Position numbers and translations under genes: made by a program. 37,523 nucleotides of DNA from Gloeomargarita lithophora Alchichica-D10 (lineage in GTDB: Bacteria > Cyanobacteriota > Cyanobacteriia > Gloeomargaritales > Gloeomargaritaceae): NCBI RefSeq assembly GCF_001870225.1, contig NZ_CP017675.1, positions 1,733,623 through 1,771,145 on the forward strand, in the 5' to 3' direction. The notes beneath the pieces were generated by a model. That model had not been told where the DNA came from. It saw nothing but the letters and a program-made list of their open reading frames with translations, and did not search any database. Shown here piece by piece: positions 1 through 37,523 of this stretch (position 1 is its first letter; each line of letters opens with the position of its first letter).

Positions 1-172
1 TGGATGAATTGGAAACTTTTGTAGGCTCAAAAAAAACAAAATCTGGCTGTGGACAGCCGTTGACCACTTTAGAAAAGGGATTTTAGGTTGGGTAATAGGA
101 GATCGTAGTAGTCAAACATTCTGTCCTTTGTGGCAATTATAGCTAAACACGTAAAGGTTGACATAATAACAT

Positions 173-198
173 GGGTCGCAGGGCACCGCCCCGCATTG
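173..198 (+). repeat. Core remnant of the dispersed palindromic element
   Basis: The stretch GGTCGCAGGGCACCGCCCCG followed by a TTGGTT-like tail matches the G/C-rich core found at about 6505-6532, 34396-34414 and 36730-36757. The outer ends are not clearly preserved here, so it is a decayed copy. The match is seen directly; membership in a mobile family is inferred. Confidence 0.55.
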
Positions 199-280
199 GT
201 TTTCCGAAATCTTGAGACGACAACCTTACCCTACTTAGCTATAATTCATAGCTTCATTCAGCAATGCCGATATTCGTTAT

Positions 281-337
281 AGGACACCTTTATTTTTAAT
301 AGAACACTTGCTCTAAACCCAATTAGGATTGCGATAT
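281..337 (+). repeat. End fragments of both element types
   Basis: GGACACCTTTATTT at about 284 resembles the GGACACCTCTAT terminal repeat seen at 36703-36820. The segment AACCCAATTAGGATTGCGAT (317-336) matches the right end of the 101-bp elements at 21449-21549 and 21856-21956, with one substitution (GCGATATA for GCTATA). This looks like nested or recombined remnants of the two end types. Confidence 0.5.
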
Positions 338-347
338 ACCTGCAAAA

Positions 348-367
348 CAAGGGGCTTAAACCCCTTG
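348..367 (-). terminator. Rho-independent terminator of the 346-aa gene
   Basis: Read on the minus strand, CAAGGGG, a TTTAAG loop and CCCCTTG form a 7-bp stem followed directly by TTTT. It lies about 40 bases after the stop codon of the gene at 408-1448. A closely similar GGGGC/GCCCC hairpin recurs at 36653-36670, so this stem may itself belong to a dispersed motif. Confidence 0.6.
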
Positions 368-407
368 CCGTGAAAAACGCTGTAACTCCCCTCTCCCTGA
401 AATTGGT

Positions 408-1448
408 CTATGTTTGAGCGCGTAAATCCCTGAGCAGTTCTGTTGCGGTTCCCAAAAAGCGCACCGTATCGGGGTGAACATCCCAGGCACTATCCTCATC
501 CGGGAACGTCTCCGGCGAAAACATGGCCTCTAAAACCTGGAGATTCGGTCGAAATAACCCATAACTCGCAGGTGAGAGCCGGTGTTGCATCGAATTATCT
601 AGCAACGTCACCAGCAAACGTACCAACGACCAATTCACCCGCAGGGGTGGGTAGAGCATAACACATAGGGGAAAAAGCTCAGCTTGAATTGCGCTCAAAT
701 TGCCCTCTAGCACCACCAAACACAAGTACATCTGGAACATTTCCACATCCCGCACACTGGACACCCGCACCATCAGGTTATCCAAAGTACCAGAGTAACA
801 GGTGTAGCCCGACAATTGTTGGGACACATTAGCACAAATACCTTCCGCCTGTTCTGTGATCAAAGGCAGTAACTCCCGTACGGCAACCAAAGGGGGAGCG
901 TGAAACTCATATCCAGCGGCGGCGACATAAGTACGTTGTAATGGCAAGTATAACAGGTCATCCAACACCTTCAGATATTCATTCAGGGCTAACCGCTCCT
1001 CTGGAGACAATAGGTCAAGAACCGCCAAGCCGGTGTAATGAAACTGCATGCTCATAAAACCTAAAACTCTAGGGTCACGAGCCGTGTAACTCTGGCGAAT
1101 TGCCCCGACTTCTGACTGCATCTGTACATAAAACCGACTTGGGCTGATGCGGGCAATGTAGGCATCCGCAACTCGCTGAATTAGCACCTGGGAATCGGAG
1201 GCAATTTTCCATGGATCAATCAATTTAGAATCAAGCCGATGCCGTTGCAGTTCCCCGGCCAGTAGCGTCTCAGTTCTTGTCCACGCCTGGGAACTGGCAA
1301 AGCGCAAATTCTGATTGACTTTTTCTGGCAAATTCGCCGATTGAGTTTGCGACCAAGCGGCATCAAGCAAGTTACTAACATATTTTTTTGACCAGAGACC
1401 GGCTAGCTCGGCCTCACCTTTATCTTGGGAAAACCTGTGAGAAGACAT
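408..1448 (-). CDS. Conserved hypothetical protein, predicted all-helical
   Basis: This 346-residue soluble protein has no signal peptide, no membrane segment and no motif I recognise. It is rich in Leu and Ala and should be mostly alpha-helical. A distinctive stretch, DPRVLGFMSMQFHYTG, lies near residues 124-139. The ATG at 1448 is the only sensible start. It is monocistronic, with a terminator at 348-367 and an upstream region carrying an 18-bp tandem repeat and a possible promoter. Base composition matches the neighbours, so recent transfer is unlikely. I suspect a cyanobacterium-specific family from its general look, but no function can be assigned. Confidence 0.8.
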   Translation of the reverse strand: MSSHRFSQDKGEAELAGLWSKKYVSNLLDAAWSQTQSANLPEKVNQNLRFASSQAWTRTETLLAGELQRHRLDSKLIDPWKIASDSQVLIQRVADAYIARISPSRFYVQMQSEVGAIRQSYTARDPRVLGFMSMQFHYTGLAVLDLLSPEERLALNEYLKVLDDLLYLPLQRTYVAAAGYEFHAPPLVAVRELLPLITEQAEGICANVSQQLSGYTCYSGTLDNLMVRVSSVRDVEMFQMYLCLVVLEGNLSAIQAELFPLCVMLYPPLRVNWSLVRLLVTLLDNSMQHRLSPASYGLFRPNLQVLEAMFSPETFPDEDSAWDVHPDTVRFLGTATELLRDLRAQT

Positions 1449-1481
1449 GGTTTTGATAAAAACATTTAAGGATTTTATCTA

Positions 1482-1510
1482 TGGTTACAGCTTGGCTATT
1501 CAAAAGTCAA
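1482..1510 (-). promoter_or_regulatory. Possible sigma-70 promoter of the 346-aa gene
   Basis: On the minus strand a -35-like TTGACT (1505-1510) lies 17 bases from a -10-like TAACCA (1482-1487), about 35 bases before the ATG. The -35 is good and the -10 weak. The AT-rich tandem repeat sits just upstream and could act as an UP element. Confidence 0.35.
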
Positions 1511-1517
1511 TACAGTC

Positions 1518-1553
1518 TATTCATATAATTTTAATTATTCATATAATTTTAAT
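1518..1553. repeat. Exact 18-bp tandem duplication
   Basis: The unit TATTCATATAATTTTAAT occurs twice in direct succession (1518-1535 and 1536-1553). It contains only one G/C pair and lies immediately upstream of the possible promoter of the 346-aa gene. Confidence 0.9.
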
Positions 1554-1562
1554 AAATATAAC

Positions 1563-1636
1563 GGCAGACCCTAGAACTAGGGACGGGGGGCGGTGCCCCT
1601 GCGACCGCTGTGCAAGATTCAATTAGGATTGCTATA
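1563..1636 (+). repeat. Type 1 palindromic element, left-truncated copy
   Basis: The core GGGACGGGGGGCGGTGCCCC, then TGCGACCGCT, then a right end CAATTAGGATTGCTATA, match the 101-bp elements at 21449-21549 and 21856-21956. The right end stops at 1636, directly against the recG stop codon (1637-1639). The left terminal repeat is missing or diverged into the AT-rich stretch. Confidence 0.75.
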
Positions 1637-4033
1637 TTAACTCAAAGACACCACCTGTCCCGTGAGTCGGGCTAAGCGTTGGCTTAACTCGGTTTTCAGT
1701 TGGGGATAATTCGTCAATTCCGGGTCTGGTTGAATGAGTTGCTCCGCCCCTTGGCGAGCGATTTCCAAAATTTCCTGGTCTTCGATTAAACTGGTCAGCA
1801 CCAAATCCGGTAATCCCGCCTGCCGGGTGCCCAAAATTTCCCCTGGTCCGCGCAGGCGCAAATCCATTTCAGCGATCAAAAATCCGTCCTGGGATTGGGT
1901 CAAAACATTCAATCGTTGTTGCGTATCTTCCCCTTTTCCCTGGGTGACCAATAGACAATAGGATTGATGCCCCCCCCGCCCCACCCGCCCCCGCAATTGA
2001 TGAAGTTGCGCTAGGCCAAACCGTTCCGCATTTTCAATCATCATCACCGTTGCATTGGGTACATCCACCCCCACTTCCACCACCGTTGTGGAAACCAAAA
2101 TTTGAGTTTCCCCATCCCGAAATGCCCTGAGTGCCGCATCTTTTTCTGTCGCTGTTTGCCGCCCGTGTAATAACCCTAACCGACAGCCTTTGAAGGTCAT
2201 TTCCTGTAACTTTTGATATTCAGCAACGGCGGCTTTCGCTTCTAATTTTTCCGATTCTTCAATCAATGGCAAAATAATATAAACTTGGCGACCTTGGACA
2301 ATTTCTCGGCGGATTAAATCGTAGGCAAAATGCCGTTGACTTCCTGGAAAAATAGTGGTTTGAATTGCCTGTCGTCCGGGGGGTAATTCATCAATTTGAC
2401 TCACATCTAAATCCCCATGAATGGTTAAAGCCAAGGTGCGGGGAATCGGAGTGGCCGTCATGGTTAATACATGGGGTTCCATGCCCTTTTGCTGTAAAAG
2501 TGACCGTTGTCCCACCCCAAACCGATGCTGTTCATCAATGACCACCAGCCCCAAATGTTGAAAATTTACATCTTCTTGGATCAGGGCATGGGTTCCTACC
2601 ACGAGAGAGACTTCACCGGTGGATAATTGCCCTAAAATTTGCCGCCGTTGGCTGGCTTTAGTCGAACCGGTGAGTAATTCTACCGGAATATGCAAAGGCG
2701 TGAGCCAGTGGAGCAATTTTTGATAATGTTGTTCCGCCAAAACTTCCGTGGGAGCCATCAGGGCGGACTGATAGCCCGCTTCAATCGCCGCCAACATCGC
2801 CATCACCGCCACCACGGTTTTCCCAGAACCCACATCCCCCTGAACCAGCCGTTGCATGGGTTGGGGCTGTTGCAAATCCTGGAGAATTTCCTGTACCACC
2901 CGCTGTTGGGCACCCGTGAGGGCAAACGGTAATTGCGCCCGGAATTTCTGCAATAACTGTCCCTCGGTGATCAGTATGGGACTCGCATGGCGGCGATTTT
3001 GCTGACGGCGTTGCAAAAAACTCAGTTGTAAATAAAACAATTCATCAAATACTAAACGGGTGCGGGCACGTTTTAATTCTTCCCCATAACGGGGCGCATG
3101 AATCCCCTGATATGCAGTGCCTAAATCAATCAAATGGTGCTGTTTTTTCAACGTTTCTGGTAACGGGTCAGGCCAGGATTTCACCAGGGGGAGTACCCCA
3201 TGAATGGCTTGGCGTACCGAACTGGCTTTGAGGTCATTTCTGAGGGTATAAACCGGAATGATTTTACCAGCAGATTCCGACTCTTCGTCAATGATTTGAA
3301 TCGCCGGTTCATTCAATGTTTTACTAAATTTAGTTTCTTTTACCAACCCAGAAATAGCTACCATAGTTCCAGTTTTATAAATCTTTTTTTGTTGTTCCTG
3401 CCACCCTTTATTAGCATAGCGTTTGCCCATAAAATAGCGGTTAATTTTCATCCGTCCCGAACGATCTGCGACCCACCATTCGGCAATGGTTAATTGGGGA
3501 TTTTTGGGGCTGGTGAAACAGCGAAAACTCCGGATGGTGACAATAACCGTAACCGTTTTTCCTGGTTCCAAATCTTTGATCAGCAACCGCTGGGAATAAT
3601 CCACATAACTGCGGGGATAGTAACGCAATACCTCCCCTAGGGTTTTTAATCCCAAATTTTTCAAATATGTTTTGTAATAGGGCTTGAGAATTTCTAATTC
3701 CTGAATCGAGCTAATTTCCGTAGGCGGCGACGGCGGGGTTTCCTGCACCCGGGGGGAAGGGGCACCAGGGGTACGGACATGGGGCACCAGGGCGGCAATG
3801 CGTTCGATGAGGGCTTCCCGTTGGTCGCAGGTCAATTGGGGATAATGGTGTAGCTCCGCCAACAACACCTGCCACTGATTGATCGCTGGCTTCGGCAACC
3901 AATCCAGAGGCACCAGGCGCATCTGCTCCTTGAGAAATTCGTAAAACAGGCACTGCTGACCCTGGAGGTTGGGATAGCCTTCCTCCCGCTCCCACGCCAA
4001 CGCCTTGACTACCCGTACTGCATCCCATGTCAT
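1637..4033 (-). CDS. recG: ATP-dependent DNA helicase RecG
   Basis: RecG is a superfamily 2 branched-DNA helicase that remodels stalled replication forks and Holliday junctions. The 798-residue product (ATG at 4033) has a roughly 100-residue N-terminal extension like those I recall for cyanobacterial and plant forms. An OB-fold wedge domain follows (about 150-250), then Walker A GDVGSGKT (about 399-406), the DEQH box (about 500-503), TATPIPRT (about 526-533) and the C-terminal helicase lobe with QLRGRVGR. A GTG at 4066 would add 11 residues, but the ATG starting MTWDAVRVV is preferred. The gene is divergent from yidC, 75 bases apart. A repeat element abuts its stop codon without disturbing the frame. 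Confidence 0.96.
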   Translation of the reverse strand: MTWDAVRVVKALAWEREEGYPNLQGQQCLFYEFLKEQMRLVPLDWLPKPAINQWQVLLAELHHYPQLTCDQREALIERIAALVPHVRTPGAPSPRVQETPPSPPTEISSIQELEILKPYYKTYLKNLGLKTLGEVLRYYPRSYVDYSQRLLIKDLEPGKTVTVIVTIRSFRCFTSPKNPQLTIAEWWVADRSGRMKINRYFMGKRYANKGWQEQQKKIYKTGTMVAISGLVKETKFSKTLNEPAIQIIDEESESAGKIIPVYTLRNDLKASSVRQAIHGVLPLVKSWPDPLPETLKKQHHLIDLGTAYQGIHAPRYGEELKRARTRLVFDELFYLQLSFLQRRQQNRRHASPILITEGQLLQKFRAQLPFALTGAQQRVVQEILQDLQQPQPMQRLVQGDVGSGKTVVAVMAMLAAIEAGYQSALMAPTEVLAEQHYQKLLHWLTPLHIPVELLTGSTKASQRRQILGQLSTGEVSLVVGTHALIQEDVNFQHLGLVVIDEQHRFGVGQRSLLQQKGMEPHVLTMTATPIPRTLALTIHGDLDVSQIDELPPGRQAIQTTIFPGSQRHFAYDLIRREIVQGRQVYIILPLIEESEKLEAKAAVAEYQKLQEMTFKGCRLGLLHGRQTATEKDAALRAFRDGETQILVSTTVVEVGVDVPNATVMMIENAERFGLAQLHQLRGRVGRGGHQSYCLLVTQGKGEDTQQRLNVLTQSQDGFLIAEMDLRLRGPGEILGTRQAGLPDLVLTSLIEDQEILEIARQGAEQLIQPDPELTNYPQLKTELSQRLARLTGQVVSLS

Positions 4034-4108
4034 AGTTCCAGTGTAGCCACCAAAGACGGGCGACACAGGCTAATATCTAAAGGAAGTAAGCCATTGGGAC
4101 GTTGACGT

Positions 4109-5251
4109 ATGGACTTGTTCGGCACAAACTTCCTTTCCAATAACCTAATGCTCCCCATCCTGGATTTTTTCTACGGGGTGTTGCCGAGCTATGGGCTGGC
4201 GATTGTTGCCCTAACTTTAGTCGTGCGGGCGGCTTTAGCTCCCGTGAGTGCCGGACAAATTCGCAATATGCGCCAGATGAAGGTCGCCCAACCGGCCATG
4301 CAAAAGCGGGTCAAGGAAATTCAAGAACGCTACAAAAGCGACCCGGCGAAACAACAGGAAGAAATGTCCAAAGTCTATCAGGAATTTGGTAATCCCTTGG
4401 CCGGTTGTTTGCCCTTGGTTTTACAATTGCCGATTTTGTTTGCCTTGTTTGCCACCCTGCGGGGTTCGCCCTTTGCCGATGTTTCTTACCCCGTAGAATT
4501 GGAAATTGTCCCCCGTGACCAGGTGGTGCAATCCCAGCCCGTCAATGCCCAACCCCACAACATTTATGTCCAACCAGGGTTGCATTACTCGATTAGTGCG
4601 GTGAGTACGGTGGGGAATAAATTGAATGCGGGCGAGGAAACCCTCCTGGATTTTCGTGCCCCGGATGGGCGCAGTTTGGACAGCATTATTCAGGAAGTAA
4701 GTAATCCCAATGTTGCCCCCCATTGGACGGTAAAAACCGGGGCAGAGTTGGTGGAACTCACCACAGAAAACGGCCAAACCAAACTCAAAGCCCTCAATCC
4801 GGGTAAAGTTTCCCTCACGGGGTTAGTGCCGGGTCTAGCATCCAATGAAGGGTTTTTATTCATCTCTGCCCTGGGGCGGGTGGGGGCAATGGATAGCAAC
4901 GGCATGATCCATTGGGATACGGTGATTTTGGTATTGATTTTTGCCGCTAGTACCTACGCCAGCCAGATGATTACCAACCAGGGAGACACCGCTAAAAGCC
5001 CCCAACAGGATCAGGTGAATAAATCCCTACCTTTGGTGTTTGCGGTGATGTTTTTATTCTTCCCTTTACCCGCCGGGGTGTTGATGTACATGGTGATTGC
5101 CAACATTTTCCAAACGGCGCAAACCTTCGTCCTATCGCGGGAACCCCTACCGGAAAATCTGCAAAAAATCCTCGATGCACAGCAAAAAACAGTGACCACT
5201 CCAGCGGAAACTTTACCCTTTGAACCCAATCGGTCTAAGAAAAAAGCCTAG
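4109..5251 (+). CDS. yidC: Membrane protein insertase YidC/Oxa1/Alb3
   Basis: YidC inserts and folds membrane proteins, in cyanobacteria into both plasma and thylakoid membranes. The 380-residue product has an N-terminal hydrophobic segment with the conserved intramembrane Arg (VVRAAL, R40) and a basic amphipathic coiled-coil hairpin (about 50-92). A hydrophobic helix with NPLAGCLPLVLQLPILFALF follows at about 95-114. A soluble insert of about 140 residues (about 120-260) comes next, then two or three C-terminal membrane helices (about 268-337) and a basic KKKA tail. I recall yidC in many bacteria lying beside rpmH-rnpA; here it stands alone between divergent recG and a convergent glycosyltransferase whose stop is 1 base away. 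Confidence 0.95.
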   Translation: MDLFGTNFLSNNLMLPILDFFYGVLPSYGLAIVALTLVVRAALAPVSAGQIRNMRQMKVAQPAMQKRVKEIQERYKSDPAKQQEEMSKVYQEFGNPLAGCLPLVLQLPILFALFATLRGSPFADVSYPVELEIVPRDQVVQSQPVNAQPHNIYVQPGLHYSISAVSTVGNKLNAGEETLLDFRAPDGRSLDSIIQEVSNPNVAPHWTVKTGAELVELTTENGQTKLKALNPGKVSLTGLVPGLASNEGFLFISALGRVGAMDSNGMIHWDTVILVLIFAASTYASQMITNQGDTAKSPQQDQVNKSLPLVFAVMFLFFPLPAGVLMYMVIANIFQTAQTFVLSREPLPENLQKILDAQQKTVTTPAETLPFEPNRSKKKA

Positions 5252-5252
5252 G

Positions 5253-6467
5253 TCAGGCGTTAATCAAAGACTGGTACAACTCCAGATGACGTTGGACGAC
5301 AACGGTAAGGTCAAACGCCCGTTCCACTTTTTGACGAGCGTTTTTGCCCAATTCTAAACCCTGGCGCAAAACCCACCCGATGCCCGCCGCTAAATCCGCC
5401 GGGTCAAACGCTTGGGCGAGATAACCATTGGTATAATGATCAACAATGTCCTGCACCCCAGTCCCTGCAAAAGCCACCACCGGCGTACCACAGGCCATCG
5501 CTTCAGTAGCAACTTGACCAAACGTTTCTTGGCGGGAGGGCACGACCAGGACATCGGCGGCACTGTAGGCCAAAGCAAGTGCCACATCATCGGTAAGTGA
5601 ACCCAGACAACGCACGGGTAATCCCTCGAATCCGGGTGCCTGTTGTTGACCAAAAATCACCCAGAGTCTCCCATCGTCGGGAGGCAACATCTGTGCCGTT
5701 TCACAAAGCAAATCCCATCCCTTATGGGGTTCTTTGAGTAAACTTACCCCCCCCGCTAAAATAACTTTCTTCTCCTGCGGCAACTGCAAAATTTGGCGCG
5801 CCATCGGTTTAGGAATGACTCGGTAACGGTCAGTATCCAAGCCATTGGGAATAATTTTAACGTCACAATGTCCCAGTAAAGGACTGGATTTAACCTGATT
5901 TGCCAACCAAGAACTGGGGGTAATAATCACCGGTTGAAAATTGCACCAAGCCTTTTTTTTCCGTTGCCAAACCTGGTGGGATAAGTCATTTTGTCGGGAA
6001 CTATCTAATTGAGGACAATAGCCACATTGATTCATAAATAAATCACAACCTTGAGTGTAGTGACATCCCCCGGTGATTGCCCACATATCCTGGAATGTCC
6101 ATACCATTGGCTGAGAGGTGATTTTAGGCAGAAATTCAGGGATTAATAGCCCGTTGATCCAGTGAATGTGTAAAATATCAAAATTAAAGTTTTTGATTTT
6201 TTGAGGAACCAAATTCGGCACCCAATGGGTAGAAAACGCCCGCGAGTGATGGGGATAAAAATTTAACGGCCATTGGTCAGCTATCACTCGTAAACGTTTT
6301 ACAAGCCGAGATTCTGAATAAACATGAATCGTGGGGTCTTGACTACTTTTTCGTAATACCAACTGTTGAGAATTAACCCCCGATTTGAGCAATCCCTGGT
6401 GCAGGCGATAACTCGCCCGTGCCGCACCCCCAGAGGTATCATAGGTATTTAAGTGTAGGATATTCAT
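5253..6467 (-). CDS. GT4-family glycosyltransferase
   Basis: This 404-residue GT-B retaining glycosyltransferase probably acts on a cell-surface polysaccharide or glycolipid. The start MNILHLNTYDTSGGAARASY has the Gly-rich acceptor-domain loop. The C-terminal nucleotide-sugar domain has VPSRQETFGQVATEAMACG, the family E-x7-E pair (about E314/E322), plus LAGGVS and PNGLDT motifs. A four-cysteine cluster (about C135, C141, C148, C151) lies in the acceptor domain, as in a subset of GT4 enzymes whose motif reads like HDxWxxTGGCHY. The substrate cannot be deduced. It converges on yidC with one intervening base, so no separate terminator fits between them. Confidence 0.9.
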   Translation of the reverse strand: MNILHLNTYDTSGGAARASYRLHQGLLKSGVNSQQLVLRKSSQDPTIHVYSESRLVKRLRVIADQWPLNFYPHHSRAFSTHWVPNLVPQKIKNFNFDILHIHWINGLLIPEFLPKITSQPMVWTFQDMWAITGGCHYTQGCDLFMNQCGYCPQLDSSRQNDLSHQVWQRKKKAWCNFQPVIITPSSWLANQVKSSPLLGHCDVKIIPNGLDTDRYRVIPKPMARQILQLPQEKKVILAGGVSLLKEPHKGWDLLCETAQMLPPDDGRLWVIFGQQQAPGFEGLPVRCLGSLTDDVALALAYSAADVLVVPSRQETFGQVATEAMACGTPVVAFAGTGVQDIVDHYTNGYLAQAFDPADLAAGIGWVLRQGLELGKNARQKVERAFDLTVVVQRHLELYQSLINA

Positions 6468-6482
6468 CGCTTTTAAGCCATC

Positions 6483-6595
6483 ATATTTCTATTGCCAGAA
6501 TCCGTCGCAGGGGGGCACCCCCGTCCCTGGTTCTCCTAAATACATAGCTCCTGGCAAGATGATCCTTCATAATTGCGAATAAATAGAAGTGTTCT
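6483..6595 (+). repeat. Type 2 palindromic element, diverged copy
   Basis: It contains the shared core (GTCGCAGGGGGGCACCCCC then GTCCCTGGTTCTC, about 6503-6535) and ends with AATAAATAGAAGTGTTCT, a diverged version of the right end seen at 36803-36820. The left end is poorly preserved. It fills the intergenic space between the glycosyltransferase and bciB. Confidence 0.65.
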
Positions 6596-6606
6596 GACAA
6601 TATCAT

Positions 6607-7794
6607 TTAATCCTTGGGCAAACGATATTGGCTGACAATTTTTTTGGCAAATTCCGGCACATGACGGGCTAATTTATGGGGATAATTCCGCTGGACATAG
6701 AGATAATTGCGGGTGAAATGGGAATCAATAGAAAAGCGAGCATATTCTAATCCTTTCGGACCAAATTTTTCAATTACTACCCCCATCAAACGCGCCGCCC
6801 ACATGGGTAAAGTTACCCCCTGATCATAAGCTGGAATACTTTGTTGTACCGCCTGATGCCGTTGTCCTTGACTCATCACCGGTTGGGTTTCCAATTCATT
6901 CCCTACCAAGTCCAACATAGCCTGTCCCCGTTCATTGCGTACCACCAACCATTGCCAACCGAAAGGTGCCCCCATATAGCCAACCACCAAATCCGCTAAC
7001 CCATTCACATAGTCAAAACAACTCAAACACGATGGCGCAAAAATATCTTTCAATTCGCGGGTATTCAACCCAAAAAAAGGCACCTTTTCCACAGAATCAT
7101 CCTCGTGTTTGAAATGCACCTGATAATCCTGCATAAATTCATAATGAACCACAGTTTCAGGGGAACGACTGGTGGTTTCCAAAAACTTTTGCAACCCGGC
7201 TCGGTTCACGTTATCCACACAGGGCGTACCTAAAACGTAGAGTTTTTCTAAACCTAAATGCTTTTCCACGGCGCGCAGGGCTTGAATTTGACAGCCCACC
7301 CCAATCACCAACAACCGCTTTAGCCCAGAACGTTCAATTTCATCCAGGAGATTCAAATTGGGGGACAAGGTGGGTTTATTCACCCGCGCCGCTAGAATTT
7401 CCGCCGGAGTCCGGGCTAAAACAATTTGCGGTTGAAACCGATCCTGCGGAGTATTCTGCACACAAACCACTGCTTCGACCCAACCAGCATTTAACATTTT
7501 GGTAGCAATGGTGGTGACAATACCTGTCCATTGGGCACCGGGAATCGGTTGTTTTTTGCGGGCCGCCATCATCGTTTGATGTACCCCAAAATAACATTCA
7601 TCTTCCTGGTGAATTGAGCGTTTGCGCCCATGGGTTTGAGTTTCCAGAGTATCAAATTGCTGATGCAAAAAAGCACAAGCATCTTTCACATAATGAATGT
7701 AGGATGTATCACACAACCCACAGTCACTGCATAATTGTTTGGCCGGACGGGGGCTACCGGGTTTGAGGGGACGGGCTTGGTGGTGAGCCGCCAT
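6607..7794 (-). CDS. bciB: BciB-type ferredoxin-dependent divinyl-chlorophyllide 8-vinyl reductase
   Basis: BciB reduces the C8 vinyl group of 3,8-divinyl (proto)chlorophyllide a in chlorophyll synthesis, using ferredoxin, FAD and iron-sulphur clusters. The 395-residue product belongs to the F420-reducing hydrogenase beta-subunit (FrhB) family and closely resembles the cyanobacterial Slr1923 type. Candidate cluster ligands are C22, C25, C28 and C40 near the N-terminus and C168, C192, C256 and C259 further on; APSCLSCFDYVNGLADL is characteristic. The start is the ATG at 7794. The gene is divergent from the beta-barrel gene, with 154 bases between the two starts. No N-terminal targeting signal is seen, so it is probably stromal/cytoplasmic. 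Confidence 0.9.
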   Translation of the reverse strand: MAAHHQARPLKPGSPRPAKQLCSDCGLCDTSYIHYVKDACAFLHQQFDTLETQTHGRKRSIHQEDECYFGVHQTMMAARKKQPIPGAQWTGIVTTIATKMLNAGWVEAVVCVQNTPQDRFQPQIVLARTPAEILAARVNKPTLSPNLNLLDEIERSGLKRLLVIGVGCQIQALRAVEKHLGLEKLYVLGTPCVDNVNRAGLQKFLETTSRSPETVVHYEFMQDYQVHFKHEDDSVEKVPFFGLNTRELKDIFAPSCLSCFDYVNGLADLVVGYMGAPFGWQWLVVRNERGQAMLDLVGNELETQPVMSQGQRHQAVQQSIPAYDQGVTLPMWAARLMGVVIEKFGPKGLEYARFSIDSHFTRNYLYVQRNYPHKLARHVPEFAKKIVSQYRLPKD

Positions 7795-7868
7795 AGGTCA
7801 TAGAACCGATACAACTTCCTTACTGTAAGGGCAAAGCGACCCCAGTGCCAGGGAGTTTGACGGAACTT

Positions 7869-7877
7869 TGCTATAAT
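7869..7877 (+). promoter_or_regulatory. Extended -10 promoter element
   Basis: TGCTATAAT is a perfect extended -10 (TGn plus TATAAT), about 70 bases before the ATG at 7949. No good -35 lies at the usual distance, as is common for extended -10 promoters. It would serve the barrel/GH5 pair. Confidence 0.5.
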
Positions 7878-7948
7878 CATGTCTGTATGTGCTGACATTT
7901 CGCAGACCTCACTTGGGAACCCATTTATCATAATTGAGGTCACCGGCT

Positions 7949-8716
7949 ATGAAATGGACGCGAGTTTTTGGGGCAATTGGAATCGGCATGGCTACGGGAT
8001 TAGGGCACTCGGATTTAAGTTGGGCGGGCGGGTTTACTCAACCGGAAGGGGCGGCATTTGTCAGCACCACTTTTCGCACTTTGGAAAGTCGTACTTTTGA
8101 AAAATTAGAAATCGAAGCCTACGCAGAATACGGCATTAAAGATAATCTTACCCTAATTTTTAAGGTACCTTATCAATGGATTAGGGATGACCAATTCAAT
8201 CCCCAATTAACCAATAGTGGTTTTTTTGATGGCGAAGTAGGCATTCGCTGGCGATTTACCCAAGACCCCCTATTAGCGGCATCGTTGCAGGTAACGCCTA
8301 TTATTCCCCTCGGTTATGACCCCAATGCGCCCCTACCCCTGTCCCGGGGCGGTGTGGGTTTAGATGTACGGGTGCCCATTAGTCGTTCGTTTCCGGTGGG
8401 AAATCGCTGGGGCTATTGGACAGTTGAAGTAGGTTATCGCCCCTATTTTGGGAACCGTTCCGATGAATTTCGCACCTTTGCAGAAGTGGCAATTCCGGTT
8501 ACCGACCGACTCGATATGGCGGCGCAAATTGATAGCATCATTGGCACCCAAAACCCGGAAGCTAATTTCACCAAAGTGGTGGGTCAATTTCGCATCAAAG
8601 CTAGTGATTTAATCCGAGTTGTTCCGGGTGCGTACAAGCAAATTGATGGTTCGGGCTATGGGTTTGAAATGAGTTTATGGTTCACGTTTGGTGGTGCAGT
8701 CGCTACGGGCAAATGA
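7949..8716 (+). CDS. Secreted protein, probable outer-membrane beta-barrel
   Basis: The product has 255 residues from the ATG at 7949; a TTG at 7934 would add five residues ahead of the signal peptide and is less likely. Residues 1-26 are a Sec-type signal (MKWTRVFGAIGIG... cleaved near SWA-GG). The rest is a series of alternating aromatic/polar strands (for example IEAYAEYGIKDNLTLIFKVPYQW) ending FEMSLWFTFGG, typical of small outer-membrane barrels of the MetA/phenol-degradation or XagA-like kind. The stop overlaps the start of the next gene by 4 bases (ATGA), so the two are translationally coupled. Export or channel function for a glycan is inferred from that pairing only. Confidence 0.75.
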   Translation: MKWTRVFGAIGIGMATGLGHSDLSWAGGFTQPEGAAFVSTTFRTLESRTFEKLEIEAYAEYGIKDNLTLIFKVPYQWIRDDQFNPQLTNSGFFDGEVGIRWRFTQDPLLAASLQVTPIIPLGYDPNAPLPLSRGGVGLDVRVPISRSFPVGNRWGYWTVEVGYRPYFGNRSDEFRTFAEVAIPVTDRLDMAAQIDSIIGTQNPEANFTKVVGQFRIKASDLIRVVPGAYKQIDGSGYGFEMSLWFTFGGAVATGK

Positions 8717-10059
8717 TGCGTATTTCTCTCCCACGCAGAGCCTTATTATCGGGGGCAATTTCCCTCTCATTGACAGCTACCTTATCCCGCAAGATAATGG
8801 CGCAAATACCCCGTTTGTATGGGGTCAATGCCTACTATTTGCTGGTGGAAAGTTATCGTAAGGTACAACAGCAACCTGGGCGGGTGATTAAAGATGTGGT
8901 CATGGATTATTTGATCCAGGATTTACGCCTGCCGGAATTGCGTCGGCGCAGTCGGATCAATGCCATCCGTTTTTGGGCATTCAATGACTATCCGGTGTCG
9001 GCTGTAGGCGTACCCGATGGCAGTTTTGATGCGGCACTTTGGTTAGAACCGAACCGGGTAGTTCAGCCGGTTTTAAGTCTCTTAAATATCTTGGTGGAAG
9101 GGTTAAGCGCATTAGATTTTTATTTGTTTCCTGTCCTCGGTAATTACTGGTTATCCTACGGAGGAATTTTACGTTATTTAGAATGGGTGGGTGCTATCCC
9201 TAAGGGCACTTGGTTAAATGCTTTTACCACCCTACAAGACCAGGATAAATATCTTAAATACGGCGCAGATTTTTATCTCAATCCTCGCGTGGAACAGCTA
9301 TTTCAGAATCATACTGGTCAAGTGCTCAGTATTTTAAGCAAGTATCCTAAAGTCATTGGCATTGATATTCTCAATGAACCCAGGGGCAAAGGGTTTTACG
9401 CTCAGCAAAATCGCCCAGTAAAACCCCAGGTTTATATGCAGGTAGTTGTCGCTGATTGGTTACAAAGACAAGCGGTTTTTATTCAAAAAAATATGTCTAG
9501 TTCAGTTTATATCACATCAGGGGAAGAAGGTTGGTTTGCCCAAAGCCCAAGACTACCTTTGAACTATCTCAAATCTGACCCTCAAACCCAAGAAGGAGTT
9601 GATTTAAGCACGAATATGACCCGTCCAAATCTAACGATGGGAACTATCCACATGTACACCCATCCGGCGGCTGAATTGCAGAAAACCAGCTTAGCTGGGT
9701 TACCGTTTACTGACCGTAGGGGGTGGGACTTTCTTCTGCGGACAGACCGGCCAGGTAGCTGGGAAAATTACAAAAATTTAGGGGATGAATGGCTTCGTTC
9801 CCGATCCTTAGCAATGGATAAAAAACCGTGGTACTTGGGGGAATTGGGTTGGTGTCGCCCCCGCAGTGATGCTGATAAACGCCCTTTATCGAACCGTGAA
9901 TTGCAGGATGATCGGATTACTTTGTATCGTCACTGGACAGAGTTAGCTTTTTCTCTCAAAGCCCAGGGGGTATTTCTGTGGTTATTGGATGGCTTACAAC
10001 ATCAAGATGAATTTTATGGCATGACCCAAGCCCAAATTCAGGCCATATTCCCGGCTTGA
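8713..10059 (+). CDS. GH5-like (cellulase/mannanase superfamily) secreted glycoside hydrolase
   Basis: This 448-residue TIM-barrel glycosidase probably cuts a beta-linked polysaccharide outside the cytoplasm. Residues 1-30 form a signal peptide with an RR pair near the start (LPRRALLSGAISLSL), possibly Tat. IDILNEPRG carries the acid/base Glu (about E222) in the clan GH-A NEP motif. TIHMYTHP supplies the conserved His/Tyr (about 311-318), and WYLGELGW holds the likely nucleophile (about E377). FLWLLDG near the end is the usual strand-8 Trp. The ATG at 8713 overlaps the preceding stop; a second ATG follows at once. Subfamily and substrate are undetermined. It ends 8 bases before a convergent membrane-protein gene. 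Confidence 0.8.
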   Translation: MMRISLPRRALLSGAISLSLTATLSRKIMAQIPRLYGVNAYYLLVESYRKVQQQPGRVIKDVVMDYLIQDLRLPELRRRSRINAIRFWAFNDYPVSAVGVPDGSFDAALWLEPNRVVQPVLSLLNILVEGLSALDFYLFPVLGNYWLSYGGILRYLEWVGAIPKGTWLNAFTTLQDQDKYLKYGADFYLNPRVEQLFQNHTGQVLSILSKYPKVIGIDILNEPRGKGFYAQQNRPVKPQVYMQVVVADWLQRQAVFIQKNMSSSVYITSGEEGWFAQSPRLPLNYLKSDPQTQEGVDLSTNMTRPNLTMGTIHMYTHPAAELQKTSLAGLPFTDRRGWDFLLRTDRPGSWENYKNLGDEWLRSRSLAMDKKPWYLGELGWCRPRSDADKRPLSNRELQDDRITLYRHWTELAFSLKAQGVFLWLLDGLQHQDEFYGMTQAQIQAIFPA

Positions 10060-10067
10060 ATTTTAAT

Positions 10068-11630
10068 TCACTCCCGTTGAAATAATTGATAAAAAGTATT
10101 ATTAACAATTAATTCAAAATGATTGAATAACCCGCCATCATCCAATTGCTGGGTCAGAATTCTGCGGTTGGGGCGATGATTGGTAGGTTTAACCTCAGGG
10201 GTATCTTGGGTGCTTTGGCGATTCAAAACTTTGTCAGCACCGGGTTGTATGCCAATCTCTCTGCGTACCAGGATATAGTCAACAACTTCCTCTGGTTGGC
10301 TCAATGCGACACTAAATTCATACTGATGCGGGAGGATAAATACATGGGAATTTTGTAGTAGGTAAATAAAACTAAAATTAACCGTATTATCCAACAAAAC
10401 CTTTTGTTCTGGACGTAGCCGCCGAAATAAGACATCGCTGATTTCCTGCTGATCTAATTGTCTTTGTCGCCAGCGAGATATTGCCCCGGTTTTTGGGACA
10501 CTTTGCCCTGTCATTTGTCGCCAAACTAAACTTTCTTCAGGGGTAAAACGATTGAGATTTAACGAGTACCCATTAAACATCAAACTCAGAAGCAAAGTTA
10601 TGACAATCAACCCATAAAACGGAGGTGTTATCTGAGAAAACTGGAGAAGTGTAACGGGGATTAGAATTGAAAATGCGCCAAAAATAGCGGCCTGGGGCAG
10701 AAAATTATTTTGCCAGAATAATAAAATCAATACCAGCATAGGTAAAGCCATTAATAATATTCTGGCTACTAGAAAATCCCTAATTCGATAGGATACTAAA
10801 ATACATATTAAACAATAGATGGGAAGCATTTTGCCTAGCCAAATCAAACTTGACCCTAGGGCTTGCAATCCCGGTGCTGGTTCCAGTAAAAATTCCATAC
10901 TCGGCCAACGGAGTCCATTACCCACTGCATCAAGGAAATAGAAGGGGTCACTGTTAATTAGCCAATTGACATACAAAAAACCTGAGATACTCACAATGCT
11001 CATAAAGCTGGTTACTAAAATCATTGTGAATTTAAGTTGTATATTATCACTTTGAATACAAAACCAACTTAAAATCATAAAAACTGGTGACAAAAACCAA
11101 AATTCATAACGTAAAAGAACTAGGGGTGCAAGCGTTAATCCTAATAACACCAAGTTGACACTCAAGGGATATTTTTGATCACGGGGATTGATCAAATGCC
11201 AGTAGAGCAGGACGCTTAATCCTAGGAATAAACTGATGGCTGTCCAGGTGGGACTTGTCATTAACAGGATCAGAAATGCTGGATTGAGGAGAAGCAAAAT
11301 TAAGATGATTCCCCGCCAGAACCAACGGCACTGCAATTGACTCACCAACCAGATCACAAAACTAATTAAACCTGTACCCAGTAAAATTTGAGTTGATATG
11401 GGTGAAGTCAATAACATTGTTAAATAAATTAGAAAAGGAGGAAAAACATATCCAATCGCACTCAGACGGGGATCAGGCCCCTGGGCGGCGATAATCGCTT
11501 TAGCCCCAATAAATTGAAATTCTAAGCTGAGGAGATTTTGGCTATCTAAAAAGATTAAAACTCCTGCTAAGGTAATACTGACAACCGCACCAATTAAAAA
11601 ATTGCGCCAAAAAGGGGGGAATGGGTTCAT
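10068..11630 (-). CDS. Polytopic membrane protein, possible GT-C-type glycosyltransferase
   Basis: The 520-residue product has about eleven hydrophobic segments spread over residues 10-360, followed by a soluble C-terminal part of about 150 residues. The first extramembrane loop holds FIGAKAIIAAQGPDPR, a layout reminiscent of GT-C enzymes (GT87/ArnT-like) where an acidic catalytic residue sits in loop 1. No diagnostic motif confirms this. The ATG at 11630 has no obvious Shine-Dalgarno sequence. It is AT-richer than its neighbours and lies between the GH5-like gene (convergent) and nblS (same strand, 72 bases upstream). Treat it as an unknown membrane protein with a possible role in surface glycans. 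Confidence 0.7.
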   Translation of the reverse strand: MNPFPPFWRNFLIGAVVSITLAGVLIFLDSQNLLSLEFQFIGAKAIIAAQGPDPRLSAIGYVFPPFLIYLTMLLTSPISTQILLGTGLISFVIWLVSQLQCRWFWRGIILILLLLNPAFLILLMTSPTWTAISLFLGLSVLLYWHLINPRDQKYPLSVNLVLLGLTLAPLVLLRYEFWFLSPVFMILSWFCIQSDNIQLKFTMILVTSFMSIVSISGFLYVNWLINSDPFYFLDAVGNGLRWPSMEFLLEPAPGLQALGSSLIWLGKMLPIYCLICILVSYRIRDFLVARILLMALPMLVLILLFWQNNFLPQAAIFGAFSILIPVTLLQFSQITPPFYGLIVITLLLSLMFNGYSLNLNRFTPEESLVWRQMTGQSVPKTGAISRWRQRQLDQQEISDVLFRRLRPEQKVLLDNTVNFSFIYLLQNSHVFILPHQYEFSVALSQPEEVVDYILVRREIGIQPGADKVLNRQSTQDTPEVKPTNHRPNRRILTQQLDDGGLFNHFELIVNNTFYQLFQRE

Positions 11631-11702
11631 CGTTAGGGACGGCTGATTTGCGTTTTTACTTGATTAGTTATTCTACGGGAATAATCCATAAAAATCTAGG
11701 GA

Positions 11703-13556
11703 TCACGCCTGGTCTAAATCAAACCAAAAACTACTACCAATCCCCACTTCACTAAGTAGCTGAATATCCGTATGATGTTTTTGCAGAATATTTTGCACAA
11801 TAGATAATCCCAAACCGGTTCCTTCCAGAGTATGTACCCGATTTTCCACTCGAAAAAACCGCCCAAAAATAGCATCCTGATGTTCCGATGGAATCCCAAT
11901 CCCCGTATCGCTGACCTCCACCCGCACCCGTCCCGCCCAAGGGTAAGCCCACAGAATCACATGACCCCCAGCGGGGGTAAATTTAAGCGCATTTCCCACC
12001 AGATTGGCCAAGACCTGAAGCAGTAAATCGTAATGCCCGATGACATCGGGTAAATCCGGCTCCATAACGGCGGACAAGTAAATTTCCTTATCCTTCGCGG
12101 TCAGGCGATGCGCCCGTAATGTTTGCTCAACTACCGCACTGAGGGCAGTCGGAGTCAAGGGATAGGGTTTGCCGGATTCTAACCGTGAAATGTCTAAAAC
12201 ATCATTCACTAATCGGGTTAAGCGGTCGGTTTCTTTGTTGGCAGTTTCTAGGAAATCCCGCTTTTGTTCCTCACTCAAACTATGACCATACTCGTAGAGG
12301 GTTTCGATAAAGGATTTGATATTAAATAATGGCGTGCGTAACTCATGGGAAACATTACTAATGAAATGGCTTTTTGCTTCATTTAATTCCATCTCTCGCG
12401 TCACATCTTGGACGGTGATAGCGATTCCTTGGAGTTGATTACGCAGATGATCAAAAACAGTGGTTAATAATATCTTGACCGTGCATTTGTAAGGAGATTG
12501 GATATGGATGCAAAACTCTTCTGGTTCCCCATTGGCTTCTCCGTGCTGCGTCAAATCAACTAAAGGTTGCGCCAGGGTTTCTGCTACGGGTTTAGGTAAG
12601 GCGATAAAGGCTTCCTGTCCCAGTACATCCTGTCCTGACCAACCAAAAATTTTCTCGGCAATGGGATTGATCAAAACAATTTTCAATTCGCAATCCAACA
12701 GAATTGCTCCGTCAGCAATCGTGGACATGAGGGTATCGAGTTTGGCTTTTTGGGTGGTCAACTCTTCAATATTTTGCTCTTCGTAATGAGCCAGCCGTTC
12801 CGCCATTTCATTGAAACTGACGATTAATTCCCCCAGTTCTCCTCCAAAAGGCAAATCAATCCGTTGACGAAAATCTCCAGAGGTGATGTTTTTTACCCCT
12901 ACTAACAATTCTCGAATCGGGCGGGTAATGGTTACCGCATTGAATAAACCTCCTAAAATAACCAAAATCCAAATCGAAATAAACACCGCTAGCGTGATAT
13001 TGCGAGTTAGTAAAGATGCACTTAAAACCGTGGGGTTTGGATTGATACCCAAGGCTAAAATTCCCAGATATTTTTCGTTTTGAAGCAGGGGTACAAACAC
13101 GTCGGCAATCAAACCATCTGGGGTTAAGTGTTGCCGGACAAAAGGTTGATCTGGTGCAGCTAATTCCGGGAGTTGGATGCGCCGCCGCAGGGTGAGAGAA
13201 TTTTGCACTTCCACAGCAGAAAAGGGAATCCCAAAATAAATTTCCCCCTGGGTATCAGCGTACAAAAGATAACGAATACTGGCGGTGCTATTGTAAAATT
13301 TCTCCGATAAACGAGCTAATTCCGTACGATTGTTCTGAGCCACAAGAGGAGCTACATTGGCCGCTAGTAATAACCCCAAATCTCGCCCAAAGCGGGTATC
13401 ATTCATGCGGGCATCCTGTTGGATACTATTCACCGCCCAAAAGGTGAGCAAACTCATCAGTAGGGAGACCACCAGGGTTGCCGCCGCCATCAACCGGGTT
13501 TGCAGGGTGAAGTCTGACCACCAACGGACAATCAGAGTCGTAAATTGCTGTAACAA
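11703..13556 (-). CDS. nblS: Sensor histidine kinase NblS (Hik33/DspA/Ycf26)
   Basis: NblS is the conserved cyanobacterial membrane kinase that signals high light, nutrient and cold or redox stress to RpaB-type regulators. It controls phycobilisome degradation and high-light genes. The 617-residue product has TM1 (about 21-43), a periplasmic domain (about 45-187), TM2 (about 188-210), HAMP (about 206-258), PAS (about 270-390) and HisKA with SHELRTP (H404). The ATPase domain has NLVGNALKF, DTGIGIP (about 550-556) and GTGLGLS (about 579-585). No ATG precedes the conserved N-terminus, so the start is probably TTG at 13556; the next ATG is inside TM1. The cognate regulator is not in the window. 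Confidence 0.94.
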   Translation of the reverse strand: MLQQFTTLIVRWWSDFTLQTRLMAAATLVVSLLMSLLTFWAVNSIQQDARMNDTRFGRDLGLLLAANVAPLVAQNNRTELARLSEKFYNSTASIRYLLYADTQGEIYFGIPFSAVEVQNSLTLRRRIQLPELAAPDQPFVRQHLTPDGLIADVFVPLLQNEKYLGILALGINPNPTVLSASLLTRNITLAVFISIWILVILGGLFNAVTITRPIRELLVGVKNITSGDFRQRIDLPFGGELGELIVSFNEMAERLAHYEEQNIEELTTQKAKLDTLMSTIADGAILLDCELKIVLINPIAEKIFGWSGQDVLGQEAFIALPKPVAETLAQPLVDLTQHGEANGEPEEFCIHIQSPYKCTVKILLTTVFDHLRNQLQGIAITVQDVTREMELNEAKSHFISNVSHELRTPLFNIKSFIETLYEYGHSLSEEQKRDFLETANKETDRLTRLVNDVLDISRLESGKPYPLTPTALSAVVEQTLRAHRLTAKDKEIYLSAVMEPDLPDVIGHYDLLLQVLANLVGNALKFTPAGGHVILWAYPWAGRVRVEVSDTGIGIPSEHQDAIFGRFFRVENRVHTLEGTGLGLSIVQNILQKHHTDIQLLSEVGIGSSFWFDLDQA

Positions 13557-13646
13557 TGACGTAGTAATAAGGGAGTATTTTTACATAATACGTTACAAAA
13601 CCCGATCCTAGTCAGGAGTTTACCGGTTCCGAAATGGGGAACCCTT

Positions 13647-13655
13647 TGCCATAAT
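13647..13655 (+). promoter_or_regulatory. Extended -10 element upstream of bolA
   Basis: TGCCATAAT (TGn plus CATAAT) lies about 25 bases before the bolA ATG, with a weak TTCCGA at 13627-13632, 17 bases further upstream. The intergenic region is shared with divergent nblS. Confidence 0.4.
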
Positions 13656-13680
13656 GGGTTTTAGCGTTGTAGGGATCGTC

Positions 13681-13944
13681 ATGCTCTCGCCCCAAATCTT
13701 GACCCAATTGATTCAAACTCAGTTAGCCGATGCCCGGGTGGAACTCCAGGATTTGACCGGTGGGGGGGATCATTGGCAAGCGGTGATTGTGTCTCCAGCT
13801 TTTACTGGCAAAAGCCGGGTACAACGGCATCAGTTGGTTTATCAAGCCCTGCAAGGGGTATTAAAAACCAATGAACTCCATGCCCTGACCATGAAAACCT
13901 TAACGCCGGAGGAATGGGGGCAAGAAGTCCCCGAAACCCGTTAA
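13681..13944 (+). CDS. bolA: BolA family protein
   Basis: The 87-residue product matches the small BolA fold: IQTQLADARVELQDLTGGGDHWQAVIVSPAFTGKSRVQRHQLVYQAL contains the family's central helix-turn-helix-like region and the conserved RxxRHxxVY-type motif. BolA proteins pair with monothiol glutaredoxins in iron-sulphur trafficking, and some bind DNA. The ATG at 13681 follows an AGGGAT ribosome site; the open frame could begin earlier (13654), but that lacks a good start context. I recall bolA often lying beside a grx gene in cyanobacteria; no glutaredoxin gene is present here. It is divergent from nblS. Confidence 0.85.
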   Translation: MLSPQILTQLIQTQLADARVELQDLTGGGDHWQAVIVSPAFTGKSRVQRHQLVYQALQGVLKTNELHALTMKTLTPEEWGQEVPETR

Positions 13945-14022
13945 TTTCTCACCTCTTGATTACCCCAATAGCAACACTCTAAAAACATCCTTTTGCCAAC
14001 TGAAATAGGGTCGGGTTGGAGT

Positions 14023-14028
14023 TATAAT
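14023..14028 (+). promoter_or_regulatory. Consensus -10 box
   Basis: A perfect TATAAT lies 36 bases before the ATG at 14064. No convincing -35 sits 16-18 bases upstream, so start-site mapping would be needed to confirm it. Confidence 0.4.
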
Positions 14029-14063
14029 CAGCATCATTATCAGGGTCTAAGGGGGTCAAGGTG

Positions 14064-14522
14064 ATGGTGGGACATCAGGGTTTATGGAAGTTGCCGTCTT
14101 TGCTGGGGTTATTGTTAATGGTCAGCGGCGTAGGAGTTGCCCAGGCGCAACCCAACCCCTTTTTAGCCAGCGTGCGGCAACAACTGCGGGAGGCGGGGCG
14201 GGCGGCGGAACAGGAAGGGTATCGCTTGTCCCATGACCCCTTTACGGGCAAATTGCGCCCTAAGGAAGCCGAATTTATCACGATTACTTTGAAGGCCAAT
14301 GTGAGTTATCTTTTGGTGGCGGTGTGTGACCAGGATTGTCGGGACATGGATTTGCGTTTGTTTGATGAAAACCGCAATCTGATCAGCGAAGATATGAGTC
14401 CTGACGCTGTTCCTGTGGTGTCCGTCACCCCCAAGCGCACGGCCACCTTTCGGGTGCAGGCGATCATGAGCCGCTGTGCCGCCCGGGACTGTCTCTACGG
14501 AGTGGGGGCTTTTGCCCGCTAA
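14064..14522 (+). CDS. Secreted protein of unknown function
   Basis: The product has 152 residues from the ATG at 14064 (an adjacent GTG at 14061 is in frame), behind a purine-rich AGGGGG. A signal peptide occupies about residues 1-28, cleaved after VAQA. The mature part has a helical stretch then beta strands: FITITLKANVSYLLVAVCDQDCRDMDLRLFDENRNLISED...PVVSVTPKRTATFRVQ. This pattern resembles the pre-peptidase C-terminal (PPC)-like beta-sandwich found in secreted bacterial proteins. Four cysteines (VCDQDC, RCAARDC) could form disulphides. It overlaps or abuts the next gene, so the two are probably co-transcribed. The function is unknown. Confidence 0.75.
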   Translation: MVGHQGLWKLPSLLGLLLMVSGVGVAQAQPNPFLASVRQQLREAGRAAEQEGYRLSHDPFTGKLRPKEAEFITITLKANVSYLLVAVCDQDCRDMDLRLFDENRNLISEDMSPDAVPVVSVTPKRTATFRVQAIMSRCAARDCLYGVGAFAR

Positions 14523-15135
14523 CCGGGGGCTAAGCCGTCCCCTGGCCGCCCTATTGCGCTGGTGGATGCAAACCCAGGTGACCCAAGCCCAGGGGGTGCA
14601 AGTCTCGTTACGGGGGGCATCCCAGGCGTGGTGGTCGGGATGTTTGCCCCATATTCAAGTTTGTGCTGAGAACATAATTTACCAGGAAATTCATCTGCAT
14701 CGGGTGGCTTTAACGGCTGAAAATATCCGGTTTCATTTGCCATTTTTGCAGAAAAAAGGCGAGCCATTTTTAGAACCGATTACCGTGCAAATTCAAGCCA
14801 CCATCACCGCAGAAAATGTAAATCATTCCCTGCCCTATTTACAAGAAACTTTGCGCCCCTACCTCCAGCAATTACATCCAGAAGCTACGGCAATTCAAGG
14901 ATTAAACATTCACTCGCAAGGGATTAACTGGTTAATGGACAACGGGGAACAATATACCACCCAAGTTAAGTTAGTTTCCCCGAATGAATTAACCTTAATT
15001 GCCGATGCTCATCCCCATCAACAAGTCAGTATCAATCTGGGTACGGATGTGCAAATTCAGGAGTTAATGCTACAATCGGGTGCGGTACATTTAACCGGGG
15101 ATTTAATCATCCGACCAGCGGCACCAACAGAGTAA
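14512..15135 (+). CDS. DUF2993 (LmeA-like) protein
   Basis: The protein resembles the DUF2993 family, widespread in cyanobacteria and actinobacteria; the mycobacterial member LmeA is a periplasmic phosphatase of lipomannan synthesis. Typical features are LRWWMQTQVTQAQGVQVSLRG near the N-terminus and repeated amphipathic strands such as IYQEIHLHRVALTAENIRF. The start is uncertain: TTG at 14512 (about 207 residues, overlapping the previous stop by 11 bases), GTG at 14476, or ATG at 14566. No clear signal peptide is seen. It overlaps the convergent cdsA gene by 29 bases. The lipid-binding role is known for relatives and only inferred here. Confidence 0.7.
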   Translation: MPANRGLSRPLAALLRWWMQTQVTQAQGVQVSLRGASQAWWSGCLPHIQVCAENIIYQEIHLHRVALTAENIRFHLPFLQKKGEPFLEPITVQIQATITAENVNHSLPYLQETLRPYLQQLHPEATAIQGLNIHSQGINWLMDNGEQYTTQVKLVSPNELTLIADAHPHQQVSINLGTDVQIQELMLQSGAVHLTGDLIIRPAAPTE

Positions 15136-15955
15136 TGAAATAGTAGGCCAAGGGAGCGGTAAATACATAGCTATCCGCCCGGTCTAAAATCCCCCCATGC
15201 CCCGGAATTAAATGCCCAGAATCCTTGACCCCCGCATCCCGTTTCATCATGGATTCGGTCAAATCCCCCAATAAACTGGCAATTCCGGTCATCAAGCCCA
15301 AACCTATGCCTAACCAAAATGGCCAGTTTAATTGTATAGCTCCCACTGCCCCTACCACCATACTGGCGAGTACCCCAAATACGGCTCCTTCCACGGTTTT
15401 TTTGGGACTAATTTCCGATAACTTGGTTTTGCCAAAAGCCCGTCCGAAAAAATAAGCCCCAATATCCGCCGCCCAAATACAACTAAAGGTTAATAACGTC
15501 ACTTTTAATCCCAGCGGCCACGCCCCCCCCTGCGGCCAAAATCCCAGCAGGGGTAAATTGCTAAAATCCGCTTGTTCTAACCCCCGCAAACGCACCCAAA
15601 AACTAGGCAAATATCCCCCGTAAAATAATCCTAAAATTGACGTAGCAATATCCGCAATGGTGGCGAGTTTTGGCTGAAATAAAAGATAAAAACAAATCCA
15701 ACTGCCGCCCATCGCCAAAACCGGGTCAGCCAATGCGGGGGCAACCGTAGCCACCACCACGAGAATTTGACTCACAACCAAAGTTGTTTTGGTGGCGGGT
15801 AAAATGCCTTTGATCCGTGCCAATTCAAAGTATTCCCGTTGACCGAGAAAGACCATGGCGGCTACCCCCGCCGTGAACACCCAACCCCCTAAAGTGACCC
15901 AACCGAATGCCAGCAGTAGAGCCACCGCACCGCTTACAATCCGAATCCAGGGCAT
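15107..15955 (-). CDS. cdsA: Phosphatidate cytidylyltransferase CdsA
   Basis: CdsA makes CDP-diacylglycerol from phosphatidic acid and CTP, the precursor of phosphatidylglycerol, which photosystems require. The 282-residue product has about eight membrane segments and ends with the CDP-diglyceride synthase signature (about 235-262): SMMKRDAGVKDSGHLIPGHG, then GILDRADSY. Length and signature are normal for the family. The start is the ATG at 15955; an in-frame TTG at 15964 is less likely. Its last 29 bases overlap the end of the DUF2993 gene on the other strand. The MCP gene lies upstream on the same strand, 58 bases away, without a clear terminator. Confidence 0.95.
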   Translation of the reverse strand: MPWIRIVSGAVALLLAFGWVTLGGWVFTAGVAAMVFLGQREYFELARIKGILPATKTTLVVSQILVVVATVAPALADPVLAMGGSWICFYLLFQPKLATIADIATSILGLFYGGYLPSFWVRLRGLEQADFSNLPLLGFWPQGGAWPLGLKVTLLTFSCIWAADIGAYFFGRAFGKTKLSEISPKKTVEGAVFGVLASMVVGAVGAIQLNWPFWLGIGLGLMTGIASLLGDLTESMMKRDAGVKDSGHLIPGHGGILDRADSYVFTAPLAYYFITLLVPLVG

Positions 15956-16013
15956 AGCCACCAATTACGTCACCCTGACTAATCTAGGCGATCTAACGTA
16001 AGTACGACAAACC

Positions 16014-19000
16014 CTAAGCCACCTTAAACTGCGCCACGTTTTCCTGGAGTTCAGCCGCCACCCCCAGCAGATGGGTAAAGGAGTCCGCCACCCCCACGGA
16101 TTGCTGGGAGGTTTGGTTGGCAATCCCCGCCACGTCCTGCATGGTGCGGCTGACCACCGCCGAGGTCTGGGACTGGGCTTGGGCGGCCTGGGCAATTTCC
16201 CCCACCAGGGTGCTGATCTGGCTGGTGACCGTGGCAATTTGGCTCAACCGCTGACGGGCTTCGGCCACCAGATGGGTTCCCACCACCACCTGCTCCGTGC
16301 CCGCCTCCATCGCCGCCACCACCTCGTTGGTTTCCGCTTGGATTTCTTCTACTAACTGTTCAATTTCCCCCGTCGCACTGGCGGACTGTTGCGCCAAGGA
16401 ACGCACCTCCTCCGCCACCACCGCAAACCCCCGCCCCTCTTCCCCCGCCCGGGCGGCTTCAATGGCCGCATTCAAGGCCAGCAAATTGGTTTGGGCGGCA
16501 AAATTGCTGATCAAATTCACCACCCGCGAGATTTTTTGGGAGGCTTCCCCCAGGCGTTTCACCTTTTTGGCCGTGGCCGCCACCGTGTCCCGAATGGCGG
16601 AAATCCCCGCCACCGTGCGGTTCATGGCCTCATCCCCCTCCTGGACGGTTTGGTTGGCCTGCTGGACTTGCAGTTCGGCACCGTGGGCATTGGCCGCCAC
16701 CTGCTGAATGGACTGCACCATCTGCTGAATTTGATCCAGCGCCGCCCCGATCGCCTGCGCCTGCCGTGCCGCCTCCGAAGATAGGGCATTCACCGGTGGG
16801 GCACTCCGTTGTGCCGTGTCCGCCACCGCCTGCGCCGCCGTTTGCACCTGTTGCACGATCTGTTGCAAACTCTCCACAATGGCGTTGAAAAAGTCCGCCA
16901 CCGTGCCCATCTCCCCGGAAGTCACCCGGGCGCGCACGGTCAAATCCCCCTTGAATGCCCCCTCGATGTCCCCCAAAAACTGCGCCAACTGGCCTTGGAT
17001 GGCCTCCCGCTGGTGCTTTTGTTCTTCAGAAACCGCCTCTGCTTTTTGCCGGGACTGCTCCACCTGCTCCAGCAAAATCGCCTGATCCAGGGCAAACCCC
17101 ACCTGGGCGGCCACCTGGCGCAGGAAATTAATCTCCGTCTCCTGCCAGGTGCGGGGGCCACTACACTGGTGGGCGATCAGCAACCCCAACAATTTGCCCT
17201 CGCCAAGGATGGGGGCGACCAAATTGGCCTTCACCGCAAAAGGCTCCAACTGTTGCAAATGGCACTCGGTCAGCCCAGCGTTGTAAATATCCGGGGTGGC
17301 CTGCACCCGCCCCCGCCGGTATTTTTCCACATAGTTGTCGGCGAAACAGGGGTCGGCAATCTGTGCCCCCAACGCCCTGGGCCACGCCCCAGCGACGGAT
17401 TCCGCCATCACGGTGCCTTTCCAGGTCGCGTCAAATAAATACACCACACAGCGATCCGATTGCAGGGCTTTCCGCACCTCTTGCACGGTGGCATTGTAGA
17501 TGGCTGTACGCTGCAAACTTTGGCGAATTTTTGAGGTAATATCATTCACCAATTGGGCTTGGGTAGCGGCCAATTCCTGTTGTTGACGCAGGGTTTCCTG
17601 CTGTTCTAAGGCCACCGCCTGATCCAGGGCAAACCCCACCTGTACCGCCACTTTGCCCAGGAAATCAATTTCCAATTCTGTCCAATCCCGGGGGGCATCG
17701 CATTGGTGGGCAATCAATAGACCATAAAGGGTATTTCCTAACAGGATGGGAGCCACCAAATTGGCCTTGACCGCAAAGGGTTCCAACTGTTGCAAATGAC
17801 AGGGGGTTAAGCCCGCATGGTAAATATCCGGGGTCGCTTTCACCCGTCCGGTGCGGTACTGCTCCACATATTTATCGGCAAAACAGGGGTCAGCAATCAA
17901 CGCCCCCAACGCCGGGGGATAACCCGGAGTTAAGGCTTCCGCCATGACGGTGCCCTGCCATTTTTTATCGAATAAATACACCACGCATCGGTCGGATTTG
18001 AGGGCATTTTTGACTTCCCAAACCGTGGTTTGATAAATGGTGGTACGTTCCAGGGATTCCCGGATTTTAGAAGTGATTCGGTTCAGGAGTTGCTCCTGTT
18101 CTGCTTTGGCTTTTTGTTGGGTGAGCAAATTGGCTTGATCCAGGGCAAATCCCACCTGCACTGCCACTTGTTTGATCAATTCAATTTCCCCATTTTGCCA
18201 CCGCCGCGGGCTACTACACTGGTGGGCAATCAGCAGGCCAAACAGTTGATTTCCTAATAGGATGGGAGCCACTAAATTGGCTTTCACCGCAAAGGGTTCC
18301 AACTGTTGTAAATGGCATTCCGTCAACCCCGCTCGGTAAATGTCGGACGTGGCCTGTACCCGTCCCCGTTGGTATTTTTCCACATAGTTGTCCGCAAAAC
18401 AGGGGTCAGCAATCTGCGCCCCCAACGCCCGCGGCCAGCCGGGAGCCACGGATTCTGCCATCACCGTCCCTTTCCAGGTGGCATCAAATAAATACACCAC
18501 ACAGCGGTCGCTTTCCAGGGCTTCGCGCATCTGTTGGACGGTGGTTTGAAAAATGGCCTGCCGGTCGAGGGACTGGCGAATCCGCAGGGTAATATCGTTG
18601 AGTAATTGGGCTAAATTGGCTTTGGTTTCTTGGGTTTGGCGCAGTTCTTCTTGCCGTTCTAGGGCAATCGCTTGATCCAGGGCAAATCCCATTTGTAACG
18701 CCACTTGCCGCGCCAGTTCAATTTCCCCGCTTTGCCATTCCCGGGTGCTACTACATTGGTGGTTGATGAGTAACCCCAATAGTTTGCCTTCCGCCAAAAT
18801 GGGAGCCACCAAATTGGCTTTTACCTGAAAAGGTTCCAGTTGTTGCAAATGGCATTCCGTTAAGCCCGCATTGTGAATGTCTGCGGTCGGTTTCACGCGC
18901 CCCGCCTGGTAGGATTCCACGTATCTATCCGCAAAACAGGGGTCAGCAATTTGCGCCCCCAACGCCTTGGGGAAATTACTATGCACCGATTCGGCCACCA

Positions 19001-20141
19001 CCGTTCCCTGCCATTTTTCATCAAACAAATACACCACGCAGCGGTCGGATTTTAAGCCGTTACGCAATTCCCGCACCGTATGGTTATAAATCGTTTGCCG
19101 GTTGAGGGATTCCCGCATTTTGGCAATGATTTGATTCAATTGGGTCGCCTGGGTCATCTGGGTCTGTTGCACCTGCCATAATTGCGCCTGATCCAGGGCA
19201 AACCCGACTTGTACGGCCACCTGCGCCAAAAATTCCTGCTCCCCGGCGGACCACTCCCGCGCTTCGCCGCACTGGTGGGCAATCAACAACCCCAGCAAAT
19301 TCCCTTCCACCAGAATCGGGGTGACCAGATTGGCCTTCACCTGAAACCGCTCCAGGATTTGGATGTGACAATTTTTTAAGCCCGCCTGGTAAATATCCGC
19401 CGTTGCCTGCACCCGCCCCGCCTGGTACTGGGTGACGTATTCCCCCCGAAAACAGGGGTCGTCAATTTTTTCGCTCAACGCCTGCACCCAGCCCCGCCCC
19501 ACGGATTCCGCCACCACCGTTCCCACCCAATCGGGGGCAAAGCGATAAACCACCGCCCGGTCACAGAGCAAAATTTGTCGCACTTCGCGTACCGCCGTGT
19601 CCATCACGGTTTGCGGGTCTTGAGTTTGGCGCAGTTGCCGGACTAATTCGCGAAATTTTTGGGTGCGTTGGCTTTCGCTCTGCTGTTGCTCCTGGAGGGT
19701 TTGGAGTTGCAGTGCCAGGGCGTTTAACTCCTGTCCCAGGTGGGTAAGCTCATCCTCCCCCGGCAAAGATACCCGTGCCTGCCATTCCCCCCGCCGCAGG
19801 CGTTGCGCCATCTGCAGTAGTAACAATGCCGGTTTGGTGAACCCCTGCCCCAATAAGGCCGCCGCCGCCAACCCAATTAACAATCCCACCAAAGCCGCCG
19901 CCCCCCCCGCCAGGGTTTTCTGCTGCACCTGGGGAGTAGATTCCTGGGGTAATAGGGCGTTGTAGGTCACGACCCCGGCCACCGCCCCACACAGTCCGGT
20001 AATCATGGCCAAGGCCACCAGCCGCTGACCCAGGGAACGCACCGGGGGAGCGGGTTCCGGGTGGGTGAGCGCGGGAGAACCGTTGGCGGCTATGGTTTCG
20101 GCGGGGGTGGCAACCTGGGGCTTCGTTGGCGTGCGGGTCAT
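16014..20141 (-). CDS. Methyl-accepting photoreceptor-like protein with five DXCF-type GAF domains (PixJ/PtxD-like)
   Basis: This is a 1375-residue membrane chemoreceptor, probably for phototaxis or type IV pilus control. It has two membrane helices (about 40-62 and 78-100), HAMP (about 100-150), five tandem GAF domains (about 165-1025), a second HAMP-like segment (about 1045-1100), and an MCP signalling domain. The MCP hairpin tip is [20 protein letters not shown] (about 1219-1238). Each GAF keeps a DPCF cysteine and a CH cysteine exactly 28 residues later (C230/C258, C402/C430, C581/C609, C753/C781, C932/C960). These are the two bilin-linking positions of DXCF cyanobacteriochromes such as TePixJ. 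The DPCF positions are 172, 179, 172 and 179 residues apart. GAF3 and GAF5 are nearly identical, suggesting recent duplication. A cheW-like gene lies upstream. Many related cyanobacterial GAFs do not bind bilin, so chromophorylation is inferred. Confidence 0.9.
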
Positions 20142-20354
20142 GGCTAGTCCTGGGGTAAGGGCAAAAAAACTAAGGCGTGGATGGCTTGCTTATATTCCTA
20201 TGATGCCGTGTTACAACTCCCAATGGGGGCAGTCATCAACTTTCTTAGTCTTTAGGATTTGGGTTTCGGAACGCCTTAAATTGTCCTGGTAGTGGGGCAA
20301 CCCCCGCCGCCCATTGCCCCGAACCGCTGAGAATTTTTAAGTTTTTTAATTGTT

Positions 20355-20825
20355 TTAATTTGATGACAAAGACTGGACAATACCCTGCCCATCCAAGACC
20401 AAAAAGACCGGCTCCTGCGCCCAGTAACCCCGCAAACATTGCGCCAGGGCTGGGGTCATTTCCGTCCCTGGGGGAGACTGCAATTGCGCCAGGGGACACC
20501 GAAACATCTGCCCCACCTGGGCTACCACCAGACCCAGGCGTTGTTTGTCCTGGGCAAGAATTAGTACATTGTGATTTAATTGATTGGGAAACAATTCCAG
20601 CAGGGAGCCAAACCCCAACCAGTGGGCTAAATCCAGCAACCACAGCACTTCCCCCCGCCAGTTGGCGACCCCCATCACCGCCGGGGGCATATCCGGAATT
20701 GCCACAATTTGTTGCGTAGGGATGGGCAGGACTTCCAAGCATTCGTGGGCGGGAAGCAGGGCGGGCAGGGTGGGGGAAAGCTGAAAACTCAAGCACAGCA
20801 ATTCGTCGGCGGTGGTGGCGGGCAT
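20355..20825 (-). CDS. CheW-like adaptor (PixI/PilI type)
   Basis: This 156-residue single CheW domain couples MCP receptors to a CheA-type kinase. The pattern ECLEVLPIPTQQIVAIPDMPPAVMGVANWRGEVLWLLDLAHWLG is the standard first half of the fold, with the conserved NWRG turn, followed by LGLVVAQVGQMFRC. It precedes the GAF-MCP gene on the same strand by 213 bases, matching the pixI-pixJ order of cyanobacterial phototaxis operons. No CheA (PixL) or CheY-like (PixG/PixH) gene is present here. The start is the ATG at 20825. The 213-base gap holds a GGGGCAA/TTGCCCC stem without a T-run but no gene. Confidence 0.88.
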   Translation of the reverse strand: MPATTADELLCLSFQLSPTLPALLPAHECLEVLPIPTQQIVAIPDMPPAVMGVANWRGEVLWLLDLAHWLGFGSLLELFPNQLNHNVLILAQDKQRLGLVVAQVGQMFRCPLAQLQSPPGTEMTPALAQCLRGYWAQEPVFLVLDGQGIVQSLSSN

Positions 20826-20992
20826 GGCGTGGGTGGGGGCAGGGAATTGATTGGATTGTGTATGTTTGAATATATGGCAATTTTACGGGATTTGTGAATC
20901 GGTGATCTGGCGAGCTATCTATCAAAAAATGTTTCTGAGCAAGGGCTATGCCCCTGGGACAATAGATTCTCAATTACCCAAAAGGGCGGGAA

Positions 20993-21205
20993 TTAAGCAT
21001 CCAAATCACTAGGGCGAAGTCCGGCATCTTTCAAAATTGCTCTCAGGGTGCCGAGGGGTAGGTCACGATTACCATGCACCGGAATAGATAAAATCACTTG
21101 CACTTCATTTTTTGTATAAATATGATGACTCCCAGTAATTCGCTTCAAATTCCAGCCATGACGTTCCAATATTTTACACAAAGCTCGACCAGAAATAGAC
21201 TTCAT
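20993..21205 (-). CDS. hicA: HicA-family mRNA interferase toxin
   Basis: The 70-residue product has the small double-stranded-RNA-binding-like HicA fold. SGRALCKILERHGWNLKRITGSHHIYTK holds the catalytic His in the GSHH motif, and ILSIPVHGNRDLPLGTLRAILKDAGL is the typical C-terminal half. HicA cleaves mRNA when not bound by HicB. Its ATG overlaps the hicB stop by 4 bases (ATGA), giving tight translational coupling with antitoxin first. Length is complete for the family and the catalytic His is intact, so it is likely active. Confidence 0.93.
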   Translation of the reverse strand: MKSISGRALCKILERHGWNLKRITGSHHIYTKNEVQVILSIPVHGNRDLPLGTLRAILKDAGLRPSDLDA

Positions 21206-21402
21206 ACTGATAATTCTACGACTTCTGATTCTGGATTAGGTTCATGGCTTTGACTCGCCACTTCCAACCACCCCCGAACTGCATCTTTGAGCATTTCCAT
21301 CAGTTCTTCTTTTGTTTTTCCCCAAGTATGACATCCTGGCAATGCTGGTATCGAACCACACCAAACCCCATCTTCTTGCCAAATAAATGCTTTGATTTTC
21401 AT
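21202..21402 (-). CDS. hicB: HicB-family antitoxin
   Basis: The 66-residue product has the partly degraded RNase H-like HicB fold: IKAFIWQEDGVWCGSIPALPGCHTWGKTKEELMEMLKDAVRGWLE is the characteristic pattern (GSIPALPGC, then TKEEL). It lacks a separate C-terminal DNA-binding domain, as in short HicB proteins. An AGGGAG ribosome site precedes the ATG at 21402. A 101-bp palindromic element ends 46 bases upstream; its terminal repeat reads outward toward hicB as TTGCTATAGT, an extended -10-like sequence. Confidence 0.92.
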   Translation of the reverse strand: MKIKAFIWQEDGVWCGSIPALPGCHTWGKTKEELMEMLKDAVRGWLEVASQSHEPNPESEVVELSV

Positions 21403-21448
21403 GGTAACTCCCTACGCGGCAAACTCAAAGAATTTATCAAAGTGCAAC

Positions 21449-21549
21449 TATAGCAATCCCACTCAATTGGCGAACAGAAATTCAGAAGAACCAAGTGCGG
21501 GGGGTGCCCCCCTGCGACCGCTGTTCTAAATTCAATTAGGATTGCTATA
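21449..21549 (+). repeat. Type 1 palindromic element, full-length copy (MITE-like)
   Basis: This is a 101-bp element. The left end TATAGCAATCC...AACAG mirrors the right end CTGTT...GGATTGCTATA. The middle holds the shared G/C core GGGGGGTGCCCCCC followed by TGCGACCGCT. Terminal TA dinucleotides could be target duplications. It lies between hicB and the 66-residue orphan gene. Confidence 0.85.
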
Positions 21550-21574
21550 TTTTGAAAAACCATAAATCAATCTC

Positions 21575-21775
21575 CTATTCGTACTCAATATCAGGGTTTT
21601 CCCTTGATATTTTTTCTTCAATATATTTAATAGCCTCTTCTAAAGAAGAAAAGCTATCAAGATAAGTGCCGTTAGATGAGTAAACATAAAATTTACCATC
21701 TGGAGTCCGACAGATTTCATAGCCATTGATTTTTTCAACTAATTCGTCCTCAGAAGATATGTCGTTGATATTCAT
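21575..21775 (-). CDS. Small hypothetical protein
   Basis: This acidic 66-residue protein contains ICRTPDGKFYVYSSNGTYLDSFSSLEEAIKYIEE, suggesting a short beta-hairpin followed by a helix. GAGG lies 9 bases before the ATG at 21775, so translation is plausible. The gene is AT-rich compared with its surroundings and sits between two palindromic elements next to hicBA, suggesting an accessory origin. I do not recognise the family. Confidence 0.65.
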   Translation of the reverse strand: MNINDISSEDELVEKINGYEICRTPDGKFYVYSSNGTYLDSFSSLEEAIKYIEEKISRENPDIEYE

Positions 21776-21855
21776 TGTTTTAACCTCTGTGGTATTTAGA
21801 ATTTTTTATATCTACTTTAGCAGATTAGAATAACCCTATCGTCCTTTGGATTTAC

Positions 21856-21956
21856 TATAGCAATATGATTTGAATCGTGAACAGAAATTCCGCAGAACCA
21901 GGGACGGGGGCGGCGCCCCTGCGACCGCTACTCTAAAACCAATTAAGATTGCTATA
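21856..21956 (+). repeat. Type 1 palindromic element, full-length copy (MITE-like)
   Basis: This is a second 101-bp copy, the same length as 21449-21549, with TATAGCAAT at one end and ATTGCTATA at the other. The central core is GGGACGGGGGCGGCGCCCCT then GCGACCGCT. The outer arms differ from the first copy at several positions, so the copies are not recent duplicates of each other. Confidence 0.85.
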
Positions 21957-22079
21957 GGAACCATTTTAATAGAATTGGCGGTAGCTAAATTGTGCCGTTT
22001 GGGGGTAAACCCAGAGGAATTAGCTTCAAATCCCCCGGCGATGGACGGATAAACCACCTCTGGGGAACTGAACGAATAG

Positions 22080-22107
22080 TTTACACTTCTCCAAATTACG
22101 GTACGCT
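22080..22107 (+). promoter_or_regulatory. Possible promoter of the MBL-pepP-DUF3445-flv cluster
   Basis: TTTACA (22080-22085) and TACGCT (22102-22107) are 16 bases apart, and the ATG at 22135 follows 28 bases later. Both boxes match the sigma-70 consensus only moderately. Confidence 0.3.
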
Positions 22108-22134
22108 GAAGTGCGAAACAAACGGGAATTAGGC

Positions 22135-23082
22135 ATGAAACGACGGGAAATGTTAATTGGTGCCGGAGTGCTGGTAGCAACGGGGCGGGTATTGGCTCAG
22201 GGGGCACCGGCGGGGGTAACCATTCAGTTTTTGGGGCATACTTGTTTTCTGATGACCGGGGGCGGTTTACGGATTTTGGTGAATCCTTTTTTGCCCGGAG
22301 GCTGTACCCAGGGTTATCGCCAACCGCGGGTGCAGGCGGATTTGGTGCTGGTCAGTAGCTTGCTTTTGGATGAAGGGTATGTGGTGGATTTACCGGGTGA
22401 CCCCAGGGTGTTGGCCGTCTCCGGGGATTATGAACTGGCGAATGGCTTCAAGGTATCGGGTTTTCAGACCAACCATGACCGTTTGGGTGGCCGCCGCTTT
22501 GGTCCGAATGTGTGCTGGCGCTGGACGCAGGCGGGTATCCGGTTTTTGCATTTGGGGGGAACCGCAACTCCGATCAGCGTGGAGCAACAGATTCTTTTGG
22601 GTAAACCGGATGTACTGTTCGTGCCCGTTGGTGGCAAAGATAAGGCATTTAACCCCAAGGAGGCCGCTGAATCCGTCCAAGCCCTCAACCCTAAGGTGAT
22701 TATCCCTACCCATTACCGTACCCAGGCGGCTGATGCGACCTGTGATTTATTCCCATTGGATGATTTTTTGGCACTCATGGGCAGTATCCCGGTGCGGCGA
22801 GTTGGGGAACAAGTCACCATCCGACCCGGCGATTTACCTCCCCAGGGGCAGATTATTCAGGTATTTAGCTACAATTTTGCTACCCCTGCCAAACCGGCTC
22901 AGCCCGCTCCCAAGGCCAGTCCTTCGCCCCAACCCTCCCCTAGCCCCACGCCGAAACCCAGTCCCACTGCGACACCGCAGGCTACACCGTCTCCCAGCCC
23001 TACCCCGGTTCCCAGTCCCACGCCAACCCCCACGCCTAGTCCCAGCCCAACGCCCACACCAAGCATCCCAATTCCCCGTTAA
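22135..23082 (+). CDS. Exported MBL-fold protein with a non-canonical metal site
   Basis: The 315-residue product (ATG at 22135) has a signal sequence (about 1-22, [21 protein letters not shown]) and then a UlaG-like metallo-beta-lactamase fold: [30 protein letters not shown] and IIPTHYRT (H193). Where active enzymes have HxHxDH, this protein reads [11 protein letters not shown] (about 73-83), with no His, and the usual Asp after LHLG is replaced by Gly. Classic binuclear zinc hydrolysis is therefore unlikely. I recall cyanobacterial relatives with a similar SSxLLDEG motif, so this is probably a family trait. The last 65 residues are a Pro/Ser/Thr-rich low-complexity tail. pepP starts 2 bases after the stop. 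Confidence 0.82.
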
Positions 23083-23084
23083 TC

Positions 23085-24422
23085 ATGGCCACCACCCCCC
23101 TGGAATTGCACCCCCCCCTACCCGCCGGGGAATATGCCCAACGGCGACGGCAATTTATGGCCGCTTTGGGTGCAGGGACGGCCATTTTAACCAGTGCGCC
23201 CCACGCCTATTTACACGGGGATGTGGAAGCGGGCTATCACCAGGACGGGAATTTGTTCTATCTGACTGGATTAAATGAACCCTCAGCGGTGGCGGTTTTT
23301 GCCCCCCATCATGCGGAACATCAATTTGTGTTATTTGTCCTGCCCAAAGACCTGGAAAAAGAAGTTTGGACAGGCTATCGGGTTGGGCCGGAGGCCGCTC
23401 CAGAATTATACGGTTGTGATGCGGCTTTTCCCTTAGAAGAATTGGATAAAAAATTACCCGAATATGTGGAAGGGGCGGCACAAATTTATTACCATCCCAG
23501 CCGAGATGAACGAATCAATGAAAAAGTCTTCCGGCTCTGGCGAAAAATGTTAAATCTGCGCCAACGCAAAGGCTATGGCCCGACGGTTTTAGCGGATGTG
23601 AATCCCTTTTTATATCCCCTGCGAATGGTAAAAAGTCCAGTAGAATTGGAACGGATTCGCCAAGCGGTAGCGATTGCGGTGAAAGCCCATATTCACGCCC
23701 AAGCAACGACCCAGCCAGGAATGTTTGAATATGAGATTCAGGCGGCGATGGAGGCCATTTTTCGCCAACAGGGGGGCGCACCCGCCTATCCCTCGATTGT
23801 GGCTTCGGGAGCGAATGCCTGTATTTTGCATTATGGGGATAATACCCGTCAAACTCAGGATGGGGATTTGGTACTCATTGATGCGGGTTGTGGTTGGGGG
23901 TGTTACAACTCGGATATTACCCGCACCTTTGCCGTGAATGGCAGGATGACTTCGCCCCAAAAATTGATTTATGACCTGGTGTTAAAAGCGCAATTGGCGG
24001 CCATTGATCGGGTCAAACCGGGGGTACCCTACGATGAAATTCATAAAACCGCCCTACGGGTTTTGGTTGTGGGTTTGATTGACCTGGGGTTATTAACCGG
24101 GGATGCGGATGAAATTGTCAACGAAAAGGACGAAAAACAGCAAAAATATCGGCCTTACTATATGCACCGCACCGGCCATTGGTTGGGTTTAGATGTGCAT
24201 GATGCGGGGATTTATTACCAAGGGAAAGACGAGGCAACGCTACTTGCACCGGGGCAGGTGTTTACGATTGAACCGGGTTTGTATATTGGTCCGCATACCC
24301 AACCCCTGGAGGGACAACCCGCTATTCCCGCTGAATTTCGGGGGATTGGGGTGCGGATTGAGGATGATATTTTGGTCACAGAAACGGGTTGTGAGGTGTT
24401 AACAGCGGCGGTTCCTAAATAA
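23085..24422 (+). CDS. pepP: Xaa-Pro aminopeptidase (aminopeptidase P)
   Basis: Aminopeptidase P removes an N-terminal residue that precedes proline. The 445-residue product has the AMP_N domain (about 10-150) and a pita-bread M24B catalytic domain. Its five metal ligands are visible: D266 (LIDAGCG), D277 (NSDITRTF), H365 (GHWLGLDVHD), E396 (TIEPGLY) and E426 (GVRIEDD). Length is normal for the bacterial enzyme. It starts 2 bases after the MBL gene and ends 4 bases before the DUF3445 gene, so the three are surely co-transcribed. No signal peptide is seen; the enzyme is cytoplasmic. Confidence 0.95.
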   Translation: MATTPLELHPPLPAGEYAQRRRQFMAALGAGTAILTSAPHAYLHGDVEAGYHQDGNLFYLTGLNEPSAVAVFAPHHAEHQFVLFVLPKDLEKEVWTGYRVGPEAAPELYGCDAAFPLEELDKKLPEYVEGAAQIYYHPSRDERINEKVFRLWRKMLNLRQRKGYGPTVLADVNPFLYPLRMVKSPVELERIRQAVAIAVKAHIHAQATTQPGMFEYEIQAAMEAIFRQQGGAPAYPSIVASGANACILHYGDNTRQTQDGDLVLIDAGCGWGCYNSDITRTFAVNGRMTSPQKLIYDLVLKAQLAAIDRVKPGVPYDEIHKTALRVLVVGLIDLGLLTGDADEIVNEKDEKQQKYRPYYMHRTGHWLGLDVHDAGIYYQGKDEATLLAPGQVFTIEPGLYIGPHTQPLEGQPAIPAEFRGIGVRIEDDILVTETGCEVLTAAVPK

Positions 24423-24426
24423 TTCC

Positions 24427-25449
24427 ATGAATGGTTATTTGACCGAAGCATTACCGATTGAACAATTACCAGATGCCCCCGCCTATTTTCCGTTAGATAA
24501 AGGTCGCTATGAGGTGAAACCAGGTTTACTGAAACTGGGTACAGATTTAGGTAATGGAGTCTGGGATCAACGGTTTTTTCAGATAGATGATAATTTTAAT
24601 CATTACCATCGGATGAAACAATTAGTGCGAACCGAAGACCTCAAAAAGTATTACCAAACCCAGGATTTTACCCCTGAAGTTGAGCGGGTGATTGCCAGGT
24701 TTATCCTTGAACGTTTACCCCAAGAATATCCCCATTATTTTCAGAATAGCTTAGAAAAAAATTGCCCGATATTCCACAATCAATTAACAGGCGAAACCCT
24801 ATATTTTGATGCTAATTATTGCTTAAAATCTGCGACTGGTTTAGCCCCAGGGATTCCCCCCTATCATTCAGCTTTGGATGCCCTCGCCAATCAGGTTCAG
24901 GAAGATATAACCGTGGTCAGTCAAGCGGGGGAACGCCATTGGGTGAGTGCCATTCATGTCTGTTTTCCCAATCATTGGGCGGTGGAGGCGAAAATTGGCC
25001 GGGAATTTGCCCAAATTCATGCCCCCGTTGCGGGGATGACCGGGATGAATCGCCGGGGTTGTGCCCTGGTGCAGACGATGATTACCCAGCCGCCCATGGT
25101 GCGCTTTGCCTGGGGTTTGAGTACGGATACCCGTTTGAATCATCACCCGGAACCCCCGCCCCAGCTTGATCCTAGGCAATGGCAGGGGCGGAATTTTATG
25201 CCCCATGACCCGCAGTTGTACATACGCCTGGAACGGCAGGTAATTTGGGGGTTTCCGAGCCTCCCGGCGGCGTTGTTCACCATTCGCACCTATTTTCGGG
25301 ATGTGGGGGTGATCAGACAAAACCCCACCCAATGCGCTCAGTTACGCCGAGCTATCCAATCCATGTCGCCGGAATCCTTAATTTATAAGGGCTTGGCTCT
25401 GCACCAAGGGGAAATTCTCGCCTGGTTGGGGGAACATCCTTCACAATAA
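24427..25449 (+). CDS. DUF3445 protein (heme-dependent oxidative N-demethylase alpha-like)
   Basis: The 340-residue product resembles the DUF3445/HODM family, whose characterised members are haem-containing subunits that oxidatively demethylate secondary amines such as dimethylamine. Characteristic patterns are FQIDDNFNHYHRMK near residues 52-65, VQEDITVV and HVCFPNHW near residues 160-185, and LRLERQ-like and TYFRDV segments near the end. The other subunits of the characterised complex are not visible in the window, so the substrate is unknown. The start is the ATG at 24427, 4 bases after pepP. The next gene, a flavodiiron protein, starts 25 bases downstream. Confidence 0.82.
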   Translation: MNGYLTEALPIEQLPDAPAYFPLDKGRYEVKPGLLKLGTDLGNGVWDQRFFQIDDNFNHYHRMKQLVRTEDLKKYYQTQDFTPEVERVIARFILERLPQEYPHYFQNSLEKNCPIFHNQLTGETLYFDANYCLKSATGLAPGIPPYHSALDALANQVQEDITVVSQAGERHWVSAIHVCFPNHWAVEAKIGREFAQIHAPVAGMTGMNRRGCALVQTMITQPPMVRFAWGLSTDTRLNHHPEPPPQLDPRQWQGRNFMPHDPQLYIRLERQVIWGFPSLPAALFTIRTYFRDVGVIRQNPTQCAQLRRAIQSMSPESLIYKGLALHQGEILAWLGEHPSQ

Positions 25450-25474
25450 AAGAAACCGTGATTGGTGTCGCCCC

Positions 25475-27211
25475 ATGATGGCTCCCCCCCGTGACGTGCA
25501 AACCCTACCGATTGGTGCGGACACCCTGACGCTGCGCTGTCGGAGTTGGCAGAGGTTGCGTTTTGAGATGGAATATGCCCTGGAGCGGGGCACGACGGCG
25601 AATAGTTATTTGATCCAAGGGGAAAAAATCGCCCTGATTGACCCGCCGGGGGAGACGTTTGCAGACTTATTTTTAACCGAATTGAGCCGCCATGTGGCCT
25701 TGACCCGGATTGATTATGTAATTTTGGGGCATATCAACCCCAATCGGGTGGCGACCCTGGCGCAGTTGTGGCAAAAGGCTCCCCAAATTACCTTTGTTTG
25801 TTCCAATCCAGGGGATCAAACCCTACGCTCTTTGATTGCCCAACACGCCCCGGAATTAACGGCGGCGCACCCCCTGCACACCCACATCATCCGGGGGGAA
25901 GAACCCCTGGAGTTGGGACAGGGTCACGTTTTGGAGTTGATTCCCATCCCCACCCCCCGTTTTCCCAACGGCCTCGCCACCTTTGACCCCCACACGGGCA
26001 TTCTGTTTAGCGGTAAATTGTTCAGTGCCCATCGCTGTAGCGACCAGGTATTTGATGAGGGGTGGGCGGCACTCCAGGAGGATTACCAGTATTACTTTGA
26101 CTGTATCCATGCGCCCCAGGTGCGTCAGGTGGAGCAGGTTTTGGAACGTTTAGGTCGTTGGAAAAGCACCTGTTATGCCAATGGACATGGTTCCCTGGTG
26201 CGCTACCATCTGCCGGAATTGACCCGCAGTTATCACCTGTGGTGCGAACGGCAAAGTGGCTGTGACCTGACGGTGGCCTTGCTCTATGCGTCTGCCTACG
26301 GGAATACGGCCACCCTGGCGCAGGCGATCGGGCGGGGGTTGACCAAAGCGGGGGTGCGGGTGGAATCCCTCAACTGTGAGACCGCCAGCCCTGAAGAAAT
26401 CCGGCAGGCCATTAGCACCGCCCAGGGGGTAATCCTCGGTTCTCCGACCTTGGGCGGTCATGCGCCGACCCAAATCCAAACCGCCCTGGGCATCGTGCTG
26501 GATCATGCCCCCCGTACCGTGGTGATCGGGGTGTTTGGCTCCTACGGTTGGAGCGGCGAAGCGGTGGATTTGCTGGCGAACCGCCTGCGGGATGCGGGGT
26601 TTCGCCTGGGATTTGCGCCGATCCGGGTGAAATTCACGCCCACGGATCGGGATTTGCAACAGTGCGAACAAACGGGCACGGATTTTGCCCAAGCCCTGCG
26701 GCAAAAACAACGGCGCCAGGTTGCCCGCCCCACGGATAGCCAAGCCGCCCGCACGGAACAGGCGATGGGACGGGTGGTGGGACCTTTGTGTATTTTGGCC
26801 GCCCGCCGGGGGGAATTGACCAGCGCCATGCTCGCCAGTTGGGTGTCCCAAGCCACCTTCAACCCGCCGGGGGTAACTGTAGCGGTGGCCAAAGACCGGG
26901 CGGTGGAATCCCTGCTCCACGTGGGCGACCGGTTTGTGCTGAATATCCTGCCGGAGGGTAGCCCCCTGCCCCGCCATTTTTTGAAACCCTTTGCCCCCGG
27001 AGAAGACCGGTTTGCGGGTGTGGCTACTACCCTGAGTGCAGACGGTTGCCCGATTTTGAATGATGCCCTTTCGTACTTACATTGTCAAGTGGGACAACGG
27101 ATGGAATGCGGGGATCACTGGTTGATCTATGCCACGGTGGATGAGGGGAAAGTGCTAAACGCCACGGGGATTACCGCCGTGCATCACCGCAAATCCGGGA
27201 ATCATTATTAA
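25475..27211 (+). CDS. Diflavin flavodiiron protein, Flv1/Flv2 type
   Basis: Cyanobacterial flavodiiron proteins pass electrons from the photosynthetic chain to oxygen as a safety valve. The 578-residue product has a beta-lactamase-like domain (about 20-250), a flavodoxin domain with LLYASAYGNTATLAQA (about 269-284) and LGSPTLGGH, and a C-terminal flavin-reductase domain (about 430-578). The canonical HxExDH di-iron site reads GHINPNR (H86, N88, N90, R91). Further on, R162 and K181 stand where His and Asp are expected, and H238 is kept. This substitution pattern is known for Flv1 and Flv2, which pair with canonical Flv3 and Flv4; no partner is in the window. The isolated position favours Flv1. 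Confidence 0.9.
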   Translation: MMAPPRDVQTLPIGADTLTLRCRSWQRLRFEMEYALERGTTANSYLIQGEKIALIDPPGETFADLFLTELSRHVALTRIDYVILGHINPNRVATLAQLWQKAPQITFVCSNPGDQTLRSLIAQHAPELTAAHPLHTHIIRGEEPLELGQGHVLELIPIPTPRFPNGLATFDPHTGILFSGKLFSAHRCSDQVFDEGWAALQEDYQYYFDCIHAPQVRQVEQVLERLGRWKSTCYANGHGSLVRYHLPELTRSYHLWCERQSGCDLTVALLYASAYGNTATLAQAIGRGLTKAGVRVESLNCETASPEEIRQAISTAQGVILGSPTLGGHAPTQIQTALGIVLDHAPRTVVIGVFGSYGWSGEAVDLLANRLRDAGFRLGFAPIRVKFTPTDRDLQQCEQTGTDFAQALRQKQRRQVARPTDSQAARTEQAMGRVVGPLCILAARRGELTSAMLASWVSQATFNPPGVTVAVAKDRAVESLLHVGDRFVLNILPEGSPLPRHFLKPFAPGEDRFAGVATTLSADGCPILNDALSYLHCQVGQRMECGDHWLIYATVDEGKVLNATGITAVHHRKSGNHY

Positions 27212-27351
27212 CGACCGATCAGGCTCACCAGCGGCAATAGACTTCTTTGCAAGAGTAATAAATATCTATAAATCAACATGCTTCTAAACTCAGTAAAAAT
27301 TCAGGCTTGACATTTGCCATCTGAGGTGGATTAAGGACAGATGCAAGAGGT

Positions 27352-28932
27352 CTAATGAAGCGCACCGGAATTGCCGTCTGGTGCTGTGTTTTCTTGAGCG
27401 TTTATAATTCTTTCAATCAAATTATTGCTTAACTGAATTGCTAACTTTTCATCAGTTTTTGCAATTTCAATTACGTTATCTACCTCTCTATTATCAATCA
27501 TTTCAAATTGACTTTGGTTCGGGCATAAACTATCATTTAAGTCACTCGGTTCAAATTTATCTAAACTGTCCCCATAACTTCTTTTGTTAGTTTTTATTAT
27601 CTCTTGACCTATATCGCTAATTAAATAAACGAACAATTTATTTGTGAGTTGTTCATAAAAAATATTTGGATAAAAAGAATGAAAGCATGTGAAGTTAATT
27701 GCTGTTGTAAAATTTCTTATTACTTTTAGACGGCCTCTGTTGAATACTCCAAACAATATTGGAGCAGGCTTTCTATGTTCAATTTTGAACCAAGGATTCC
27801 TCATTCTTGTAAGATATCTCTCGTGGTATCCTGATGTTTCGCCTTGTTTTATGTAATTACGAATTTCTTGCTTTTTCTGTTCTTTTACATCCAAACAATG
27901 GACTGGTTTATCTGCATTATGTAGTATATTAAAATCATGCTCAATAAATACCGCTTTGCGTATTTGAGAACTTTTTGTAATACACTTGCAAATATTGTTA
28001 TCATTCAACTTCCATTTTTCGATTGTTGATTTTGCTAAAGCAAAAAATTCATTTGCACCAGTAGCAATACCTCTTGTAACTGTTCCATACAGAGACAAAT
28101 TACAGAAGCCATTTGGAGCTTTTTGTGCAGAGAATAATGATGCAATAATGGGTGTCCATTTTTTGTTATATGGTAAATCGGAGGGTTCGATTTCTTGTTG
28201 ATAGACTTTACTGATATCAGAAATATTATCTATTTCATCATTTCTTTTGATTTGTAAAATTTTAATGGTTTCTTTTATCCCGTCATTTTTACAAAGAAGC
28301 ACACAAACAGTTGTCGTTGCATCTGGGAATATTTCTTTTTCATTTGAAAAGATTATTATTTGCTTCAATAAATGACTTTCAAGGAGACTCTTTTTAATTT
28401 CTTTCCCATATCCAGTATTAAAAAACTCAAAAGGCATAATATAAGCCAAATTACCATTCACTTTAAGTTCTTTTAAAGACTTCACAAGGAATATAGAAGA
28501 AATATTAGAGTAACCGATAAGTTTTTTTCCTATTTTTTCTTCGATTTTTGGCAATATATCATGGCGTTTAAGAAATTTCTGAAACCTCATATATGGTGGA
28601 TTACAAATGATACCGTCAAATTTTTCAACTTCAACTTCCAGATAGTCACTATTGATAACTCTCAAATAAGGACTTTCATCATTATGATTAGCAAATTCCA
28701 ATATATTTTTATCAATTTCATAACCAACAAAATTTATCTGATTTCTTAAAGATATTCTTATTGCTTCATCATAAAAAACACCCAAACCAAATGCAGGGTC
28801 TAACACCCTCTCTGGATTGTCTTTCAAAATCCACTTTACCATGAGACGGGCAACGGGAGGGGGTGTGAAAAATTGACCGTAATCCTTCCTATAATTAAGA
28901 GGAGTTTCTTCTATATATCTTAACTCATACAT
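27352..28932 (-). CDS. Type II N6-adenine DNA methyltransferase
   Basis: The 526-residue gamma-class (TaqI-like) methyltransferase protects the host from its cognate endonuclease. YGQFFTPPPVARLMV and DPAFGLGVF (about 45-53) are motifs X and I for S-adenosylmethionine binding; ICNPPYMRF is catalytic motif IV (NPPY about 111-114). The C-terminal half is probably the target-recognition domain. The ATG at 28932 sits 9 bases after AAGGG and overlaps the endonuclease stop (ATGTATGA); another ATG at 28941 is too close to the ribosome site. The gene is far AT-richer than the flanking genes, a sign of transfer. The recognition sequence is unknown. With the endonuclease broken it would be a solitary methyltransferase. 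Confidence 0.9.
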   Translation of the reverse strand: MYELRYIEETPLNYRKDYGQFFTPPPVARLMVKWILKDNPERVLDPAFGLGVFYDEAIRISLRNQINFVGYEIDKNILEFANHNDESPYLRVINSDYLEVEVEKFDGIICNPPYMRFQKFLKRHDILPKIEEKIGKKLIGYSNISSIFLVKSLKELKVNGNLAYIMPFEFFNTGYGKEIKKSLLESHLLKQIIIFSNEKEIFPDATTTVCVLLCKNDGIKETIKILQIKRNDEIDNISDISKVYQQEIEPSDLPYNKKWTPIIASLFSAQKAPNGFCNLSLYGTVTRGIATGANEFFALAKSTIEKWKLNDNNICKCITKSSQIRKAVFIEHDFNILHNADKPVHCLDVKEQKKQEIRNYIKQGETSGYHERYLTRMRNPWFKIEHRKPAPILFGVFNRGRLKVIRNFTTAINFTCFHSFYPNIFYEQLTNKLFVYLISDIGQEIIKTNKRSYGDSLDKFEPSDLNDSLCPNQSQFEMIDNREVDNVIEIAKTDEKLAIQLSNNLIERIINAQENTAPDGNSGALH

Positions 28933-29840
28933 CAATAACATCCCTTATGAATATTTCATTATCAAGATAGCCCTTGCCGCCTTCAAAAGTGACATAAAAA
29001 AGCAGACGCCCTCGGTCTAACTCTTTCATGGCGGATTTGTGCTCAGGCATATCAATTTTCCCAAGCACTTCTTTCCCAATTTGTACATTTATCTTAATTG
29101 TAGTTTTGCCTTGATTTTTATCATCTCTCTCTATTGAAAAATTATTTCCATCATTGTTATCGTTTGAAACGAATGTCAAAATATTCTTAAAGGATATTAT
29201 ATATGCCCTATCAAAAAATACTTGTAGATAGAAATGCTTGACATTATATTGCTGAATCCATCGGTTGACTAAGGCAATATCTTCCATTTTTGGTGTAATG
29301 CTTAAATAATCACGTTTGTGTAGTACTTCTATATTTTCTTTTATGCCTTTTAGTAATTTCCTTAGATTTATTAACTCTTGTGTTGATGACCACGATGGAC
29401 AACGAAAGTCTAATTCTCTAAAGGTGTCATCCGTAGCATTTGAAATTAGATTGTAAATTGTCTCGTTTTTTCGCTTTAGTAGATCACTAAGATCGGTGCC
29501 TATTATGGCGTTTCTAATTTCGTGGCATTTATCAATCGCCTGTCGTTGTCTGTTGTTCATGAATACAGCATATTTGCCTGCCAAGTAAGAACTTGATCTT
29601 ACTTCAAGCGCAGCCACCGCACTTCTTATATGTTCACTATTTTCAATATTGAACAGCGAAATAATCACGAGAATATTCATTGATTGCCTTAAAGACGATT
29701 TTTTCAGCCCAATCACCCTGTTCCTTGTTTGTAAGAAATTCAGAGTAAGCCGTGCTTGGAGGACTTCCAGTCATTTGTATTTCAGTATTAATCTCAAATG
29801 GTAATTGCTTTATCAGGTTCAGAATATCGTCTTTGTACAT
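28925..29840 (-). pseudogene. Frameshifted type II restriction endonuclease
   Basis: Two overlapping frames make one protein. The first begins at the ATG at 29840 (strong AAGGAG ribosome site) and runs through KEQGDWAEKIVFKAINEYSRDYFAVQY to a TGA at about 29643. The second continues with ENSEHIRSAVAALEVRSSSY to 28925. Skipping one T near 29645 joins them into a 304-residue enzyme, and the total length (916 bases) is exactly one base over a multiple of three. ALEVRSSS resembles the E-x-K/R-type catalytic core of PD-(D/E)xK nucleases. The family is not certain; AccI-like is a guess. It could be a true mutation or a sequencing error. It is AT-rich and overlaps the methyltransferase start. Confidence 0.75.
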
Positions 29841-29878
29841 AAATTCTCCTTTTTGTTCTGCCCAAATATTAATTGACC

Positions 29879-31555
29879 CTAAAACAGCCGTTCAAACCGT
29901 TCGTGCTTCTGCCACACCCGCCAGCCCCGCCAACCCGTGACCCCCGCCAGCACGCCCGCCAACAGGGACAGCCAACCGAAGCCGCTCACCAGCAAAATCG
30001 TCCCGGAAATCAAAAAACTGCCCGTCAGTACATGGTAATTTCCTGAAGCCTGCTGGGCACTCAGGCGGCGCAATAGGCGTTCCGTCTCCAACGAGCGGCT
30101 CCGCACCACCAAGTCCCCCCGCTCCAGCTTGGTGAGGGTTTCCTCCACCCGGCGGGGCAAACCCAACGCCGAATTGCTCATCTGGGCGGCCTGACGACCC
30201 AATTGCCCCAACAGGTCTCCATTACTGCGATTGTTCATCATTTGTAAAGCGTAGGGGGTGGCAACGGTAAAAAATTGAAAGTCCGCATCCAAGCCCCGTC
30301 CCAGCCCCTCCAGGGTGGAAAATGCCCGCATGACGAAGGTAAAGGTGGCAGGAAACCGGAAGGGTTGGTCGTAGGCCAGGGCGTACAGGTCTTCACTAAT
30401 GGCACCAATGGACTGCATCTCAAAGGGCTGATCCAGCAGGTTATCTAAAATATATTGCAAGGATCGCCGCACCGGCCCCATATCCCCCTGGGGCATGAGG
30501 GCTTTGAGTTGCACCAGGGACTCGATCACCCCATCGGCGTTGCGATCCACAATGCTCATCAGGGTTTGCACCAATTTTTCCTTGGTCTGGGGCTGAATGC
30601 GACCCATCATGCCAAAGTCGTAGAAAATCAAATTGCCGTCCGGGTCAACGGCGATATTGCCGGGGTGGGGGTCGGCGTGGAAAAACCCGTGATTTAACAC
30701 CTGTTCTAGGTAAGCCCGCGCATTCAATTCGGCAATGCGTCTGCGGTCAAGCCCAGCGGCATCTAAAGCGCCGTAATGGCTAATTTTGATCCCTGGTAAA
30801 TACTCCAGGGTTAATACCCGCAGGGAACAATAGCGCCAATAAATCCGGGGAACTTTTAGCCAAGGTACCTGCCGGAAATTGCGGCGAAACTCATCGGCGT
30901 TGCGACCCTCATTGAGGTAATCAATTTCTTCAAATAAAATGCGATAACATTCCTCATAAACCCCCATCCAATCCCGCCCTGGCCCCCAACGGGGATGGTT
31001 TTGAAAGTAATAGGCAATATCTTTGACAATCCCCAGGTCAATGTTAAACAACTGGCGCAAACCCGGGCGTTGCACCTTCACCACCACTATTTCACCCGTA
31101 GCCAATTCCGCCCGATGCACTTGTCCCAAACTGGCCGCGGCCAAGGGGGTGGATTCAAAATTGAGAAATAATTTCTCCAGGGGTTTGCCCAAATCCGTCT
31201 GGACAATCTGCGCCACCTGCTCCAAATTAAAAGCGGGCACCTGGTCTTGCAGTTTGGATAATTCCTCCACATATTCGGCGGGGAAAATATCCGCCCGGGT
31301 GGAAAACAACTGCCCCACCTTGATAAACGTTGGCCCCAAATCCAGCAAATTCTCCCGCACCCAGATGGCAATGCGGCGCCGGCGGTGCCCCCGCTTCTCC
31401 GGGGTAATGCCCCCCTGGTAGCTCCAGCTTTTTTCAGAGAGCCATTGGGCGGCCAAAAAGCGCAGGACAAACGACCAAATGTCCAAAGAACGGCGCCAGC
31501 GGGAGTAGCGCTCCCGATTCCAGCGGTACTGCTTGGTGCTGACGAGGACGGCCAC
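29879..31555 (-). CDS. AarF/UbiB/ABC1-family atypical kinase
   Basis: The 558-residue product belongs to the ABC1 (ADCK/UbiB) family, ATPases linked to quinone and prenyl-lipid metabolism; cyanobacterial and plastid members affect plastoquinone and stress tolerance. Visible motifs are KxGQ (FIKVGQLFSTR, K79), the Ala-rich loop AAASLGQV (about 139-146), catalytic Lys VVVKVQRPG (K160), EEIDYLNEGRNA, HADPHPGN (about 293-300) and YDFG (about 312-315). Two C-terminal hydrophobic segments (about 505-545) anchor it in a membrane. The start is GTG at 31555, 2 bases after the upstream stop (TAGAGTG). Upstream codons in the same frame read through the small gene and are not native. Confidence 0.92.
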   Translation of the reverse strand: MAVLVSTKQYRWNRERYSRWRRSLDIWSFVLRFLAAQWLSEKSWSYQGGITPEKRGHRRRRIAIWVRENLLDLGPTFIKVGQLFSTRADIFPAEYVEELSKLQDQVPAFNLEQVAQIVQTDLGKPLEKLFLNFESTPLAAASLGQVHRAELATGEIVVVKVQRPGLRQLFNIDLGIVKDIAYYFQNHPRWGPGRDWMGVYEECYRILFEEIDYLNEGRNADEFRRNFRQVPWLKVPRIYWRYCSLRVLTLEYLPGIKISHYGALDAAGLDRRRIAELNARAYLEQVLNHGFFHADPHPGNIAVDPDGNLIFYDFGMMGRIQPQTKEKLVQTLMSIVDRNADGVIESLVQLKALMPQGDMGPVRRSLQYILDNLLDQPFEMQSIGAISEDLYALAYDQPFRFPATFTFVMRAFSTLEGLGRGLDADFQFFTVATPYALQMMNNRSNGDLLGQLGRQAAQMSNSALGLPRRVEETLTKLERGDLVVRSRSLETERLLRRLSAQQASGNYHVLTGSFLISGTILLVSGFGWLSLLAGVLAGVTGWRGWRVWQKHERFERLF

Positions 31556-31556
31556 T

Positions 31557-31859
31557 CTAGTTCGGCTGGCGATAACGTTTGAGTTCGATACGCAAGCGCG
31601 CCATTTCCGAGCGCAGTTCATCAATCGTCGTCTGTAAATCCAGGGGTTTTTGTCCCTTGGTGAGGGGCTGGGCTTGGGTGGCCTGCTGTTCTTCAAGGGC
31701 GGCGCGTTCGATAATCTGCTGAATCTGTTGCCGCAGAACTTCCCGTTGCTGGACATCCCACCGCCCCACGTTCGCCAGGGTTTCCCCAACCACGTTGCCC
31801 ACCTGTTCGTACAACGCTTGTGCCGCCGCCCGGCCAATAAAAAATGCTCTTACCACCAC
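31557..31859 (-). CDS. Small coiled-coil protein upstream of the ABC1 kinase
   Basis: The 100-residue product is hydrophilic and helical: an N-terminal RAFFIGRAAAQALYEQVGNVVG, a middle VLRQQIQQIIERAALEEQQATQ, and a C-terminal coiled coil TTIDELRSEMARLRIELKRY. It starts at GTG (31859) behind AGGGGAG and ends 2 bases before the ABC1 start, so the two are translationally coupled. The pattern fits small thylakoid-associated cyanobacterial or plastid proteins of unknown function. A partnership with the kinase is inferred from coupling only. Confidence 0.8.
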   Translation of the reverse strand: MVVRAFFIGRAAAQALYEQVGNVVGETLANVGRWDVQQREVLRQQIQQIIERAALEEQQATQAQPLTKGQKPLDLQTTIDELRSEMARLRIELKRYRQPN

Positions 31860-31961
31860 CTGCGCTCCCCTAAGTTCCGCCCAAATTATAACGTTTTATT
31901 GCCGGGTATGGAGCCAGAACACGCTACCCTATAAAACATTCCCCACATTCCCCATTGGCCT

Positions 31962-33833
31962 ATGTCTTCCTGGTCTGCCCTCCCCGCCCTGTGGCCGGAA
32001 TTAGCCCAACGCTTCCCCACCCGGATTGCCCTGGAAGAACCCCACCGGCAACCCCCGGTGCAACTTACTTATGCTGAGTTAGCCCAGGCGATTCAAGGCT
32101 TTGCCCAAGGATTACAAGCCCTGGGGCTGCAACCGGGGGAACGGGTGGCTCTGTTTGCGGACAATAGCTCCCGGTGGTTGATCGCTGACCAGGGGATTAT
32201 GCAAAGCGGGGGGGTGGATGTGGTGCGAGGGGCGCAGGCACCCCCGGAGGAATTGGATTTCATCTACCGCCATAGCGAAAGCAGTTTTTTGGTGGTGGAT
32301 ACCCCGGATTTGCTGAAACGCTTGGCTCCCTATTTGGAAACCTGGCAACCCCGGACGGTGATTGTCCTCTGGGGTGAGGGAACTGGGAGTACCTTGAGCT
32401 TTAGCCAGGTGATGCAACAGGGGGAAAGGCAGGAATTTAAGCCCCCCCATCTGGCCTCCGAGTCCCTGGCGACTTTGCTTTATACCTCCGGCACCACGGG
32501 GAAACCCAAGGGGGTGATGCTCAGTCATGGGAATCTATTGCACCAGGTAGAAAATCTATACGTTGTCTTTACGCCCCAACCGGGGAATATCGCCCTGAGT
32601 TTGCTCCCCACTTGGCACTCCTACGGGCGTGCGGGGGAGTATTTTTTGCTCTCGCGGGGGATTCATCAGATTTATAGCACCCTGCGGTATTTCAAGCAGG
32701 ATTTGACCCAGTACCAACCCCATCACATCGTCGGCGTGCCCCGGATGTGGGAGTCCATCTATGAGGGGGTCGAGCGGGAATTTCGCCAGCAAACTCCCGG
32801 CAAACAAAAGCTGATCTGGGGTTTGATTGGCCTCAGCAAACGCTACATCACCGGCAAACGGCTTTGGCAGGGGTTAGCGTTAGAACCGGTACAACCCAGT
32901 TGGGCGCAACGGTTGGGCGGGGGTTTGACAGCCCTAGCCCTCTGGCCTCTGCATCAGGTGGCAGACCGAATAGTTTACAAGAAGGTGCGTCAGGCGGTGG
33001 GGGGACGGCTGAAGGAAGGGGCGAGTGGGGGCGGTGCCTTGGCTCGCTATCTGGATGATTTTTACGAATTGGCGGGGTTGACTATCCTGGTGGGCTATGG
33101 CTTGACGGAAACTTCCCCGGTGCTGACCGCCCGCTGGGTAACCCGGAATTTGCGCTACTCCGCCGGACTGCCCATTCCCGGCACGGAGATTAAAATTGTT
33201 GACCCGGAAACCCGCCAGCCCCTACCCGTGACCCGCAAAGGGCTGGTGTTGGCACGGGGGCCGCAGTTGATGAAGGGGTACTACCGCAACCCGGAGGCTA
33301 CGGCCAAGGTGGTGGATGACCAGGGCTGGTTTGACACCGGGGATTTGGGCTGGGTCACGCCCCAGGGGGATTTGGTGCTGACCGGGCGGGCCAAGGATAC
33401 CATCGTTCTCAGCAGCGGCGAAAATATCGAACCCCAACCGATTGAGGATGCTTGTTTACAAAGTCCATACATTAGCCAGATAGTTTTAGTGGGTCAGGAT
33501 GCCCGTCAATTAGGGTGTCTCATCGTTCCCAACGAAATTACCCTCAAGGCGTGGGCGCAGGCGCAGGGTCACAGCTTGATCTTGCCCCAGGATGAACCGG
33601 CACCGGGAGCCTGGACATTGGCTACGCCGGAGGTTTTGGAACTGTACCGGCGGGAATTGAAAACCCATTCCCAGGACCGTCCCAGTGTGCGCCCCTTTGA
33701 GCAGATTGGGCCATTTCGCCTGATTGCCGAACCCTTTACTATAGATAACGGCCTGATGACCCAAACCCTGAAAATCAAACGCAATCAAGTGATGGAGCGG
33801 TATCAGGACTTGATTCGGGAAATGTTTGTTTAA
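31962..33833 (+). CDS. aas: Acyl-ACP synthetase / long-chain fatty acid AMP-ligase
   Basis: Cyanobacterial Aas activates free fatty acids to acyl-AMP and loads them on acyl carrier protein, recycling membrane lipid acyl chains. The 623-residue ANL-superfamily enzyme has the phosphate loop LLYTSGTTGKPKGVMLSH (about 172-189), YGLTETSPVL, the adenine-site DTGDLG, GRAKDTIVLSSGENIEP and the C-terminal catalytic Lys region TLKIKRNQV. VVRGAQAPPEELDFIYRHS (about 87-105) is typical of the Slr1609-like group. The ATG at 31962 is 102 bases from the divergent small gene; a TATAAA lies about 28 bases upstream. An acyl-CoA activity cannot be excluded by sequence. Confidence 0.92.
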   Translation: MSSWSALPALWPELAQRFPTRIALEEPHRQPPVQLTYAELAQAIQGFAQGLQALGLQPGERVALFADNSSRWLIADQGIMQSGGVDVVRGAQAPPEELDFIYRHSESSFLVVDTPDLLKRLAPYLETWQPRTVIVLWGEGTGSTLSFSQVMQQGERQEFKPPHLASESLATLLYTSGTTGKPKGVMLSHGNLLHQVENLYVVFTPQPGNIALSLLPTWHSYGRAGEYFLLSRGIHQIYSTLRYFKQDLTQYQPHHIVGVPRMWESIYEGVEREFRQQTPGKQKLIWGLIGLSKRYITGKRLWQGLALEPVQPSWAQRLGGGLTALALWPLHQVADRIVYKKVRQAVGGRLKEGASGGGALARYLDDFYELAGLTILVGYGLTETSPVLTARWVTRNLRYSAGLPIPGTEIKIVDPETRQPLPVTRKGLVLARGPQLMKGYYRNPEATAKVVDDQGWFDTGDLGWVTPQGDLVLTGRAKDTIVLSSGENIEPQPIEDACLQSPYISQIVLVGQDARQLGCLIVPNEITLKAWAQAQGHSLILPQDEPAPGAWTLATPEVLELYRRELKTHSQDRPSVRPFEQIGPFRLIAEPFTIDNGLMTQTLKIKRNQVMERYQDLIREMFV

Positions 33834-33853
33834 GTTTCCCCGCATCGAGTTTT

Positions 33854-33913
33854 CGGTAATATCCGTATTCCAGGGAAATGCCTTTTAGTTGGTTCAAATC
33901 AATGGAGATGTCC
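33854..33913 (+). repeat. Type 2 palindromic element, right half
   Basis: CGGTAATAT, then GTATTCCAG, then TTGGTTCAAAT and GGAGATGTCC match, in the same order and spacing, the right part of the intact element at 36703-36820. The G/C core is missing. It ends 2 bases before the ATG of the secreted-protein gene and may supply its ribosome site (GGAG). Confidence 0.7.
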
Positions 33914-33915
33914 GT

Positions 33916-34380
33916 ATGTTTTTGTCAAACAGGTTATGGCGTAATAGTTTGATAGTTTCTCTGGTTTTATTGGTTTCCAATCAGATGGCGATTAAAACCT
34001 TGTCTGAAAGTAAGCCGAACCAGCCCAGGGATATGATTAGCGGTCGTTATACCCTCAAATATCAAAATGTCCACAATGAATTAAATGTTTTGTTATTGCC
34101 AAATCAACAAGTGAAGATAGACTTGTTGGCGTTACTAAAAACGGGTAGTGATCTACGCAATGGAGTTGTCCAAGCCCAATTACCTCTCAAAAAGAATAGC
34201 CTACTCTATCAGGAGGGGGCTTGTAAACTAGCTTTCAAATTTACCAATAAAGCGGTAGTTGTTACCGAAACTAATGTGGAAGAATGTGGATTTGGTGCTT
34301 TTGTTACCGCCCAAGGAACCTATGTAAAGCGGAGCAACATCCCTAAATTTGCGGAAGAACCGGCAAGGATTAAACCATAG
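33916..34380 (+). CDS. Small secreted protein of unknown function
   Basis: The product has 154 residues from the ATG at 33916. A TTG at 33889 would place the start inside the repeat and ahead of the signal peptide, and is not favoured. The N-terminus MFLSNRLWRNSLIVSLVLLV is a signal peptide or anchor (about 1-30). The mature part looks like a small beta-rich domain: ISGRYTLKYQNVHNELNVLLLPNQQVKIDLLALLKTGSD, then QEGACKLAFKFTNKAVVVTE, with two cysteines that might pair. It is AT-richer than the flanking genes. Element halves abut both ends: the right half ends 2 bases before the ATG and a left half begins at the last base of the stop. The family is not recognised. Confidence 0.7.
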   Translation: MFLSNRLWRNSLIVSLVLLVSNQMAIKTLSESKPNQPRDMISGRYTLKYQNVHNELNVLLLPNQQVKIDLLALLKTGSDLRNGVVQAQLPLKKNSLLYQEGACKLAFKFTNKAVVVTETNVEECGFGAFVTAQGTYVKRSNIPKFAEEPARIKP

Positions 34381-34417
34381 GACATCTCTAAAAATAGGTC
34401 GCAGGGGCACCGCACTC
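34380..34417 (+). repeat. Type 2 palindromic element, left half
   Basis: GGACATCTCTA then ATAGGTCGCAGGGGCACCGC matches the left part of the element at 36703-36820 (GGGCACCTCTAT, GGTCGCAGGGG). It begins at the last base of the secreted-protein stop codon and runs into the end of the HAD gene. GGACATCTCT is an almost exact inverted copy of the segment ending at 33913. Confidence 0.65.
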
Positions 34418-35114
34418 ATTTCGCCATACCCAAAATCAACGCCACGGCGGCGGCCAAATCCGGCTGGATAAAATCCGGCTGGTAGGTTGCCAAGGTTGCC
34501 TGATCCCGGATGCCGCTCAACACCGCTACCACCGGGATGCCGTGGGTTTGGGCGGCGATAATATCCGCCTCCGTGTCCCCCACCATCCACACGGGGTGCG
34601 CCGGGGCAATCGCCGTTAGGGCTTGCGCCATCAATACGGGTTTGTCCAGATGGTCTTGGGTTTTGACAAAATCATCCCCAATGCAGTAGCGATGTGCCGG
34701 GGGAAAAAGGTCGGTCAAACCAAATTGGGCGAGGGCAAAGTTCAGTTCCCTCTGACGGCGCATGGTAATCACATAGCGCTCGATGTTTTGATGTGCTAAT
34801 TGAGTAAGAATCTCCCGGATTCCAGGCCAAAGCCCATCCCACTCAAAATGGGGAAAAGTATGTACCGTTTCCCGGCGACATTGACTAAACGCCTGGGCTT
34901 GGGCGGGGTTCAACCCCGATTGCCTACCAATTTCCGGCTCAGGAACTTGCGCCCGTTTCAAAGCCCAAAATTCACTTTTGCTAAGCACAGTGATTGCGCT
35001 ATCGGGATGGTTTTGTTGAATTTTTGCCAAACAAAAACCATACACCCGATAGTAACGTTCCGACACATCCGCCACCGGGCCATCAAAATCCGTACACAAG
35101 GTTAGCATCGGCAT
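34416..35114 (-). CDS. HAD-superfamily hydrolase
   Basis: The 232-residue phosphatase-like protein has HAD motif I DFDGPVADV (D9, D11), motif II with T117 in VITMRRQ, a Lys near 158 (LDKPV) for motif III, and motif IV GDTEADI (D180). The helical cap (about 18-90) is of the type 1 form seen in phosphoglycolate phosphatase-like enzymes. The nucleophile and acid/base Asp are both present, so it should be active; the substrate is unknown. The start is the ATG at 35114 (ATG at 35108 also possible). It is divergent from the IMPase-family gene, 98 bases apart. Confidence 0.85.
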   Translation of the reverse strand: MPMLTLCTDFDGPVADVSERYYRVYGFCLAKIQQNHPDSAITVLSKSEFWALKRAQVPEPEIGRQSGLNPAQAQAFSQCRRETVHTFPHFEWDGLWPGIREILTQLAHQNIERYVITMRRQRELNFALAQFGLTDLFPPAHRYCIGDDFVKTQDHLDKPVLMAQALTAIAPAHPVWMVGDTEADIIAAQTHGIPVVAVLSGIRDQATLATYQPDFIQPDLAAAVALILGMAK

Positions 35115-35212
35115 TCCTTCACCTCACCCGCTTCGCTTTTAGATTAGAGTATCCTGGCTGGCCTCGGAGAATGTAACAGAGGCGTTACAATGGGCGCAAG
35201 TGAGGCAAACGC

Positions 35213-36061
35213 ATGGATGGGCGGGATATAGCGATTCGGGATTTGCTCCGGCGGTGTGGTGCCCAGGCACGGCAGATGGCTCAGACTGGCTTCGAGGTGA
35301 TGGAAAAAGGCCCCAGCGACTATGTGACCACGGTGGATCAGGCGTTGGATCGGGAATTTACCCAGCATTTTCGCCAGTGGTTTCCCGCCGATGGGCTGAT
35401 TACCGAGGAAAACCCGGATTCCCGCCAAGCCTATGCCCAGTTTCCCCAACGGCTGTGGTGTATTGACCCGATTGATGGTACGGATGATTTTGTCCACCAC
35501 CGCCCTTACTATTCATTGATGGTGGGCTTGCTGGAACAGTACCAACCCAGGGCGGGCTGGGTGTATGCCCCGGTTTTGGAACGGATGTATTGGGGGGGGG
35601 TGGGTCAAGGTTTGTATCAACAATTGCCGGATGATTCGATTACAGAACTGCCCTGCAAAATCCCGGAACCTCCCTCAAATTGGTACTGCCCGTTGATGAT
35701 TGGGGACAAGGATCGCCACCGCTACGGCACGGCTCTGGAGCGGTTGATTCCAGGGGTGGATTTCCAGAGCATGGGCAGTTTTGGCCTCAAGGTGGTGGAG
35801 GTGATTCGGGGGCGGGCGCTGGTGTATATGTACTTCAACCAACGGGTGAAAATTTGGGACACGGTTGGCCCGATTGCCCTGGCGCAGGCCGCCGGTTTGA
35901 CCTGCTGTGATTTGGCCGGTCATCCCCTGCGTTTTGACCCAGGGGCGGTGGATGCGACCAGCCTTGGTCATCAGCAACGAATTTTAGTGGGCTGGCCCGA
36001 TGCCCTGGCTAAATTATTGCCCTTGATCCAGCAGGCGGTACAGATGACGGAAGCGTTGTAA
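35213..36061 (+). CDS. Inositol monophosphatase-family phosphatase
   Basis: The 282-residue Mg-dependent, Li-sensitive-type phosphatase has TEEN (E65, E66), DPIDGTDDF (D85, D88, D91) and WDTVGPIALAQAAG (D216), the full metal-ligand set. The DGTDDF spelling and the WDTVGP box resemble CysQ-like 3'(2'),5'-bisphosphate nucleotidases more than classical inositol monophosphatase, but the substrate cannot be settled by eye. A CysQ role would be removal of PAP in sulphate assimilation. The start is the ATG at 35213. It is convergent with the next gene, 16 bases apart. Confidence 0.87.
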   Translation: MDGRDIAIRDLLRRCGAQARQMAQTGFEVMEKGPSDYVTTVDQALDREFTQHFRQWFPADGLITEENPDSRQAYAQFPQRLWCIDPIDGTDDFVHHRPYYSLMVGLLEQYQPRAGWVYAPVLERMYWGGVGQGLYQQLPDDSITELPCKIPEPPSNWYCPLMIGDKDRHRYGTALERLIPGVDFQSMGSFGLKVVEVIRGRALVYMYFNQRVKIWDTVGPIALAQAAGLTCCDLAGHPLRFDPGAVDATSLGHQQRILVGWPDALAKLLPLIQQAVQMTEAL

Positions 36062-36077
36062 CATGAAGACTTTGCAT

Positions 36078-36539
36078 CTAAGCCAAATCAGCGGGCGGCC
36101 CCGCCAGTTGTAACAGGTGGTTTTGGACGAATTGTTGCAATTCACTGCGCTTGAGTTCGGCTCCCAATTTCGGCCCCGGCTCCTCCCAAAAAATCACACT
36201 CTCCACCGGCTCCATCCCTAATAACTGGAAAATGATCTGCACCACCGGCACGGGTAAGGCCATCAACCAGGGGTCTTTAGGCATGGGGATACTCTCGATA
36301 GCGTCTTGCAAAGTACTATAAGCGTACAGCAGAGTACGTTCAGCATCATCTGGGCTGGTGGGTGTCCAGGTGCTGGTCTGCCAACGTTGGTCTAATGTCT
36401 GGACAATGTAATACTGTTTGTGGTGAAAATTCCTGGCTAAATTCAAGAGTAATGGCCCAATTACCTGCACCAGTTGAGCGGTATTATCCCCCTTGGGGGC
36501 ATCGTCAATCAGTTTTTGCAGTTGTTGCTCTAGTTCCAT
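36078..36539 (-). CDS. Conserved hypothetical protein
   Basis: The 153-residue soluble, mostly helical protein runs from MELEQQLQKLIDDA to LLQLAGPPADLA. A strand pair around FHHKQYYIVQTLDQRWQTSTW and a Pro-rich turn SIPMPKDPWLMALPVPVVQIIFQLLGMEPVE are its most distinctive parts. There is no signal peptide, membrane segment or known motif. The ATG at 36539 is the natural start. Composition matches the neighbours. I do not recognise a family. Confidence 0.75.
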   Translation of the reverse strand: MELEQQLQKLIDDAPKGDNTAQLVQVIGPLLLNLARNFHHKQYYIVQTLDQRWQTSTWTPTSPDDAERTLLYAYSTLQDAIESIPMPKDPWLMALPVPVVQIIFQLLGMEPVESVIFWEEPGPKLGAELKRSELQQFVQNHLLQLAGPPADLA

Positions 36540-36652
36540 CAGGGCACCTCGCAGATTGGTCTTGCACCGGGGCTAGTGATTTCTAATGTAGAACACCGGG
36601 ATGACTCCCAGAACCCCAAGATCATCCTTTTTAACGCTGATGGGGTATGGGC

Positions 36653-36670
36653 AAGGGGCTAAAGCCCCTT
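36653..36670 (+). terminator. Hairpin, possible terminator
   Basis: AAGGGGC, TAAA, GCCCCTT forms a 7-bp stem followed on the plus strand by ATTTTA. No plus-strand gene ends nearby, and on the minus strand there is no T-run, so it may be a dispersed hairpin motif rather than a working terminator. It resembles the stem at 348-367. Confidence 0.35.
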
Positions 36671-36702
36671 ATTTTACAGGTGCTTTAGCATTAAGTCGGT
36701 AT

Positions 36703-36820
36703 GGGCACCTCTATAAATTGAAAATTAGCGGTCGCAGGGGGGCACCCCCGTCCCTGGTTCTCGGTAATATAGGCATTCCAGCGATAGTTTTTTTGTTGGT
36801 TCAAATAAATAGAGGTGTCC
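36703..36820 (+). repeat. Type 2 palindromic element, most intact copy (MITE-like)
   Basis: This is a 118-bp element. The left end GGGCACCTCTATAAATT mirrors the right end AAATAAATAGAGGTGTCC. Inside lies AGCGGTCGCAGGGGGGCACC then CCCGTCCCTGGTTCT, the same core found, in opposite orientation, inside the TATAGCAATC-ended elements. It serves as the reference for the partial copies at 6483-6595, 33854-33913 and 34380-34417. Confidence 0.8.
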
Positions 36821-36855
36821 GGTATGTTATCTACTAAAAAAACGCTGTAGCGTGA

Positions 36856-37523
36856 TCAATCGGTGAGTTCTAATTGGGGTAGGTTCCAAAAGGCACCACT
36901 GAGGGCAGAAAAGGCAATACCTTTCACCCGGTTACGCACCGCTTCCAAATCTAAATTATTCACCAAATAAATAAACGGTAATTCCTCCTGGGTTAATTGT
37001 TGAAATTCCCGATAAATGGCTTGGCGTTTTGGCTCATCTATAACCTGAGAACCCCGGATCAAAAGGTCATCTATGGCTAATTCCCAGGGATGTACCGACC
37101 AATTTTGCAAGGGGGGTTGTCCCGGCTGTGACCCTTGATTGAAGGTATGTAAGCTACCCCTGGTGTACCAGATATTAAACCCACTGTGGGGGTCAATGCC
37201 ACCGCCCCCAAATCCCCCTAGATAACAATCCCAATCCCGGGTTTTATTCAACCGTTCAATGTAGGGATTAAAACTCATGGTTTGCACATCCACCTGCATC
37301 CCCAACCCAGCTAAATCCTGCTTGATTTGGGCGGCCATAGCGGGGCGAACCCGGCGCTCGATATTGGTTAATAAGGTAAATTTAACCGGATTACCCTGGG
37401 CATCTACCAATTGCCCTTGAGTATTTAATTGGAATCCTGCTTCCGTGAGCAATTTTTTCGCTTGGGCAGGATCATGTTCATAAACCTTCACCCCTTGGTA
37501 ATAATAGGGACTATCGGGATGTA
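36856..37523 (-). CDS. ABC transporter substrate-binding protein, family 5 (partial)
   Basis: This is the C-terminal part of a peptide/nickel-type extracellular solute-binding protein; the frame stays open past the window edge, so the N-terminus and signal are missing. The visible part begins HPDSPYYYQGVKVYEHDPAQ and includes the family patterns DPAQAKKLLTEAGF, MAAQIKQDLAGLGMQVDVQTM (the lobe-closing region), WDCYLGGFGGGGIDPHSGFN and EELPFIYLVNNLDLEAVRNRVKGI. These proteins deliver oligopeptides or similar ligands to an ABC permease in the periplasm. About 222 residues are visible, whereas family members are usually 500-600 residues long. No permease or ATPase gene is in the window. Confidence 0.9.
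   Translation of the reverse strand, partial: HPDSPYYYQGVKVYEHDPAQAKKLLTEAGFQLNTQGQLVDAQGNPVKFTLLTNIERRVRPAMAAQIKQDLAGLGMQVDVQTMSFNPYIERLNKTRDWDCYLGGFGGGGIDPHSGFNIWYTRGSLHTFNQGSQPGQPPLQNWSVHPWELAIDDLLIRGSQVIDEPKRQAIYREFQQLTQEELPFIYLVNNLDLEAVRNRVKGIAFSALSGAFWNLPQLELTD

What the first reader, a model, noticed from the sequence alone, without database searches (positions are those of the whole stretch)
16014..20141. Chemoreceptor with five tandem DXCF-type cyanobacteriochrome-like GAF domains
All five GAFs keep DPCF and CH cysteines exactly 28 residues apart, the spacing I recall for the two bilin-linking cysteines (C494/C522) of TePixJ. If all bind bilin, this is a multi-chromophore blue/green photoreceptor feeding one signalling domain, comparable to the seven-GAF PtxD of Nostoc punctiforme.
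Basis: partly seen in the sequence, partly recalled or inferred. Interest (0 to 1): 0.75.

Follow-up and report, generated by a model that had tools for sequence, protein, structure and literature searches.

The report
Five-sensor PixJ-type light receptor
This cyanobacterial gene encodes a membrane light receptor of the known PixJ phototaxis family, in which five pigment-binding sensor domains in a row very probably all detect blue/green light and feed one chemotaxis-type output; such receptors are known, but this lineage seems to have built its five-fold array independently.

Summary
The ORF at 16014-20141 (-) encodes 1375 aa: two predicted membrane helices, HAMP, five GAF domains, a HAMP-like segment and an MCP signalling domain. 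All five GAFs carry DPCF...CH with cysteines exactly 28 residues apart. They are the only five exact matches to D-x-C-F-x26-C-H in the 3.05-Mb genome.

Each GAF is a DXCF cyanobacteriochrome by sequence. TePixJ is the best PDB match (GAF1, 3 and 4 searched), and the five lie outside the clade of PixJ GAFs that lost the canonical cysteine. GAF1 alone lacks the Q526 equivalent. The same genome holds haem oxygenase, PcyA, an adjacent CheW, an unlinked PixL-like CheA and PilT, but no CheR.

It is best read as PixJ, a blue/green phototaxis receptor. The closest precedent is five-GAF PixJSe of Synechococcus elongatus rather than seven-GAF PtxD. Among 390 genomes surveyed, all-DXCF arrays of five or more occur only in Gloeomargaritaceae and an S. 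elongatus-like genus, and the tree supports independent expansion.

Side finding: linkers between neighbouring GAFs are 77 or 84 residues in 203 of 222 cases, one heptad apart. AlphaFold2 draws one as a continuous 52-residue helix. Bilin binding, colour and phototaxis are inferred, not shown.

The parts
16014..20141 (-). pixJ-like gene, 1375 aa: TM-TM-HAMP-GAFx5-HAMP-like-MCP
   Evidence: TM helices read from the sequence
20355..20825 (-). CheW (PixI-like), 156 aa, directly upstream of pixJ on the same strand
   Evidence: Pfam PF01584 E 1.6e-21; 34% to S. elongatus-like PixI; linked to pixJ also in L009/L097
19842..20021 (-). two predicted membrane helices (about residues 41-65 and 78-100) with a short loop between
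   Evidence: hydrophobic stretches read from the translation; inference
19701..19841 (-). HAMP domain, residues 101-147
   Evidence: Pfam PF00672 E 3.6e-5, just under its cut-off
19173..19634 (-). GAF1, residues 170-323; C230/C258; isoleucine at the position of TePixJ Q526
18654..19118 (-). GAF2, residues 342-496; C402/C430
18117..18581 (-). GAF3, residues 521-675; C581/C609
17601..18065 (-). GAF4, residues 693-847; C753/C781
17064..17528 (-). GAF5, residues 872-1026; C932/C960
18576..18731 (-). continuous 52-residue helix joining GAF2 to GAF3 (about residues 471-522), the 84-aa linker class
   Evidence: AlphaFold2 model of GAF2-GAF3, mean pLDDT 93
16848..16973 (-). second HAMP-like segment (about residues 1057-1098: [22 protein letters not shown]) between GAF5 and MCP
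   Evidence: read from the sequence; inference, no Pfam hit
16125..16667 (-). MCP signalling domain, residues 1159-1339, with [12 protein letters not shown] tip
   Evidence: Pfam PF00015 E 1e-43

Best explanation
It is a PixJ-type cyanobacteriochrome chemoreceptor of a Gloeomargarita species. In each of five tandem GAF domains the canonical cysteine (CH) covalently holds a phycocyanobilin, probably isomerised to phycoviolobilin, and the DPCF cysteine makes and breaks a second thioether at C10, so that each GAF toggles between a blue-absorbing dark state and a green-absorbing photoproduct. The GAFs sit in series on a helical spine of the receptor dimer, between HAMP and the MCP hairpin. Their combined state sets the activity of the PixL CheA through PixI (CheW), and phosphorylated CheY/PATAN regulators then bias the type IV pili, giving phototaxis. 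Shown here: sequence, architecture, family placement, conservation and presence of partner genes. Inferred: bilin binding, colours, dimeric coiled coil, coupling to this CheA, and phototaxis.
For: Exact DPCF/CH 28-residue spacing in all five GAFs. Best PDB match is TePixJ for the whole-protein search (best stretch GAF3) and for GAF1 and GAF4 alone (E about 1e-43 to 5e-51). D492, C494, F495, C522, H523 and N535 are conserved in all five and Q526 in GAF2-5 (positions from PMC6955287). The five lie outside the clade of PixJ GAFs that kept the DXCF-position cysteine but lost the canonical one. dN/dS is about 0.04-0.13 for each GAF against the closer relatives. A PcyA-family gene and haem oxygenase are present. 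CheW lies upstream. The orphan CheA's best match in three Pix-bearing genomes lies next to their pixJ and it is the best own-genome match to PixL. PilT is present. S. [quoted passage not shown]
Against: No spectroscopy or motility data. In Synechocystis PixJ1 only the second of two GAFs binds bilin (PMC5812497). GAF1 lacks the Q526 equivalent. Residue 499 is Y, not W as in TePixJ. The pix genes are scattered in this genome, so pairing with this CheA is by homology only, and the alignment to PixL is only 33% identical. CheR is absent, so any adaptation cannot be by canonical methylation.
Confidence: 0.78

Rival explanations
1. Only some of the five GAFs carry bilin; the others, GAF1 first, are structural spacers or colour-shifted modules that no longer form the second linkage.
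For: Synechocystis PixJ1 GAF1 does not bind (PMC5812497). GAF1 branches apart from GAF2-5 and has I for Q526.
Against: Non-binding-type GAF1s of other PixJs have lost the canonical cysteine (CD, CE, CK classes), while all five here keep both cysteines and H523 across Gloeomargaritaceae under purifying selection. Bilin-type CC GAFs lacking Q526 also occur in other arrays (G380 g1, G167 g3/g4), so its loss need not mean loss of binding.
Confidence: 0.15
2. The receptor does sense blue/green light, but its output is not phototaxis: for example piliation, aggregation or gene expression through another Che pathway.
For: The pix operon is broken up here: pixJ has only cheW beside it, and cdsA on the other side. 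The genome has several other CheA/MCP clusters. I found no held paper on phototaxis in Gloeomargarita.
Against: A PixL-like CheA, PixI-like CheW and PilT are retained.
Confidence: 0.15
3. Ordinary MCP GAF domains that bind no bilin or bind another ligand; the cysteine pattern is coincidental.
For: GAF is a generic ligand-binding fold.
Against: Five out of five exact motifs, TePixJ as best structural relative, pocket residues conserved.
Confidence: 0.02

Closest known systems
PixJSe (Synpcc7942_0858) of Synechococcus elongatus UTEX 3055, Yang et al. 2018 PNAS (paper not held; cited through PMC10781874; five-GAF count recalled, and seen here in G401/L099)
   Same: TM-HAMP-multiple DXCF GAFs-MCP; five GAFs all with DPCF...CH at 28; linked to blue/green phototaxis; 48% identical over the aligned GAF-MCP part to the six-GAF homologue in G036
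   Different: S. elongatus-like array has only 77-aa linkers and W at 499; pixG-H-I-J-L are one gene cluster there; its GAFs form a separate clade, so the two arrays expanded independently
TePixJ (Thermosynechococcus), PDB 3vv4, 4fof, 4glq, 6p58
   Same: DXCF GAF with the same two cysteines at 28; PVB chromophore; MCP output; GAF2-GAF3 model matches it at rmsd 0.8-1.4 A over single GAFs, 53-56% identity
   Different: One bilin GAF, long extracytoplasmic region ahead of it (L078); W499 and H498 rather than Y and variable residues
SyPixJ1 (TaxD1) of Synechocystis PCC 6803
   Same: Two TM, GAFs, MCP; blue/green; Che-like partners PixG/H/I/L (PMC5812497)
   Different: Two GAFs, only the second binds bilin
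PtxD (NpF2164) of Nostoc punctiforme
   Same: Multi-GAF cyanobacteriochrome MCP for phototaxis
   Different: Seven GAFs, mixed colour classes, only two with second-cysteine linkage (PMC5812497); here all five are the DXCF class

Membership tests
DXCF cyanobacteriochrome GAF | GAF fold closest to characterised CBCR GAFs | tested here: met
   sequence; model of GAF2-GAF3
DXCF cyanobacteriochrome GAF | Canonical Cys followed by His, plus Cys in D-X-C-F, 28 residues apart in TePixJ | tested here: met
   All five GAFs
DXCF cyanobacteriochrome GAF | Chromophore-pocket residues D492, H523, Q526, N535 of TePixJ | tested here: inconclusive
   All four in GAF2-5; GAF1 has I for Q526
DXCF cyanobacteriochrome GAF | Covalent bilin, PCB-to-PVB isomerisation, second thioether at C10 | not testable with these tools
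   Only the means to make PCB (haem oxygenase, PcyA family) was found:
PixJ phototaxis receptor | Membrane-anchored HAMP-GAF(n)-MCP architecture | tested here: met
   TM helices by inspection only
PixJ phototaxis receptor | Encoded with pixG-pixH-pixI-pixL | tested here: not met
   Only a CheW is adjacent; the PixL-like CheA is unlinked at G000:C1 about 1.07 Mb; a PixG was not assigned. Gene linkage is a usual, not a strictly defining, feature of the family
PixJ phototaxis receptor | Needed for direction of phototaxis | not testable with these tools
   Needs a mutant
PtxD-type mixed-colour array | Several different CBCR colour classes in one array | tested here: not met
   All five GAFs are DXCF type; functional colours unknown

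The most novel reading that the evidence does not exclude
A homogeneous array of five blue/green photoswitches, built independently of the S. elongatus one, in which the sensors are kept in helical register by linkers that change only in whole heptads, so that five (ten per dimer) chromophores pull on one coiled coil and turn a blue:green ratio into a graded or cooperative output.
Probability: 0.3. Interest if true: 0.6.

Novelty: new member of a known kind. Interest (0 to 1): 0.4.

Why it matters
If right, two unrelated cyanobacterial lineages independently stacked five or more near-equivalent blue/green switches on one chemoreceptor, which suggests that number of chromophores is itself selected, for light capture, ratio sensing or cooperativity. 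Gloeomargarita is, to my knowledge, the closest living relative of plastids. The heptad-quantised spacing gives a simple, testable rule for how tandem GAF photoreceptors pass their signal and how such arrays could be engineered.

Tried and rejected
Common origin of the Gloeomargarita and S. elongatus arrays: not supported; S. elongatus GAFs form one clade (98/89) and Gloeomargarita GAF2-5 group with the 8 DXCF GAFs of four other genomes (99/88); no AU test of a joint clade was run. PtxD as the closest relative: rejected on GAF types. Viral origin or spread: no relative in viral contigs. The Yang 2018, Narikawa 2013 and Cornilescu papers were not held, so TePixJ pocket residues were taken from PMC6955287. 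Promoter/terminator scan gave no more than shuffles. NCBIfam gave no equivalog over its cut-off for PixJ, CheW or the CheA.

Full report
Identity of the window. The window is G000:C1:1733623-1771145 of a single-contig 3,049,282-base genome. The nearest named relative is Gloeomargaritales cyanobacterium VI4D9, 90% identical over the whole protein.

Observation. Pairwise identity between the GAFs is 47-76%, with GAF1 the outlier at 47-52%. The genome has exactly five matches to the D-x-C-F-x26-C-H DNA pattern, 0 for the reversed control, and the adjacent-pair search places them in this gene.

Are they cyanobacteriochrome GAFs? The best PDB sequences for the whole protein and for GAF1 and GAF4 searched alone are TePixJ. 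Aligned to TePixJ's own gene (L078), all five keep D492, C494, F495, C522, H523 and N535; GAF2-5 keep Q526, GAF1 has I; W499 is Y in all five; H498 is variable. D492, H523, Q526 and N535 are pocket residues, and H498 and W499 contact the B-ring propionate, in the TePixJ crystal work (PMC6955287). PixJ orthologues elsewhere often have a first GAF that has C at the DXCF position but D, E or K in place of the canonical cysteine; those form their own clade (98% in the quick tree) and the five here are outside it. Each of the five is under purifying selection between Gloeomargaritaceae: dN/dS 0.04-0.13 against the three closer genomes where synonymous change is not saturated. Against G403, GAF1 gives 0.26 with an oddly low synonymous divergence, which I did not pursue.

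Means to make the pigment. One PcyA-family gene (E 2e-76) and one haem oxygenase (3e-86) are in the genome.

Partners. A CheW (PixI-like) lies directly upstream. Beside the six-GAF pixJ of an S. elongatus-like genome (G036, L105) are a PATAN-type response regulator, a CheY, a CheW and a CheA. In the window's genome the best match to that PixL over its length is an orphan 1470-aa CheA at about 1.07 Mb (L071; E 2e-155, 33%), carrying two Hpt domains and a receiver domain. Searched back, its best match in G401, G036 and G089 is the CheA beside their pixJ. So the pix set is dispersed here, while pixJ-cdsA linkage is conserved in the six Gloeomargarita loci that reach that far (L009 and L097, and L010 and L104, are the same genomes seen twice). 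PilT is present. CheR is absent, so methylation-based adaptation of the classical type is unlikely.

How unusual is the array? In 390 cyanobacterial-class genomes, 57 have at least one adjacent DXCF-GAF pair. Four or more adjacent pairs (five or more GAFs) occur only in seven Gloeomargarita genomes (G000, G085, G403, G411, G428, G437, G445), with G420 showing three plus a GAF cut by the contig end, and in genus g12 (G401: 5 GAFs; G036: 6 GAFs). No other listed genome has more than two pairs. G401's chromosome length (2,696,255) equals, from memory, that of S. elongatus PCC 6301, so this array would be PixJSe. Sampling is one genome per species and by exact pattern, so variants are missed.

Origin. 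In a careful tree of 88 GAFs, Gloeomargarita GAF2-5 group with the DXCF pairs of four other genomes (99/88); S. elongatus-like GAFs are one clade (98/89); Gloeomargarita GAF1 lies apart, with G197 and G443 GAFs (97/92). In many genomes neighbouring GAFs are each other's closest relatives, so tandem duplication of DXCF GAFs has recurred. In Gloeomargarita GAF1-4 (and, less firmly, GAF5) are orthologous between species, so the array was fixed before those species split.

Spacing rule. Measured between fixed conserved positions of neighbouring GAFs, the linker is 77 (124 cases) or 84 (79 cases) in 203 of 222 distinct pairs; other values are 73, 78, 86, 90 and 92. The Gloeomargarita protein alternates 77, 84, 77, 84. 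On a tree of 299 GAFs the labels need at least 12 changes between 77 and 84 and at least 9 between heptad and non-heptad lengths; the pairs are not independent, so I attach no p-value. Lengths inside the GAF do not show this: 91, 93-99, 101 and longer. The distance from the last GAF to the MCP tip is 223, 230, 237 or 244 in 25 of 26 cases. AlphaFold2 draws the GAF2-GAF3 linker as one 52-residue helix, mean pLDDT 93. Whole-heptad linker differences are known in phytochrome-diguanylate cyclases (PMC9587094); I did not find them described for cyanobacteriochrome GAF arrays in the searches made, which is weak evidence of novelty.

Mechanism. By analogy with TePixJ (PMC6955287) and PixJ1 (PMC5812497), blue light isomerises the bilin, breaks the DPCF thioether and gives a green-absorbing state. 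Five such switches per chain would act on one helical spine between HAMP and the MCP hairpin and change PixL activity. Which state activates PixL, and whether the five act additively, is unknown.

Verdict. A real, well-described feature and an informative new member of the PixJ family, not a new kind of system. The independent five-fold arrays and the heptad rule are the parts worth following.

Noticed in passing
window 16014-20141 and loci L043-L111: Linkers between neighbouring GAFs in PixJ-type arrays are 77 or 84 aa in 203 of 222 distinct pairs, one heptad apart, and the last GAF lies 223, 230, 237 or 244 aa from the MCP tip in 25 of 26.
   Followed up: partly
L077/L105 (G036): An S. elongatus-like genome carries a six-fold all-DXCF PixJ, one GAF more than in the related G401; two of its GAFs (g3, g4) are nearly identical, suggesting recent array growth.
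   Followed up: partly
L071:6520-10932 (+): Orphan PixL-like CheA of 1470 aa with two Hpt domains, unlinked to pixJ.
   Followed up: yes
whole genome G000: No CheR (PF01739) although there are several CheA, CheW and MCP genes.
   Followed up: no
L005, L006: Two other CBCR-like GAFs in the genome: one with DHCL...CH rather than DXCF...CH, one with DHSF...CH, i.e. second cysteine lost.
   Followed up: no
window 27352-29716 (-): Eco57I/N6-type DNA methylase next to an AccI-family restriction endonuclease whose ORF, as called, matches only the C-terminal two thirds of the profile.
   Followed up: no
window about 20993-21402 (-): Two small overlapping ORFs that read like a HicB/HicA toxin-antitoxin pair, upstream of cheW-pixJ (read; not tested by profile).
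   Followed up: no
L094 GAF1 against window GAF1: GAF1 has much lower synonymous divergence (pS 0.46) than GAF2-5 (0.65-0.75) between G000 and G403, with higher dN/dS (0.26); possible recombination or different constraint.
   Followed up: no
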